Shown one piece after another: positions 1-59,954 of a stretch of 59,954 bases of DNA; within the stretch, counting starts at the first letter, position 1; every line of letters begins with the position of its first letter. The notes beneath the pieces are model-generated. The model worked only from the letters and a program-made list of their open reading frames with translations. It had not been told where the DNA came from and did not search any database. The position numbers and the translations under genes are program-made. The DNA lies in assembly GCA_025362395.1 (NCBI GenBank), contig JANYGK010000001.1, positions 1-59,954 of the forward strand, in the 5' to 3' direction. The stretch is from Bacteroidota bacterium. Lineage in GTDB: Bacteria > Bacteroidota > Bacteroidia > B-17B0 > Aurantibacillaceae.

Positions 1-752
1 ATAGCGTTTTTAGTAGTACCCATGGCCCAAATGTGTATATGGTGCACTTTTGTGACACCCGGTACTTTTTGCATTCCCGCTTTTATGGCTTCTACATTAA
101 TAGCTTTGGGTACAGCATCCATCGAAAGCTTTAAACTTTCAGTAAGTAAGCCCCATGTACTGTATAGTACAATAGCCATAATGGCTATACTTATTAAAGG
201 ATCTATCCATTCAATACCCGTATACAAAATAATAATCCCGGCTATAACCACACCTACAGAAACGCCGGCATCGGTCATTAAATGCAAATAAGCGCCTTTT
301 ATATTGAGGTCTTTTTCTTTATCCTTAAAAAACAGTAAAGCCGACACCGCGTTAATAACGATACCAATGGCTGCAACAATGCTGATCACTTTTCCGGGTG
401 TGGGTTCAGGGTGCATAAACCGATGAATTGCTTCCCAGCCAATGCTGCCTACTGCAATTAATAAAATAACAGCGTTGGCCAGTGAAGCCAAAATCGTGCT
501 TTTATGAAAACCGTATGTGTAAATGGGCGTCGCTTTTCTCCTTGTCATATAAAAGGCAAATAATGACAGCCCTAACGTAGCTACATCACTTAAATTATGC
601 CCCGCATCAGATAAAAGTGCCAATGAGTTAGTATAAAAACCGGTCACAAATTCTATCACTGCAAATACCAGGTTTAAAATAATTCCTATAATAAATATCC
701 TGCTTACCTTAGTAAGGGTTAAGCTATGGTTATGAGGATGATTGTGCTTCAT
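1..752 (-). CDS. Cation diffusion facilitator (CzcD/ZitB-type) metal exporter, 3' end cut by window
   Basis: Antiporter of the CDF family, expected to export Zn2+ or related divalent cations across the inner membrane in exchange for protons. Translation from the ATG at 752 gives a His-rich start (MKHNHPHNHS) and then membrane helices. The second helix carries DAGHNLSD and a later one HLMTDAG, the paired Asp/His metal sites of the family. The start of the cytoplasmic ferredoxin-like domain (GVTKVHHIHIW) is visible before the sequence leaves the window. About 250 residues are seen of a usual ~300. The family is clear; the metal is not determined by sequence alone. Confidence 0.93.
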   Translation of the reverse strand, partial: MKHNHPHNHSLTLTKVSRIFIIGIILNLVFAVIEFVTGFYTNSLALLSDAGHNLSDVATLGLSLFAFYMTRRKATPIYTYGFHKSTILASLANAVILLIAVGSIGWEAIHRFMHPEPTPGKVISIVAAIGIVINAVSALLFFKDKEKDLNIKGAYLHLMTDAGVSVGVVIAGIIILYTGIEWIDPLISIAIMAIVLYSTWGLLTESLKLSMDAVPKAINVEAIKAGMQKVPGVTKVHHIHIWAMGTTKNA

Positions 753-914
753 TTACTTGTTTCAGTAGCCTGTTAATGCATTAAAGTTACTGTAAAATGG
801 AATTATTTCCTAACCGGTTTAATATTTCATAAAGGCTTTTCAAAAACAAATAATGAAAATTAATGGGACGGAATTATTATATTTAGAATGTATTCACAAA
901 TGTTGTTATAAAAA

Positions 915-1592
915 ATGAATGAAGAAGGCCCGCGCTTTACAAGAAAAGAATTCAGTCAAATAAAATACCTTCTATATTTTGCCATATTTATAATCCTGTT
1001 TCAGGTTTTTCAATACATAACTACAAAAAAGGCAACGCGAAAATACCGTACCTTATTTTTGGAAGTAAGTGAAATGGTTATTCTTACAAATTCTGTTTCT
1101 TTCGAAACTTCTTCTATTCACAGGGCAGTGCTTAATTTATCGTTTTCCACAGATAGCACCGACCTTGAAAAATTTAGACAAAATGTAATAGATTCAGAAA
1201 CTGAAATTGATGCAAATATTGCCACCATTGAAAAAAAGATAATTACCTATAATTTATACAGCCTTGAAAAAACCTTACTTTTTGTAAACCTTAAGCATGC
1301 AAGAGAAAAACATGAAAAAAATTATAAAGATTATTTAACCTTGCTTAATGACAGTACTAAAGCATTTTATTTTAAAAAGAAAATATTAAGGCCTGCTTTA
1401 GAATCTTTTCAAAGACATCAACTCTTGTTTATAAAAAGAATATTTGTCGATCAGAGAATCTTAATTGATGCTATTGCCGATGACGCGGATAAAACCGGAT
1501 TCAGATTGCTTATAACGGGTAATGTTTTATTGGGCCTGGCAGTTATCATCATTATTTATATTCTTTTATCCGAAAGAAAAAAATTAATATAA
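915..1592 (+). CDS. Stand-alone membrane-anchored helical sensor-like protein
   Basis: 225 residues: short cytoplasmic N-terminus, a membrane helix (about residues 18-36), about 150 mostly helical polar residues rich in Lys/Glu with coiled-coil character, and a second membrane helix (about 198-219) just before the C-terminus. This is the layout of the four-helix-bundle ligand-binding part of chemoreceptors and histidine kinases, but no HAMP, kinase or signalling domain follows; it stops after a few basic residues. No family recognised with certainty. The neighbour at 1687-1917 is a small HTH protein on the other strand, so a link is possible but unproven. Confidence 0.7.
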   Translation: MNEEGPRFTRKEFSQIKYLLYFAIFIILFQVFQYITTKKATRKYRTLFLEVSEMVILTNSVSFETSSIHRAVLNLSFSTDSTDLEKFRQNVIDSETEIDANIATIEKKIITYNLYSLEKTLLFVNLKHAREKHEKNYKDYLTLLNDSTKAFYFKKKILRPALESFQRHQLLFIKRIFVDQRILIDAIADDADKTGFRLLITGNVLLGLAVIIIIYILLSERKKLI

Positions 1593-1686
1593 AGGCGTTG
1601 ATTGGGTTAATTCAGCGTTATTAAGTTCAACGAAAAATCCCCTTAATAATGTATTATTAAGGATAATATTACCCGGAAAATAGCTG

Positions 1687-1917
1687 TTATATCTTTACTA
1701 ATCCTGATTTGAGGGCATATTTTACCAAGCCTACAATGCTCTTCGACTTCGTTTTTTTGTAAATGTTTTTACGGTGAAATTCTACGCCGCTGTCTGTAAT
1801 GCCCAACTGATGGGCGATCTCTTTATTGGTTTTTTCCCTGAATATTAATTTCAGTACGGTTAATTCCCTTTTCGTTAAAGGCAATTTAGGTTGTTTTGGG
1901 GTCTTTGAAGCAGGCAT
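1687..1917 (-). CDS. Small LuxR/GerE-type helix-turn-helix protein
   Basis: 76 residues consisting almost only of a GerE/LuxR DNA-binding domain: LTKRELTVLKLIF, then KTNKEIAHQLGITDSGVEFH and KNIYKKTKSKS, matching the helix-turn-helix of NarL/LuxR regulators, preceded by a short basic tail. There is no receiver or ligand domain, so it is either a stand-alone DNA-binding protein or is controlled by dimerisation with another factor. Targets unknown. Confidence 0.85.
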   Translation of the reverse strand: MPASKTPKQPKLPLTKRELTVLKLIFREKTNKEIAHQLGITDSGVEFHRKNIYKKTKSKSIVGLVKYALKSGLVKI

Positions 1918-2014
1918 GTTTATATGGGGTTGGTATTATAATTTCTTTATGACTAAAAAATAATGCCAAGGTTTAATCGGTTGATAAATTTAGTTCAGGT
2001 GGCATGAATTTTTA

Positions 2015-2446
2015 ATGGATTTACACATGCTTAAACACAAATTCCCCATAAGGTTAATTCTTTCCATAGTAGCCGGACTTTTAACAGCTTCGGTGTTTTC
2101 CATTATTACTCATGAAGTGTTACATTTGGCAGGGATTTTTCCTCCACTCCGTAAACCTATGTTTGATACGCGGCTGTTAATAATGTCGCTTATCTACCAT
2201 AGCCTGTTTGCCATAGCAGGCGCTTATGTTACTGCAATGATCGCACGGGAAAAGGCAAAAAAAGCGGTGTTTATACTTGGCAGCAAAGAAGCCATTATGT
2301 GGCTTTTAGGAACAATCCTTTTATGGAAACACAGCCCCGTTTGGTTTAATATAACTAAAGCCGTTATTGGAATCCCTTTAGCAATATTGGGCGGTAAAAT
2401 TTATGAATGGCATAAGCTTAAAAAAGCAGAAGCCGTTAATGCTTAA
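2015..2446 (+). CDS. Small integral membrane protein, function unknown
   Basis: 143 residues with about four hydrophobic helices (roughly residues 12-32, 52-75, 88-103, 108-125) and a basic C-terminus. A HEVLH pentad follows the first helix; it resembles an HExxH metal site but there is no other protease signature. A second ATG four codons in could be the true start. No family recognised. Confidence 0.65.
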   Translation: MDLHMLKHKFPIRLILSIVAGLLTASVFSIITHEVLHLAGIFPPLRKPMFDTRLLIMSLIYHSLFAIAGAYVTAMIAREKAKKAVFILGSKEAIMWLLGTILLWKHSPVWFNITKAVIGIPLAILGGKIYEWHKLKKAEAVNA

Positions 2447-2483
2447 CCAATCCTATTTTTACCGGCATTCAAAATTCATTAAA

Positions 2484-2565
2484 CGCTCCGTAGAGCGATG
2501 TATAACAGCGTGGCCGCCGGCCCCATAAGCATATTGAAGAACGTGTGCAGGAATAGATTTGAAAC
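2484..2565. repeat. Probable interspersed Bacteroidota repeat with small hairpin
   Basis: The gap between two convergent genes holds the palindrome CGCTC-CGTA-GAGCG (2484-2497) followed by GATGTATAACAGCG and a GC-rich stretch unlike the surrounding AT-rich gaps. It resembles dispersed non-coding repeats common in this phylum, but only one copy is present here, so the call is tentative. Confidence 0.3.
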
Positions 2566-2570
2566 GGGTG

Positions 2571-3236
2571 TTAAAGCAGATCTTCACTAATGTGATGCAA
2601 CACTTCATTACCTGCCTCAAACACCATTTCCTTAGTACTTACCGGGTGCCTGATAATAAGCTTTGCACCATGCAGTGCTATGGCATTAGGTTTATATACT
2701 TCTGTTGACCCGTAAAGTTCGTCGCCTAAAATCGGGCAACCGAGGCTTGCCAACTGTACTCTTATTTGATGAAATTTGCCGGTGTGCAATTGTATTTCCC
2801 ATTGTGTATATTTCCCATGAGGTTTTACGGAGTATTCTAATTTTACTTTTTCAGCATGGTCTGTTCCTTCAGATACAAGTACCCCTTTCTTTTTTTCTTT
2901 GCGGTGCCAATGTTCCAACACACCTGTTTTTGCCTGAGGCGCGTTTAAGGTTACGGCGCAATAATATTTCGATACCGTGCGTTGGGCAAATTGTTCGCTT
3001 AAGTTTTTAAGGCATTCTCTTTTTTTGATAAACAGCACTACGCCACTCACGGGCCTGTCCAAGCGATGCAAGTGCTGGGCATAAGGCAGCTTTTCACCGG
3101 TACTTTCCTTCAAATAAGTTTTTACCTGCTGTAATAAATTCGGGAAATTATTGCGGTCGGGCTCAACCATTAAACCTGCGGGCTTATTGCATACAAGCAG
3201 CGTATCGTCTTCGAATATAATGAGAGGTTGAGACAT
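2571..3236 (-). CDS. RluA/TruC-family RNA pseudouridine synthase
   Basis: Isomerises uridine to pseudouridine in rRNA or tRNA. 221 residues without an N-terminal S4 domain. The catalytic motif HRLDRPVSG (near residue 57) contains the essential Asp, and the downstream motif HQIRVQLASLGCPILGDELY is typical of the RluA group. Length fits the short TruC/RluA-like members. The exact target uridine cannot be read from the sequence. Confidence 0.93.
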   Translation of the reverse strand: MSQPLIIFEDDTLLVCNKPAGLMVEPDRNNFPNLLQQVKTYLKESTGEKLPYAQHLHRLDRPVSGVVLFIKKRECLKNLSEQFAQRTVSKYYCAVTLNAPQAKTGVLEHWHRKEKKKGVLVSEGTDHAEKVKLEYSVKPHGKYTQWEIQLHTGKFHQIRVQLASLGCPILGDELYGSTEVYKPNAIALHGAKLIIRHPVSTKEMVFEAGNEVLHHISEDLL

Positions 3237-3414
3237 TGGTTGCTTTAAAGATACCTGTTTTTTAGCATAGTTACCTTTGAAATAAATTTATCGGTAAGTT
3301 ATTTTAATAAATTTTTTACCCCGGCTAGCCGTAGGTGTATATGTAATAGTAATTTCATATTTTTGAATGGTGCAATTTTTTAAAAAATTTTAATAACACT
3401 TTTTAATTAACTTA

Positions 3415-3834
3415 ATGAACTCTGCAATGCCGGTTTTAAAAATTTTAAGTGTCGACGATGATAAAGATGATCAGTTTATGCTGAAAAAGATCTTTAAAAC
3501 CCTTGTGCCGTCCGCTGAAATAGTACAGGCTTACAATGGGGTTGAATGCATAGCTTACCTGGAAGCTAATGCCGACATGCTTCCGTTGTTAATTACAATG
3601 GATCTTAACATGCCGCTGGTAAACGGTATTGAAGCTACGGCAACACTAAAACAAGACGAGCGGTTCCGTCATATCCCTATTATTATATTTACCACGAGCG
3701 ATAGAGGAAATGATAAAGTGATGGCAATGAATAACGGTGCCGACGATTTTTTTACAAAGCCTGTAATTTATAATGAGCTGCAATTAACTATAAAAACAAT
3801 TGTAGATAAATGGCTTGGTAAGTTGCCGCGCTGA
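3415..3834 (+). CDS. Single-domain response regulator (CheY-like)
   Basis: 139 residues, one receiver domain: acidic pocket DDDKDD near residue 15, phospho-acceptor Asp in TMDLNMPLVNG, Thr/Ser in FTTSD and conserved Lys in FTKP. No output domain, so it acts by protein-protein contact, as in the Rcp1/CheY-like receivers paired with histidine kinases in this phylum. No kinase is adjacent; the nearest one in the window is at 40728. Confidence 0.92.
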   Translation: MNSAMPVLKILSVDDDKDDQFMLKKIFKTLVPSAEIVQAYNGVECIAYLEANADMLPLLITMDLNMPLVNGIEATATLKQDERFRHIPIIIFTTSDRGNDKVMAMNNGADDFFTKPVIYNELQLTIKTIVDKWLGKLPR

Positions 3835-4067
3835 TTGCAATAGCGTTTCGTATTTAGCAGTTCGTCCGCGGCCTGCAAGCTTGCGGGATTTGTTTTTTCC
3901 ATAAAAGAAAAAAAGTAAACTTCCTGCTTTAAATTAAAGCTCCGTTTATTATGATCAACAAGAAGGCAAAATCTGCTTATTTTAAAATGCTACAAAATAT
4001 AGCAACAGTCTGTCGTTATATGTAGTAATTTTATTAAGAGATATTTGTTAATTAAATTATTAATGCC

Positions 4068-4706
4068 ATGAATACTAAACACAACACCTTCGCAAGTGCT
4101 AAAGAGCCGCAACTGTCGTTATTTCCGGACCCTGTAAAAGAAACACCGGAATCGTTACCGGATACAGTACACCAGTACTTCTTTATTATTTCGCCGCCCG
4201 ATGCCGTTAAAAGTAAAGTTAAGTCACTGAAGCATAAATTAAACACGGCGGTTGGTTTAAGTGATCATAATTTGCATTCTGTTCCGCACATTTCATTAAT
4301 GTCATTTCATACTATGTGGCCTGTAAACGACCGTTTTATGCAAGTAGTGCAGCAATTGTTTTCAGAGATCCATTGTTTTGAAGTGAAATTGCACGGCTAC
4401 GAACATTTTGTACACGGTTCATCATCTGATACTATATATGTAAAGCTTTCCGACTCAGATAAGATCAAGCTGATGTATCAAGAGTTGCATAATTTGCTGG
4501 GCTTGAGAGTGCGTTCTTTCGTTCCGCATTTAGCTATTGCCCAAACCATACCCCGCGCTAATTTCGGGAAGAGTTTTTCCATCGTTAAAAAGCATTCTTT
4601 TGATGAAGAATTTGTATGCGAAACAGTAACGCTTTTAGAAAGAAAACTGCAACATGGTGTAGCCGGTAAATACAGGGTATTAAAAGAAATTAAATTGGCG
4701 GCTTAA
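4068..4706 (+). CDS. 2H phosphoesterase / LigT-like protein with N-terminal clamp-binding-type motif
   Basis: 212 residues of the 2'-5' RNA ligase/2H phosphoesterase superfamily. The first catalytic tetrad is present as PHISLMSF (HxS); the second reads PHLAIAQ, so the usual Thr/Ser is Ala and catalysis may be altered. The N-terminal tail (about residues 14-20) contains EPQLSLF, which matches the bacterial sliding-clamp binding pentapeptide QL(S/D)LF. Its stop codon directly abuts the stop of the convergent gene at 4707. Confidence 0.8.
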   Translation: MNTKHNTFASAKEPQLSLFPDPVKETPESLPDTVHQYFFIISPPDAVKSKVKSLKHKLNTAVGLSDHNLHSVPHISLMSFHTMWPVNDRFMQVVQQLFSEIHCFEVKLHGYEHFVHGSSSDTIYVKLSDSDKIKLMYQELHNLLGLRVRSFVPHLAIAQTIPRANFGKSFSIVKKHSFDEEFVCETVTLLERKLQHGVAGKYRVLKEIKLAA

Positions 4707-5195
4707 TTAATTAATACCCGACAACATATAAAGTCGCGCGTTTAATATGTGGAGCGAATGCTCATTTACTTTATCTGCATATTCTACAAACAGGTCTTCA
4801 ACCGACATGGATACCATGGGGTTAATGCGGCTTCTTTTTGCAAGCTCTGCGGGTGACATATTTTGAATAAGATCAATAATAAAAAGGTTATAGTTTTTCC
4901 AAAACAGTAATAATTTACGGCTGTTCATTTTTTCGTAATGTCCGCATTTAAGCCATGTATCCGGTTCATGAATTATTTCGGGAACAGTTTCGCATTGAGC
5001 TTTTACCATACGTTGATGCTGAAACACGGCAAGATCAACTAAATACCCTAAGGTTTCTTTTTGGTTCCATAAGTGTTTACCGGGTAGCGCAAGCTTTGTA
5101 TTATAGTCGTCTTCGCTGATCTTTAATAGATCAAACATCCGGTGTTCGCAAATGTATTGCAGGTCTTTAATTTTTTCTGTAGTAGTGGTGTTCAT
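4707..5195 (-). CDS. DinB/YfiT-fold protein with eroded metal site
   Basis: 162 residues of the DinB-like four-helix-bundle superfamily, recognised from the helix-2 segment KETLGYLVDLAVFQHQRM and the later EYADKVNEH. Family members usually bind a metal through three His: one in the helix-2 GHxxD-like segment and two in a HxxxH segment. Here the first is Tyr and the first of the second pair is Lys, leaving one ligand, so a metal-dependent transferase role is doubtful. Convergent with, and touching, the 2H phosphoesterase gene. Confidence 0.72.
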   Translation of the reverse strand: MNTTTTEKIKDLQYICEHRMFDLLKISEDDYNTKLALPGKHLWNQKETLGYLVDLAVFQHQRMVKAQCETVPEIIHEPDTWLKCGHYEKMNSRKLLLFWKNYNLFIIDLIQNMSPAELAKRSRINPMVSMSVEDLFVEYADKVNEHSLHILNARLYMLSGIN

Positions 5196-5333
5196 GGTAG
5201 TAGGACATTACAATAAGCCTTATGTATAGATCTAATTATAAATCAGTCACAAAAATATCATACCCCCTACACTTAGCGGCATCAAAAAATGCTGATTATT
5301 GTATTCCAGGATGCGGAAACGGTGTAAATCAAA

Positions 5334-5363
5334 AAAGAAAAACCGTCGGGCTTCTCTTTTTTT
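5334..5363. terminator. Hairpin with A- and T-tracts, probable terminator
   Basis: Imperfect stem AAAGAAAAACC / GGGCTTCTCTTT around GTCG, with A-runs on the left and T-runs on the right, so it could work in either direction; on the minus strand it would end transcription from 5635-6500. The rest of the ~440 bp gap 5196-5634 shows no convincing gene. Confidence 0.5.
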
Positions 5364-5634
5364 ATTATGAATTGCTTATTACAGGCTTCTAATAGTATTT
5401 ATCACTTACTTAAATAAGTGTACAATTATTTTAATTTTTTGCTGATGAATAAAGCATACTAGTATAATTATTTGAATTTTAAAAGCACGAGTGAGGCCGG
5501 CTTGGATTTGCTGTTCGTTTTTGAATTTTTGTAACTTTTTTCATCAAAAAAATTGAGAGAAATAAAAATCAAATTAAATACGATGGATATGTTCTACAGC
5601 ATTATATAACGGCATTTTTTTTAACGCCGTTCGT

Positions 5635-6108
5635 TTATTTGCTTTTTACATTAGACCCTAAGCGCTCCATTTCCAAAACTCTTAAGTCACCGATTAAATT
5701 CAGCCATTCGTTTGAGTTAAGCACTTTGTTATTTTCGGGTTGTAAACAAAATTTATAAATGGTTAAGATTTTCACAATGTCTTTGTAATCAATCGTTACA
5801 GGATCTTTACAGGCTTCTTTTTTTAGCTCTATGGCATTCAGCAACTGCTCTTTGCCGGCGGCGTCCGTTACATCAAAGTAAGTATAAACGCCTGTGTAAT
5901 CAATACCTTCCGGACTTATTCCAATTAAAGAAATAAGCCCTTTAAGAATGCATTTATATTCATAAACAGTTACAGTTTGTGATCTGCCTTGATGATTTTC
6001 AAAAAAAGTCATTAACTCTTTTACCTGTTTTTCTAATCTGTCCTGTATCATGTTTAATGAGGATATGCCTCGTCCTTTTTTTATGGTAAGCGCTGTAAAA
6101 GTAGACAA
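5635..6108 (-). CDS. Hypothetical protein
   Basis: 157 residues, soluble, mixed helical, no signal peptide or recognisable motif. The region from about residue 22 (MIQDRLEKQVKELMTFF) looks like an amphipathic helix. It follows the hypothetical gene at 6135-6500 after 26 bp in the same direction, so the two may form an operon. An internal ATG at residue 20 is an alternative start. Function not recognised. Confidence 0.6.
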   Translation of the reverse strand: MSTFTALTIKKGRGISSLNMIQDRLEKQVKELMTFFENHQGRSQTVTVYEYKCILKGLISLIGISPEGIDYTGVYTYFDVTDAAGKEQLLNAIELKKEACKDPVTIDYKDIVKILTIYKFCLQPENNKVLNSNEWLNLIGDLRVLEMERLGSNVKSK

Positions 6109-6134
6109 AATAACACAATAACCCGGGTCAAATT

Positions 6135-6500
6135 TCAGGAAAAAATGACATGATACACATCCGTATGGTTGCGCGCTATATCTTTTATTTCAAAGCCGTT
6201 ATCTTCCGGTATTATTTCTTTCAGATTAAAATGAGAGCATCTTTTACTCAGGCCTTCAAAAATTAAGGTAAATCCTTTGCCGTCGTTAAGTGTCCATTGT
6301 GGGGCAAATGAAATATTAAAGGCGGTAATTAATTTAGCCCGTTTACCGGTGTCGTGTTCAATTAAAAAAGTAGTGGGCCACACCCTAAAGGCAACATCAT
6401 CGCCTGCACAGGTGCAATGCACAATAGTTTGGCGTTCTTCCAATTCAAGAATTTTAATGTCTTGTTTAACTACCGGGTTTTCTATTGTTTCAATTATCAT
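6135..6500 (-). CDS. Hypothetical protein
   Basis: 121 residues with alternating beta-strand-like segments, no membrane helix, no known motif. First gene of a probable two-gene unit with 5635-6108. Function not recognised. Confidence 0.6.
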   Translation of the reverse strand: MIIETIENPVVKQDIKILELEERQTIVHCTCAGDDVAFRVWPTTFLIEHDTGKRAKLITAFNISFAPQWTLNDGKGFTLIFEGLSKRCSHFNLKEIIPEDNGFEIKDIARNHTDVYHVIFS

Positions 6501-6586
6501 TTAGGGTATTTTATATTCTACACATTCAGGCATCAAATTTTCATACCCTAAATAACTAATAAATTAATTACTTAAAACATAAAGTT

Positions 6587-6838
6587 ATGAAAGACAAAAA
6601 TGTAATCGGAGCGCTTTTACTGGGTTTAGCCGCAGGCGCAGCAATTGGCATATTAATGGCGCCTGACAAAGGAAGTGAAACTCGTAAAAAATTAATGGGT
6701 GCGGCTAAAGACCTTGGCGGTAAAGTAGATTTGGACGCCTGGAAAGAAAAGCTGGCAGGTTTTATGGGAAAGGATGAAAATACAGAAGACCATAAAGACT
6801 TTATGGAAAATGTACATTCTGCCTCTAATCCTGCTTAA
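6587..6838 (+). CDS. YtxH-domain small membrane protein
   Basis: 83 residues. N-terminal Gly/Ala-rich membrane helix (GALLLGLAAGAAIGILMAP) followed by DKGSETRKKLMGAAKDL, the hallmark of the YtxH/gas-vesicle-like family, then an acidic tail. Such proteins are commonly linked to general stress in Bacteroidota and Firmicutes; no direct biochemical role is known. Followed by a strong terminator. Confidence 0.9.
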   Translation: MKDKNVIGALLLGLAAGAAIGILMAPDKGSETRKKLMGAAKDLGGKVDLDAWKEKLAGFMGKDENTEDHKDFMENVHSASNPA

Positions 6839-6845
6839 AAACAGT

Positions 6846-6883
6846 AAAAAGCTTTAGTTGTCTGTGCAATTGAAGCTTTTTTT
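6846..6883 (+). terminator. Rho-independent terminator of the YtxH gene
   Basis: 15-bp stem AAAAAGCTTTAGTTG / CAATTGAAGCTTTTT with two G-U wobbles, loop TCTGTG, and a T-run. Directly follows the stop at 6838. Confidence 0.88.
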
Positions 6884-7036
6884 CCTCACAACGCGCAAAC
6901 ATGCGTATTATACGAGATAACGAGAAGATAGTTAATTATTAAGCGTATAATGGAATAGAAACTGTGCAATGAAGCATTGTCTCTTGTGTAGCAGTTATTT
7001 TTGATATTCGCTGTCATGAGAAGAACGAGGGAAATA

Positions 7037-7332
7037 TTATATTTCGATTATTGTAGAGTTTTTTTCGGCTTTGTAAACATATAAATTGACGTCATAAAGA
7101 TCTGGATATAATTTTTTAAGGTTTGCAAGAATGTCGGCGAAAGACTTCGGTGTCTTTTGACATTGTCGTTTTTGCGGATTTTGATTTTTTCAAAGAAGTT
7201 TTTGTCGCTGTTTTTAATTTCTGAAATAATATAAGAGCAGTTGTCGGAAATGTCATTTAAAAGAGTCATGAGCCATTTTTAAAAGGCTTTTAAGTGAGTC
7301 AGATATGTCTTTCAAAGGATTTCACGTTTCAT
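7037..7332 (-). pseudogene. Frameshifted remnant of a small unknown protein
   Basis: Protein-like segments follow one another in different minus-strand frames: a start MKREIL at 7332, then KDISDSLKSLLKMAHDSFK, then NDISDNCSYIISEIKNSDK, and after another shift KTPKSFADILANLKKLYPDL ending at a stop at 7037. At least two, probably three, frame changes separate them, so the gene is broken. The family was not recognised. It sits at the left edge of the cassette-like island. The rest of the gap 6890-7036 holds no clear gene, only short inverted repeats such as CAATG-AAG-CATTG near 6968. Confidence 0.5.
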
Positions 7333-7374
7333 GTTCGGAGTCAATATTTCGCAGTGTTTATGTCCGCGGCAATT

Positions 7375-7508
7375 AGCTATAACGGTTTCGGGCTTGGCGA
7401 AGGGCGATTTTCATCACAAATATTGATGTGGAGAACCAATGTTTGATTAACCACAAAACTGTCTGCGGATCACTGAACTGCCACTTTTGCCAAACCCGCG
7501 TTAGCGGT
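7375..7508 (-). repeat. attC-like inverted repeat 1, 3' of the slipin gene
   Basis: About 130 bp bounded by GCTATAACGG on the left and GTTAGCGG (7500-7507) on the right. Inner arms CGGGCTTGGC (7389-7398) and GCCAAACCCG (7489-7498) pair at 9 of 10 positions. The left spacer is GGTTT and the right spacer 1 nt, so the arms are asymmetric. The layout (outer core, spacer, inner arm, variable centre) resembles integron attC sites, but the core is CTAAC/GTTAG and not a full RYYYAAC/GTTRRRY. Nearly identical to the site at 8341. Confidence 0.6.
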
Positions 7509-7515
7509 ATGTGGC

Positions 7516-8283
7516 TTATACGTCAAGCTTCTTCTTATTTACCAATTCTGTAAAACTTTTTGCAGCGTTTGTGAAGTCTGACGGCATAAGAATTACTGTC
7601 GTTGTGTTATTGTCAATACCAATTTCAGACAGCATTTGCATACGTCTGAGTTCAAGTGCAATTGGACTGCCTTCCATTTCTTTAGCACCTTGTGTCAGTT
7701 TAATTGATGCTTCTAATTCTGCTTCTGCTTTTACAATTCTTGCTCTTTTTTCTCTAATTGCTTCGGCTTCTCTTGCCATAGCTCGTTGCATTGCTTCCGG
7801 AATTTCAACGTCTTTCATTTCTACCATTTCAATTTTAATACCCCAAGGTTCGGTTATTGTGTCAACAATTTTTTGAAGTGTTCCATTTATTTGTTCTCGT
7901 TCTCTCAACACTTCGTCAAGAGTATGTTGTCCAATAATGTTTCGTAAAGCTGTCACTGAAAATTGATAAACAGCTTTATTATAATCTGCAATTTTTATTA
8001 TTGCGTCCTCCGCATTTGTTATTTTAAACCATAACACTGCGTTCACTTTAATCGTTACGCTATCCTTCGTGATTGTCTCTTGTTGTTCAAGGTCAACCGT
8101 TTTTGTTCTGATGTCAACCCTTTGTTGTCTGTCAATGAGTGGGATAATCCAATAAAGTCCGGGTCCTTTTATAGATTGAAAACGTCCGAGTCTGAATACA
8201 ACTGCACGCTGATATTCTTGTGCAATACGAAGTCCTGATAAGAGTATTGCGATGATGATTCCTAAAATTGATAGTAGTGTCAT
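7516..8283 (-). CDS. Slipin / stomatin-like SPFH-domain membrane protein
   Basis: 255 residues: N-terminal membrane segment (LLSILGIIIAILLSGLRIA), then a full SPFH/PHB domain beginning QEYQRAVVFRLGRFQSIKGP, typical of bacterial slipins, and a C-terminal helical part rich in Ala/Glu (REAEAIREKRARIVKAEAE). These proteins form membrane-associated oligomers; no partner NfeD protease gene is adjacent, which is unusual for many prokaryotic slipins. It stands alone between two attC-like repeats, suggesting it moved as a single-gene cassette. Confidence 0.93.
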   Translation of the reverse strand: MTLLSILGIIIAILLSGLRIAQEYQRAVVFRLGRFQSIKGPGLYWIIPLIDRQQRVDIRTKTVDLEQQETITKDSVTIKVNAVLWFKITNAEDAIIKIADYNKAVYQFSVTALRNIIGQHTLDEVLREREQINGTLQKIVDTITEPWGIKIEMVEMKDVEIPEAMQRAMAREAEAIREKRARIVKAEAELEASIKLTQGAKEMEGSPIALELRRMQMLSEIGIDNNTTTVILMPSDFTNAAKSFTELVNKKKLDV

Positions 8284-8340
8284 TTTGTTTGTTTTTATGT
8301 TTAATTATTTATTATCGTTGTTGCGGTTCGTCCTGTCATT

Positions 8341-8467
8341 ACCGCTAACGGTTTCGGGCTTAGCGAAGGTGGCGATTTTCATCACAAATGTTGATGCGGA
8401 GATGATTAACCACAAATGTCTCTGCGGAGCACTGAACCGCCAATTTTGCCAAACCCGTGTTAGCGGT
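8341..8467 (-). repeat. attC-like inverted repeat 2, 3' of the RibD/DHFR-like gene
   Basis: 127 bp with perfect 9-bp terminal inverted repeats, ACCGCTAAC (8341-8349) and GTTAGCGGT (8459-8467). Inner arms CGGGCTTAGC (8355-8364) and GCCAAACCCG (8448-8457) pair at 8 of 10. The centre also folds (TGGCG/CGCCA). Most of its length is alignable with the repeat at 7375-7508. Confidence 0.65.
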
Positions 8468-8513
8468 TCGTTGTTGTTTTTCTGATGCTTCCATCTCCAA
8501 ATAAAATGCTTGG

Positions 8514-9080
8514 TCAGTCATTATTTGATTTGTAAGTCAAAACTGTTTTGCCACCGGAGTATAACTTTGCTTGTATTGGAGTAAGTTTCTGTATTTTATT
8601 AATTGAATTAAAAATAGTCATACCGTTACTTATAGCTGTTGGATTTACAATAAAATGATACTCGTCAATAAGTCCTTCTTTTATTAGTGAGGAAACAAAA
8701 CTTACACCGCCAAAAACAAGAATGTCTTTACCGTTTTGTTTTTTTAAGTTGGCAATTTCTTCTGTAAGATTTCCTTTTGTAAAAGTGGTGTTGTTCCAAG
8801 TTGATTTGTCAAGTGTTTTTGTGAAAACAATTTTTTGAATGTCAGCTATTTTTTTTGCGAATGGGTGAGTTGGATTTTCAATAGCTGTATCCTCCCAAAA
8901 TTGTATAATACCTTCTGCTGTTTTTCTGCCAAGTAAAAGCGTGTCAGATGTCTCAAGGAGTGCACTCATAAACGCTGTAAGTTCGTCATCCGGATTCCAA
9001 GTCATCCAGTCTTTTTCTCCGTTTAGTCCTGAAACATAACCGTTAATTGTGGTTTGCATTTGTAATTTTAACTTTCTCAT
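8514..9080 (-). CDS. Dihydrofolate reductase-family (RibD C-terminal-like) protein
   Basis: 188 residues of the RibD-C/DHFR-like fold seen in many small bacterial reductases: N-terminal KLQMQTTINGYVSG, TLLLGRKTAEGI, and the nucleotide-binding GKDILVFGGVSFVSSLIKEG followed by LIDEYHFIVNPTAISNG. Likely NAD(P)H-dependent; the substrate is unknown, and it should not be equated with folate metabolism or trimethoprim resistance. Lone gene flanked by attC-like repeats. Confidence 0.88.
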   Translation of the reverse strand: MRKLKLQMQTTINGYVSGLNGEKDWMTWNPDDELTAFMSALLETSDTLLLGRKTAEGIIQFWEDTAIENPTHPFAKKIADIQKIVFTKTLDKSTWNNTTFTKGNLTEEIANLKKQNGKDILVFGGVSFVSSLIKEGLIDEYHFIVNPTAISNGMTIFNSINKIQKLTPIQAKLYSGGKTVLTYKSNND

Positions 9081-9145
9081 AGTTGTCTTGATTTATTATT
9101 CTATTGCCTGTCGTTTTATTGTTGTCTTGGTTGTCCGTTTACAAT

Positions 9146-9236
9146 GACTGCTAACGATTTTCAACTAAACGAAGAAGGCTTTTGTCTAGGTATTTAGAAG
9201 ATAAAAAGCCTTTTATGCTGAAGTGTTGTTAGTGGC
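9146..9236 (-). repeat. attC-like inverted repeat 3, 3' of the acetyltransferase gene
   Basis: About 90 bp, left end GACTGCTAAC (9146-9155), right end GTTAGTGGC (from 9228). The centre is a hairpin AAGGCTTTT ... AAAAAGCCTT. The left flank TTACAATGACTGCTAACG is shared almost exactly with the site at 9753, although the centre is different. Confidence 0.5.
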
Positions 9237-9266
9237 TGTACTTTTTCATTATGCGTCATTATTCTA

Positions 9267-9722
9267 TCAGTTGTTGTCAAACGAATATGTAAAATGTGTT
9301 GCATTTAATTCACTACTTATTGGTGTCGTTTTGTAAAAGTTAACCGCTCGAATGTCGTCTGTTTCTGCTTGAACAAATACTTCACTAAACCCATTCTGTT
9401 TACAATAATCATTTAAGGTAGCAATTATAAATTTACCAATTCCTTTTCGTTGAAAATCTGTTATTACAGCAAGGTCATAAATGTATGCAGAAGGTTTTTC
9501 TGTATCATACCTGTCTAATACATGTACAGTAATTCCACCAACTAATTTCTTGTCTGTCTCACCTATAAAAACTAAGAAGTTGGGGTTGTCCAGCAGTCTT
9601 TGTAGATGATTGCTTTTAGGAAATATAAAGTTTTCCCATTCAAAAACTTCTTCAAATACTTTGATTAAGTCGGAAAAGTCGTCTATGTCTGTTGGATTAA
9701 GTTTTCTTATTTCTATGTCCAT
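9267..9722 (-). CDS. GNAT acetyltransferase resembling AAC(3)-I aminoglycoside acetyltransferases
   Basis: 151 residues, GNAT fold. SAYIYDLAV followed by RKGIGKFII is the acetyl-CoA-binding motif A, and the stretch VGGITVHVLDRYD ... YIYDLAV ... VFVQAETDD follows the order of the AAC(3)-I family (for example the cassette-borne aacC1 type). Expected to transfer acetyl from acetyl-CoA to an amine; aminoglycoside activity is an inference. Alternative: another small-molecule GNAT. Lone gene with attC-like repeats on both sides, as for classical integron resistance cassettes. Confidence 0.8.
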   Translation of the reverse strand: MDIEIRKLNPTDIDDFSDLIKVFEEVFEWENFIFPKSNHLQRLLDNPNFLVFIGETDKKLVGGITVHVLDRYDTEKPSAYIYDLAVITDFQRKGIGKFIIATLNDYCKQNGFSEVFVQAETDDIRAVNFYKTTPISSELNATHFTYSFDNN

Positions 9723-9752
9723 AAAGATGTTTTGTTACTGTAATCTTACAAT

Positions 9753-9850
9753 GACTGCTAACGGTTTGCGGCTACCAGTAGTTGGCGTTTGGAACACTCA
9801 ACTGTCTATACCCACAAATGTTTATTTAAAGATACAAATGTTTGTTAGCA
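9753..9850 (-). repeat. attC-like inverted repeat 4, joined to a truncated hydrolase gene
   Basis: About 98 bp. TGCTAAC (9756-9762) on the left and GTTAGCA (9844-9850) on the right are perfect 7-bp inverted repeats. The left flank ACAATGACTGCTAACGG matches the site at 9146. The reading frame of the hydrolase remnant runs into this repeat, so the gene was cut at the junction. Confidence 0.52.
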
Positions 9851-10452
9851 AAGCCAAAGAAAAATAAAGGTCTGCGAAGCACGTCCCAGTATGATGTAAA
9901 ATTACCTTCTTTGTCTAGGCCTTTAATTACATTTGTAGAAATATTTTTGATACTTAATGTTGAATTGTGCATTTCCAGCGGCTTGAATATTTTCTCTTCA
10001 ACGATTTCTGAAAATGGTCGACTCTCGATCTGCGACAAAACATAACTTAGTAAACCCGAACCTAAATTTGAATAGATTGCTTTTTCATTTGGTTCGCACT
10101 CCATTTTAAGTTCTTTTGTTAAATAGGCAATTAGTTCCTTCATTGTAACTGCTAAATGGATTTTCTTTAATAAATTTTTTCTGTCGTCATAGCCAGCTGG
10201 CATTCTTGGAAGTCCTGAGGTGTGCATTCCTAGTTGCTTCAAAGTTATAGTTGGATTTCCTTTCAGTTCAAAAGAGAGAAAGTTAGAAATAGGGTCATCA
10301 AGATTTACTTTGCCGTCAACCACTAGCTGCGCTATTAAATTCCCTGTAAATGATTTAGTAACATAACCTATTTCAAATGCAGATGTTTTATTATTTGGAT
10401 AAGAGATTTCTTTGCTATTTTTTCTTAATCCAAAGTAAGCTGTCTCATTATT
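9826..10452 (-). pseudogene. Truncated serine beta-lactamase-fold hydrolase remnant
   Basis: Open reading without an ATG from 10452, recognisable as class C beta-lactamase/penicillin-binding-protein-like. The segment FEIGYVTKSFTGNLIAQLV is where family members have the SxxK nucleophile motif, but Ser is Tyr here (YVTK). HTSGLPRMP and the second motif YSN (YSNLGSGLLSYVL) follow. The C-terminal domain with the third motif is missing because the frame ends inside the attC-like repeat at 9753-9850, and the N-terminus is lost behind a stop at 10453. An ATG within the remnant (10323) would encode 165 residues, but without the first motif. The gap 10453-10614 shows no intact gene. Confidence 0.75.
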
Positions 10453-10614
10453 TTAAAATAGTACATCAAATATTAAGCAATTTAACTGAATACCATACTT
10501 TAATTCTATATTTTGATAAATATTTAAAGCAATTTCTTATTTTGATTTGCAATTTCGAATCAGCTTTTTTCATTATCAAATTGTTTTACCTGCATATTAT
10601 TTGTGTTATTATTT

Positions 10615-11673
10615 TTAGAACGGATTAGAAAATGCCTTGTTTGTTATAAAAGTAGAATCGGTTAATGCTTTAAGAAAAGAAATGATTTTCTTTTTTTCAT
10701 AAGAGGTTAGTTTTGATCCGCCTTGGTGAACTAAATCCATTTTAGAATCTAAATTTATTGTATTTTTCACTTCAGTATTATAAAAATTCAATACTTCTTC
10801 AAGTGTCTTAAATCTTCCATCATGCATATATGGGGCTGTTAACGCCACATTTCTTAGAGAAGGGATTTTGAATTTTCCACAATCTGCTTTAAGCATGGTT
10901 ACTCCTCCGAGACCCTTATCTTTATATTTTAAATAATCTGAAACGCTATCTAATCCATTATTACTAAAACCTACAATTGTCGTTAATACATTTGCATCTG
11001 TTGTATGGCAATGCATACAGTTTCCTTTGGTCATATCATTCATCAATTCATACCCTTCCAGCTCATCTTTTGATAGCTTTGCAATACCAAGTAATGTTTT
11101 GTCAAATTTCGAATTATACGACAATAAGGTGCGTTCAAATTGCGCTATGGCTTTTGTAACAAGATTGCTGTCTATAGGTGCATTGCCAAAAGCTTTTCTA
11201 AATTTTAATAAGTAAAATCTACTTTTATTTAATTTCATGATAATTTTTTTCCATGACTGGTTCATCTCATTTTTCATCTTTATCGGATGAAAAACCTGAT
11301 TTTCAAGTGTTGATGCCCTTCCGTCCCAAAATAGAGATGTATACCATGCAAGATTAAATAATGGAAGCGTATTTCTATTCATTAATTCATCATTATTATC
11401 CTTACTGAATTGGTTTGGAGAATCACTAAACGCAAAAACTTGTTTATGGCAACTACTACAAGATATTTTACCGTTGTCGCTTAATATTGGATCATAAAAT
11501 AAAAACCTCCCAAGTTCAACGCCTTCGTTAGTCACACTATTTGTTGGTGATAAAGGCATTGGGGGAAAATAAACCGGTTTTGGAAATATATAAGGAGTAG
11601 GTTTTTTTTCGTTTTTAAATGAAAGAAGCATTACGGTTGCAATGATAAAAACTAAAGCAGAAACCTTTTTCAT
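10615..11673 (-). CDS. Di-haem cytochrome c peroxidase family protein
   Basis: 352 residues of the CCP/MauG family. Signal peptide at the start (KKVSALVFIIATVMLLSF), two c-type haem motifs CSSCH (SCSSCHKQVFAFSD) and CMHCH (NCMHCHTTDANV), and the family segment YMHDGRFKTLEEVLNFY near the C-terminus. Acts in the periplasm, usually reducing H2O2 with electrons from cytochrome c; MauG-like oxidations are an alternative. Last gene of a minus-strand operon, 6 bp after the T9SS protein at 11680-12594. Confidence 0.94.
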   Translation of the reverse strand: MKKVSALVFIIATVMLLSFKNEKKPTPYIFPKPVYFPPMPLSPTNSVTNEGVELGRFLFYDPILSDNGKISCSSCHKQVFAFSDSPNQFSKDNNDELMNRNTLPLFNLAWYTSLFWDGRASTLENQVFHPIKMKNEMNQSWKKIIMKLNKSRFYLLKFRKAFGNAPIDSNLVTKAIAQFERTLLSYNSKFDKTLLGIAKLSKDELEGYELMNDMTKGNCMHCHTTDANVLTTIVGFSNNGLDSVSDYLKYKDKGLGGVTMLKADCGKFKIPSLRNVALTAPYMHDGRFKTLEEVLNFYNTEVKNTINLDSKMDLVHQGGSKLTSYEKKKIISFLKALTDSTFITNKAFSNPF

Positions 11674-11679
11674 CTTTCA

Positions 11680-12594
11680 CTAATTCTTTTCCAAAATTAT
11701 TGGAAAACTCATGACATTACTATTTGTAGTTACTCTGATGATGTAGGTACCCGGTAATTGATTACTTATATCAAGAATGGTTTTTAAATTATTAGGGGCA
11801 ATTCTTTCAAGTATTTTTCCATCTGAACCAATGACTTCCACATTTAGTATTGCGTTGCCTTTTGTATGTATTTGTAATTCTATATTTAAAATACCGGAGG
11901 TGTTTGTCGGATAAACAGCTATTGGCTGAGGAGCACTAATGCTTTTTACGGGATGTACTACGGTTGTTTGTGCTATAAAGTTGTCGATCATCCATCCTTC
12001 TTTATTTGTATTAATAGAGTCAGATTTAAATGTGTATCTAAAATACAATGTGTCATTTAATGAAAGTACAGTAGGAGAAAGACACAACCACATATCCCTC
12101 CAAGTGGAGTCACGCCCGCTTAACGCAAATTCACCGGTTGTTAGGGTGTCTTTATTTAGCTGATTAAACCCGTAAAATTGGTAAACATTACTATTATTCA
12201 ATGTATTATTCCAACTTTGACCGCTGTTTGTGGAGAACTCAACAATTGCCCCGTCCTTTTTTTTATCCATATCTAATTTTTGTTTCCAACGCAACGCAAA
12301 AATCTGAGTAGAAAAGTATCCTGTAGTGTAGAATGAAAACCTTGATATATTTTTATTAGGATAATAATTACTGGTGTCCGTAACTATAACTTTAGGCAAT
12401 GTAGAAGCCGCATGAAATATGGTTTTATGCGGCCTCCCGATCTGCCAAATATTTGTTGAGGCAGTATCAAGCTTTATAATTATAGAATTAGAAAGCGATG
12501 TGTCTGCACCATCAAAATATTGATGACGAATTGGCATTTGACCTGACATGCAACAGGTAGTTAAAAATAGTAGCAGAGATAAAAAAGGTTTCAT
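11680..12594 (-). CDS. T9SS type A sorting-domain secreted protein
   Basis: 304 residues. Lipoprotein- or Sec-type signal at the N-terminus (FLSLLLFLTTCCMSGQ), a central beta-rich region probably of the immunoglobulin/jelly-roll type (GWMIDNFIAQT near residue 200), and a C-terminal sorting domain ending PGTYIIRVTTNSNVMSFPII. Exported through the Sec and type IX systems to the surface or medium. Ligand unknown. Middle gene of the operon 14136 to 10615. Confidence 0.85.
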   Translation of the reverse strand: MKPFLSLLLFLTTCCMSGQMPIRHQYFDGADTSLSNSIIIKLDTASTNIWQIGRPHKTIFHAASTLPKVIVTDTSNYYPNKNISRFSFYTTGYFSTQIFALRWKQKLDMDKKKDGAIVEFSTNSGQSWNNTLNNSNVYQFYGFNQLNKDTLTTGEFALSGRDSTWRDMWLCLSPTVLSLNDTLYFRYTFKSDSINTNKEGWMIDNFIAQTTVVHPVKSISAPQPIAVYPTNTSGILNIELQIHTKGNAILNVEVIGSDGKILERIAPNNLKTILDISNQLPGTYIIRVTTNSNVMSFPIILEKN

Positions 12595-12654
12595 GATTTT
12601 ATTTTTTTTGTAATTAATTTAACTTTTATTTTAATCTATAGTATTGGAAACCTT

Positions 12655-14136
12655 TTAATTATTAATTATAACAACTTTTCCGGTTTTTAAATAGTTATTA
12701 CCTGCTTTAACTCTATAAAAGTAAACACCGTCAGCAAATGCTTTTACATCAAACTTATGCGGTTCAGTACTATTAGTTAAAACTGAATGTATCATTTGGT
12801 GCCCTTGCACATCAAAAATATCTACGGTTATGGTTGAAACATTCTCTTGTTCTAACAAAAAATACAGTTCGTTGCTTGCAGGGTTGGGATATAATTTCAT
12901 GCCCTGATCTTTTTGAGAGAAAGAATTAATACCCGTAATACAAGCTGTAGCGCTTTCACAGAAGAGGTTGCTGTCTACTTTTAGCAGCCAAATGTCCTGT
13001 GTGCCACCATCACCATTCATAGGGGTTACAAAGCCTGCAAAGCAATAGCCATTATCTGGTGCCTGCACCACATCCCTGAAATAATTTTGGCTGTGCGCTA
13101 GTATTCTGTATTCACGATAATGAAGACTGTCTCCACTTTGATTGATTTCATATACTGTTCCACTTAAAGTATTATCCGTAAATGCTCTTTGCCCACAAAT
13201 AATAATATTACCATCATTATTTTCAATAGCTGAATAGGGATTAGATTCGCCTAAAGGAAAATATTCTTTACTCCAAATGGTATTATTATTAATATCTATT
13301 TTTTCACACTGTAATTTGTAAAAATCGTTACTTCCAACGCTGTATTTTTTAATACGACTAAATATTAATACGTTTCCATCCTTCAGGCGTTTGGCAATGC
13401 AACCTCCGTAACCTCCGTTTGTAATAACTGTTTTTTGCCAAATTGTATTACCTGCTGTATCTAAATACATCACAAACCCATTGGTGCCAGATGTATTATG
13501 AGGATACTTATTCCCGGCAATAATCAGTTTTTCATTTAAAGTATCAATGGAAAGAGCTGCTTCATCCCATCCTGTTATTCCTATTTTCTTTTTCCAAAGC
13601 TCATTGCCTGAAGTGTCTGTTTTTATTAATAAAATGTCATTGTTTGTTGTTAAACTATCAGTATAACCTACCATATAAATATATTTTCCTGATTTTACAA
13701 ATGAGGTAATAACATTGGTTTTATTTAAGAAACCATATTCAAAATAAGCTACACTGTCAAGATTTGAATTAAAACGCCATAAAAAGCACAATGTGGTATC
13801 TGGTTTATATGTTCTTGTGCCACTTACTAAAAACGTATTATTATTTGCCCGAATGTATTTTCCGGAATTAGGTAAAAAATTCATATTAGGCCGTATATAT
13901 GCTTTGTTTTTCCGAAGCGTTCCGTCTAAATTATATAAACCTAACAAAAAAGTGTAGTAACTACTGGTGCTGCAAGTTACCTCAGCACTTATATATCCGT
14001 TATACATGGTATCTATTCCGTTTGTACCATCACAACTTCCAAAAGTATCATAGCGGTTATTAAAATAACCTTGCGCTTTGCTTTTAGGTATAAAATAGCA
14101 AACACATAATAATAGTATGATGGTTTTATACCACAT
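12655..14136 (-). CDS. T9SS type A sorting-domain protein with repeated beta-propeller-like blades
   Basis: 493 residues. N-terminal signal (TIILLLCVCYFIPKSKAQ); repeated blade-like segments with the pattern LLIKTDTSGNELWKK and MYLDTAGNTIWQKT, as in delta-60/PQQ-like propeller proteins of Bacteroidota; the C-terminal sorting domain begins LYPNPASNELYF and ends NYLKTGKVVIINN. Predicted secreted through the type IX system. First intact gene of the operon; two bases upstream lies the tail of a decayed T9SS gene (14139-14252). Confidence 0.88.
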   Translation of the reverse strand: MWYKTIILLLCVCYFIPKSKAQGYFNNRYDTFGSCDGTNGIDTMYNGYISAEVTCSTSSYYTFLLGLYNLDGTLRKNKAYIRPNMNFLPNSGKYIRANNNTFLVSGTRTYKPDTTLCFLWRFNSNLDSVAYFEYGFLNKTNVITSFVKSGKYIYMVGYTDSLTTNNDILLIKTDTSGNELWKKKIGITGWDEAALSIDTLNEKLIIAGNKYPHNTSGTNGFVMYLDTAGNTIWQKTVITNGGYGGCIAKRLKDGNVLIFSRIKKYSVGSNDFYKLQCEKIDINNNTIWSKEYFPLGESNPYSAIENNDGNIIICGQRAFTDNTLSGTVYEINQSGDSLHYREYRILAHSQNYFRDVVQAPDNGYCFAGFVTPMNGDGGTQDIWLLKVDSNLFCESATACITGINSFSQKDQGMKLYPNPASNELYFLLEQENVSTITVDIFDVQGHQMIHSVLTNSTEPHKFDVKAFADGVYFYRVKAGNNYLKTGKVVIINN

Positions 14137-14138
14137 GG

Positions 14139-14252
14139 TTACTTCATAATAATAACTTTACCTATTTTAAAGGGTTTGGTATCCGTTAGCACTTGGTAAA
14201 TGTATACCCCGTTGCTTAATTCTCCCGGTTCCAATTTTAAAGTTACGATTAA
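14139..14252 (-). pseudogene. Orphan T9SS C-terminal sorting-domain fragment
   Basis: 37 codons ending VYIYQVLTDTKPFKIGKVII plus MK and a stop, a typical type A sorting-domain tail. The frame is closed by a stop at 14253-14255 with no start codon, so only the last piece of a once larger secreted-protein gene remains. It ends 2 bp before the start of the related gene at 14136, suggesting a former member of the same operon. Confidence 0.75.
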
Positions 14253-14893
14253 TTATTAATCGCAAGTTAATTATACACATTTACATCTATATTTCATATA
14301 ATAAAAATGTATCCTGCTTTATAAAAACCGGAGATTCTTCTATAGCCATTAATTCTATAAAAGTTTTAAGTTTTACAGGCCGGGGAAAAGGAATTATTAT
14401 ACCTGAAAATTTAATTGACAACGAACGTTAGGTACTAATAAAATAAGAATTCTTTATGATCGGTGTTAAACTATGAAACTAAAAATCCGAAGGATAAAGA
14501 TATGTTCATATCCAACCCCGTTTTGAAAATGATACCATCCAATTTTCACAGGTCTTACCTGATTTACAAACTTTATACAAGGGAATAAATTATAAAGATT
14601 CAATTAGGCTAGTTATCAAACTATGTATCGGGGGCAAGTACTTTCAAATATTAACCTAAAGAACTAACATTTAAATTCTATAAGCTAAACTAGAAATGTA
14701 TTTAATTTTCGATCTTTACATCTTTATCTGAGCTCCTAACTTTTCAAGTGCAATATTTGATAAGCCGGCAGCTGTTACCAAATAAAAGCAAAACACCAAG
14801 GCATTAGTGGATAAACGCAATTTATGGATTTAAAATAATCAACTTATGAAATTCTGATTAAATTATTTAACGTCCATTTATTACTTTCTCAAA
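14253..14893. other. Gene-poor decayed region
   Basis: About 640 bp with no intact gene. On the plus strand two frames in succession read like coding remains: KNPKDKDMFISNPV near 14483 and, after a shift, DTIQFSQVLPDLQTLYKGIN with a stop near 14655. The original protein was not recognised. Confidence 0.4.
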
Positions 14894-15098
14894 TCATCTG
14901 ACGCTCTGAATATTGTTTTTAACATTATGGTTTCCGACATAAAAACCTTTAATGTATGTAGAGCTGTTATTTGCACCTCCATTAGCAGGCCCGGGAGCTG
15001 TTCTGCCGTATTTGATATCTATCTGCGTCTTTTTTGCGTTTGCAGAAGAATCTGTTTGCCCAAATAAATGTGAGCATAAGAAAGAAATTAGAATAGTG
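14894..15098 (-). pseudogene. N-terminal fragment of a secreted protein without start codon
   Basis: A minus-strand frame reads a signal-peptide-like stretch ILISFLCSHLFGQ followed by TDSSANAKKTQIDIKYGRTA and NGGANNSSTYIKGFYVGNHN, then a stop at 14894. No ATG lies in frame upstream before the tRNA terminator. It looks like the start of an exported protein whose remainder has been lost. Family unknown. Confidence 0.35.
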
Positions 15099-15108
15099 TC
15101 TAGTCCTG

Positions 15109-15139
15109 AAAAAAGCCTCTCATTCCTGAAAGGCTTTTT
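15109..15139 (-). terminator. Terminator downstream of the tRNA pair
   Basis: Stem AAAAAGCCTTTC / GAGAGGCTTTTT (minus-strand reading, one mismatch) followed by T residues, about 33 bp beyond the 3' end of tRNA-Leu. Confidence 0.82.
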
Positions 15140-15171
15140 AAATAATTCTCCGAAATGTTTTTGGTATGTTG

Positions 15172-15255
15172 TACCCCAGACGGGACTTGAACCCGTACGT
15201 CCGCGAAGACACAGGATTTTAAGTCCTGCGTGTCTACCAATTCCACCACCGGGGC
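15172..15255 (-). tRNA. tRNA-Leu (anticodon TAA)
   Basis: 84-nt type II tRNA with a long variable arm. Acceptor GCCCCGG pairs with CTGGGGT (two G-U), anticodon stem CAGGA/TCCTG around loop CTTAAAA (anticodon TAA, reads UUA), T arm GGGTTCAAGTCCC. CCA is not encoded. Confidence 0.96.
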
Positions 15256-15272
15256 ATATTGGAGAACTATTG

Positions 15273-15345
15273 AGCGAAAGACGGGTCTCGAACCCGCGAC
15301 CTTAACCTTGGCAAGGTTACGCTCTACCAACTGAGCTACTTTCGC
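15273..15345 (-). tRNA. tRNA-Gly (anticodon GCC)
   Basis: 73-nt cloverleaf: acceptor GCGAAAG/CTTTCGC, D arm GCTCAGTTGGTAGAGC, anticodon stem TAACC/GGTTA around TTGCCAA (anticodon GCC), T arm CGGGTTCGAGACCCG. Seventeen bases upstream of tRNA-Leu, so they are co-transcribed. Confidence 0.96.
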
Positions 15346-15396
15346 TTGTAATGTGTTTATTTAAAAAGAACAGCCCAATTTTAGGGATTGGGAGTG

Positions 15397-15426
15397 CAAA
15401 GATATCTATTTTTTTATTTCGGCAAA
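15397..15426 (-). promoter_or_regulatory. Bacteroidota-type promoter of the tRNA pair
   Basis: Minus-strand TATCTTTG (15397-15404) fits TAnnTTTG and is preceded after 18 bp by TTTG (15423-15426). It lies about 50 bp upstream of tRNA-Gly. The leader contains a small inverted repeat CCCAAT ... ATTGGG. Confidence 0.65.
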
Positions 15427-15678
15427 ATTTTTTTTAAAAAAAAAAGAGATAGCTGCTTTACGGCTCTCTGAGAGTTTGGCCTTTAAACAGTAAGCAGTGC
15501 TAAAGCTTTGTATGGAATTTAAACGGAAAGCAATTCTATTTATTGATTATCAATACTATTGAAGTCCCGGCAGGACTGCACGCCTAATGAACCTCAATAG
15601 TTTACAATAAACAAACTATTAACAACTACTCTTTAAAATCATCAAAACAGTATATTTAAAGTTCGGAAAAACTCCTTT

Positions 15679-18450
15679 ATGAGCAAAGAACAGGCTAAAG
15701 TTATTATAGAAAAATTAGTAAACCGTTATAACGAACAGCAAAAATCATATCATGCTGCCGATTATAACGAAACTAAAACCCGCCGTGATTTTATTGACCC
15801 TTTCTTTAAAGCGCTCGGTTGGGATATGGATAACGAGCAGGATGTTGCAGAGCCATATCGTGAAGTTATTCACGAAGACAAAATAAAAATACAGGGCAAG
15901 ACTAAATCACCCGACTACGGTTTTCGTTTGCAAGGTGCCAAACAACAATTGTTTTTTGTAGAAGCAAAAAAGCCTTCGGTCAGCTTAAAAACAAATAAGG
16001 AAGCTTCTTTTCAAATTCGCCGTTACGGATGGAACTCTAAGGTATCGGTTTCTATACTCACCAACTTTGAAGAGTTTATTGTTTACGATTGTTCCAAGAA
16101 GCCAAATGTTAATGACAGTACTTCTGTAGCAAGGTTAAAAACAATTTCTTACAATCAGTTTCTTACGGAGTTTGATTTTATTTACGACACCTTTAGTCGC
16201 GAAGCAATTATTAAGGGCCGTTTTGATACCTATGTAAAAAGTGATACCGCCAAAAAAGGAACTCAGACACTGGATAAAGAGTTTGTAGCGAGCCTTGATA
16301 CATGGCGACAATATATTGCCACCGATCTCGCAAAGAGTAATTCTAAAATAACGGAGGATGAATTGAATTTTGCTGTTCAGCTAATTATTGATCGTTTAAT
16401 ATTTTTACGCTTTTGTGAAGACCGTGGTGTAGAACCATACGGGCAATTAAAAATCGCGGTATCAAAAGGCAATGCGTATGAAAATTTACATGTAGTATTT
16501 CAGGCAGCAGATGATAAATACAATTCGGGCTTATTTGATTTTGAAAAAGATAAGATCACGCATACTTTAAAAGTAACCAATAAGGTTATTAAAAACATTG
16601 TAGAAGATTTGTACCCGCCAAACAGCGAGTACGATTTTAAAGCAATGCCTGTAGAAGTATTGGGAAATGCTTACGAACAGTTTTTAGGCAAAGTAATACG
16701 TATTGACAGCGGACACCATGCTATTATTGAAGAAAAACCGGAAGTACGTAAGGCCGGCGGCGTATATTATACGCCGCAATACATTGTAGACTATATTGTA
16801 GAGAATACCGTAGGTAAATTAATAGAAGGAAAAACACCGAAAGAAATTGAGAAAATAAAAATTGTAGACCCGGCTTGTGGTTCGGGCTCTTTTTTATTAG
16901 GGGCATTCGATTATTTATTAAAATACCATATTAAATATTATTACAAAAATCCGCCTTCTGCTAAAAGCGGGATTATAACCCCTAACGGTACATTAAGTAC
17001 CGCAGAGAAAAAGAATATAATACTGAACAATATTTTTGGTGTTGATTTAGATGCCAATGCGGTAGAAGTAAGTAAACTCAGCTTATTGCTTAAATGTATG
17101 GAAGGCGAAACCGCCGCCAGCATCCAACAACAAATTACCATGTTTAATGAACGGGTGTTACCCGATTTGGATAATAACATCAAAGATGGTAACAGTTTAA
17201 TTGATACCGACATTTATGACAGTGAAATGGAATTGGGCTTTGAAAAAAAAATAAAACCCTTTTCATGGAAAAAACAATTTCCGGCTGTATTTAAACAAGG
17301 AGGTTTTGATGCTGTCATTGGTAATCCGCCTTATTTAAAACTTACTGCAAATAATATTGATAAAAATATTCTATTGTATTATGAAAAAAAGTATAAATCT
17401 TATTCTGGCGGAAGTTCCAAAAATTTATTTCAATTATTCTCAGAAAGAGTGATTGATTTACAGCCAAAAATTTTGGCTTTTATTGTTCCAGAAGCTTTGT
17501 TAACATCAGAAAGTAATGGGAGTTTAAGAGAAATTCTGTTGCGAAATTTTAATTTAAATTCTATTGTAGTTTTCGATCATTTTGTATTTCAAGATGCTAC
17601 TATTGGCACAACAATTTTTGTTGCAGAGAAAAAATCTAAAGAAAAAACTAAAATTATAAAAATTGACAATCATCAAAAGCAAACTTTACTACAAGAAATT
17701 AAAATAAAAGAAAGTAAAGAACAGTGGGATGTTTCCTACGATAATGAAAGTAAATCTATTTTTAAAAATATTTTAAACTCATCGCAATCAATGGGTGAAT
17801 TAGTTGAAATGTCTAAAGGAATGGTTGTAAAAGATCGTAAAGATGTACTTTTATTGTCTCCCACAAAAAAATCTTTGCCTTTCCTTTTAGGAAATTGCAT
17901 GTCAAGATATAAATATCATTACGATAAATATGCTGAATATGAAAAATTGGAAATAATAGGAGGAACAAGCAATTTCACTAAACAAACTTCTTTACCTAGA
18001 TTATTAATCAGAAGAACAGGTAACAATTTATGCGTAACATATTCTAATAAACCAGAGCTTATAGAAAGTACTATTTATATTTTACGAAGCGATAAAATAG
18101 ACTTGAAATTTTTACTAGGAATATTAAATTCGAAACTGCTTTCCTTCTATCTATTAAAAAAACTTGTTACAAATTCTCAAGGGTTTCCTCAGATTCTAAT
18201 GGGGCAGCTTGATCAACTCCCAATTAAGAAAATTAGTAAGAACGAAATAAACAAACATGACGAAATTATAAAAAATGTAGAATTGATTTTAAAACTCAAT
18301 GAAGAATTAGACGAGCTCAAACTCCAAACGCAAATAGACCAAATTAAACAACGTATTGAACATAGTGAGGATAAGATTAATCAATTGGTTTACGAATTAT
18401 ATGAATTAACAGCAGAAGAAATAAAAATTGTTGAAGGTAATGAAAATTAA
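15679..18450 (+). CDS. Type IIG restriction-modification enzyme (Eco57I-like methylase with TaqI-like specificity domain)
   Basis: 923 residues combining nuclease and adenine-N6 methyltransferase. The N-terminal PD-(D/E)xK nuclease shows SPDYGF near residue 78 and FFVEAKKPS near 99. A helical connector leads to methyltransferase motif I DPACGSGSFLLG (about residue 398) and motif IV NPPY (about 552). The C-terminal third resembles the TaqI-like target-recognition region, ending in a coiled coil. Cuts and protects the same asymmetric site; the site itself cannot be deduced. It overlaps the next gene by 11 bp. Confidence 0.93.
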   Translation: MSKEQAKVIIEKLVNRYNEQQKSYHAADYNETKTRRDFIDPFFKALGWDMDNEQDVAEPYREVIHEDKIKIQGKTKSPDYGFRLQGAKQQLFFVEAKKPSVSLKTNKEASFQIRRYGWNSKVSVSILTNFEEFIVYDCSKKPNVNDSTSVARLKTISYNQFLTEFDFIYDTFSREAIIKGRFDTYVKSDTAKKGTQTLDKEFVASLDTWRQYIATDLAKSNSKITEDELNFAVQLIIDRLIFLRFCEDRGVEPYGQLKIAVSKGNAYENLHVVFQAADDKYNSGLFDFEKDKITHTLKVTNKVIKNIVEDLYPPNSEYDFKAMPVEVLGNAYEQFLGKVIRIDSGHHAIIEEKPEVRKAGGVYYTPQYIVDYIVENTVGKLIEGKTPKEIEKIKIVDPACGSGSFLLGAFDYLLKYHIKYYYKNPPSAKSGIITPNGTLSTAEKKNIILNNIFGVDLDANAVEVSKLSLLLKCMEGETAASIQQQITMFNERVLPDLDNNIKDGNSLIDTDIYDSEMELGFEKKIKPFSWKKQFPAVFKQGGFDAVIGNPPYLKLTANNIDKNILLYYEKKYKSYSGGSSKNLFQLFSERVIDLQPKILAFIVPEALLTSESNGSLREILLRNFNLNSIVVFDHFVFQDATIGTTIFVAEKKSKEKTKIIKIDNHQKQTLLQEIKIKESKEQWDVSYDNESKSIFKNILNSSQSMGELVEMSKGMVVKDRKDVLLLSPTKKSLPFLLGNCMSRYKYHYDKYAEYEKLEIIGGTSNFTKQTSLPRLLIRRTGNNLCVTYSNKPELIESTIYILRSDKIDLKFLLGILNSKLLSFYLLKKLVTNSQGFPQILMGQLDQLPIKKISKNEINKHDEIIKNVELILKLNEELDELKLQTQIDQIKQRIEHSEDKINQLVYELYELTAEEIKIVEGNEN

Positions 18451-18661
18451 TAATGCATTAGATATAATTGCTTTGACGATCCAGATCGCAGGCACATTGA
18501 TGATGGCTTTTAACAGCCCAAAGAATTTACCGGCAGGCGCTTTTATGACTGTAAATGTTGATGTAGTTACCCCACGTAAAAGAGAAACAAAAACAAAAAT
18601 AGGATTGCTTATTTTATGCCTCGGGTTTTTCATACAATTAATTTCTTTACTTATTAAATAA
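18440..18661 (+). CDS. Small two-helix membrane protein in the restriction operon
   Basis: 73 residues from the ATG at 18440, which overlaps the end of the type IIG gene. Two hydrophobic helices (DIIALTIQIAGTLMMAF and IGLLILCLGFFIQLISLLI) separated by a basic loop. An upstream TTG at 18428 could add four residues. Its stop overlaps the next start (TAATG), indicating translational coupling. No family recognised; association with the restriction enzyme is by position only. Confidence 0.72.
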   Translation: MKINNALDIIALTIQIAGTLMMAFNSPKNLPAGAFMTVNVDVVTPRKRETKTKIGLLILCLGFFIQLISLLIK

Positions 18662-19077
18662 TGGAAGTTACCCAACAAAAAATACAGGAAGCCATTGCAA
18701 ACTCTAGCGAGTGGATTGCTTTTTTAGCTGCTAAGTCTGACAAGGATTTGGAGCGCAGGTTGGGTATTAACCGATTACAGTTTGCTGAAGCTTATAAAAA
18801 CAAACAGGAAGATGTGTGCGAATTATTGGAACTCATGCGCCGTCTTATTATGGAAGCCCGTATTTATAAAGAAGAACATAGTATAGCCGATTCACCAAAC
18901 GACATTGAATTAGCTATGGCTGAACACAAACGCGAAACCAAACACTGTGCTGAACGCCAAAAAGCATTTGAACCTCAAGCAAGAGAGAAAGAGGAAGAAC
19001 TGAAAGAAACGGATGTTTATAAAACAACTAAGTCTAAGATAAAGGAAGAGGACGGTAATCAGATGAGTTTGTTTTAG
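18661..19077 (+). CDS. Helical protein ending in a sliding-clamp-type motif, restriction operon
   Basis: 138 residues, charged and largely helical, no membrane segment. The last five residues are QMSLF, close to the clamp-binding consensus QL(S/D)LF and in the C-terminal position often used for it. The start is coupled to the preceding gene by TAATG. No enzymatic motif. Inferred, not shown: it may bring the restriction system or another partner to the replication clamp. Confidence 0.72.
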   Translation: MEVTQQKIQEAIANSSEWIAFLAAKSDKDLERRLGINRLQFAEAYKNKQEDVCELLELMRRLIMEARIYKEEHSIADSPNDIELAMAEHKRETKHCAERQKAFEPQAREKEEELKETDVYKTTKSKIKEEDGNQMSLF

Positions 19078-19127
19078 CTGTAATAAAGGAAAAGTTTATA
19101 ACCTATTTATGTTGTTTTAAGATCAGT

Positions 19128-19485
19128 ATGAACGAACAACTCAATAACCGCCGCTACTTATTAGAAAAATGAAAAGCGTTGAGAAATAACTTAACGCCGG
19201 CTGAAGCCTTTCTGTGGAAGCTTCTGCAAGGAGTAGGTTAGAAGGTAAAAAATTCAGAAGACAACATAGTGTTGGAAACTACATTTAGATTTTTATTGTC
19301 CTTCGCAAAAGCTAGCTATCGAGTTGGATGGCGCTCATCATTTTACGGAAGAAGGAATGCAACAAGATGAAATACGAACAACTTATTTAAATACGTGCGG
19401 CATCAGGGTTATCAGGTTCGAAAACAAATTAGTATTTGATAAAACGGATTGGGTGATAGAAGAGATCAAAAAAAAATTTAAGTAG
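19128..19485 (+). pseudogene. Decayed DUF559 endonuclease-fold gene
   Basis: Begins MNEQLNNRRYLLEK, an in-frame TGA, then KALRNNLTPAEAFLWKLLQG, another stop, then in shifted frames KKFRRQHSVGNYI and DFYCPSQKLAIELDGAHHF ... IRVIRFENKLVF ... IEEIKKKFK. This is the DUF559 family (Vsr-like endonuclease fold, ~120 residues) with at least two stops and two frameshifts, so it is inactive. Confidence 0.88.
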
Positions 19486-19539
19486 CAAGGGGGAAATTCA
19501 GGTAGTGAATAGAACAGGATCCATCACCCCATCCTTGGG

Positions 19540-19567
19540 GACACCCCTCCTATTTAGGAGGGGTGTC
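19540..19567. repeat. Perfect 12-bp palindrome with 4-nt loop
   Basis: GACACCCCTCCT, loop ATTT, AGGAGGGGTGTC: a GC-rich perfect hairpin in AT-rich DNA. No T-run follows, so it is more like a dispersed repeat than a terminator. Confidence 0.7.
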
Positions 19568-19620
19568 GTAGATGCAGGAACAGGTTACCGGGTAATATTA
19601 AAATATCTACACAAGAAGCT

Positions 19621-19801
19621 AAATGTGTAACGAAAAAGAATACTGTGTAACGAGAAAGAATGAATGTATAATGAGAAAAAATAGTGTGTTGAGTGAAAGA
19701 ATGTTGTGTAACGTGGAAAAAATGTTGTGTAACAGAATAGTTTAACGTCTAACAAAATAAACTAATGTCTATGGAAAAAAAGGAATATGTATAAGAAAAA
19801 T
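19621..19801. repeat. Degenerate 20-21 bp tandem repeat, about 8 units
   Basis: Units read approximately ATGTGTAACGAGAAAGAAT: starts near 19621, 19642, 19663, 19683, 19704 and 19725, then more diverged units to about 19801. Every frame has stops, so it is non-coding. It fills most of the gap between the decayed DUF559 gene and the 3' end of mutS (19996). Confidence 0.72.
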
Positions 19802-19995
19802 ATGCTCCAAAATAAAAAATAAACGTATTGTTCGGGAAAAGACGTTAGGCATTACCTGTTACCGGAAGAGTAGTGATAACGTCGGTTAACCGCAGATAGG
19901 AAAGTCAAAGAGTTTTGATCGTGCGAAGAGAATTCCTCGAATGAAAATTAATTACAACGTTTTTTTGAAGAAACGTTAAGCCGATAATAATATTT

Positions 19996-22653
19996 TTAAG
20001 CTCCCAGTAATCGCTTAATATCATTAAGCTTCATCAACGCCTCCACAGGCGTTAAAGTATTGATGTCTGTTTTAAGGAGTTCATCTTTTACCTGTTCTAA
20101 AACGGGATCATTGAGCTGAAAAAAACTTAACTGATAATCGTTTTTTGAACTTAAGTTCGCCGGCTTAGCCTTAACGGCTAAGGTGTTTAAACCGTTACCT
20201 GTAAGGGTTTCCGCCTCCGACAGCTCTAGCTCGTGGTCCTTTTCCAACTTCTTTAAAATAGCGTTAGCCCTGTCAACTACCTGCTTGGGCATGCCTGCCA
20301 TGCGCGCTACATGGATCCCAAAGCTGTGTTCGCTGCCGCCTTCACGCAGCTTGCGTAAAAAGATAATTTTATTGTTTGTTTCTTTTACCGACACATTGTA
20401 ATTTTTAATGCGCGGAAAATAGGTGGTCATTTCATTGAGCTCGTGGTAATGAGTAGCAAATAATGTTTTGGCCCTGTTTTTAGGCTGAGAATGAATGTAT
20501 TCCGCAATGGCCCAGGCAATAGAGATCCCATCGTAGGTAGAAGTTCCCCTGCCTATTTCATCCAGTAAAATCAGGCTGCGTTCGCTTAAGTTATTTAAAA
20601 TGCTTGCAGTCTCATTCATCTCTACCATAAAGGTTGATTCGCCCGAAGAAATATTATCGCTGGCGCCTACACGTGTAAATATTTTATCTACAATGCCTAT
20701 TTCCGCGCTTTTAGCGGGAACATAACAACCAATTTGCGCCATTAACGTAATTAAAGCTACCTGCCGTAATAGGGCAGATTTACCGCTCATGTTGGGCCCC
20801 GTGATCATCATTACCTGCTGTGTATCATTGTCTAAATACACAGAGTTACTTACATACTCAACACCTATGGGCAATTGCTTTTCAATAACGGGGTGGCGAC
20901 CGTCTGTAATGTCAATGCCAAATTCGTTATTAAGAGTAGGACGAATATAGTTATTGTCTTTAGCCAGCTTTGCAAAGGACACCAAACAATCGAGCTTCGA
21001 AATTAAGGAAGCGTTAAGTTGTATAGGAATAATATAATCAATAAGGTCGCGTACCAATGCTTCATAAAGCGACTGTTCTAATACAGCAATTTTATCCTCG
21101 GCGCCTAAAATTTTTTCTTCGTAAATTTTTAATTCCGGTGTAATGTAACGTTCTGCGGTAGTAAGCGTTTGTTTCCGGATCCAGTCTTGCGGCACTTTGT
21201 CTTTATGTACATTGGTTACTTCTAAATAGTACCCGAACACATTGTTGTATGATACTTTTAAAGAAGAAATGCCTGTGCGCTCTACTTCGCGTTGCTGGAT
21301 CTGCAATAAATAATCTTTACCGGAAAAAGCAATGGCCCTTAATTCGTCAAGGTCTTCATTAACCCCCTTACAAATAACGTTTCCTTTATTTAATAATACG
21401 GGTGCTTCTTCATTTAATTCGTTCTGTAAGCGATCGCGCATTAAGATGCACGGGTTTAGTTGCTCGGCTATTTTTTGTAAGGAGTGATTATTACAAGGCG
21501 TGGTTATTTCTTTAATGGATTCGATTAAATTTAACGAGCGTTTTAATTGTACTAATTCCCTCGGGTTTATTTTACCTGCCGCTACTTTAGAGATCAACCG
21601 TTCAAGGTCACCTATTTCTTCAAACTTGCTTCTCAGTTCGTTTTGAATGGTTGTATGTGTTCCAAAAAACTCCACCACATCCAATCGTTCATTAATTAAT
21701 TCCAGCTGTTTTAACGGTAAAGCCAGCCAGCGTTTCAATAACCGCGATCCCATGGGTGTTACCGTGGCATCTATAATATCTATTAAGCATTTGCCGTTAT
21801 CATGGCTGCTGCCGAACAATTCTAAATTACGAACCGTAAAGCGGTCGAGCCACACATATTGGTCCTCTTCCACGCGGGATACCGCTGTAATATGTTGCAG
21901 GCGGTCATGTTTGGTTTCGCCGAGGTAATGTAAAATAGCGCCGCAGCTCGATATGGCTAATGGCAAATGTTCTATTCCAAACCCTTTTAAAGAAACAGTA
22001 CCGAATTGTTTAGTGAGGGCTTCAAAACCGAACTCTTTTTTAAAGGCCCAGTCATCCAGTCCAAAAATATAAAAGCGTTCGCCAATTAAATTAAGCAAGG
22101 TTTGTCGGTTATTTTTTTCAAATAGTATTTCGTTCGGCTTAAAGCTTTGTATCAGCTTTTCGATGTAAGTTAAAGAACCTTCCGCTACTAAAAACTCACC
22201 GGTAGACACATCTAAAAAAGACGCGCCGGCTTTTTCTTTATCAATATGGATGCTTGCTAAAAAATTATTGGTACGGTGTTCCAACACCTTATCGTTAAAG
22301 CTTACACCGGGAGTTACCAGTTCTGTTACACCGCGCTTTACAATGCTTTTTGTAAGCTTCGGGTCTTCCAACTGATCGCAAATGGCCACACGGTAGCCTG
22401 CACGTACTAATTTTGGTAAGTACATATCTACCGAATGATGCGGGAAACCGGCAAGCTCAATGTAAGTGGCAGAACCGTTAGCCCGTTTAGTGAGGGTGAT
22501 ACCGAGTATTTGCGAAGCTTTAACAGCATCTTCTCCAAAGGTTTCATAAAAATCGCCTACGCGAAACAATAAAATAGCATCAGGATACTTCCCTTTGATG
22601 TCGTTATACTGTTTCATTAAAGGGGTTTCTTTAACCTCTGTTGTTTTTACCAT
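19996..22653 (-). CDS. mutS: DNA mismatch repair ATPase MutS
   Basis: Recognises mismatches and small loops and starts repair with MutL. 885 residues from the chosen ATG at 22653 ([17 protein letters not shown] matches the usual MutS start; an ATG at 22674 would add seven residues). Mismatch-contact FYE at residues 35-37 (GDFYETF), Walker [10 protein letters not shown], Walker [17 protein letters not shown], and the conserved C-terminal dimer region. QLSFF near residue 834 fits a sliding-clamp motif like that of E. coli MutS. Monocistronic. Confidence 0.98.
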
Positions 22654-22802
22654 AATCAGAAGGCTAAGATACATGATCCACAGGCGGGTTTTGGATTTAA
22701 TTTTTAACAGAAACCGGGAGATTGTTAATAGTTTGGGTTTGTTATAGCGAGGAGGTGCAACAAGGCTGCCTCATACACTATTTTATTTACTTAACCGGGT
22801 TT

Positions 22803-22839
22803 GAGATTGCTTCTCCTCCTTCGTCGGCTCGCAATGACG
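22803..22839. repeat. REP-like element (GTCATTGCGA ... GAAGCAATCTC family), copy 1
   Basis: Minus-strand reading CGTCATTGCGAGCC ... GAGAAGCAATCTC. Two related copies in the window (27647-27676 and 43091-43122) share both ends with a variable middle. Confidence 0.7.
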
Positions 22840-22945
22840 TTCTTATAAATTCTAATCATTTTTTATCATACCGGATCAGCGTCATCCGCGGCCGCTTCTC
22901 TCCCGGTATTATTCAGAAAATAATACTCATATTTATATCCTCAAT

Positions 22946-23398
22946 ATGCCCGATTTTAAACTAACCATCATACAAGCCTGCAAGGAGCATTTAACCGGAA
23001 AATTAGATTCCTTAAATGCTATTATGGAGGAAGTAACAACCTCTGCAAATTCTGAATCTAAAAGTTCGGCCGGCGATAAGCATGAAACCTCTCGTGCCAT
23101 GATGCAATTGGAACAGGAAAAATTGGGGAAACAAATAACAGAAGCGGTAGACCGGTTAAATGAATTTAATAAAATTGAATTTAATAAAACGTTTCAAGCC
23201 ATTACACAAAGCAGCTTAGTAGAAACGGATAGAGGTTTTTTTTTAATAGCAAGTTCGATTGGTAAAGTACGGGTAGAAGATAAAACGGTATTTGTGATTT
23301 CTGCTAAATCGCCGTTGGCATTGGCTTTATCAGGCGCTAAACTAAAAGACACCGTTACATTTAACAGTGTCTTATATTCCATAATAAAAATAAGCTAA
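22946..23398 (+). CDS. GreA/GreB C-terminal-domain-like protein
   Basis: 150 residues. The N-terminal half is a charged helical hairpin-like segment (RAMMQLEQEKLGKQITEAVD); the C-terminal ~50 residues (VFVISAKSPLALALSGAKLK then DTVTFNSVLYSIIKI) match the GreA/GreB beta-domain that docks beside the RNA polymerase secondary channel. The acidic residues at a Gre coiled-coil tip are not obvious, so it may be a polymerase-binding Gre paralogue without cleavage activity. Convergent with the lipase-like gene, 1 bp apart. Confidence 0.72.
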   Translation: MPDFKLTIIQACKEHLTGKLDSLNAIMEEVTTSANSESKSSAGDKHETSRAMMQLEQEKLGKQITEAVDRLNEFNKIEFNKTFQAITQSSLVETDRGFFLIASSIGKVRVEDKTVFVISAKSPLALALSGAKLKDTVTFNSVLYSIIKIS

Positions 23399-23399
23399 G

Positions 23400-24509
23400 C
23401 TATTTATCCGGCAATTGTTTGGCTAAATACAAATAAGGCGCTGTGAGGTGGTGTGTCCATATATTAGTAGTACTATTGGGAAATACTTTATAATAATCTT
23501 CTTTAGCAAACAATAAAACGGTATTTCCGGTTCGTACAAAATTATTGCAGGGTGCATATTTGGGCTCTTCAAATTCGGGCAGTATTTTTTTAACGGCTTT
23601 CGAATACATTTTCCCAAGATAAAATTCATATTTACGTTGCGCTTTTAACCCCGGCTTGGTGAGCTTCCTGTAAACATGTTTTGCAATAATGCGGTTAGGA
23701 AACTTTTGTTTTTTGATCATCGGATCCGCTATCACAAAAAAATTAGTCGTATTAAAATCGTTTTTTGTTTGAATGGAGAATGGCACTTCAGGCACCCAGT
23801 CTGCGGTATTAATCACATTAAAGCCCCAGCCGTTGCGTGTAAGGTTTTCAAAGGCATAGGCATAATATAAATTACCGGGCTTAGGCCCCGCGCTGCAATA
23901 CGTTTTAAAGCGAATGTCTGCAGGTAATTTCCCTGTGCTTTTCAAATTTTCTAAATGGGAGGTTAGCAAAAAGCAAATGCCGCCGCCCTGGCTGTGTCCC
24001 ATAATAATAAATTCTTTAATGCCGGCTTTGTAGCAGGAGTCAATTCTCGGAACCATATCACGCGAAAGGTATGCCGTAGATACCAGCCAGCCTACATGCA
24101 CGGTTGCTTTGGGATCATCGGCAAGGTTATAATCAAACACAAAATCCTTTTCGAGCTTCAATGTTCCTTTTGCCGGCACCATGGCGGCATATAAGTTAGG
24201 CACCCAGCTTTTGGCTGCGGCAATGGTTCCGCGCACACTTAAAATGGCAATGGTGTCTTTAGTGATCCATAAGTCCCAAACATTTTCCATACCTATTATC
24301 GGTGAGCGGTACACAAACCTGGAAAACCCGGGATAAGGAATGGATGTGTCTGCTTCCCATTTATCCAAATCAAGGTGTTGCTTCTGCATGATTTTCAGGA
24401 GCTCAATGTATTCTCGTTTATCAAAGCCGGGTTTTAATTTTTGAGCATTTCCCGAAATAGTAACTAAAAGAAATTGGAAAATTAAATAAGGGAGAACGAA
24501 CGATTTCAT
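23400..24509 (-). CDS. Secreted lipase class 3-like alpha/beta hydrolase
   Basis: 369 residues. Signal peptide (LIFQFLLVTISGNAQ), then the alpha/beta-hydrolase region with the nucleophile elbow IMGHSQGGGICFLL (GHSQG, Ser about residue 174), FKTYCSAGPKPGN, and NTADWVPEVPF carrying the likely catalytic Asp; a C-terminal His is probable. Fits the Lipase_3 family, expected to hydrolyse ester lipids in the periplasm or outside. Substrate unproven. Confidence 0.8.
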   Translation of the reverse strand: MKSFVLPYLIFQFLLVTISGNAQKLKPGFDKREYIELLKIMQKQHLDLDKWEADTSIPYPGFSRFVYRSPIIGMENVWDLWITKDTIAILSVRGTIAAAKSWVPNLYAAMVPAKGTLKLEKDFVFDYNLADDPKATVHVGWLVSTAYLSRDMVPRIDSCYKAGIKEFIIMGHSQGGGICFLLTSHLENLKSTGKLPADIRFKTYCSAGPKPGNLYYAYAFENLTRNGWGFNVINTADWVPEVPFSIQTKNDFNTTNFFVIADPMIKKQKFPNRIIAKHVYRKLTKPGLKAQRKYEFYLGKMYSKAVKKILPEFEEPKYAPCNNFVRTGNTVLLFAKEDYYKVFPNSTTNIWTHHLTAPYLYLAKQLPDK

Positions 24510-24564
24510 AATATGAATTTTTATAAATTAAAGGTAAGCTATATTTGAATAGTAAATGCAGCAG

Positions 24565-25116
24565 TTATTTTTTTCGCAAAGGATAGCTTCTGCTTTTAGT
24601 AATATTATTAAAAATTAAAGCTACCGCAAATAAAATCATTACGCCGGTAAGTACAGGACTTAATACATACATATATCCAAGAGCTTTAATTTTTTCACTG
24701 CCAATGTTGGCGATCAATGCAGTTGCACCACCCGGCGGGTGAAGTGTTTTTGTGATTTGCATGGCTACTATAGAAAGCGCCACGGCTAAAGCAGAGGAAA
24801 GCCAAACCTCGTTCGGTAAAAGCTTATGAATGGTTACCCCGATAATGGCGCATACTAAATGTCCGCCGATTAAATTGCGGGGCTGTGCCAACGGACTGTT
24901 TATAACGCCATAAATTAAAACAGAAGAAGCGCCAAAGGAACCTATTAAATATAAATTGTCATTTAAAACAAAGTATTTGCTGTTAATAAAACCAATAATA
25001 CCGATCCCGAAAAAAGCGCCCAAAAAAGTTAGCAAGTGTTCTTTCGTATCGAGCAGCGTTTCTTTATAAAACACATATTTTATTTTCCGGTAATTGTATT
25101 TTATTTTCCTGATCAC
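24565..25116 (-). CDS. HPP-family integral membrane protein
   Basis: 183 residues with four or five membrane helices and the family signature TLHPPGGATALIAN. HPP proteins have been implicated in nitrite transport in cyanobacteria and plants, but many bacterial members are uncharacterised. It follows the ClC gene after 22 bp on the same strand, so the two are probably co-transcribed as anion-handling membrane proteins. Confidence 0.88.
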   Translation of the reverse strand: MIRKIKYNYRKIKYVFYKETLLDTKEHLLTFLGAFFGIGIIGFINSKYFVLNDNLYLIGSFGASSVLIYGVINSPLAQPRNLIGGHLVCAIIGVTIHKLLPNEVWLSSALAVALSIVAMQITKTLHPPGGATALIANIGSEKIKALGYMYVLSPVLTGVMILFAVALIFNNITKSRSYPLRKK

Positions 25117-25138
25117 GGCTCAAATATAATTAATCTTT

Positions 25139-26416
25139 TTATTTTATACTTGCCGCGTAAGTATACACCGTATAAGGATAAATAAGCTTGGCTGTCATTT
25201 TTGAAACGAGGCAAGCCAATAAAAGAGGGATCATTAAATTATAGCTGTCGGTTAATCCGCATACTAAAAATAAAGCGGTAAAAGGAGCATGAATACCGGC
25301 ACTAAGCATAGCTGCCATGCCGATAACCATAAAATTAAGCGGGATCACATCGGCATTTAAATACCTGTTTAATACAGTAGCTAACAGTAACCCAAGGAAG
25401 GCCCCTATAAATAAACTTGGCGCAAATACGCCACCGTCGCCGCCCGCTGCAAGAGTTGCGGAAGTAATTAGCGGTTTCAATAAAATAATACCTAACCATG
25501 TAATTGCCAATGTAAAAGTTAAGCCGGTTTCGGTTGAATTAAATAAAATTTCTTTTACTGCACGATAGCCCTCTCCGTATAATTGCGGTAATAGTAATAT
25601 AGAAAGGCTGATGATAAGCGACCCCGCTATAATTCGACTGTAATGATTTTTAAAGCCGGCAAATTTATTTTTGAAAAACAAAACACTCTTGGTAAGATAC
25701 ACAGAATTTAGACCCGAAATAACTCCCAATAATAAAAAGTAGGGAATAGCTTTAAAATGCCATGTAACAATATGAACCGGAAATAAAGATTCTTCATTTA
25801 AAATATAATTAAAGGTGAAAGACGTACTAACTGCCAAAGTGGTTGCCAATAAAAATTCTTTGGTCATTTTTTTTGAAATAACTTCAAAAGAAAACAAAAT
25901 TCCGGCAATAGGGCTGCTGAATAAAGTTGCAATACCCGCGGCAATCCCTGCACAGATCAATTCGGTTTTTAAACCGCTGAACATACGGTCTTTCTTTTGA
26001 ATAACAGAGCCAACAGTTGCAGCAGCAACTACCGTAGAAACTTCAATGCCCGTGGAACCGCCGAATACAACCGTTAACAAACCGTTAATAAAATGAGAAG
26101 GTATTTTATACAGAGGTAATTCATTATGTTTTGTTTTGATACTTTCCAAAACTTCTTTAATTCCTTTATTCTCTTTTTTATTAAACAGGGATTGTCTTAA
26201 TATATAAACAATAGATAAGCCAAATAATGGAAACAGGAAGCATAAAAGCCAATTCGCTTGAGCAGCCTTAAAAAAAATATCTTCATAATGCTCAGTTAAT
26301 TTTTTTAAAGCATCACCGAGCAGAGCGCATAAAAAGCCTATTAGTAAAGATGCTAAGATCAATTTTTGATATTTTATCAAAGTAAGTTTAGAGCGGGTTG
26401 ATAGTTTGATCATCAT
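25139..26416 (-). CDS. ClC-family chloride channel/antiporter
   Basis: 425 residues, about ten membrane segments. Selectivity-filter segments: GGSTGIEVSTV, corresponding to GxxGxE(G/S)P with the gating Glu kept, and GGDGGVFAPSLFIGAFLG, corresponding to GxFxP. Transports Cl- or another small anion across the inner membrane; whether channel or H+ antiporter is not certain. No CBS domains. First gene of the pair with the HPP gene; a weak TATATTTC element precedes it. Confidence 0.93.
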   Translation of the reverse strand: MMIKLSTRSKLTLIKYQKLILASLLIGFLCALLGDALKKLTEHYEDIFFKAAQANWLLCFLFPLFGLSIVYILRQSLFNKKENKGIKEVLESIKTKHNELPLYKIPSHFINGLLTVVFGGSTGIEVSTVVAAATVGSVIQKKDRMFSGLKTELICAGIAAGIATLFSSPIAGILFSFEVISKKMTKEFLLATTLAVSTSFTFNYILNEESLFPVHIVTWHFKAIPYFLLLGVISGLNSVYLTKSVLFFKNKFAGFKNHYSRIIAGSLIISLSILLLPQLYGEGYRAVKEILFNSTETGLTFTLAITWLGIILLKPLITSATLAAGGDGGVFAPSLFIGAFLGLLLATVLNRYLNADVIPLNFMVIGMAAMLSAGIHAPFTALFLVCGLTDSYNLMIPLLLACLVSKMTAKLIYPYTVYTYAASIK

Positions 26417-26604
26417 TTAGTTTTATATAATCGTTCAGGATCGTTGTTTTGAAATATAGTTTAAAATTACACATAACATGTAACCTTAGTATAAAATAAT
26501 GGCTCTATGAAAAAAACATCTTCAAAAAAAGTTAAATTTTTATAATCTCTAAAATGTTTTATCAAATAACAATTGTATATACCGGAACGTTACTTATTAA
26601 TATC

Positions 26605-26612
26605 TATATTTG
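26605..26612 (+). promoter_or_regulatory. -7 element of the DUF2911 gene
   Basis: TATATTTG fits TAnnTTTG exactly, 33 bp before the ATG at 26645. No clear TTTG partner at the right distance. Confidence 0.5.
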
Positions 26613-26644
26613 GCCTTCTTAATTAACCAATTAAACTAAACCAC

Positions 26645-27493
26645 ATGCTACAAAAACTAAAAACAATTTCCGCGGCTGTTGCTCTAACACTTGCAAGTAC
26701 AGCTATTAGTGCTCAATTAAAAGTACCGGCACCAAGCCCTTCACAAACCATTAAGCAAGCTGTAGGCTTATCTGATATTACGATCGACTACTCGCGCCCG
26801 GGAATTAAAGGACGTACTGTATACGGTGATATAGTTCCTTTCGGTAAAGTGTGGCGAACAGGCGCTAACTCCGCTACTAAAATTACGTTTGGTGAAGATG
26901 TAAAAGTAGAAGGGAATGCAGTGACTGCAGGAACATACGCTTTATACACAACACCAAATAAAGAAAGTTGGGAAATTATGTTATACAAAGACCTTACATT
27001 AGGAGGTAATGTAGCGGATTATAAAAAAGAAAGTGAATTGCTTCGTTTTGTTGTAAAACCAAAACCATTGAATGATAAAGTGGAAACGTTTACGATTGAC
27101 ATTGCTGATGTAACATCAAACTCTGCGAACATTGAATTAAATTGGGAAAAAACACGCGTATCTTTTAATGTAACGGCTGACATTGATACTAAGATCATGA
27201 AAAGCATTGACGCTACCGTAGTAAATGATAACCGCCCTTATTTTCAGGCAGCAAGCTACTATTATGACAATAATAAAGACATGGCCAAGGCCTCTGAATG
27301 GATCGATAAAGGAATTGCGACTAACCCGAAAGCTTTTTGGATGGTAATGTTAAAAGCTAAAATACAAGCCAAACAAAATGATAAAAAAGGAGCATTAGCA
27401 AGTGCTGACCAAGTAATTGTTTTGGCCACCGAAGCTAAAAATGATGATTATGTAGCCATGGCTAAAAAATTCATCGCGGAAAACAAAAAATAG
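26645..27493 (+). CDS. DUF2911 periplasmic protein
   Basis: 282 residues. Signal peptide (LKTISAAVALTLASTAISAQ), then the DUF2911 domain: DITIDYSRPGIKGRTVYGDI, VPFGKVWRTGANSATKITF and AGTYALYTTPNKESWEI. A C-terminal ~80-residue helical part looks like a TPR pair (ASEWIDKGIATNPKAFW). Common in Bacteroidota; biochemical role unknown. Own promoter-like element and terminator indicate a single-gene unit. Confidence 0.92.
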   Translation: MLQKLKTISAAVALTLASTAISAQLKVPAPSPSQTIKQAVGLSDITIDYSRPGIKGRTVYGDIVPFGKVWRTGANSATKITFGEDVKVEGNAVTAGTYALYTTPNKESWEIMLYKDLTLGGNVADYKKESELLRFVVKPKPLNDKVETFTIDIADVTSNSANIELNWEKTRVSFNVTADIDTKIMKSIDATVVNDNRPYFQAASYYYDNNKDMAKASEWIDKGIATNPKAFWMVMLKAKIQAKQNDKKGALASADQVIVLATEAKNDDYVAMAKKFIAENKK

Positions 27494-27512
27494 TTTTTTC
27501 TATTTTATATTA

Positions 27513-27542
27513 TAAAAGTCCCGCTGTATAGTGGGACTTTTT
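27513..27542 (+). terminator. Terminator of the DUF2911 gene
   Basis: AAAAGTCCCGCT / AGTGGGACTTTT, 12-bp stem with one wobble, T-run, 20 bp after the stop. Confidence 0.88.
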
Positions 27543-27553
27543 GTTTAATTATC

Positions 27554-27676
27554 TGTCATTACGCCTTGTCATTGTGCTTCGTCATTATATCTTGTCATTG
27601 TTTTTTGTCATTGCGTCATCGTCATTGTGCCTCATCATTTCGCCCTCGTCATTGCGAACGGAGTGAAGCAATCTCA
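27554..27676. repeat. REP-derived 13-14 bp tandem repeat ending in a REP-like element
   Basis: From 27554 the unit GTCATTGTGCCTC recurs about eight times with variation, ending in a complete REP-like unit CGTCATTGCGAACGG ... GAAGCAATCTC at 27647-27676. Further right, GCCAATTCG (near 27742) and CGAATTGGC (near 27816) form a distant inverted repeat. No gene is seen from 27543 to 27924. Confidence 0.65.
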
Positions 27677-27924
27677 TCCCCGGTTATATACCTTTATCTT
27701 CTGTACCCCTTTTACCTGAACAAAAATAAACAAAAATTCAAGCCAATTCGCCGGCCTCAATCTTTTCTCGCGCAAGGGCCTGCGCAATACCACCGGAAAA
27801 ACTGCGGTTCGCTCCGAATTGGCAAACAGCAGCACTATCAAAAAATCATAAGGTTTTAAATACTTTTGCCTTACAAAAGGATTATAGAATAATTTAATAA
27901 AATAGGAATTTGTGTTTAAAGTGT

Positions 27925-29631
27925 TTAATTCCGATTATCGGCAACTCGTCTCTTATTCAATATAAACTGAATACTAAACGCCAGCAACATCACCGTTAAA
28001 CAGCCTATTACATTTAACCATAAAAAGGCCGTCAGGTTAATGATCCAGGCATACACAATAAATGCTTCCGCAATTATCGCGGCATAAAATACGGCAGTAC
28101 CGCTTACATGTTTCATGTAAAACGCTACTAAAAATATTCCTAAAATGGTTCCGTAAAATAAAGAGCCTAATATATTTACCACTTCTATTAAGTTACCAAG
28201 CTTGCTTGCATAAAAAGCTACTACTATACAAAACGTACCCCAGGCTACCGTTGCCCAACGCGAGGCAGATAAATACGTTTTATCATTCCCGTCTTTTTTA
28301 TACAAGCGTTTATAAAAATCGACAACCGTTGTAGAGGCTAACGAATTTAACCCGCTTGCCATAGAACCCATAGATGCCAAGAAAATAATAGCGATGAGTA
28401 AACCCACTACACCAACCGGTAATTGCTGCGTAATAAAAGACAGGAAAATATAATTCGTATCATTTACATCTGCTTTCGGATTATTCTTTTCCATCAGTTT
28501 CGTAACATCTTTACGGATAGCGTTGCTTTTTTTGTCTGCCGCCCAAACTTTAATCTTCGCTTCATGAATGGCCGTTTCATCTTTACGATGTATGGCATTT
28601 ACAAGCCCTGTAACCTGTACCTGCTTTTCGTCTCCGGCAAGAGTATAGGCCTGTTCCAATTTTTTATAGTCATTTTTATAAGCACTGTTTTCAAGACGCG
28701 TTACTTCTACCTTATTAAAAAAAACAGGCGTTTTGTGAAACTGATAAAAGATAAATACCATCACACCAATCAGTAAAATAAAAAACTGCATCGGTATTTT
28801 TATCAATCCGTTCATTACCAAGCCTAAGCGACTTTGAGCAATTGATTTCCCTGTTAAGTAACGTCCTACCTGCGATTGATCGGTGCCAAAATAAGACAGC
28901 TGTAAAAAGAAACCGCCAATAATTCCTGACCAGATATTGTACTTATTGTTGAGATCAAATTTTGTATCAATGGCATTAAGCTTATCCATTTTACCCGCTA
29001 TGTGTAACGCATCCGAAAAACTCACGTTATCCGGCAATAAATGCACTACCATGTAAGCTGCTAAGAATAAACCCGCAAAAATAACACTCATTTGAAAAAG
29101 CTGCGTATAGGAAACTGTTTTTGCTCCACCATAAACCGTATAGCCAATTACTAAAAAGCCGTTTATAACAATAGTATAATTAACATCAATATTTAAAATA
29201 GTGGAAAGTATAATAGCGGGCGCATAGATTGTAATACCTGTAGAAAGGCCGCGTTGCAGTAAAAATAAAAAAGCGGTGAGTGAACGGGTTTTATTATCAA
29301 ACCGTTTTTCTAAAAATTCGTACGCTGTGTAAACATTTAATTTATGAAAAATAGGAATAAAAGTGATGCATAATACCACCATAGCCAATGGCAAACCAAA
29401 GTAAAATTGCACAAAGCGCAGCCCATCGCTATAACCTTGCCCCGGCGCTGATAAAAAAGTAATAGCGCTTGCCTGTGTTGCCATTACGGACAAGCCTACA
29501 TTGTACCAGGGCATTTTCCGGTCAGCCAATAAATAACCTTCAATATTTTTTGCCCCACGGCTTTTCCATACACCGTAGGAGATGATAGATAAAAGTGTAA
29601 TACCTAAAACAAGCCAATCGGGTAAACTCAT
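27925..29631 (-). CDS. Sodium:solute symporter (SSS family)
   Basis: 568 residues, 13 or so membrane helices. The N-terminal segment NIEGYLLADRKMPWYNVGLS, then ATQASAITFLSAPGQGY, is typical of SSS transporters, which import sugars, inositol, amino acids or acids with Na+. An insertion of about 100 mainly charged residues between central helices (about residues 290-390) is larger than usual. Its ATG overlaps the stop of a small upstream membrane gene (ATGA), indicating coupled translation. Substrate not inferable. Confidence 0.92.
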   Translation of the reverse strand: MSLPDWLVLGITLLSIISYGVWKSRGAKNIEGYLLADRKMPWYNVGLSVMATQASAITFLSAPGQGYSDGLRFVQFYFGLPLAMVVLCITFIPIFHKLNVYTAYEFLEKRFDNKTRSLTAFLFLLQRGLSTGITIYAPAIILSTILNIDVNYTIVINGFLVIGYTVYGGAKTVSYTQLFQMSVIFAGLFLAAYMVVHLLPDNVSFSDALHIAGKMDKLNAIDTKFDLNNKYNIWSGIIGGFFLQLSYFGTDQSQVGRYLTGKSIAQSRLGLVMNGLIKIPMQFFILLIGVMVFIFYQFHKTPVFFNKVEVTRLENSAYKNDYKKLEQAYTLAGDEKQVQVTGLVNAIHRKDETAIHEAKIKVWAADKKSNAIRKDVTKLMEKNNPKADVNDTNYIFLSFITQQLPVGVVGLLIAIIFLASMGSMASGLNSLASTTVVDFYKRLYKKDGNDKTYLSASRWATVAWGTFCIVVAFYASKLGNLIEVVNILGSLFYGTILGIFLVAFYMKHVSGTAVFYAAIIAEAFIVYAWIINLTAFLWLNVIGCLTVMLLAFSIQFILNKRRVADNRN

Positions 29632-29753
29632 TTGTAATGCTGCATAAAAAAATAAAGAAAAATAATAACACCTGCCAATGCACCAATTACTAAAGCGTAT
29701 ACATTACGCCAGGAACCTAATATGGGTGACTTTTCTTCCTCTTGGTTGTTCAT
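29628..29753 (-). CDS. 41-residue single-helix membrane protein coupled to the symporter
   Basis: Acidic/polar N-terminus MNNQEEEKSPILGSWRN, then one membrane helix (VYALVIGALAGVIIFLYFF) and a short tail MQHYK. The stop TGA overlaps the symporter start in ATGA. Size, topology and coupling resemble the small accessory subunits paired with some SSS transporters, but there is no recognisable family. Confidence 0.75.
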   Translation of the reverse strand: MNNQEEEKSPILGSWRNVYALVIGALAGVIIFLYFFMQHYK

Positions 29754-29813
29754 GATTTATAGTTTAAAGCTGAACACAGATTGAACAGATCAGACATATT
29801 TTCACAGATTATT

Positions 29814-30213
29814 TTATTGATCAAAATTTATTTTTTTACGGTCATTAGTATATATTTTTCTTCTGAAACCGGTTGTCTTTCCAAAATTTAATAAAAGTCC
29901 CACTTCAATATCAGTAGCTAAGATAATTTAGTAATTGCAGGTCATGCTGATTAATTAAGATCTCTGTAGCTTTAAGCTCAATTATCACGGCATTATTTAC
30001 AATGATGTCCGCAAAATAATCACCTACTATAACATTTTTATAATATACTTTAATTCTTTTTTCAGATTCCACATCAAAACCCTTATTTTTTAATTCTATG
30101 ATCATTGCGTTTTGATAAACTTTTTCAAGGAAGCCATAACCTAATTCATTATAAACTTCAAAATAAGATTTTATGATTGCTTCTGTAAAATCTTTTTGTA
30201 ATAATGATTCCAT
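29814..30213 (-). pseudogene. Frameshifted GxxExxY protein gene
   Basis: Begins MESLLQKDFTEAIIKSYFEV with the name-giving GFLEKVY, then the nuclease-fold segment FADIIVNNAVIIELKATEIL. The frame stops after LLNYLSY (100 residues), but the expected continuation ATDIEVGLLLNFGKTTGFRR is readable in a shifted frame up to a stop at 29814. A loss of about 2 nt at the LNYLKAT position explains it. Product truncated by ~35 residues; possibly inactive. Confidence 0.82.
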
Positions 30214-30317
30214 ATTTAATTTATTTACAATATAATCCTTTATCTGTCCTTATCCGTAAAATCAGTCTTATCAGCGTTCTAATTTTATTCAGTTACGTTA
30301 CTTTTGTGTGTTCTATT

Positions 30318-32807
30318 TTACTTATTCTCAGGTAAGCTTAATAAATTCACAAATAAGCGGTAAGCCCCGGGGATGCCCGCCGGTAATTCTCTAAAGAAAA
30401 CCAAGCCGGTATAAACAAAATTTCCTTTACCGTATTTGCCGATAATCAGGCTGCCGTCGCTTGCTTTTTCATTAGGATCATTCATGGTGAAAACAGTTTC
30501 ATATTGCTTATCAATTTCCGTGGCAAAATAAATTCCCCGTTCCTGAATCCAATTATCAAAATCTTTTTGTGTGATCTTATTCGGATAATTTAAGACAGTT
30601 TGGTTTTCGTTATTAAATTTTATAGTTGCTTTTTCATTCGTTACCCTGTCACGCGAAATAGTGAAGGGGTAGGGACCGATCTTTGTCAATACCGGCCCTA
30701 TGCGATTATTAGTGTTATACTGAACAATTAAATTACCGCCGTTCTTTACGTAATCCATCAACTTGTTATAATGAATTTGTAAACGGTCGTTTGTGTTATA
30801 AGCGCGTACTCCCGATACAATGGCGTTGTATTTCGACAAATTTTCATGGCTCAATAATTCATCCGTTAGTACGGTTACATTATAACCGATTTGTGTTAAA
30901 CAGGCAGGTACATCGTCACCGGCACCGGGAATATAACCGATGTTGGTCCCCGTTTTCTTAAGTTCAATATTAACCAGGCCGGCTTCCGCATCACTTAGTA
31001 TAAACTGGTAAGGAATATGATCATACTCAATGCGTTTAATACTCTTGTTATACACCGTATTATTAATGTTTACGGAAGCTTCCAACTTGCCGTCGTCAGC
31101 ACCTTTATTAGCCGTAATAACAGCTTCAATAATAACTTCATCCCCTTTATTTACCAATTTAAATTCAGGATTTTTGATAATAATATTCCAGCCTTCGCTG
31201 CCTTTTAAGATGAGGGTGCCGATTGTGTTAGCGGCATTAGCCTTAACTGTTAACACAATAGTTTTAGGCCCTGCATTCGTAAACACAAATACTTTTTCCG
31301 GAATAGTTACGGTAGCCGGCGGTAACACTTCAAACGGCCTATAAATCTCACCCTTAACGGGGTCTGTAAATTTATATAATAAGGCCCTTTCTATTTTTAA
31401 ATTCAGATCCATTATAGAAATCGAAAATGCAATTTTAACAGCGGCATCATTTTCGGGCTTGCCTATCCATAAAGGATCAGCTACTTTATAAATTCCTATC
31501 TCATGTTTTTCATTTAGCCAATAAGGATTTGAAAATGCAACTGACCCTGATAATTTTTCTTTACGCTTAAATGTATAGAGATCGTTTGGCTTTAAACTTA
31601 AGGCTGCCGTGGTATCACTCTGCAAATAAGCAATGCCTGTAAGCTTAACTACGTTGCTATTCCTGTTTAAAATCTGTGCCGTTACAGATACGTCTTGACC
31701 GGGGATACCAATATAATCAGCTGCTGTAGCTTCTATCCATAATCCGGAGCAGGATAATAGAAGTGTTTCTGCTTCTTTTAATTTTTGTTTTTTCCAATAT
31801 TTTAAGTCCGCGTTACTTTCGTCTAATCCTTGGATGTGTTTATAGATAGCAACCATTTCCGGAATACTGTTTTCTGGTGCCTGCGGATTGAATTTCTTAA
31901 TGCACTCATCTATCATTTTCTGAATTTTATCCTGTCCCTTAAATCGGTTCCAGGTTGTATTAACGCCTTCCAACACATCTGCTTTTACACTGTCGCCTTT
32001 CAGTAATTTAAAATATTCAATAGCCGAGCCGCGTTGTTTGGCTGATCCAAAGCCTTGGCTTTTATGTGAGGAGCGACTTTCGGCAGCGATTTCACCATAA
32101 CTTTTTCCTAATAAGGGGTTGTAAATCCCTACATCTATTTTCAATTGATTAGGGGCAGTCGTATTAGTCGTTCCAAAATTAAAAGTGTTCCAAAAAATAC
32201 GTTTGGGTTGCCACACATCCACATACTGTAATTGTTCCGGGAAACGTGTAGGATCAGCAGCCGCGTCAAATGCTTCCAGGGCCAATATTGCGGACGCTGT
32301 GTGGTGTCCGTGTCCGCCTTCACCCGTTGTAGGAAAACGACAAATAATAATATCGGGTTTAAATTTGCGGACCGTAAATACTACATCCGATAAAATACTG
32401 TCTTTGTTCCAGATTGTAAATGTTTCTTCGGGGTTCTTAGAAAAGCCAAAATCATTGGCACGGGTAAAAAATTGTTCTGCACCGTCAATTCGACGTGCAG
32501 TCAACAATTCCTGGGTACGGATCAGGCCTAACGGTTCGCCTTGTTCTTTTCCTATTAAATTCTGGCCGCCGTCACCTCGCGTTAAAGACAAATAACCTGT
32601 CCTTACTTTTTTTTCATTGGCGAGGTAGCCTAACAGTCGCGTGTTCTCATCATCGGGGTGGGCCGCTATATATAACACACTGCCAACGGTATTTAATTTT
32701 TTTAATCCCTGAACAATTCCGGCAGAGTTAAGGGCCTGATCTGTTTGCCCAAAAATAAGAACGCGGCTTATGCAGATAAGCGCGAAGAAAATATAGTGTT
32801 TTTTCAT
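30318..32807 (-). CDS. Large PIG-L family deacetylase with C-terminal extension
   Basis: 829 residues. Signal peptide, then the zinc-dependent LmbE/PIG-L domain: AHPDDE at residues 49-54 and GEGGHGHHTAS with the other ligands near 167. The C-terminal half has beta-sandwich repeats, probably NPCBM-associated, and a ThuA/GATase1-like domain with NAIVSGVRAYNTND and GGNLIVQYNT. Expected to remove N-acetyl groups from amino-sugar conjugates outside the cytoplasm; this long version is characteristic of Bacteroidota. Substrate unknown. Single-gene unit. Confidence 0.9.
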   Translation of the reverse strand: MKKHYIFFALICISRVLIFGQTDQALNSAGIVQGLKKLNTVGSVLYIAAHPDDENTRLLGYLANEKKVRTGYLSLTRGDGGQNLIGKEQGEPLGLIRTQELLTARRIDGAEQFFTRANDFGFSKNPEETFTIWNKDSILSDVVFTVRKFKPDIIICRFPTTGEGGHGHHTASAILALEAFDAAADPTRFPEQLQYVDVWQPKRIFWNTFNFGTTNTTAPNQLKIDVGIYNPLLGKSYGEIAAESRSSHKSQGFGSAKQRGSAIEYFKLLKGDSVKADVLEGVNTTWNRFKGQDKIQKMIDECIKKFNPQAPENSIPEMVAIYKHIQGLDESNADLKYWKKQKLKEAETLLLSCSGLWIEATAADYIGIPGQDVSVTAQILNRNSNVVKLTGIAYLQSDTTAALSLKPNDLYTFKRKEKLSGSVAFSNPYWLNEKHEIGIYKVADPLWIGKPENDAAVKIAFSISIMDLNLKIERALLYKFTDPVKGEIYRPFEVLPPATVTIPEKVFVFTNAGPKTIVLTVKANAANTIGTLILKGSEGWNIIIKNPEFKLVNKGDEVIIEAVITANKGADDGKLEASVNINNTVYNKSIKRIEYDHIPYQFILSDAEAGLVNIELKKTGTNIGYIPGAGDDVPACLTQIGYNVTVLTDELLSHENLSKYNAIVSGVRAYNTNDRLQIHYNKLMDYVKNGGNLIVQYNTNNRIGPVLTKIGPYPFTISRDRVTNEKATIKFNNENQTVLNYPNKITQKDFDNWIQERGIYFATEIDKQYETVFTMNDPNEKASDGSLIIGKYGKGNFVYTGLVFFRELPAGIPGAYRLFVNLLSLPENK

Positions 32808-33161
32808 AACTTTAATAAGAGTGTTTCAAGATAATAATAAATAGAATACGTGTCGTGAATTTTATAGGTCGTATGTTAATAATAGTGAATAAAACTTGTT
32901 GATGTAAGTTTGGGTATTCTGCTTTTTAGAAGAATGTACCGACAATAATTATGAATGGTACAGCAGGATTTAATGACAATTTAACCTTGATAGAACTCAA
33001 TCGGTAAATTCTCCATTTAACACAAGATCTAATTTATAAGAATTTCTTTCTTTGCGATATAGTTGCCTTATAATGCTTAATCCAAAATAAATGTATAAAA
33101 AGCTTTTGACCTTTTGTAGTCCGAACAAATAATCGGGATGTGATATATTTGTGAAAGTAAA
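32808..33161. other. Intergenic gap without a visible gene
   Basis: About 350 bp between two minus-strand genes. No coding potential, repeat or RNA gene seen. A plus-strand TATATTTG near 33143 has no gene downstream in that direction and is probably chance. Confidence 0.6.
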
Positions 33162-35321
33162 CTATTGCAGTTTAATCCCCATCACACATACGTCATCTAC
33201 TTGCTCGAGTCCGCCTTTCCAAGAGTCAAAGGTATGAGCGATGCGTTGTAATTGTTCCTTTAATGGTAAATGCCGGTTGTTTACTAAAAGCTGTGAAAGT
33301 TGTTTATACTTAAATTTTTTACCCTTCGGGCCGCCAAACTGATCTGCATACCCATCCGTAAATAAATAGAATAGTGTGCCGGGGTTATACTCTATAAGGT
33401 GCGTTGTAAACGTTTTTGGATGATCTGTTTTGCCTATTGGTTGCTTATTCGCTTTAATTTCTTTGAGTATATCGTTTTGTATGTACCATAACGGATTATT
33501 GGCTCCGCTCCACAAAATTACATTTTTTTTAATATCAATACACAGTAATGATATATCCATGCCGTCATTTACCTCACCACTGCTTTTTTCAAATGTTTCT
33601 AAAACCAGCTCACGTGTTTTATCAAGGATCTTTCCCGTGTCTGTTAAATTAAATTCTTTTACCGACCTGTTTAATGCATTACTGCAAACAACCGATACCA
33701 TTGCCCCCGGAACGCCATGGCCTGTGCTGTCTGCTGCCGCTACAAAAAATAAATCGCCAATTTTTTCCGCCCAGTAAAAATCACCGGCCACAATATCTTT
33801 CGGTCGGTAAAAAATAAAATTTTCATGAATGTGCCTGCTCAAAAATTCATTTGAAGGAAGGATGGCTGTCTGTAAATTTTTAGCGTACGTAATACTTTCT
33901 ATGATCTCTTTTTGCTTAATTTCTATTAATTTTTTTTGATCTTCAGCCTGCTCTTTTTGTAAGGCTATCACTTTATTGGCTTTTCTGCTTTGATTTAAAT
34001 TCCGGTAAGCAAAAAACGCTAATAATAAGGAGAGTACCGTGCCTATAATGAAACCATTGCGCGCTAATTTTTGATTTTTAATTTCAAGTTCTTTCTTTAC
34101 CTGTTCAGTATTATAAATCTTTTCCTGTTGATCCTGCTTCGCTTTTAGTTCAACTTCTTTTTTTTCAACTTCAAAAGTTGTCCTTGCATCACTCAGTTGT
34201 TTACTATTTTCAAGATTAAAAATGCTGTCGGTAAGGTCCTTAAATTTTACATGGTAATTGTAGGCATCTTTATAATTCCCTAAAAAATTTTCAGCTTCAG
34301 CAAGCCCTTCATACACTTCCATCAGGTCGCGTATATTGTCTGTTTTAATGGCTAATCGTTTAGCTTTTTCATAATAGCTTTTTGCTGTTTTATAATTTTT
34401 GAGATTTTCGTAAACCGCGCCTATATTTATAAAACATTTCGTTTTGCCTATATCATCATTTAAAGCTTCATCTATCGCCAGCGATTTGGAATAACTGTCA
34501 AGTGATTTTTCATATTGGCCGAGGTCATCATAAAGAGACCCGATATTAAAGTAACACATACTCATCATAGGCTTATCATGCATGGCTTCAGAAATTTCCA
34601 ATGATTTAAAATAGTATTCAACGGCTTTTAAAAAATTAGTTTGCCTTAAATACACGAGGCCGATGTTTAAATAACAACTGCTCAGGTCACTGCTGTCATT
34701 TTTTGATTTGTAAATAGTTAATGATTTAAAATAATACTCTAACGAGTTCGTATATTCTTTTTGTTCATCATAAATGGAGGCGATATTAAAATAATCGTCA
34801 CTTATCCCTTTTGTATTATTGAGTTGTGTGTTTATTCTTAACGATTGAAAATAATAGTCAAACGCCTTCGGATAATTGGATTGATTTTGATAAACGATCC
34901 CAATATTTTTATAACAATCACTTATGCCGTGCTTGTCATTTATTTCTTGCCTCGCTTTTAAAGCTATTGAATAATAGAATAAAGCCTTTTCATTTTTTGA
35001 CAGGTTATTGTAAATATTTCCAAGTGAAAAGGAACTGTTTCCCATGCCTTTTTTAAAAAACAACTTCTCTGAAAGCGCTAAGCTTTTTTCAAAATAGACA
35101 ATAGCCGAATCAGGTTCGTTTTTAATGTTATAACGATCACCTATTGCTTCAAAATTTAAAGCTTTAATCGTATCTTCTTTAAGGATATGGGATAATTTGA
35201 GTAAACGGTCAATTTTTTCTTGCGAAAACAAAACAAATGAAAAAAAGATTATAGATCCCGTAAGGATGTATTTCCATGTGTTTAAAAGATGAGGTTTTCC
35301 TGTTAAATATAATGCGGTCAT
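33162..35321 (-). CDS. TPR-repeat membrane protein with SpoIIE/RsbU-type PP2C phosphatase domain
   Basis: 719 residues. N-terminal signal/anchor helix, about seven TPR units (pattern YFNIASIYDEQKEYTNSLEY), a coiled coil, one membrane helix (FIIGTVLSLLLAFFAY near residue 425), a second coiled coil, and a C-terminal SpoIIE domain with FIFYRPKDIVAGDFYWAEK, AAADSTGHGVPGAMVS and YLFTDGYADQFGG, the metal-binding Asp motifs. Probably a sensor that dephosphorylates an anti-sigma antagonist or similar regulator; no partner is adjacent. Confidence 0.92.
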   Translation of the reverse strand: MTALYLTGKPHLLNTWKYILTGSIIFFSFVLFSQEKIDRLLKLSHILKEDTIKALNFEAIGDRYNIKNEPDSAIVYFEKSLALSEKLFFKKGMGNSSFSLGNIYNNLSKNEKALFYYSIALKARQEINDKHGISDCYKNIGIVYQNQSNYPKAFDYYFQSLRINTQLNNTKGISDDYFNIASIYDEQKEYTNSLEYYFKSLTIYKSKNDSSDLSSCYLNIGLVYLRQTNFLKAVEYYFKSLEISEAMHDKPMMSMCYFNIGSLYDDLGQYEKSLDSYSKSLAIDEALNDDIGKTKCFINIGAVYENLKNYKTAKSYYEKAKRLAIKTDNIRDLMEVYEGLAEAENFLGNYKDAYNYHVKFKDLTDSIFNLENSKQLSDARTTFEVEKKEVELKAKQDQQEKIYNTEQVKKELEIKNQKLARNGFIIGTVLSLLLAFFAYRNLNQSRKANKVIALQKEQAEDQKKLIEIKQKEIIESITYAKNLQTAILPSNEFLSRHIHENFIFYRPKDIVAGDFYWAEKIGDLFFVAAADSTGHGVPGAMVSVVCSNALNRSVKEFNLTDTGKILDKTRELVLETFEKSSGEVNDGMDISLLCIDIKKNVILWSGANNPLWYIQNDILKEIKANKQPIGKTDHPKTFTTHLIEYNPGTLFYLFTDGYADQFGGPKGKKFKYKQLSQLLVNNRHLPLKEQLQRIAHTFDSWKGGLEQVDDVCVMGIKLQ

Positions 35322-35381
35322 TTTATTTTTATGAATTACCGGAAATTCATTTACTACTTATCAAATATACTTTTTTATTAT

Positions 35382-35407
35382 AAAAAAAGCCCACAATTGC
35401 GGGCTTT
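35382..35407 (-). terminator. Terminator of paaE
   Basis: Minus-strand AAAGCCC / GGGCTTT stem with loop GCAATTGT and seven T residues, 20 bp after the paaE stop. Confidence 0.85.
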
Positions 35408-35427
35408 AGAGTTATTATTTAAATTAT

Positions 35428-36504
35428 TTAAATCGCGTCAAAATCAATCACTACTTTTTCGGTTAACGGATGCGCCTGGCAGGTCAATACAAAACCCTCT
35501 TCTACTTCGGCTTCGGTTAAGGCAAAATTGTTATCCATTTTCACTTTGCCTTCTAATACCTTAGCGCGACAGGTGCAGCAAACGGCTCCTTTACAGCTGA
35601 AAGGCGCGTCAACTCCCGCTTCAATCGATGCATCCAAAATACTTAAACCTTCTGTATTCAACATCATTTGAGTTTCAAAGCCATACTGTATCACAGTAAT
35701 AGCGCTGTTAACTGCTTTACCTGTTACTTCATTAGTCGCTGCATTATTTACGGCATCCACTACAGCGCTGAAATATTCAATGTGTATTTTTTCTTTAGAG
35801 ATCTTTAAACTTTCTAAAGCGTTTTTTATATTTTCCATCATTGGGCCAGGCCCGCAAATAAAATATTCATCGGCATTTATACCTCTGTAATTTTCAATAA
35901 TGGCTTTTACCCTGTCAGCACTTAATAAGCCTTTTTGCAGATCAGATACTTCTGATTTAGGTGCATCATAAACATTTACCACTTTAAACCGATCGGCATT
36001 ATCGCCGGCTATTTTCTGAATCTCCGTATTAAAAATAACCGATTCTTCATCCCTGTTGGCATATATCAAAGTAACAGTGCTTTGTTTTTCTATATACAAC
36101 ACACTTTTTAAAATGCTCATCATGGGTGTAATGCCGCTGCCACCGGCAAATAAAACATAATGCTTCTTGTTGTTGCCCGATAAAACAGAATGGAAATTAC
36201 CCATCGGTGTCATTACTTCCACCATATCACCCACTTTCCAATGTCGGTTCATTAAAGAAGAAGCCCTGCCGTCTTTTACTTCCTTAACCGCAACACGCAG
36301 TTCTTTTTCGCTGTAGGGACTGGTACAAATACTGTAGGAGCGACGGATCTCTTCGCCGTTCACATTTAATTTGATCGTAATATATTGGCCTTGTTTAAAT
36401 TGAAATTCAGGTTGCGCCATCGGAGGAATTTCAAACGCTACCGAAACAGAGTCTGCTGTTTCCCTGCGAATATCTTTTACTTTTAAGGTGTGGAATCTTG
36501 CCAT
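35428..36504 (-). CDS. paaE: Phenylacetyl-CoA epoxidase reductase subunit PaaE
   Basis: 358 residues. FAD-binding ferredoxin-reductase domain (RRSYSICTSPYSE), NADPH-binding domain (LFAGGSGITPMMSILK and FICGPGPMMENIK), and a C-terminal plant-type [2Fe-2S] domain with CKGAVCCTCRAKV and a later Cys (TCQAHPL). Passes electrons from NADPH to the PaaA di-iron centre. Transcribed away from paaA-paaB-paaC with a 165 bp shared intergenic region. Confidence 0.96.
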   Translation of the reverse strand: MARFHTLKVKDIRRETADSVSVAFEIPPMAQPEFQFKQGQYITIKLNVNGEEIRRSYSICTSPYSEKELRVAVKEVKDGRASSLMNRHWKVGDMVEVMTPMGNFHSVLSGNNKKHYVLFAGGSGITPMMSILKSVLYIEKQSTVTLIYANRDEESVIFNTEIQKIAGDNADRFKVVNVYDAPKSEVSDLQKGLLSADRVKAIIENYRGINADEYFICGPGPMMENIKNALESLKISKEKIHIEYFSAVVDAVNNAATNEVTGKAVNSAITVIQYGFETQMMLNTEGLSILDASIEAGVDAPFSCKGAVCCTCRAKVLEGKVKMDNNFALTEAEVEEGFVLTCQAHPLTEKVVIDFDAI

Positions 36505-36614
36505 TTTTTTAAATTAAAGCGTAAAAATAGTTATAAAAAACAATATTTAAATCTAAGTGGTAAACATCAATCCGTATTTATTGTTTTAAAGGATAGTAAT
36601 TTGAAGCTAAAACG

Positions 36615-36646
36615 TTTGAAAAAAAGCTTCCGAAAGCTTATATTTG
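36615..36646 (+). promoter_or_regulatory. paaA promoter with inverted repeat in the spacer
   Basis: TTTG (36615-36618), 20 bp spacer, TATATTTG (36639-36646), 23 bp before the paaA ATG. The spacer holds AAGCTT-CCGA-AAGCTT (36624-36639), which overlaps the -7 element by one base and could be an operator for a regulator of phenylacetate genes. Confidence 0.65.
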
Positions 36647-36669
36647 TATAATTCATTAAACCAAAAACA

Positions 36670-37611
36670 ATGGAACCGACAACATTTGAAGATGTGTTTG
36701 AAGGCAAATTAGCCAAAAACGAAATGATAGAGCCTAAGGATTGGATGCCTGAAAATTACAGGAAACATTTAATCCGCCAAATCTCGCAACATGCGCATTC
36801 CGAAATAGTAGGCATGTTGCCGGAAGGGAACTGGATTACACGCGCGCCAAGCCTACGGTCAAAAATAGTACTATTGGCTAAAGTGCAGGATGAAGGCGGA
36901 CATGGTTTATATTTATATACCGCTGCCGAAACCCTTGGTATTAGCCGCGATGAATTATTAAATAATTTACATACCGGTAAAGCAAAATATTCTTCCATTT
37001 TTAATTACCCAACCCTAACATGGGCGGATATTGGCGCAGTAGGCTGGTTAGTTGACGGAGCAGCCATTATGAACCAGGTAATGTTGCAACGTTCCTCTTA
37101 CGGGCCTTACAGTCGCGCCATGGTGCGTATCTGTAAAGAAGAGAGCTTTCACCAACGCCAGGGATTTGAAGTCATGACGCATTTATCATTCGGTACACCC
37201 GAACAAAAAGCAATGGCACAGGATGCCTTGAACCGTTGGTGGTACCCGACCATGATGATGTTTGGCCCGCCCGATGCAGAATCGCCTAACAGCGAAAATG
37301 CTATAAAATGGCGCATTAAACGTGAAACAAACGATCAGCTTCGTCAAAAATTTGTGAACCAAACCGTGCCGCAAGTTGAATATTTAGGACTTACCGTTCC
37401 TGATGAAAATTTAAAATGGAACGAAACAAAGAAAGGATACGACTTTAGTGAACCAAACTGGGTTGAATTTAAAAACGTGATCAGTGGTAACGGTCCATGT
37501 AATAAAGAACGTTTGGCATCGCGCAACAAATCGCATAAAGACGGTGAATGGGTGCGGGCGGCAGCACAGGCTTACGCCACCAAACAAAAAGAAGTATACG
37601 AGGCAGCTTAA
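36670..37611 (+). CDS. paaA: Phenylacetyl-CoA 1,2-epoxidase catalytic subunit PaaA
   Basis: 313 residues, ferritin-like di-iron oxygenase. Iron ligands are visible in [13 protein letters not shown] and [15 protein letters not shown] (ExxH motifs). Forms PaaABCE, which uses O2 and electrons from PaaE to turn phenylacetyl-CoA into the 1,2-epoxide. First gene of the plus-strand operon. Confidence 0.98.
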
Positions 37612-37712
37612 GAAAAAGAGATAAGTTATAAGTTTTGAGTTATAAGATTTAAGTAATTTCAAAAATAAAAAAACAGACAACACTATTCAAACAACCAATA
37701 ACTAATTTTAAA

Positions 37713-38000
37713 ATGTCAGATAATCAAGGCCCGGTATGGGAAGTGTTCGTACAAAAAAAATCAGGCCAGCCCTTTGTACATTGCGGCAGCCTTCATGCGT
37801 TTGATAAAGAAATGGCATTACAAAATGCAAGAGATCTTTATACTCGCCGCAGTGAAGGGTGCGCATTATGGGTAGTGCCTTCAAACGCAATAGTAGCAAG
37901 CAGCCCCGAAGATATAGGATCGTTCTTTGAACCGGCAAACGACAAAGTATACCGTCACCCTACATTTTATCAAATTCCCGATGCCATAGGGCACATGTAA
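37713..38000 (+). CDS. paaB: Phenylacetyl-CoA epoxidase subunit PaaB
   Basis: 95 residues, full length for the family. WEVFVQKKSGQPFVHCGSLH and ALQNARDLYTRRSEGCALWV are characteristic of PaaB, the small subunit that bridges PaaAC pairs. 101 bp after paaA; that gap holds two copies of GTTATAAG. Confidence 0.97.
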   Translation: MSDNQGPVWEVFVQKKSGQPFVHCGSLHAFDKEMALQNARDLYTRRSEGCALWVVPSNAIVASSPEDIGSFFEPANDKVYRHPTFYQIPDAIGHM

Positions 38001-38046
38001 ATATTTTAAACATTTTGAAAGTTAAAAAAGTTTTGAAAGATTAATA

Positions 38047-38424
38047 ATGGCTAAGATCAGCTCGTTTGAAGATATTGAAGTTTGGAAAAAAGCAGTTGAA
38101 CTTTGTGAAAAAGTATATTTATTATCTGAAAACAGCACATTAAATAAAGATTTTGGTTTAAGAGATTAAGTAAGACGTTCAGCTATCTCAATCCCATCAA
38201 ATATTGCAGAAGGTTTCGAAAGAGAAAGTAATAATCAGTTTATTTATTTTTTGATTATAGCTAAAGGATCTTGTGGAGAGTTAAGAACGCAGTTGTTTTT
38301 AGTGATGAAGATAAAACATATAAATGAAGTATTACATAATGAATTGAGAGAAGATTGTCTTACTATAAGCAAACAACTTAGTAATTTTATTAAGTATCTT
38401 AAATCAACTAAAAAAGTAAAATAG
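38047..38424 (+). pseudogene. Four-helix-bundle (23S rRNA intervening-sequence type) protein with in-frame stop
   Basis: MAKISSFEDIEVWKKAVELC is a typical start of the S23/four-helix-bundle family. After NKDFGLRD there is an in-frame TAA where the family has Gln or a similar residue (family pattern D-Q-I/V-RRSA), then VRRSAISIPSNIAEGFERES and the rest to a TAG at 38422. One base change (CAA to TAA) would give the stop. Inserted between paaB and paaC, where it does not belong functionally. Confidence 0.9.
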
Positions 38425-38471
38425 ATTATAATCGTTCTAAATTTTTAACTTTTCAACCTTCAATTTTTTAA

Positions 38472-39230
38472 ATGACAACACAAGAAGCATTATTTCAATA
38501 CGCCTTACGCTTAGGAGATACTAATTTGATTTTAGGACAACGCTTAAGCGAGTGGACAGGCCATGGTCCTTTTTTAGAAGAAGATTTGGCACTCACCAAT
38601 ATCGCATTAGATATTACAGGGACAGCAAAATCATTATTAGAATATGCCGCGCAAGTTGAAGGTAAAGGAAGAACGGAAGATGATTTGGCATATCTTAGGA
38701 ATGACCGCCAATATTTAAACGCGCAAATTACAGAACAGCCCAACGGAGATTATGCTAAAACAATAGTACGCCAAGCAATGATCGATTGTTTTGATCTGTA
38801 TTTTTATACGGAGCTTGCTAAAAGTAAAGATGAAACCTTATCGGGCATCGCGCAAAAATCGATTAAAGAAGTAACCTATCACCTGCGTCACACCACTTCG
38901 TGGCTTATCCGTTTTGGAGATGGTACCGAAGACAGTCACAACAGGGCGCAAACCGCTGTTAATGAATTGTGGGCCTATACAGGTGAAATGTTTGAAATGA
39001 ATGAAGTAGATGCCATTTTAATTAAAGAAGGGATTGCCGTTGATTTACCGGCAGTAAAGTTGAAGTGGGAAAAACACATGAGCGACGTGTTAGAAAAAGC
39101 AACTTTAGTAAAACCTGAAAATGTGTTTATGCATACAGGAAGCCGCAAAGGAATACATACAGAGCATTTAGCCTTTATATTAGCGGAAATGCAGGCTTTG
39201 CCAAGAATGTACCCTGATGCAAAATGGTAA
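38472..39230 (+). CDS. paaC: Phenylacetyl-CoA epoxidase structural subunit PaaC
   Basis: 252 residues, ferritin-like but without the metal ligands of PaaA. Motifs: LRLGDTNLILGQRLSEWTGH, LALTNIALDITG, and EVTYHLRHTTSWLIRFGDGT. Forms the PaaAC core of the epoxidase. Normal length. Confidence 0.97.
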   Translation: MTTQEALFQYALRLGDTNLILGQRLSEWTGHGPFLEEDLALTNIALDITGTAKSLLEYAAQVEGKGRTEDDLAYLRNDRQYLNAQITEQPNGDYAKTIVRQAMIDCFDLYFYTELAKSKDETLSGIAQKSIKEVTYHLRHTTSWLIRFGDGTEDSHNRAQTAVNELWAYTGEMFEMNEVDAILIKEGIAVDLPAVKLKWEKHMSDVLEKATLVKPENVFMHTGSRKGIHTEHLAFILAEMQALPRMYPDAKW

Positions 39231-39252
39231 TTAACTTTAAAAAAAATTAAAA

Positions 39253-39600
39253 ATGAAAAAAATTTACATTCTCTTTTTTATGTTGTTATCCTTAGTAGGA
39301 TTTACACAGGCAAAACAAGTTGACAGAATAAATATTAAGATGGACACCCTGTCTAAAACGACGAGGGTAGCCGATATTATTGATGTTGATATTAGAGCTT
39401 GCAGAATTTTAAGCTATCATTTTACGGCAAACCCGGGAAAAAATGCAAAATCGATGGATATAACAGGGGAAGAACTTACACAACCTGTAAAAGATAAAAT
39501 AAAAGAGTTAAAAGAAGGAGATCGATTTACCATCGATAATATTAAATACGAATGTACTCCTGAATATAAAAGGAACTTCTATTTTATTATTGTAAAGTAA
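39253..39600 (+). CDS. Small exported protein with GldM-C-like domain, copy 1
   Basis: 115 residues: signal peptide (IYILFFMLLSLVGFTQAKQ), then ~90 residues including ACRILSYHFTANPGKN ... KSMDITGEELTQPVKDKIKE then LKEGDRFTIDNI. The same order appears in the gene at 39680 and resembles the C-terminal beta-domains of GldM (a T9SS motor protein). The resemblance is by eye only. Lies 22 bp after paaC in the same direction. Confidence 0.7.
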   Translation: MKKIYILFFMLLSLVGFTQAKQVDRINIKMDTLSKTTRVADIIDVDIRACRILSYHFTANPGKNAKSMDITGEELTQPVKDKIKELKEGDRFTIDNIKYECTPEYKRNFYFIIVK

Positions 39601-39679
39601 GTTGATAAATAGTTTTTAAATTTCTTTATTAATTTGCAGTGAAAAGTAACTTAGATCATTAATATTTAAGTAACGTTTT

Positions 39680-40021
39680 ATGCAAAAACTAATTTTTATC
39701 TTATGTATGTGTATCACCTTTAAAGGTGTGTCGCAGGTAAAGCAAAACCCTTCTATTAAAATATCTTCGGCAAAATTTGCGAAGGCTAAAAAGGTTACTA
39801 ACCTTATACCCGCTGTTAAAGGATGTAACGTAACAGGATATCACTTTTCAACCAATATCGGAAATAATGTCAAATCATTTACGGTAAAAAATGCAGATAT
39901 TACAGCTGCTATGAAAACTATTGTGAAGGAGGTAAAAAAAGGCGAAAAAGTCATTATCGATAATATTACTTCCAATTGCCCTAACGAATACAAACGGAAA
40001 TATATCTTTATTATTAACTAA
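39680..40021 (+). CDS. Small exported protein with GldM-C-like domain, copy 2
   Basis: 113 residues: signal peptide (KLIFILCMCITFKGVSQ), then GCNVTGYHFSTNIGNNVKSF, ADITAAMKTIVKEVKKGEK and VIIDNI, aligning with the gene at 39253 including a conserved Cys before the (S/T)-(G/S)-Y-H-F motif and one before (P)-E-Y-K-R. Probably a tandem duplicate. Its stop overlaps the ATG of the next small gene (TAATG). Confidence 0.7.
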   Translation: MQKLIFILCMCITFKGVSQVKQNPSIKISSAKFAKAKKVTNLIPAVKGCNVTGYHFSTNIGNNVKSFTVKNADITAAMKTIVKEVKKGEKVIIDNITSNCPNEYKRKYIFIIN

Positions 40022-40128
40022 TGGGTTTTAAAGACAACTGGAAAAAAATTTCCCCTTATTTTGTTGATATATGGCAATACATAGTCATTATTGTTATTAT
40101 GGCTATAGCTGCTATTTTTATCCTTTAA
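40021..40128 (+). CDS. 35-residue single-helix membrane protein
   Basis: MGFKDNWKKISPYFVDIWQ followed by a strongly hydrophobic helix (YIVIIVIMAIAAIFIL) at the very C-terminus. The start overlaps the stop of the preceding secreted protein (TAATG). A tail-anchor topology is plausible. No known family. Confidence 0.55.
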   Translation: MGFKDNWKKISPYFVDIWQYIVIIVIMAIAAIFIL

Positions 40129-40157
40129 TTATTTTCAATTACCCTGTTTTTTAATAA

Positions 40158-40649
40158 ATGGCTTTAGTAAAAGAATATATTTATCAATTACTTTCCGAAA
40201 TTCCGGATCCTGAAATACCCGTTATTTCAATTACAGACCTTGGGGTAATAAGAGATATTATTATTATTGATGAGGTTACTATTGAATTAAAGATTACTCC
40301 TACCTACAGCGGTTGCCCTGCTATGAAGCAGATAGAGGACGATGTTAGGAAAAAATTAATCGGGCAGGGCTTTACATCCATAAAAATAAATACGGTATTT
40401 TCGCCACCCTGGACAACCGATTGGATTAACCCGGAAGCCAAAGAAAGATTAAGGCAATACGGAATTGCTCCCCCTGAGCACACTACAGAAGACAAAAGTT
40501 GGCTTACAGGAAAAGAAAAAGTAATTCTTTGCCCACGCTGTAAATCAAAAAACACTAAACTTATTTCTCAGTTTGGGAGCACGGCTTGTAAAGCATTGTA
40601 CCAATGCCAAGACTGTCTTGAGCCCTTTGATTATTTTAAATGTATATAA
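40158..40649 (+). CDS. paaD: PaaD, epoxidase iron-sulfur maturation factor (SufT/MIP18 domain)
   Basis: 163 residues. N-terminal MIP18-like domain with IPDPEIPVISITDLGVIRDI and TPTYSGCPAM, then SPPWTTDWINPEAKERLRQYG and a C-terminal zinc-ribbon-like CPRCKSKN ... CQDC as in PaaD (PaaJ). Thought to help assemble the Fe-S centre of PaaE. Separated from paaC by three small genes. Confidence 0.95.
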   Translation: MALVKEYIYQLLSEIPDPEIPVISITDLGVIRDIIIIDEVTIELKITPTYSGCPAMKQIEDDVRKKLIGQGFTSIKINTVFSPPWTTDWINPEAKERLRQYGIAPPEHTTEDKSWLTGKEKVILCPRCKSKNTKLISQFGSTACKALYQCQDCLEPFDYFKCI

Positions 40650-40727
40650 TTAAATTGCTATTTTTTTCGACGAAATAACATTTTTTTATCATAAATTATG
40701 TTTTATCTTAGCTTAAAGGTAATTTTT

Positions 40728-42230
40728 ATGCTAAGCCAACCCTACGTTAACCGCCTTGTAAATAATTTTTTAGAACACGTTTTTATTTTAAACGTTAAAG
40801 GTGAAATTTTATTTCAAACCGAGCATACAGAGAATCTGTTTGGTTACACCAAAGAAGAAATTGATGAGCATGGCTTTAGTTATTTATTTCTGCATGTTGA
40901 TGCGCTGAAAGAATGCATGCAAAAAGCGGAGAAGTTTGGGGAATCTATCTGTACAGAAAATTTCAGGCATAAAACAAAGAGTTATATCAATATTGCTTAC
41001 AGGATTTATTATGATGAAGGATCAGAAACAGGAAAAAAAACCTATGTTATTTACCTGCGGGATAATACAAAACAAAACATGATCCGAAAGGATATTATTA
41101 AAAAAAGCTTAACGATCGAAAATCTTTCCAAATCACGAATGATCCGTGACGGCAAAATAGATGAGGCCATTTACGAAATTCTTGAATCCTGTTCACGAGC
41201 CATGCATACCACACGGGTTAATGCATGGGTATTTGACATCCATAAAACACAGATCCAATGCATCGGCAATTATGATGCGCGCGAAAATAAGTTGGTTCCT
41301 CAAAATGCTTTGCCCCGTTTATCAATGCCCTTATATTTTAACCTGTTTGCAACAGAAAAAATCATTATTACCCGCGATGCTTTTAAAGAAACAAAAACAG
41401 CGGAGCTGTATGAGTTTTATTTAAAGCCTCATAACATCCAATCCTTAATGGATATTCCTGTTCGTATTGAAGGAGAAATGGTAGGGATTATTTGTTTTGA
41501 GAATGTAGGCGCACCGCGTGAATGGACATTGCAGGAGCAAAAGTTCGGTTTGGTAGCAGCGCAGATGCTTTCTTTAACCATCGAAACTCATAATAAACAA
41601 AAAGCAACACAGGCACTGGAAGCTTCGTTAGATGAAAAAACAGTACTGTTGCAGGAAGTTCACCACAGGGTTAAAAACAATTTAAGCATAGTGGGGAGCT
41701 TAATGAACCTTCAGGCAGAAAAATCAAAAGATGAATACCATAAGCAATTATTTATTGAATGCCGTAATCGCCTTGATTCTATCGCTGCCGTACATGAATT
41801 GATCTATACAGCCAACTCCTACGCCAGCTTAAATTTTAAAGTGTATTTAGATCAGATCATTGATCATATTGCTCAATCCTATCACTCTTTAAAATCTATA
41901 AAAATAGAAAAAAGAATTACCGATGTGCATGTAGATATTTCAACCGCCATCCCCTTAGCGCTTATCGTAAATGAGTTAATTACAAATGCCTATAAGCACG
42001 CTTTCCCGGTAAAAAAATCGGGTGTTATTGAGATATCCCTCCTCGAAAATAATCACTTGGTTTTTCTCATCATTAAAGATAACGGTGTAGGCTTTGATGA
42101 ACAAAACATTCCTAAAAATTCAATAGGCATTGACATTTTGAGCGGCTTAGTGGAACAGATTGAGGGAACCTGCAAATTAAAGACAAGTAGCACGGGCACT
42201 TCATATAAAATTTCCTTTTCTAAAAAATAA
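40728..42230 (+). CDS. PAS-GAF sensor histidine kinase (HisKA_2 type) inside the paa cluster
   Basis: 501 residues from the ATG at 40728 (an ATG at 40698 is also in frame, but LSQPYVNRLVNNFLEHVFIL starts like a PAS domain). PAS about residues 8-110, GAF about 150-285, HisKA_2 with phospho-acceptor His in LLQEVHHRVKNNLSIVGSLM, and HATPase with ELITNAYKHAFP and DNGVGFD. No membrane segment: a soluble cytoplasmic kinase. A response regulator is not adjacent. Position between paaD and paaG suggests co-expression. Confidence 0.92.
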   Translation: MLSQPYVNRLVNNFLEHVFILNVKGEILFQTEHTENLFGYTKEEIDEHGFSYLFLHVDALKECMQKAEKFGESICTENFRHKTKSYINIAYRIYYDEGSETGKKTYVIYLRDNTKQNMIRKDIIKKSLTIENLSKSRMIRDGKIDEAIYEILESCSRAMHTTRVNAWVFDIHKTQIQCIGNYDARENKLVPQNALPRLSMPLYFNLFATEKIIITRDAFKETKTAELYEFYLKPHNIQSLMDIPVRIEGEMVGIICFENVGAPREWTLQEQKFGLVAAQMLSLTIETHNKQKATQALEASLDEKTVLLQEVHHRVKNNLSIVGSLMNLQAEKSKDEYHKQLFIECRNRLDSIAAVHELIYTANSYASLNFKVYLDQIIDHIAQSYHSLKSIKIEKRITDVHVDISTAIPLALIVNELITNAYKHAFPVKKSGVIEISLLENNHLVFLIIKDNGVGFDEQNIPKNSIGIDILSGLVEQIEGTCKLKTSSTGTSYKISFSKK

Positions 42231-42260
42231 ACCTCATTTTAGCGTTTAAAAATCAGTCTA

Positions 42261-43037
42261 ATGAGTTTCATACTTTCAGAATTAAAAGGCAAAGTAATGG
42301 TTATTACTTTAAACCGCCCCGATAAATTTAACAGCTTTAACCGTGAAATGGCATTGCAGCTGCAGAGTGCACTGGATCAAGCATCAACTAACGCAGAAGT
42401 AAGGGCGCTTATACTAACGGGATCCGGAAAGGCATTTTGTGCGGGTCAGGATCTTGCCGAAGCAATAGACGCTAAAGGCCCCGGCATACCAAAAATCGTT
42501 GAAGAACATTACAACCCTATTGTCAGCCGTATAAGAACCATAGAAAAGCCTATTGTTGCTATAGTAAACGGTGTAGCGGCAGGCGCAGGCGCAAATATAG
42601 CCTTATCCTGCGACATAGTAATAGCAGCAAACTCGGCATCATTCATACAGGCATTCAGTAAAATAGGATTGATCCCCGACAGCGGCGGTACATTTTTTCT
42701 TCCGCGATTAATAGGCTTTCAAAGAGCTTCTGCTTTAATGATGACGGGCGATAAGGTAACGGCAATAGAAGCTCAGCAAATGGGTATGATTTTTAAAACA
42801 TTTGCCGATGATGCGTTTATGGAGGAAGGTATGAAAATAGCAGCTAATCTTGCTGATATGCCTACCAAAGCAATCGGCTTAACCAAGCGGCTATTAAATG
42901 AAAGCGTGTTTAATACGCACCAAAACCAATTAGCGTTGGAAGGCAAGCTACAAGTAGAAGCCGCGGCCACACATGATTACAACGAAGGCGTAAGCGCGTT
43001 TTTAGAGAAACGCAAGCCTGTATTTAAAGGCAATTAA
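42261..43037 (+). CDS. paaG: 1,2-epoxyphenylacetyl-CoA isomerase PaaG (crotonase family)
   Basis: 258 residues. Crotonase motifs: VMVITLNRPDKFNSFNREM, ALILTGSGKAFCAGQDLAEA (oxyanion hole), GVAAGAGANIALSCDIVIAA and FIQAFSKIGLIPDSGGTFFL. Isomerises the ring epoxide to oxepin-CoA and also acts on later unsaturated intermediates. Last pathway gene of the operon here; a REP-like element follows. Confidence 0.94.
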   Translation: MSFILSELKGKVMVITLNRPDKFNSFNREMALQLQSALDQASTNAEVRALILTGSGKAFCAGQDLAEAIDAKGPGIPKIVEEHYNPIVSRIRTIEKPIVAIVNGVAAGAGANIALSCDIVIAANSASFIQAFSKIGLIPDSGGTFFLPRLIGFQRASALMMTGDKVTAIEAQQMGMIFKTFADDAFMEEGMKIAANLADMPTKAIGLTKRLLNESVFNTHQNQLALEGKLQVEAAATHDYNEGVSAFLEKRKPVFKGN

Positions 43038-43090
43038 TTCCAAGTTGCTTCTTCTTAACTTTCAGGCGGAGGATCAAAATGTCGAAGTTC

Positions 43091-43162
43091 GTCATTGCGA
43101 GGAAGAATGACGAAGCAATCTCAAACTAAAACAGATTGCAGCGCTATCGCTCGCAATAACGG
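43091..43162. repeat. REP-like element, double copy
   Basis: GTCATTGCGA ... GAAGCAATCTC (43091-43122) followed by an inverted-like copy AGATTGCAGCGC ... CTCGCAATAACG (43133-43162). Occupies the gap after paaG together with AT-rich DNA to 43316. Confidence 0.65.
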
Positions 43163-43316
43163 TTCTTTGTCGCTCTGAACGTTGTCGATGAGTCTGTAAA
43201 CCCTTCTAAACTTTAGATGGATTTGCTTTTTATCCCTTATTTATTAAACGTTTTATTGTTTACAATTTTATTGTATCGCGGCATAAAAAAAGCGTTATAC
43301 ACTTAATTTTACTGCT

Positions 43317-45059
43317 ATGACACATTATAAATTTTTTCTCTTTGTATTTATAGTTCTTTCCTATTGTTCTTATGCACAACCTAAAAGAGAATATTATGAT
43401 ACTGACCAAACACACTTAAAATCGGAAACGAATAGCGTAAAAGGTATTCCACATGGCAAGCACACTGAGTATTATAAAAGTGGGATCGTATCTCGAAAAG
43501 GTTATTTTTTTAACGGCAAGGAGGACAGCACCTGGTATTTTTATTATGAAACCGGGAAAATAAAAGCAATAGAAAATTATCACAGGTCAAAAAAGAACGG
43601 GCATAACCGTTATTACTTTAAAACCGGAGAATTGGCACAGGAAACTGTTTTTAAAAACAACCTTGCCGACAGTACATGGACCTCCTATTACGAAAATAAA
43701 AATGTGAAGAGCAGGGAGTCTTTTGCTTTAGGGAAAAAACAGGGCGGATGGCTGTATTACTTTGATAACGGTCAATTAGAGAGTGAGGGGAAATTTGAAA
43801 ATGATTTAAAAGAAGGTGAAATAAAAACATTTTATAAAAACGGCAAGCAGTCGGCCGTAACAAATTATTGTAAAAATAAACCCTGCGGTTCCGCTAAAGA
43901 ATATTATGAAAACGGTAATTCTAAAATTGAAAAAGAGTTTACGGATTCTGTATCTTTTCTTTTAAAAAACATGTGGGACGATAAAGGAAAACAAGTTGTT
44001 ACAAATGGTACCGGAACAATTACAGCGCAATATGCAAGCGGAATTATTAAAGCTCAGGGAGCATACAGGCAAGGTTTACAAGACGGTATTTGGCGTTATT
44101 TTCATCCGAATGGAGAATTAGATTACAGTGCCACTTACGAGAACGGGCAATTGAACGGGTATTATTCTTCCTATTACGAAAACCATAATATAAAAAGTGA
44201 AGGACCTTTTGTGAACGGAAAGAAAAATGGTGTATGGAAATTCTATACCGAAAAAGGACAAAAGGAAATGGAAGGTACTTTGAAAGAAGGACTTCGAAAC
44301 GACCGTTGGACCTACTATTATGCTAACGGTAATAAAGAATCGGAAGGTTATTTTTTAGACGATAAACAAACCGGTACATGGGAGTATTTTTATCCTACCA
44401 CCGAAAAATGGAAGCTGGGTAACTTCAATGCCAATTTAAAAACAGGTAATTGGACCACTTGGTATGAGAACGGGAAAAAACTGCAAGAGGGATTTTACAC
44501 GCAAGGCAAAGAAACAGGCCTATGGCAAAGCTGGTATAGCAGCGGTGAGCTAAAAGATGAAGGGACATTTAAAGAAGGGAAATTAAACGGAATGTGGCAG
44601 GGTTGGTACAGTAACGGAAAACAAAATTACCTTGGTAAGTATGACGATAAAGAAAGAAAGAGCGGCTTATGGCAGTATTGGTATGAAACAGGCCAATACA
44701 GGGAAACAGGAAATTATGTAAGCGGTATTAAGCACGGGCATTGGACAAGCTATTTTGAGAAGGGAAGCTTTATGGATTCAGACGGTAATTACAGTAAAGG
44801 AAAACAAACGGGTAAATGGACCTACTATTATGAAACGGGCGGCATTATGAGGGAACAACGGTTTAAAGACGGACATTTGTCGGGCACATCAACCACTTAC
44901 TACAGTAATAATAAAATACAATCCGAGTGTAATTATAAAGTGGTAAGCGAAAAGCGCAAAGGTAAAAAACAAAGTGTGGCCAACGGTGATTGGATTTTTT
45001 ATGACAAATCAGGGAACGAAATAAGCAGGATAACTTATAAAGACGGTGTGAAAAAGTAA
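43317..45059 (+). CDS. Exported YwqK/MORN-like repeat protein
   Basis: 580 residues. Signal peptide (FFLFVFIVLSYCSYAQ), then about 20 repeats of 20-25 residues of the form YYENGxxxSEGxxxxGxxxGxWxxY (for example KSEGPFVNGKKNGVWKFYTE), the YwqK/antitoxin-type MORN variant common in Bacteroidota. No catalytic motif; such stacks are thought to be binding or structural modules at the cell surface. A terminal Lys-rich tail (DGVKK) has no T9SS sorting domain. Confidence 0.9.
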   Translation: MTHYKFFLFVFIVLSYCSYAQPKREYYDTDQTHLKSETNSVKGIPHGKHTEYYKSGIVSRKGYFFNGKEDSTWYFYYETGKIKAIENYHRSKKNGHNRYYFKTGELAQETVFKNNLADSTWTSYYENKNVKSRESFALGKKQGGWLYYFDNGQLESEGKFENDLKEGEIKTFYKNGKQSAVTNYCKNKPCGSAKEYYENGNSKIEKEFTDSVSFLLKNMWDDKGKQVVTNGTGTITAQYASGIIKAQGAYRQGLQDGIWRYFHPNGELDYSATYENGQLNGYYSSYYENHNIKSEGPFVNGKKNGVWKFYTEKGQKEMEGTLKEGLRNDRWTYYYANGNKESEGYFLDDKQTGTWEYFYPTTEKWKLGNFNANLKTGNWTTWYENGKKLQEGFYTQGKETGLWQSWYSSGELKDEGTFKEGKLNGMWQGWYSNGKQNYLGKYDDKERKSGLWQYWYETGQYRETGNYVSGIKHGHWTSYFEKGSFMDSDGNYSKGKQTGKWTYYYETGGIMREQRFKDGHLSGTSTTYYSNNKIQSECNYKVVSEKRKGKKQSVANGDWIFYDKSGNEISRITYKDGVKK

Positions 45060-45125
45060 AATAAAAATTAATAAGCATTATATTTAAATAAGTATTAAAT
45101 TTAACATATCACAAAACAATTTGTT

Positions 45126-45956
45126 ATGCGCGTAAATGTTAAATTTTTTATTGTTATTGCCGCGGTAAATTTCGCATTGTCTGCCTGTGGCTCCGGTAAA
45201 CATGAGGAAAACGATGACGATGCAGCAGAAACGATCCATACAGGATTAGATTCTCAAAAAATATCAGCGCAAAATGTATTTAATGCATTGCCTGCCCGTG
45301 ATAAAATAATTTTACTCATAACAGAGGCTAAAGCGGAGTATAACCCTGCCATCTTAAACGATCCGAGTTCTGTTAACAGGTATTCATTGGAAAGCAGTAA
45401 AGCTCTTAACCTCGGTGTTTACGGTGCTGATTTAAACGCTACCGGCGTATATGAGCAAACCCAGGAATCCATGCTGTTTTTGAAATGTGTAAATATTTTA
45501 GCGAAAAATTTGGGAGTCAGTAATTCCTTTGATGAAAAAATGGTAGACCGTATGTCCGTTAATAAATCAAACAGGGATTCAACATTGGAAATAGTTTCAC
45601 AATCCTTTAAAAGTGCCGATAAGTATTTAAAAGATAACAGCCGCCCGGGAACCTCTTCCTTAATTGTTGCAGGTGCTTGGGTAGAAGGAATATACCTTGC
45701 TATTAGTACGGCTAAAGAAACTAAGAACGAACCCATAATTAAAGAAATATACGGCCAAAGCGAATCTTTAAAATATTTGATCCAATTGCTGGAACAATCA
45801 AAAATACCGGAAGATGCCACTTATATTTTAACAGACCTTAAGCAACTAAAAACGGTTTTCGACGCTAAAAAAGACAACGTATTTACAGTTTCCTCTTTAT
45901 CAAATTTAGATAAAGCATCTATAGAATTAAGAACTAAAATTATTTCAGGAAAATAA
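45126..45956 (+). CDS. Predicted lipoprotein of unknown function
   Basis: 276 residues. Signal with lipobox NFALSACGSG (Cys about residue 21), acidic stretch EENDDDAAE, then a mainly helical domain with EYNPAILNDPSSVNRYSLES and AGAWVEGIYLAISTAKET. One base separates its stop from the ATG of the carbonic-anhydrase-like gene, so the two are co-transcribed. Family not recognised by name. Confidence 0.75.
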   Translation: MRVNVKFFIVIAAVNFALSACGSGKHEENDDDAAETIHTGLDSQKISAQNVFNALPARDKIILLITEAKAEYNPAILNDPSSVNRYSLESSKALNLGVYGADLNATGVYEQTQESMLFLKCVNILAKNLGVSNSFDEKMVDRMSVNKSNRDSTLEIVSQSFKSADKYLKDNSRPGTSSLIVAGAWVEGIYLAISTAKETKNEPIIKEIYGQSESLKYLIQLLEQSKIPEDATYILTDLKQLKTVFDAKKDNVFTVSSLSNLDKASIELRTKIISGK

Positions 45957-45957
45957 T

Positions 45958-46470
45958 ATGCCGGTCATTTTACCCGTAAACGGAATAGAGCCCAAACTTG
46001 GAGAAAATTGTTTTATTGCCCCAAATGCAACCATAGTGGGTGATGTGGTGTGCGGCGATGAGTGTAGCTTTTGGTTCAATGCGGTTGTAAGGGGCGATGT
46101 TAATTCTATACGCCTCGGTAACAAGGTAAATATACAAGACGGTGCAGTAATACATTGCACCTATAAAAAAACAAAAACAGTATTGGGTAATAATGTGTCT
46201 GTTGGCCATAACGCCATTGTACACGGTTGTTTGGTACATGATAATGTATTAATAGGAATGGGCGCCATTGTAATGGATAACTGCGAAATAGGCAGCAATA
46301 CCATTATAGCGGCAGGCGCTGTATTAACAGAAGGAACCATTGTGCCGAGCGGATGCATTTACGCAGGGGTGCCCGCCAAAAAAATTAAAGATATTTCGGA
46401 AGAATTAATACACGGCGAAATAGACCGTATTGCTAACAATTATTTAATGTACAGTACCTGGTTTAAATAG
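45958..46470 (+). CDS. Gamma-carbonic anhydrase-family protein
   Basis: 170 residues, left-handed beta-helix hexapeptide repeats. Zinc ligands fit: AVIHCTYKK, SVGHNAIVHGCLVHD (HxxxxH). FIAPNATIVGDVVCGDECSF and FNAVVRGDVNSIRLGNKVNI are typical of the CaiE/YrdA/PaaY group. Carbonic anhydrase activity is uncertain; because the paa genes lie 3 kb upstream, a PaaY-like thioesterase role is possible but the contact is weak. Confidence 0.9.
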   Translation: MPVILPVNGIEPKLGENCFIAPNATIVGDVVCGDECSFWFNAVVRGDVNSIRLGNKVNIQDGAVIHCTYKKTKTVLGNNVSVGHNAIVHGCLVHDNVLIGMGAIVMDNCEIGSNTIIAAGAVLTEGTIVPSGCIYAGVPAKKIKDISEELIHGEIDRIANNYLMYSTWFK

Positions 46471-46532
46471 GCGTCCCTCAAATAATCTACAAGTGGTAAT
46501 TTAATAAGAATTGTTTAAAAACTTGGTCATAA

Positions 46533-46579
46533 AAATCTGCCGGAAAACTAAAAAACTTAATTAAAAAAGCGGCAGATTT
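46533..46579. repeat. 10-bp inverted repeat next to the IS5 remnant
   Basis: AAATCTGCCG (46533-46542) and CGGCAGATTT (46570-46579) are perfect arms around 27 nt of A-rich DNA, just upstream of the transposase fragment. Could be a terminator of the preceding operon or a leftover of the insertion sequence. Confidence 0.5.
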
Positions 46580-46614
46580 GTATATACTTTCAAAAGAAAA
46601 AAAGGATAAATCAA

Positions 46615-46779
46615 ATGGATTTTTATAGCACATTTGAAGAACAGTTTAATCATAATCATTCACTATATAAATTAAGTTTAGTCATCCGATGGCATGTATT
46701 TGATGATGCCTTTTCAAAACATTATAGTGCTACCCATGGCAAACCTGCCAAACCTATAAGGCGCAGGTTGCCCTATTGA
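46615..46779 (+). mobile_element. IS5-family transposase N-terminal remnant
   Basis: 54 residues: DFYSTFEEQFNHNHSLYKLS, then LVIRWHVFDDAF and HGKPAKPIRR, matching the start of IS5/IS1182-type transposases, then a stop. The DDE catalytic part is missing and no right end is visible. A decayed relic. Confidence 0.7.
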
Positions 46780-46909
46780 TTTTTTGAAGAGAAACTAAAT
46801 AAAATTGTTGGTCCGAAATAATTTTTTTCCTTTCGGTAACTCACACTCCTTTTATAAATAATTGATTGACGTCGCATATTGTTCCTATTATAACTTAACA
46901 CTTAATATT

Positions 46910-47473
46910 ATGAACCCGTTAGCCTTACTGTTAGTTTTTAACTTGCTTTCTGTATGCGTTTTTGCACAGAGTCGGGAAGAAAAAGCGGCCAAGAACTTTG
47001 AAACGTTTTTTACTTCTTTTAAAAATGCCTATCCCGCCGATCGTAACAAAGATGTTTTTAAAAATTATTCAGACCTTTGGGTTCGTAAGGCCATGCCCGA
47101 AGAAATAAAAATGATGATCGAATATAACAGCCAAAATTTCTATAGCACCTACCTGTATCATATTAAAAACTCACATGATACCTTAATTAAAATTTCAACC
47201 TTAGAATACAGTCCCTCCATTAAACAACTCTATCTGAAATTTAAGAAGAGTATTATTGCGGGAGAACGATCGGGAAAATTTAATTATAAGCAAGACAAAG
47301 ACTTTGCCGAACAGTTAAAATATGCGATCGATCAGGTAAACTTACCAATCATCGGCTACTATCAGTCAGCCATAATAGTGGTTCAATCTCTTGACGGAAC
47401 CCTAGAGGAAAATAAGATAATTATTACCTATACAAACGAGTTGGAAACTATGGAGTTTAATGTAGTGGAGTGA
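46910..47473 (+). CDS. Exported protein of unknown function
   Basis: 187 residues from the ATG at 46910, which starts a good signal peptide (NPLALLLVFNLLSVCVFAQ); an upstream in-frame ATG at 46862 would add a poor leader of 16 residues. The mature part is helical and charged, no known domain. Located just after the IS5 remnant. The gap 47474-47598 shows no gene. Confidence 0.7.
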   Translation: MNPLALLLVFNLLSVCVFAQSREEKAAKNFETFFTSFKNAYPADRNKDVFKNYSDLWVRKAMPEEIKMMIEYNSQNFYSTYLYHIKNSHDTLIKISTLEYSPSIKQLYLKFKKSIIAGERSGKFNYKQDKDFAEQLKYAIDQVNLPIIGYYQSAIIVVQSLDGTLEENKIIITYTNELETMEFNVVE

Positions 47474-47598
47474 GAAAGGATATCAAAATAAATTATAATG
47501 AAATAGTAATATGGAGGATTGAATGTGAGTTTCGTATTATCTCTATTTATTAAAATAAACTTATCTGGCTTTATTATCTTCCTTTATCTTAGGCTTAT

Positions 47599-47735
47599 TC
47601 ATTCTATGAGTTTTACTTCATTTAAAATCTCTTCACGTTCTTCTGCTTTTGCAACCACAGTTTCAATATCGGCAATAGCTAGTTCAATATCATTTGGTGC
47701 ATCATCTATTTCATTTTTTGCTTTATTAAAATAAC
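47599..47735 (-). pseudogene. 3' fragment of a helical protein cut at the arr cassette
   Basis: Minus-strand frame reading AKNEIDDAPNDIELAIADIE, TVVAKAEEREEILNEVKLIE and a stop at 47599, but no start codon before it meets the repeat at 47736. The segment DAPNDIELAIAD resembles DSPNDIELAMAE in the restriction-operon protein at 18661. It looks like a gene whose 5' part was removed when the cassette came in. Confidence 0.4.
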
Positions 47736-47810
47736 TGTCTCGAAGGGGCAAAAGCAAAGCAAAAAAACTACCGTCAAACCCCGCTGACGCAACTACCCTG
47801 TGTTAGCGGT
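47736..47810 (-). repeat. attC-like site (right half clear) 3' of arr
   Basis: Right end GTTAGCGGT (47802-47810) followed by TCGTTGTT is identical to the right end of the site at 8341-8467 and its following bases. The left half is degenerate; the inside contains two copies of ACTACC. Lies 18 bp after the arr stop, as attC sites do. Confidence 0.5.
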
Positions 47811-47828
47811 TCGTTGTTTTGTCACGGT

Positions 47829-48314
47829 TTAATTGTCGTTTAAAGAATTGATGCCTTGTTGTTTTAGTTTTTCCAATGCGTCTTTCATTGCTTTAACTTG
47901 TTCAGCAGGGTGTCCTTGCCAAACTATTACTTCTCCTACAACTCTGAACGGTTCTGTTGAACGATAAGACATTGTTGGATTACCCGGAAACTTTTTGTCC
48001 GTCAAATCCGGGTCGTTTTCAATTTCTCCTGTTGGTTCTACCAAATAAATTCGCTCTCGTCCGCTGCCCACAGCAAGTTCAGCACCCCAAATTGCAGGGT
48101 CTAATGTTGCTGATAGAAATATATATTTGGCATTTTTCCTTTGTCCGTAGTTTGAGTTAAAACCAACTTCAATAAAGTCACCAAGTTTAAGCTCTGCCTT
48201 AGTTCCGTGAAAATATGTTTGTGCAAAAAGCGTTGGAGCCAAATTTTTTAAATTGTTTTTTTCTTCATTATTGTCCATTGTCAAAAATATTGTCTGTTGT
48301 TCTTTCGTTTCCAA
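47829..48314 (-). CDS. arr: Rifampin ADP-ribosyltransferase (Arr family)
   Basis: 161 residues. AQTYFHGTKAELKLGDFIEV, AKYIFLSATLDPAIWGAELA, GSGRERIYLVEPTGEIENDP, DLTDKKFPGNPTMSYRSTEP and FRVVGEV are the Arr signature, with the His, Tyr and Asp expected for NAD+-dependent ADP-ribosylation of rifamycins. An internal ATG 12 codons in (48278) could be the true start. Arr genes are classical integron cassette cargo; this one stands alone between cassette-type ends. Confidence 0.93.
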   Translation of the reverse strand: METKEQQTIFLTMDNNEEKNNLKNLAPTLFAQTYFHGTKAELKLGDFIEVGFNSNYGQRKNAKYIFLSATLDPAIWGAELAVGSGRERIYLVEPTGEIENDPDLTDKKFPGNPTMSYRSTEPFRVVGEVIVWQGHPAEQVKAMKDALEKLKQQGINSLNDN

Positions 48315-48329
48315 GGGTGTCCTACAATG

Positions 48330-48338
48330 ACCGCAAAC
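48330..48338 (-). repeat. Possible opposite end of the arr cassette
   Basis: TACAATG-ACCGCAAAC-TACCGG differs from the conserved left end of the other sites (CAATG-ACYGCTAAC-G) by few bases; ACCGCAAAC has one mismatch to ACCGCTAAC. The rest of the gap to 48649 has no gene; it contains a (TA)7 run at 48469-48482. Confidence 0.4.
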
Positions 48339-48623
48339 TACCGGATAGGACTAACTCTTTCTGTTTTAAAAATAATCAATCTTTCATAAATTATCAAATG
48401 GGTTTCCTATTTTTTGTTTGCTTTTACTACCTTCGTAATTATCAGTTTTCTAATGTCATTTTTTCATGTATATATATATATATCAGTGTCATCAATGTTC
48501 CATCCTTAAATTACAGAACGCTTTTTGATATACCTTCCTTGTCGGTACTTTAAAAATACTCTTATAAGAAAATATGAAATAAAATTCAGCAACTTTCGGG
48601 TTTCATACTAATTACTAAACTGG

Positions 48624-48631
48624 TAATTTTG
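48624..48631 (+). promoter_or_regulatory. -7 element of the alkylation-repair pair
   Basis: TAATTTTG fits TAnnTTTG, 18 bp before the ATG at 48650, so a short leader. The TTTG partner is not clear. Confidence 0.45.
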
Positions 48632-48649
48632 CAATGTAAATAAAGAAAA

Positions 48650-49495
48650 ATGAAAGACAGTGAATTAATAAACTACAATCGCATAGCCGAAGCAATAGAA
48701 TATATAAAAAAAAATTTTAAAGATCAGCCTGATCTGAATGAAGTTGCCGGTAAACTTAATTTGAGCCCCTTTCATTTTCAGCGTATGTTTACGGATTGGG
48801 CAGGAGTGAGCCCTAAAAAGTTTTTGCAGTACATAAGTTTGCAACATGCCAAGCAGGTATTAAAAGAAAAACAGGCAACGTTATTTGATGCGGCAAATGA
48901 AACGGGTTTATCGGGCACAGGAAGATTGCATGACCTTTTTATTAAAATAGAAGGCATGACCCCCGGTGAATTTAAAACAGGCGGTGAATACCTTTCCATT
49001 AATTACAGTTACGCTGAAACACCCTTTGGTAGTATCATTGTAGCATCAACCGGCAAAGGTATTTGCTATATGGCTTTTGAAGAAAATGAGCAGAAAGCAT
49101 TAGCCGATCTTCACAAACAGTTTCCTAAGGCAAAATTTAAGCAAACGACAGATGCCATGCAGCGAAATGCGTTATCTGTTTTTACGCATGACCCTGTTAA
49201 ACTTCCCGAAGTTAAATTACATTTAAAAGGAACAGAATTTCAATTAAAAGTGTGGGACGCCTTGCTTAAAATACCTATGGGTGATTTGTCTACCTATGGC
49301 ACCATTGCCAAAAAAATTAATAGCCCAAACGCATCAAGAGCTGTAGGAACGGCCATAGGCAATAACCCCGTTGCATTTTTAATTCCATGTCACCGAATTA
49401 TTCAATCTGCCGGAACCCTTGGCGGATACATGTGGGGGACAACACGCAAAACAGCCATGATAGGTTGGGAAGCAGCAAAGACAGGGAATGATTAG
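48650..49495 (+). CDS. AraC-type HTH fused to O6-methylguanine-DNA methyltransferase (Ada-like without N-domain)
   Basis: 281 residues. Residues ~1-100 are an AraC helix-turn-helix (LNLSPFHFQRMFTDWAGVSP); residues ~115-280 the Ogt/AGT domain with active-site Cys in NPVAFLIPCHRIIQSAGTLG and the DNA-recognition segment PNASRAVGTAIGNN. The methyl-phosphotriester Cys domain of E. coli Ada is missing, so activation must differ. Transfers the methyl group from O6-methylguanine to itself and may regulate alkB downstream. Confidence 0.93.
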   Translation: MKDSELINYNRIAEAIEYIKKNFKDQPDLNEVAGKLNLSPFHFQRMFTDWAGVSPKKFLQYISLQHAKQVLKEKQATLFDAANETGLSGTGRLHDLFIKIEGMTPGEFKTGGEYLSINYSYAETPFGSIIVASTGKGICYMAFEENEQKALADLHKQFPKAKFKQTTDAMQRNALSVFTHDPVKLPEVKLHLKGTEFQLKVWDALLKIPMGDLSTYGTIAKKINSPNASRAVGTAIGNNPVAFLIPCHRIIQSAGTLGGYMWGTTRKTAMIGWEAAKTGND

Positions 49496-49574
49496 TGCAT
49501 TTACATTTTAAATCATTGTCAACATATTCTTAATATAACGGACAAAATATAATATACAATTTAACACTCATCCA

Positions 49575-50183
49575 ATGGACCTCTTCAACACTAACCCAAC
49601 CGAAAACATTTTACCCTATGATGGAGAAGTTATTTACCATGAAAAAGTTATTTCCGGCGAACATTCAAACTTTTACCTAGAAACACTTTTAAATACGATA
49701 CAATGGAAACAGGACGAAGCCGTTATTTTTGGTAAACATATAATTACAAAACGGAAAGTAGCTTGGTATGCCGATAAAGATTTTTTTTATACTTATTCAG
49801 GCACAACCAAACAAGCCTTACTATGGACTAAAGAATTATTGGAGCTTAAAAGTATAGCGGAAACCATAACAGGACATACATTTAATTCGTGCCTGTTAAA
49901 TCTATATCATCAAGGCGATGAAGGCATGGCCTGGCACAGCGACGATGAAAAATCGCTTGGTAAAAATACCGTTATAGCCTCCTTTAGTTTCGGGGCTGAA
50001 CGAAAATTTTCTTTTAAACATAAACGAACAAAAGAATCAGCATCGCTTATTTTAGACCATGGCAGCTTACTGGTTATGCAAGGCGCCACACAAACTAATT
50101 GGCTTCACAGGCTTCCGCCAACCACAAAAATTAAGCGGCCTAGAGTTAACCTGACATTCCGAACCATTATTGATCAAGGATGA
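49575..50183 (+). CDS. alkB: AlkB-like 2-oxoglutarate/Fe(II)-dependent DNA repair dioxygenase
   Basis: 202 residues of the AlkB family (ALKBH2/3-like small form). LLNLYHQGDEGMAWHSDDEK carries the HxD iron ligands; GSLLVMQGATQTNWLHRLPP the second His; RVNLTFR the Arg pair binding 2-oxoglutarate. Removes methyl groups from 1-methyladenine and 3-methylcytosine by oxidation. 79 bp after the Ogt fusion on the same strand. Confidence 0.95.
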   Translation: MDLFNTNPTENILPYDGEVIYHEKVISGEHSNFYLETLLNTIQWKQDEAVIFGKHIITKRKVAWYADKDFFYTYSGTTKQALLWTKELLELKSIAETITGHTFNSCLLNLYHQGDEGMAWHSDDEKSLGKNTVIASFSFGAERKFSFKHKRTKESASLILDHGSLLVMQGATQTNWLHRLPPTTKIKRPRVNLTFRTIIDQG

Positions 50184-50362
50184 ATGTTGTCCCGCAAATC
50201 GCGCCCGGTGCAGAATGATGACGGGTTAGTTATGAAATGTATTTATATTAAAAATCCTCAAACATTGGCGGAATCTGCGAGACCATTTTAATTCTTATCT
50301 TTACGACTTAAAACTAAATCTGCTTTCACCGGTAGGTTCTGCAGGATCATTCTTTATTACAC

Positions 50363-50626
50363 ATGAAATTAAATGAAATAATTGAAGAGATTAAAAATTA
50401 CCAAAATCTCTCAAAACATAAATCGGCCCTCGATATTTACCGTTTATTGGATAATAACAACCGGTTATTCTCAGAAAAAATGGAGGAAGGTGACCTTTCA
50501 GGATTGTTAACCGGCTTTGAGGCGCTAGCCTATGCGGATCCTAAAGAATACACAACGTCGGCGTACCAAAATGATTATGAAAAAATGTATGGATTGTTGC
50601 TATACCATCTTAACAAAATTGTTTAA
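50363..50626 (+). CDS. Hypothetical small protein
   Basis: 87 residues, soluble, acidic, helical (MKLNEIIEEIKNYQNLSKHK). No motif recognised. A TATCTTTA element at about 50297 may serve as a promoter. 28 bp before the porQ start. Confidence 0.6.
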   Translation: MKLNEIIEEIKNYQNLSKHKSALDIYRLLDNNNRLFSEKMEEGDLSGLLTGFEALAYADPKEYTTSAYQNDYEKMYGLLLYHLNKIV

Positions 50627-50654
50627 CAACATTAACCGGTTAAAACACAATAAA

Positions 50655-51755
50655 ATGTATATTCAGGCGTTAAATAGTCCGTTGAGAAAACTTACCGCAT
50701 ATCTTTTTATTTTAATAAGCACATCCTTATTTTCTCAAATAGGAGGATATAAATCATTTAGCTTTCTTAGTTTACCAATCCCCGCAAGATCAAATGCTCT
50801 AGCGGGAGCTTCCATTGCCGTTTGGGATGCAGATGTGAACCTGGCATATAGCAATCCGGCTCTTCTGAACCCTGCTTCTTCTAAACAGCTCAGTTTTAAT
50901 CATGTTAATTTTGTGGCTGATCTTAATATGGGTAATTTTTTATATGCACGGCAGCTTAAAAAATTCGGAACAATTGCGGTGGGCCTTCAATATTTTACCT
51001 ATGGTAAATTCGACGGTAGAGATGAATACAATTTACAAACAGGTACTTTTAAAGCAGCAGATTATTCACTTAATATAAGTATTGCCAAGCCCATCAACAA
51101 AGACAGTACACTATCAATAGGGGCAACTTTAAAAACAATTTATTCACACTACGAAACTTATACCTCCGTTGGTAATGCCTTCGATGTAGGCTTAACGTAT
51201 CATAATAAAAAACAATTGGTTATTTCATTACTGGCAAAAAATTACGGTAAAATGTGGAAACCCTATTCCAACGGAGGCACTGTTGAACGGCTTCCTTTTG
51301 ATATGCAGTTAGGTATTAGTAAAAAAGTGGCTAAAGCTCCGTTCAGAGTTATAGCGCAGTACGACGATCTCTTAAAATGGGATCTTACCTATACCTCTGC
51401 CGTAAACCAAAGCACTTCAACTTCCGATCCTTTTTCGAGTCAGCCTACAGTTAAAACAGATAAACAAATCCGTAATGAGAAAATAACGAAAGGGTTTGAT
51501 AAATTTGGCAGGCATTTAACCCTGGCAACTGAGATTATACTCGGTAAAAACTTTTTTGTAAGAGTAGGTTATAATTTCAGAAAAGGAAAAGAAATGTCAT
51601 TACCCGATAAAAGAGTCGTAAACGGCTTAGGTATAGGGTTTGGCCTTAAAATCTCTAAATTTCACTTTAATTATGCGTATTCTAAATATGCGCTCAATGG
51701 TAATTCACATACCTTTGGTATCACTACTAATTTTAACTATTTCCACAAAAAATAA
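50655..51755 (+). CDS. porQ: PorQ-like T9SS-associated outer-membrane beta-barrel protein
   Basis: 366 residues from the ATG at 50655; upstream in-frame codons overlap the previous gene and do not look like a signal. Signal peptide (LTAYLFILISTSLFSQ), then the PorQ/PorV-type start SFLSLPIPARSNALAGASIA, SNPALLNPASSKQLSF and FLYARQLKKFGTIAVGLQYF, and beta-strand pairs to a terminal Phe-rich strand (HTFGITTNFNYFHKK). PorQ accompanies the type IX translocon at the outer membrane. Other T9SS genes are not nearby. Confidence 0.85.
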   Translation: MYIQALNSPLRKLTAYLFILISTSLFSQIGGYKSFSFLSLPIPARSNALAGASIAVWDADVNLAYSNPALLNPASSKQLSFNHVNFVADLNMGNFLYARQLKKFGTIAVGLQYFTYGKFDGRDEYNLQTGTFKAADYSLNISIAKPINKDSTLSIGATLKTIYSHYETYTSVGNAFDVGLTYHNKKQLVISLLAKNYGKMWKPYSNGGTVERLPFDMQLGISKKVAKAPFRVIAQYDDLLKWDLTYTSAVNQSTSTSDPFSSQPTVKTDKQIRNEKITKGFDKFGRHLTLATEIILGKNFFVRVGYNFRKGKEMSLPDKRVVNGLGIGFGLKISKFHFNYAYSKYALNGNSHTFGITTNFNYFHKK

Positions 51756-51796
51756 TCGCATTAGCTTCATTTAGTTTAAATAGTGTAATTTTAAGA

Positions 51797-51804
51797 TAAC
51801 TTTG
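51797..51804 (+). promoter_or_regulatory. -7 element of the Nudix gene
   Basis: TAACTTTG fits TAnnTTTG, 70 bp before the ATG at 51875. The region between contains no gene. Confidence 0.45.
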
Positions 51805-51874
51805 TGTTACGGCATTACTGTTTTCTGCGAATGCCGGTACGCATACTTATGACCGAACTCAGAAACAACACACT

Positions 51875-52312
51875 ATGAAGCATTTTAATGTTCGGGTATA
51901 CGGTATTTTAATCAATGATACTAAATTATTGGTTTCTGATGAATTTATTAAAGGCATGAATATTACGAAGCTTCCCGGAGGAGGTTTAGAATTTGGAGAA
52001 GGAACGGTAGAGTGCGTAATTAGGGAATTTAAAGAGGAGTTAGACTTGGATGTAGAAGTTACCTCACATTTTTATACAACCGATTTTTTTGTGCACTCCG
52101 CTTTTAATACCAATAGCCAGGTAATAAGTATTTATTATAAAGTAAAAGCTAAAAGCGAGCTAAGTTTTAAAACTTCTCAAAAAGTATTTGATTTTGATAA
52201 AAAAATTGAAGGGGCACAATCGCTCAGATGGATAGATTTTGAAACTGTTTCAGAGAATGATTTTACCTTCGTAATAGATAAGCGTGTAGGGGATATGCTT
52301 AGTGATAATTAG
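51875..52312 (+). CDS. Nudix hydrolase
   Basis: 145 residues. Complete Nudix box: GGGLEFGEGTVECVI then REFKEELDLDV (Gx5Ex7REUxEExGU with Asp for the last Gly). Hydrolyses nucleoside diphosphates linked to another group, with Mg2+; substrate not readable from sequence. Convergent with the anti-sigma-like gene, two bases apart. Confidence 0.93.
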   Translation: MKHFNVRVYGILINDTKLLVSDEFIKGMNITKLPGGGLEFGEGTVECVIREFKEELDLDVEVTSHFYTTDFFVHSAFNTNSQVISIYYKVKAKSELSFKTSQKVFDFDKKIEGAQSLRWIDFETVSENDFTFVIDKRVGDMLSDN

Positions 52313-52314
52313 TT

Positions 52315-52992
52315 TTATTTCAGCTCCAGTTCGGGTTCTTCATTACCTGAATTTAAATTCATTGAAGAAGTGTTAATGGTAGGAATTTCTTCAGAGCTCC
52401 CTTTTTTGCGTTTTCTTTTTACAACAGGGGCACCCTCTTTTTTAGATTCATTATTTAAAATTACGGCTGTTTCTGTCGGCTTTGTTTCTGTAATTTTTTC
52501 TTTTCTTGGAATTGCAACAACAGCCTTCTCCTCTTCTTTAATAACAGGAGGCGCATTTATAATTGCTTTTGTTTCAAGTACTTTTGCGGGTTCTTTCTCC
52601 GCCGTTTTAGTTGGTTCAGGTACTTTAACAACAGGTTGTTTTTTTACAGGCACCGAAGTTTTAGCAATAGAATTTGTTTTAAACGGCGCAAGTTTTACAG
52701 AGGAATTTAAAGGAACTTCCTTAATGAACGTTTCTTTTTTCTTAAAATCAACAAAACTAAATAACATGGCAGAAAGGCCGCCAATTAAAATAATGAATAA
52801 TGCGGGAACAATAACTGAACGGCTAATGTTTAAATTCAGTTTTGGGGTAAAAGAATTAAACTGTGACCTTGGCTCAGGTTTAACAGTTTGCTCAAACCTA
52901 TCCCATGCTGTAAGGTCATAATCAAGTTCTCCGTCCTGTAACAGAATTCTTATTTGGCGCTCATCTAATTCGTAACTAAATTGGCTGCTCAT
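52315..52992 (-). CDS. Single-pass membrane protein, probable anti-sigma factor
   Basis: 225 residues. Cytoplasmic N-terminal ~60 residues (FSYELDERQIRILLQDGELD), one membrane helix (SRSVIVPALFIILIGGLSAM, about 55-78), then a Pro/Lys/Glu/Val-rich low-complexity periplasmic part. It overlaps the sigma factor gene by 17 bp in a different frame, the usual sigma/anti-sigma arrangement. The assignment is by context and topology; no zinc-binding anti-sigma motif (HxxxCxxC) is present. Confidence 0.68.
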   Translation of the reverse strand: MSSQFSYELDERQIRILLQDGELDYDLTAWDRFEQTVKPEPRSQFNSFTPKLNLNISRSVIVPALFIILIGGLSAMLFSFVDFKKKETFIKEVPLNSSVKLAPFKTNSIAKTSVPVKKQPVVKVPEPTKTAEKEPAKVLETKAIINAPPVIKEEEKAVVAIPRKEKITETKPTETAVILNNESKKEGAPVVKRKRKKGSSEEIPTINTSSMNLNSGNEEPELELK

Positions 52993-53560
52993 CTTTTTCA
53001 GTTTTTAAATTTTTTTCAATCGATTTCTGTAAATTAAATCTCGCTTTTTCTAAGTTCGATTTTATAGTTTGTATACTTGTTTCAAGTAATTCAGATGTTA
53101 ATTCAAGTGTGTAATTATCTATAACATGTAAGTTAAACACAAGTCTTTGGGAAGGTACCAATTGTTGAATGGATTTTATCAATACTTCTTCAGACAAATT
53201 TTTGAGATCGATTAATTGATTGTCTAGGAAAAGGTCATAAGAGGTTTCTTTATTTTCGACAGCGCGTACAGTACTTGCCACATAATATTCATTCCTAATA
53301 CCTTTTATATATTTTACTGCAAAAGAAATGAATTCATGTTTTACAAATTCATCCAGTGTATACTTTTTTTGAGATTTATAGGTATTTAAGCTATTAAAAA
53401 CATACCCGAAACCACTTAAAACAATTTGAGAAGACTGCGATTTGTTTTTAGAATATCTTAATGAAAGGTAGGCCAGTTTGGAATAAAAAGTATCAAAAAA
53501 CTGTTTTTTTGCAGTTTCATCGTTTCTTAGACATGCCGATATTAATTCAGCTTCTGACAT
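52976..53560 (-). CDS. Divergent ECF-type RNA polymerase sigma factor
   Basis: 194 residues. LISACLRNDETAKKQFFDTF ... AYLSLRYSKNKSQSSQIVLS aligns with sigma region 2 (ACxRNxxxAQxxLYxxY ... RYxxNxxEAEDVLQEGF) but the acidic ED-V-LQE core is replaced by SSQIVLSGF. Region 4 is better: LVPSQRLVFNLHVIDNYTLE then LLETSIQTIKSNLEKAR. Probably senses a signal with the overlapping anti-sigma protein; a degenerated core contact is possible. Confidence 0.8.
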   Translation of the reverse strand: MSEAELISACLRNDETAKKQFFDTFYSKLAYLSLRYSKNKSQSSQIVLSGFGYVFNSLNTYKSQKKYTLDEFVKHEFISFAVKYIKGIRNEYYVASTVRAVENKETSYDLFLDNQLIDLKNLSEEVLIKSIQQLVPSQRLVFNLHVIDNYTLELTSELLETSIQTIKSNLEKARFNLQKSIEKNLKTEKDEQPI

Positions 53561-53681
53561 ACAGGGTTAGTTTATAGAATTTTGTACGAATTTTAACATT
53601 AAAAGTTGCATTTTTTTTGGAATTAAATAAAAAATAGTATATTTTATTTAATTAAAGCGACGAAACACTGTAAAAATAAGA

Positions 53682-54134
53682 CTAATTATTTAAAAGGTCT
53701 ATTTTATCTTTATAATTAACCGGGTATTTTTTCCTTACCAATAATTTTCCAACTTTTAAATCGCCTTTTAGTTGTATAGTACCCGATCCTGCTGAATTAA
53801 CCAGCTTTAATATATCAAACACATTTAAATTTTCAGGATTGGTTTTAAGCTTGAAAGTATATGATTTTTCAGTATTTGCACCTATGTGTACCCTTTTATG
53901 AAGCTTGGCTTTACCTAAGCTGATGTCGCCGTAAATAATATCAAATTCAGAAGGATAAATAGAAAATCCAACGGAGTTAGGGTTTTTTATTTTTAATTGA
54001 AGTTCCCCTTCAATTTCTTTCATACTTACTTTACTGAATGTAAAACTGTCAACATTAGTTACATTAACCTGTTGCAGGTCTTTACAAGCCGTCAAACATA
54101 AAAGGAAAACAATAGGGAAGACAATAAGTTTCAC
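53682..54134 (-). CDS. LEA type 2 (WHy-domain) lipoprotein
   Basis: 150 residues. Lipobox LTACKD (Cys about residue 17), then EGELQLKIKNPNSVGFSIYP and SYTFKLKTNPENLNVFDILK, the water-stress/hypersensitive-response (LEA2) fold common in Bacteroidota. Probably sits in the periplasm attached to a membrane. Function not known. Confidence 0.87.
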   Translation of the reverse strand: MKLIVFPIVFLLCLTACKDLQQVNVTNVDSFTFSKVSMKEIEGELQLKIKNPNSVGFSIYPSEFDIIYGDISLGKAKLHKRVHIGANTEKSYTFKLKTNPENLNVFDILKLVNSAGSGTIQLKGDLKVGKLLVRKKYPVNYKDKIDLLNN

Positions 54135-54153
54135 GAAGTACCGGTTTTAAAAT

Positions 54154-54187
54154 AAAAAGACTGCCTGCTTTCGCGGACAGTCTTTTT
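54154..54187 (-). terminator. Terminator of the large T9SS gene
   Basis: AAAAAGACTG / CAGTCTTTTT with an inner short stem and loop TTTC, T-runs on both sides, 16 bp after the stop at 54203. Confidence 0.85.
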
Positions 54188-54202
54188 AAAAGTTTAGCGT
54201 TA

Positions 54203-56740
54203 TTAATTTACATATATCTTTTTAGTAGTTTGAGCTTTTTCTGTGCTTACTTTAATAATAACAATTTGATTATGAGTGTCTTTAAGATCTAAAAAAACCA
54301 AATTATTAGTTCCTGATATTTCTTTATCATCCATAATTTTTTGCCCCATTACATTGTATGCAGATATAACAGAACGTGTATCTTTTTCAAAAGCTGTTTT
54401 CACAAATGCTCCTCCATCAGTATTTTGGCTAATAATTACAGAATTAGTAGCAGAAATCGCATTGATACCTGTAGGAGCAACGTTTTCACTGCAAACTGTT
54501 AATTCAAAACGCGGCGCAGAAGTAGTATCAGAGATAGTACATATATAAGCACCTGTTCTTAGATCATGAATAATACCTAATAATTTATCTTTTAAAATAA
54601 CACATGAAGTCGCCGGTAAATTTTCTATTTCTAAAGGAGAGATTGTATACTGCCCTGTGGCTATTACCTTAACCAAAACGGGTATAATGGTATTGCTTTG
54701 AGATTGAACAGGGGGTAAACTGTTAATTGAATAATCTTTATTTAAGCTTTTAGTAGAAATAGTAGTGTAAGCAGAGTATGGACCGGGAAAGCCTACATAA
54801 CCGGGAGTTTGAAAAATTTTATGCGCATCCCATTTGCCGTCAAAGTTTGTCGTTGCGGTTGAATGAAAACGAACCACTGTTTCATCAGCTTCGCCGCCAA
54901 AACCGTTTACCTTTAATCTGAAAATAGTCCCAATATCAATGGCAGCCGTTTTTAATAAAGGATTTGCTGATGTATTATTAGGTCTTTTCGCGGCTTCCGT
55001 AAAGTTTACTGTTGTATTGCTTGTAGCATCTATGTAAAAGCCTTGCCCCATAGGAATAATGTCTGTAATACCTGTAGTACCGCCAGGACTTGCAACTCCA
55101 CCAACATATTGTGTAGTCGCTTCCAAATCAGGATTATAAACATAAATAGCATCATTTAAACCTGAACTTGCGGCTAAAACTTTTGCCCACGAAATAGGAG
55201 AGGCATACGGATTACTGACTAAGTTACTTCCCGGGTTTGCACTACCGGCATTCTTGGTTACAGTAATAGGCACATTTCCTGTTACAATAGCACCGGTTGT
55301 AGTCCAGGAAATATTGTTTGTTGTAGTAAAACCGTCTCCTAAATAGGTCCAGTACCCTTTACCCTCAGTTAAAGGTGATACACTTGTTAAGGCAATATAT
55401 TCAGCTCCGCCGCTCCCTGCTTCATTGTAACCTTCAATAGAAACAAAACCGTAAGCGGTGCTTGGATCATTAGTGCAGCCGGTGCAAGTCATAGGAATTC
55501 CTGCGGCATCCCAGCTTGAAACCGTTAAACCGGAAATCCCGCTTGGCCCCATAACAGTCCAACCTGTTGACCCGCCTTTAGCAAATGTTTCAACTTTTAA
55601 ATTTCCGGTAATGCTTCCACCCACTATTTGGCCTACCCTTCCTTTTAATGCATTGGTTGATTTAAGGGTTGTAAAATCATTAAGGTCCAGATTACCCTGT
55701 GGAACAGATAAGCTATCCGTTATTTCAAGAGCATTGCCAATAGTTAAAAAAGCCGCGCTCGAATTCATACCCAATACTTTTAAAGTTCGTGTTAATGAAC
55801 TTGTTTGATCCATATATAACAAGTTATTTCCATTAATAGTACCGTTAAGGAATAATGAGGAACTTGCAGAGCCTCTTATAAAACCATCAGTTTCAACGGC
55901 CGGAAAACTTGCGTCAGAAGTAGCATCCACCGTTAAAGAATGACCATTTAAATCAATACCACCTGAGTTTTGCCCTAAATACCCGCCGGAAATAGTAATG
56001 TCAGAGCCTAATGTAAAATAAGCTGTAGTGTTACCGAATGTAATATCAATAAAATTAACCCGGGGTGTTGCGCCGCTAAAATTAAGCGTTCCGATATTTC
56101 CGATTTGTGCTCCCGTAAAATAAATCCCCGAAGTGTTTGTAGATATGATTTGACCCGTTCCTAAAACTTTTGCATCAATATTTAAATTTAATCCGTTTAA
56201 ATCCAATGAAGTGCCCGCATTAATAGTTAAGTTACCGTAAACATAGATCTGAGAGCTTAATGCCGCGTTTTGATTAATTGTAATATTACCATAATTTAGA
56301 GGAAGTACGCTGACACCGGAAGCGTTATATACTACAGTACTTCCAATATTAAGGCTTCCGAATGAAGAAATACAGGCAGCAACTTTCTGAATAGTAAGTG
56401 TAGCTGAATTAGCAACATCAACAGTAGCATTACTGATAATACCTCCGCCTGAAATAGTTAAATTAATAGGCGTTGTACCGTCACCTATAACCACTGTTTG
56501 TGAAGTATTAAGGTTAAAGTTAACTGTATGGTTAAAAGTAACCCTGTTTACAATATGATAAATATTACTGCCTAAATTAAAATTAACAGGCGATATCCCG
56601 GAGCCGTCTGTATTTGTACCCCATGTGGCGAAGGTGCTGAAAAGGCCTGCACTTTTTGAATAATAGTCTAAAGCCCTTAAAGAATTGCTTGAAATGACCA
56701 CACTAAAAATTACGATTAATACTAAGTAAATTTTTTTCAT
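54203..56740 (-). CDS. Large T9SS type A sorting-domain surface/secreted protein
   Basis: 845 residues from the ATG at 56740, which begins a proper signal peptide (KKIYLVLIVIFSVVISSNSL); an in-frame ATG at 56803 would put 21 extra residues before it. About 300 residues of repetitive beta-solenoid-like sequence (pattern ISGGG/NIGS/GNLTIN), then beta-sandwich regions (LKVNGFGGEADETVVRFHST), and a C-terminal sorting domain ending NQIVIIKVSTEKAQTTKKIY. Probably an adhesin or structural secreted protein. Divergent from the helicase-nuclease gene. Confidence 0.87.
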   Translation of the reverse strand: MKKIYLVLIVIFSVVISSNSLRALDYYSKSAGLFSTFATWGTNTDGSGISPVNFNLGSNIYHIVNRVTFNHTVNFNLNTSQTVVIGDGTTPINLTISGGGIISNATVDVANSATLTIQKVAACISSFGSLNIGSTVVYNASGVSVLPLNYGNITINQNAALSSQIYVYGNLTINAGTSLDLNGLNLNIDAKVLGTGQIISTNTSGIYFTGAQIGNIGTLNFSGATPRVNFIDITFGNTTAYFTLGSDITISGGYLGQNSGGIDLNGHSLTVDATSDASFPAVETDGFIRGSASSSLFLNGTINGNNLLYMDQTSSLTRTLKVLGMNSSAAFLTIGNALEITDSLSVPQGNLDLNDFTTLKSTNALKGRVGQIVGGSITGNLKVETFAKGGSTGWTVMGPSGISGLTVSSWDAAGIPMTCTGCTNDPSTAYGFVSIEGYNEAGSGGAEYIALTSVSPLTEGKGYWTYLGDGFTTTNNISWTTTGAIVTGNVPITVTKNAGSANPGSNLVSNPYASPISWAKVLAASSGLNDAIYVYNPDLEATTQYVGGVASPGGTTGITDIIPMGQGFYIDATSNTTVNFTEAAKRPNNTSANPLLKTAAIDIGTIFRLKVNGFGGEADETVVRFHSTATTNFDGKWDAHKIFQTPGYVGFPGPYSAYTTISTKSLNKDYSINSLPPVQSQSNTIIPVLVKVIATGQYTISPLEIENLPATSCVILKDKLLGIIHDLRTGAYICTISDTTSAPRFELTVCSENVAPTGINAISATNSVIISQNTDGGAFVKTAFEKDTRSVISAYNVMGQKIMDDKEISGTNNLVFLDLKDTHNQIVIIKVSTEKAQTTKKIYVN

Positions 56741-56815
56741 ATTAATTTGTTTTAAATTTATAAAGTAAATGTAATTTAATGGTTTCAAATTACCAAATAT
56801 CAATAACCAATATTT

Positions 56816-59800
56816 ATGCCGGGTTACCTTAAAAATTTTATTGTTTATAAGTCATCGGCAGGCAGCGGTAAAACGTTTACATTGGTAAAAGAATACCTGA
56901 AGCTCGCTTTGTACAATAAAAATAATTTAACAAGTGCTTACAAAGCTGTATTGGCTATGACGTTTACAAATAAAGCGGCTTCCGAAATGAAATGGCGCAT
57001 TATTAAGGCGCTTAAAGAACTCAGCTCAGACTCTAATCCTGTACTTTCTGATTTAATTGCCGATGAATTGAGGATAGAGGTGCCGGACTTGAAGCAAAGA
57101 GCCCAATTTGTATTAACTGATATTTTACACCATTATTCTGACTTTTCAATCAGTACCATTGACAGCTTTACACATCGCATCATACGTACGTTTGCACTCG
57201 ATTTGAAACTTCCCGTTAACTTTCAAATTGAAACGGATTCGGATGCTGTATTTAAAAAAGTTATTTCAATTCTTATTAATAATTTAGGGAAAGATAAGTT
57301 AATTACCGATTACCTGGTGCAATATTCTCTTTCGCAGGTAGAAGACAATAAAAATTGGGATCCTGAAACCACCTTAGTTGATTTTATTAAAGAAATTAAT
57401 AAAGAAGGCGTGTCAGACCTGATTAACTTATTAAGCAAGTATACTATTTCCGATTTTGAGATCATAAAAAAACAATTGCTTAATACAATTAAAGAATACG
57501 ATAATAGGCTCGCATTATATGGTACTAAAGGATTCCAAATAATTACGGACATAGCTGTTAATGCTGAAGCATTTGCAGGAGGAACCGGCGGTATTTATAA
57601 TTTATTTGTAAAACTGGCTGAGCTTAAAGAAACATCTGAAAGCGAATTATTTAAATCTACCGTACTTAAAACATTAACGGAAGATAAATGGTACTCTGCA
57701 AAGGCAACTGCTTCCGATAAATCGGCTATAGACAGTGTGAAGAATGAGCTAAAAAAAATAGCCATGGAAGTATTAGAATATGTGCAAAAAAACCACGGAC
57801 GTTATGCCGTTTTTAAACTTATTTATAAAAATATTTATGCCATGGGGCTGGTTAATGAGCTAGCTAAACTTACAGCTCAATATAAGCTTGATGAAAATAT
57901 TTTATTTATATCTGAATTTAATGAGCGTATTTCGGAAGTGGTGAATCATGAACCCGCCCCTTTTATTTTTGAAAGGTTAGGGGATAAATACAAACATTTT
58001 TTGTTGGATGAATTTCAGGATACCTCTGGTATACAGTGGCAAAATATGTTGCCTTTAATTGATAATTCCTTAGGAAACGGAAACTTAAATTTAATAGTAG
58101 GTGATGGCAAACAGTCTATTTACCGTTGGCGGAACGCGGATGTAGAGCAATTTGTAAATCTTCCGAATATTAATTTAATAACTAAAAACGAATTAGCAGT
58201 TGAAAGAGAATTGGCTTTGATACGAAATTTTGAAGAAAATGTATTAGGTAAAAATTTTCGCAGTGATTCGGTCATTGTTAAGTTTAATAATAGCTTGTTT
58301 GAATCTTTATCTGAAAATGTGTTGGATGAAGGATTAAAAAAAATATATGATAAGCAAAAACAGGAACATAAACCTGTAGATGAGGGATTTGTGAGTATGG
58401 ATTTTCCTGAATTAATAGCAGATGATGTAGATATAACCAATATAAATTATGTTTTAAAATACATACATCAGGCTGTTGACGACGGATATAATTACAGTGA
58501 TATTTGTATCATCATCAGGCAAAACAGGCATGGCAATACCATTGCTAACTCCCTTATTGAGCAAGGTATACCTGTTGTGTCTGCAGAGTCCTTACTACTT
58601 GGCAATTCAAAAGAAATAAACGTTCTTATCTCATTTCTAAAATATATTTCCAATCAAAAAGACCTTGTTTCAGGTTCGGTTGTTTTAAATTATTTACATG
58701 ATAAGCATAGTTTTAATGAAGAGCAATACGTTGCTTTTTTAAGAAACTTAAACGTTTCAAAAACAAAAACATTATTTGCAATTATTAACGAGTGCGGCTT
58801 GTTTATAGATGTTACAAAATTGGTGTCATCTAATTTGTTTGACTGTTGCCTTGAAATTAATACGGTTTTAAAATTGAGTGAAACCAATTCGCAATACACC
58901 CGATTTTTTTTAGATGAAGTTTTATCTTTTTTACAAAGTAATACTTCTAACATTTCTTTATTTTTAGAATGGTGGGAAAGACGTTCCCAAAAAGCGTCTG
59001 TTGTTATCCCTGAAGGCATTAACGCCGTTAATATCATGACTATTCATGCTTCCAAAGGATTGGAGTTCCCGGTAGTTATAACGCCTTATTTATCCTGGGA
59101 TATTGAAAAAACGCAATCTATTTGGGTAGCTGTTAACGAGGTAGAGCTTGATATCCCCGTAGCACTTATCAATACAACAAAAGCAACTGATGATACAATT
59201 TATAAACCTATAGCGGAAAAGGAGCGTCAACAACAAACGCTCGACAGCTTAAATATGTTGTATGTTGATTTTACAAGGGCCGTGGAGCGACTGCACATCA
59301 TATCTCCCAAGCTTAAAAAAGCAAGTAAAAAGAACGCTCATACTTGGTTATATGAATTTGCTTTGGCCGATGTAAATTTTGATGCGGAAAAGCTGCAACT
59401 CAGTTTTGGATTTCCTTCACAAAAAAAGCCTTCTACCCTTCACAAACAAGGGCTTGAACAATTGCCCGTTAAAGAATTAATTTTTAGCAGGAATGAAGAC
59501 ATTATAAAGATAAAAGGAGCTTCTAATTATAATTCAAATGAAGAAGTAACCAAAGCAAGGGAATATGGGATACTGATCCATTATATTTTATCGCAGATAA
59601 AAACAAAAACTGATATTGATGCAGTAATTGATATTGCAGTTCAGGCAGGAGATATTACCGGAAAAGAAGCGGAGAAAATAAAAACGGGTATTAAAGCACT
59701 GCTCTCTATTGATACAATTTCAACTTATTTTGAATCGGGTGTCGATGTAAAAAATGAATTAGAAATATTAACATCGGAAGGTGAAATTTTAAGGCCCGAC

Positions 59801-59954
59801 AGGGTTGTTATTTCAGGTAATAAAGCCGTAGTTATTGATTATAAAACAGGAAAAAAAAATACGTTAAAATACCATAACCAAATGAAAGATTATGAACGGG
59901 CTTTGTTGAGTTTGGGATATATATCCGTTAAAAAAATACTGTTATATATTTATG
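56816..59954 (+). CDS. UvrD/RecB-type helicase-nuclease (AddA-like), 3' end cut by window
   Basis: At least 1046 residues from ATG 56816. Walker A SSAGSGKTFTLVKEY (AGSGKT at 15-20), motif Ia AMTFTNKAASEMKWRI, Walker B HFLLDEFQDTSGIQWQN, motif III LIVGDGKQSIYRWRNAD, motif V NIMTIHASKGLEFPVVI, motif VI MLYVDFTRAVERL, and near the window end a RecB-family nuclease signature EILRPDRVVISGNKAVVIDY then KTG. This is the subunit that processes double-strand breaks for RecA-dependent repair in the AddAB/RecBCD class. The partner subunit gene is not seen within the window. Confidence 0.95.
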   Translation, partial: MPGYLKNFIVYKSSAGSGKTFTLVKEYLKLALYNKNNLTSAYKAVLAMTFTNKAASEMKWRIIKALKELSSDSNPVLSDLIADELRIEVPDLKQRAQFVLTDILHHYSDFSISTIDSFTHRIIRTFALDLKLPVNFQIETDSDAVFKKVISILINNLGKDKLITDYLVQYSLSQVEDNKNWDPETTLVDFIKEINKEGVSDLINLLSKYTISDFEIIKKQLLNTIKEYDNRLALYGTKGFQIITDIAVNAEAFAGGTGGIYNLFVKLAELKETSESELFKSTVLKTLTEDKWYSAKATASDKSAIDSVKNELKKIAMEVLEYVQKNHGRYAVFKLIYKNIYAMGLVNELAKLTAQYKLDENILFISEFNERISEVVNHEPAPFIFERLGDKYKHFLLDEFQDTSGIQWQNMLPLIDNSLGNGNLNLIVGDGKQSIYRWRNADVEQFVNLPNINLITKNELAVERELALIRNFEENVLGKNFRSDSVIVKFNNSLFESLSENVLDEGLKKIYDKQKQEHKPVDEGFVSMDFPELIADDVDITNINYVLKYIHQAVDDGYNYSDICIIIRQNRHGNTIANSLIEQGIPVVSAESLLLGNSKEINVLISFLKYISNQKDLVSGSVVLNYLHDKHSFNEEQYVAFLRNLNVSKTKTLFAIINECGLFIDVTKLVSSNLFDCCLEINTVLKLSETNSQYTRFFLDEVLSFLQSNTSNISLFLEWWERRSQKASVVIPEGINAVNIMTIHASKGLEFPVVITPYLSWDIEKTQSIWVAVNEVELDIPVALINTTKATDDTIYKPIAEKERQQQTLDSLNMLYVDFTRAVERLHIISPKLKKASKKNAHTWLYEFALADVNFDAEKLQLSFGFPSQKKPSTLHKQGLEQLPVKELIFSRNEDIIKIKGASNYNSNEEVTKAREYGILIHYILSQIKTKTDIDAVIDIAVQAGDITGKEAEKIKTGIKALLSIDTISTYFESGVDVKNELEILTSEGEILRPDRVVISGNKAVVIDYKTGKKNTLKYHNQMKDYERALLSLGYISVKKILLYIY

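Follow-up and report, generated by a model that had tools for sequence, protein, structure and literature searches.

Here, we describe a gene from a member of the Bacteroidota that encodes a 212-residue protein of the 2H fold (positions 4068..4706 on the forward strand of the window, that is, of the whole 59,954-nucleotide stretch of DNA that was analysed) and that is best read as a DNA-damage-induced, clamp-docked accessory factor of translesion synthesis (TLS) in this phylum. We put the probability of this reading at roughly 0.7, with the clamp binding, the induction and the effect on polymerases all being predicted. 2H proteins are usually assigned to RNA repair or nucleotide chemistry, and what we could not find described in the open-access literature is the combination of this known fold with this known system. 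Several lineages tie 2H proteins to mutagenic polymerases by four kinds of evidence, namely a docking motif, gene fusion, gene neighbourhood and an operator. An earlier, sequence-only reading of the same DNA had suggested a replication-coupled, possibly non-catalytic role; the conserved motif and the disordered tail described below support that proposal, with the setting moved from replication in general to the SOS response and TLS.

The window open reading frame (ORF) begins at the first ATG in frame (4068, +), and its product matches Pfam PF13563, the 2'-5' RNA ligase superfamily, at 53.2 bits against a cut-off of 27. It reaches neither the cut-off of the LigT/ThpR equivalog TIGR02258 (29.8 bits against 65.7) nor that of the YjcG equivalog NF010223 (38.5 bits against 129), and on these scores we reject its identity as an ordinary orthologue of either. 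In an AF2 model built from seven sequences (overall pLDDT 85), the core (residues 33-209) is modelled with confidence as a 2H fold (pLDDT about 92), preceded by an N-terminal tail (residues 1-32, or about 1-31; 4068..4163, +) that is predicted to be disordered, with pLDDT below 50 for residues 1-16 and 22-28, and that varies in length and sequence among homologues. The solved folds closest to the model include YjcG (2d4g, Z 18.1) and LigT (5ldo/5ldj, Z about 15), with further matches to the central domain of AKAP18/AKAP7 (Z 14.5) and to CNPase (Z 5.6). A second 2H protein of the same genome, YjcG-like and with intact motifs, is encoded by a separate gene (L127). Close to the window gene lies an RluA-type pseudouridine synthase gene (2571-3236, reverse strand) that is a conserved neighbour in L090, L092, L093 and L097, and in four genomes of the genus (L091, L092, L094 and L095) a MutS gene is found 1.4-4.4 kb from the 2H gene. 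The survey as a whole covered genomes within the class, together with plasmid and phage collections, and searches of these collections lent no support to a phage or plasmid origin: the window protein (P0001) had no match in either, the L111 protein had none among plasmids, the L123 protein had a single match to a distant cyanobacterial 2H protein, and no plasmid record covered 80% of a DinB-2H fusion query, the best listed matches being to its DinB part.

The disordered tail carries the sequence EPQLSLF at residues 13-19, where the sequence-only reading had placed a clamp-type motif, and within it the pentapeptide QLSLF (Q15-F19; 4110..4124, +), which stands outside the core rather than folded into it. 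In the available text of PMC12309361, QL[S/D]LF or QxxLF is given as the clamp-binding consensus, with the QLSLF of PolC binding Bacillus subtilis DnaN at a KD of 3.8 uM, and the QMGLF of B. subtilis DnaE, at about 78 uM, illustrating that QxxLF can also bind weakly. Conservation in orthologues, proposed earlier as a check on the motif, was borne out. A single-sequence search of 150 relatives with the window protein gave matches in 38 genomes, and all 17 top matches (E <= 2.6e-17, window included) have an N-terminal QxxLF in the form of QLSLF, QLNLF, QLGLF or QGSLF; the next by E-value are L018 without the motif, L019 with QVELF and L020 without it, after which the remaining fetched loci encode YjcG-like proteins lacking an N-terminal motif. 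This E-value ranking supplies the unbiased motif count, as alignment A1 comprises 18 of the 30 loci that the single-sequence search supplied, and later searches based on it favour motif bearers because the 12 motif-less loci (L018 and L020-L030) were left out. Among the 18 motif bearers of A1, residues Q15, L18 and F19 are invariant, whereas the tail around them has diverged. When 87 genomes of the family were searched with a profile, 17 contained the window type at E <= 3.2e-63, the next kind of protein following at 1e-20.

A wider set of 79 loci, consisting of the window, six named MAG contigs and stretches of other genomes, contains 82 2H ORFs (L120 and L152, in which no 2H ORF was called, were left out). 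The N-terminal QxxLF is found throughout the window's group (19/19), and 12 further ORFs have a QxxLF within their last seven residues. As a background, 718 unrelated proteins of these loci were scanned for Q[LIVMFG]xLF: none has it within the first 24 residues, and 2/718 have it within the last 12. One of these two, a 138-residue protein, is itself encoded in the window (18661-19074, +); it matches no Pfam family, and its sequence closes with ...GNQMSLF, a clamp-type pentapeptide at the C-terminus. At the DNA level, a genome-wide pattern for QLSLF was uninformative (106 matches against 67 in the control). The partner polymerases carry pentapeptides of the same type, QINLF in DinB, including the Pol IV of the window genome, and QGNLF in three of four UmuC proteins, and the window genome's own DnaN is located at G000:C109. 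The window protein combines the sequence features of beta-clamp-binding proteins, namely a consensus motif, an accessible segment and conservation in orthologues, and QLSLF would, on these grounds, dock it on DnaN.

The promoter region contains an SOS-type operator, the palindrome TGCTACAAAATATAGCA (3988..4004), 64 bp before the ATG, in which a CTAC-N5-RTAG dyad is recognizable; in the window's group as a whole, the dyad lies inside TGCTACAANNTRTAGCA. A second conserved element, GTAGTAATTTT (4022..4032, +), recurs in most homologues with the N-terminal motif, about 30 bp downstream of the first box; it is part of a full CTAC-N5-GTAG in L096, and probably serves either as a promoter element or as a second operator in degenerate form. 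The 17-bp box has eight exact sites in the window genome against 0.03 expected from base composition, and when up to two mismatches are allowed it gives 46 strand-hits, compared with 10 for its reversal. It precedes recA, dinB, radA, rSAM_link_UDG, a PA0069 radical-SAM gene, YifB and a DnaQ/GIY-YIG exonuclease gene (a DEDD exonuclease with a Cho-like part), with a two-mismatch version at ruvB and another whose downstream end is followed after 11 bp by the start of an XRE-type, LexA-like regulator on contig C69. A PF00717 search of the genome had returned no S24 protein, which was a miss: homology search then found this XRE/S24 regulator, which aligns at E 7e-161 with a homologue carrying HTH_3 and Peptidase_S24. 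One operator is common to the 2H gene, recA, a TLS polymerase and a LexA-like regulator in a single genome, and this shared operator places the 2H gene in the SOS regulon, with which it would be induced.

Related genomes have the box before recA, ruvB, Pol IV, UvrD, DprA and the XRE/S24 regulator. The box is present at up to two mismatches upstream of 13 of the 19 2H genes with an N-terminal motif, and before 5 of the 264 other ORFs in these loci, all five in the 2H intergenic region or operon. As for the others, L096 has the palindrome with three mismatches, L103 and L105 have the box before a 116-residue gene that precedes the 2H gene on the same strand, and L102, L106 and L107 (3/19) have none upstream of the 2H gene. 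The 116-residue family, for which there is no NCBIfam match, sits directly upstream of the 2H gene, on its strand, at L102:7280-7627, L103:8866-9213 and L105:7851-8198. The box-bearing genes of the window genome match the Bacteroidetes SOS regulon under a non-canonical LexA as described in the consulted text of PMC8565304, with recA, dinB-dnaE, ruvB, a UDG-radical SAM gene, a GIY-YIG exonuclease, a LexA-like S24 regulator and a 4-N5-4 dyad in common. The window operator is CTAC-N5-RTAG, however, rather than the published CTAA-N5-TTAG box or GGA-N5-TCC, and the same text names no 2H member, the term 'RNA ligase' having no match in the paper's main text. An exact CTAA-N5-TTAG does lie upstream of 9 of 25 2H ORFs that are TLS-linked or of the C-terminal-motif type.

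Linkage to TLS genes was found in 16 of the 79 loci, where the 2H gene adjoins, shares an operon with or is fused to DinB, UmuDC and/or DnaE, and Pfam confirmed the TLS and 2H assignments for representative loci. In six loci (L108-L113), the 2H gene is divergent from a DinB (Pol IV) gene, the two genes being some 74 bp apart in five of them and having called starts that overlap in L110, and a C-terminal motif is present in five of these six (5/7 of their 2H ORFs). The DinB gene of L109 is split into two ORFs (L109:6766-7948) and may be a pseudogene or reflect a sequencing error because of this split; its two 2H neighbours are open. Two loci (L115 and L126) have the gene order dinB-2H-dnaE, in which the 2H protein itself lacks a clamp motif. 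In four more (L116-L119), DinB and 2H form a single protein, with IMS, IMS_C and 2_5_RNA_ligase2 all above the Pfam cut-off in L116 and L117 and a weak 2H match (21.9 bits, below the cut-off of 27) in L118, in keeping with its decay. A 419-residue frame in G423 (L120) could not be confirmed as a further fusion, there being no 2H ORF called there. One or two 2H genes stand beside umuD, umuC and a PA0069-type radical-SAM gene in L121, L122, L123 and L130; three of these (L121, L122 and L130) have a tandem 2H pair with broken catalytic motifs in at least one copy. In L132, a convergent DnaE gene is an additional neighbour of the 2H gene.

A tree built without the terminal and catalytic columns, and without three short sequences (L147, L157 and L161), places the window protein in a clade of 27 rows (99/95) made up of 18 rows with the N-terminal motif, 7 DinB-divergent rows and 2 from dinB-2H-dnaE loci, so that TLS polymerases adjoin 2H genes within the window's own clade. 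The UmuDC-linked rows and the DinB fusions form a sister group (96/91). L106, a protein with the N-terminal motif, falls outside the 27-row clade, and for that reason the N-terminal motif as a character takes two steps on the tree. The window gene itself, on contig C66, has no TLS polymerase next to it; its genome keeps a dinB-dnaE pair, without an attached 2H gene, at G000:C58. Since the 2H gene stands apart with its own clamp tag and the operator of dinB-dnaE, the simplest reading is that it encodes a detached part of the same machine.

Scored against the 2H motif definition found in the text available of PMC5283653, the window protein has an intact first motif, HIS (H74-I75-S76; 4287..4295, +), and a second motif, HLA (H154-L155-A156; 4527..4535, +), in which the threonine of HxT is replaced by alanine. 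The altered second motif reported by the sequence-only reading is real, but it is not a general trait, as HLA is private to the window genome and other members lose other residues. In the passages on CNPase mutants seen in PMC4643303, His mutants lost activity and T311A, at the same motif position, had no measurable activity (Table 1), and HLA should consequently cripple the window protein, abolishing or nearly abolishing 2H catalysis; by this analogy it is probably dead or crippled as an enzyme. A complete set of four catalytic residues is found in 11 of 19 proteins with the N-terminal motif, 12 of 24 in the set that is TLS-linked or has a C-terminal motif, and 36 of the 39 remaining proteins. 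Loss is thus commoner in the linked sets (20/43 against 3/39; Fisher p 1.4e-4, ignoring relatedness), a contrast that is descriptive only because the second set was picked for its TLS linkage or C-terminal motif. A phylogenetic test with independent pairs gave no association between the clamp motif and catalytic intactness, and the tree of 79 rows has at least 11 changes of catalytic state. In the DinB fusions L118 and L119, at most one of the four residues survives, yet the fusion persists. The repeated loss of catalytic residues with retention of a docking element argues for the 2H domain being a binding module rather than an enzyme, while the intact sites in 11/19 and 12/24 proteins mean that catalysis may matter in many members.

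These intact sites are also what could be expected of a clamp-tethered end-processing enzyme that would open 2',3'-cyclic phosphates, or cut a related 2' linkage, on DNA ends left by hydrolysis at misincorporated ribonucleotides or on RNA primers at stalled forks, with residual or altered activity in the members with altered motifs. We regard this as unlikely. It draws further support from the retention of H154 in 19/19 proteins with the N-terminal motif, from closest folds that are cyclic phosphodiesterases and LigT, and from the slow turnover of CNPase T232A in crystals noted in the same part of PMC4643303, but the window protein has HLA, the counterpart of the inactive T311A, the L118 and L119 fusions persist despite their losses, and the motif-intact YjcG-like protein (L127) is already encoded separately in the window genome. 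Somewhat less probable still is a checkpoint in which the SOS-induced protein fills the pockets of DnaN so as to dislodge or restrain the replicative polymerase or Pol IV, its 2H fold being incidental; the strong consensus motif in a free tail and the SOS-type operator would suit such a competitor, whereas the conserved core domain, the fusions to DinB and the motif-less 2H protein of the DinB-2H-DnaE operon point beyond competition for the clamp. That QLSLF is fortuitous or serves something other than the clamp, in a conventional 2H enzyme of RNA processing whose damage induction is coincidental, is very improbable given the persistence of Q, L and F in a tail that diverges elsewhere, the background of 0/718, the relocation of the motif to the other terminus in DinB neighbours and the loss of catalytic residues, even though clamp binding is predicted from sequence and no TLS gene adjoins the window gene.

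In the reading that we prefer, that of a damage-induced and clamp-docked TLS accessory factor, an XRE/S24 LexA-like repressor would leave the operator after DNA damage, and the 2H protein would then be made alongside RecA and the Pol IV-DnaE pair. Its QLSLF tail, a conserved consensus motif in a disordered segment, would enter the DnaN peptide pocket at stalled forks, where the protein would assist the Y-family polymerase and its partner DnaE, with the 2H domain most likely acting as a nucleic-acid or protein binding module. Related loci would achieve the same job via a C-terminal clamp motif in genes divergent from dinB, a slot in the dinB-dnaE operon or fusion to DinB, and these alternative wirings are themselves directly visible in the sequences. 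A broader proposal, tentative and with the odds somewhat against it, is that a 2H 'pseudo-phosphoesterase' is a general subunit of Bacteroidota translesion synthesis, recruited by any available route (N-terminal motif, C-terminal motif, DinB operon, DinB fusion or UmuDC neighbour), co-regulated by the local SOS box and filling, as a binding module, the place that ImuA/ImuB-C has elsewhere; it might, for example, recognise the primer end, a 2'-OH or ribonucleotide, or DnaE as its partner.

One known relative in fold is the central domain of AKAP18/AKAP7, which has the 2H fold, is AMP-bound in PDB 2vfk and is a binding rather than a catalytic domain, although it belongs to a eukaryotic PKA anchoring protein. 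The window protein also has its fold in common with B. subtilis YjcG (2d4g), Escherichia coli LigT/ThpR and CNPase, but catalytic members keep both HxT/S motifs intact, and we know of no clamp motif or SOS/TLS linkage in these three. One of the closest known systems is the PolY-DnaE2B(-RecA) mutasome of Bacteroidetes, in which a DinB-type polymerase lies beside a DnaE-type one (PMC6511836, PMC12926913, in the text examined), as in the pair at G000:C58; that the DnaE of the window genome is DnaE2B is suggested by this context, the membership tested being that of the DnaE family. The relatives of the window gene have a 2H domain inside or fused to such a pair, whereas the examined text of these two surveys of bacterial polymerases mentions no 2H component, and neither 'RNA ligase' nor 'LigT' has a match in their main texts. 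A likeness of another sort is found in the ImuA-ImuB-DnaE2 mutasome, where ImuB, in the text available of PMC6511836 and PMC11791113, is a damage-inducible, clamp-motif-bearing accessory related to an enzyme but itself catalytically dead; it differs in being an inactive polymerase of the Y family, the window protein having a 2H fold.

A search of the open-access literature for 2H or LigT proteins with the clamp, translesion synthesis or SOS gave nothing that appeared relevant among the matches listed. If the preferred reading is true, the Bacteroidota mutasome, so far described as two polymerases plus RecA, would gain a new component, an enzyme fold would have been reused as a clamp-docked scaffold, and there would be a concrete gene for tests of damage-induced mutagenesis in the phylum. 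The operator variant CTAC-N5-GTAG (for example in L184, L181 and L229, and at 3988-4004 in the window) differs from the two main published boxes and is accompanied by an autoregulated XRE/S24 regulator, which suggests a third SOS operator variant. Other genes under the box (L183, L187, L189, L197, L205, L208 and L214) include one for a 123-residue protein without a Pfam match, and the same box also precedes genes for ORF6N-like and RhuM-family proteins and for a further protein that matches only a 'hypothetical protein' model.
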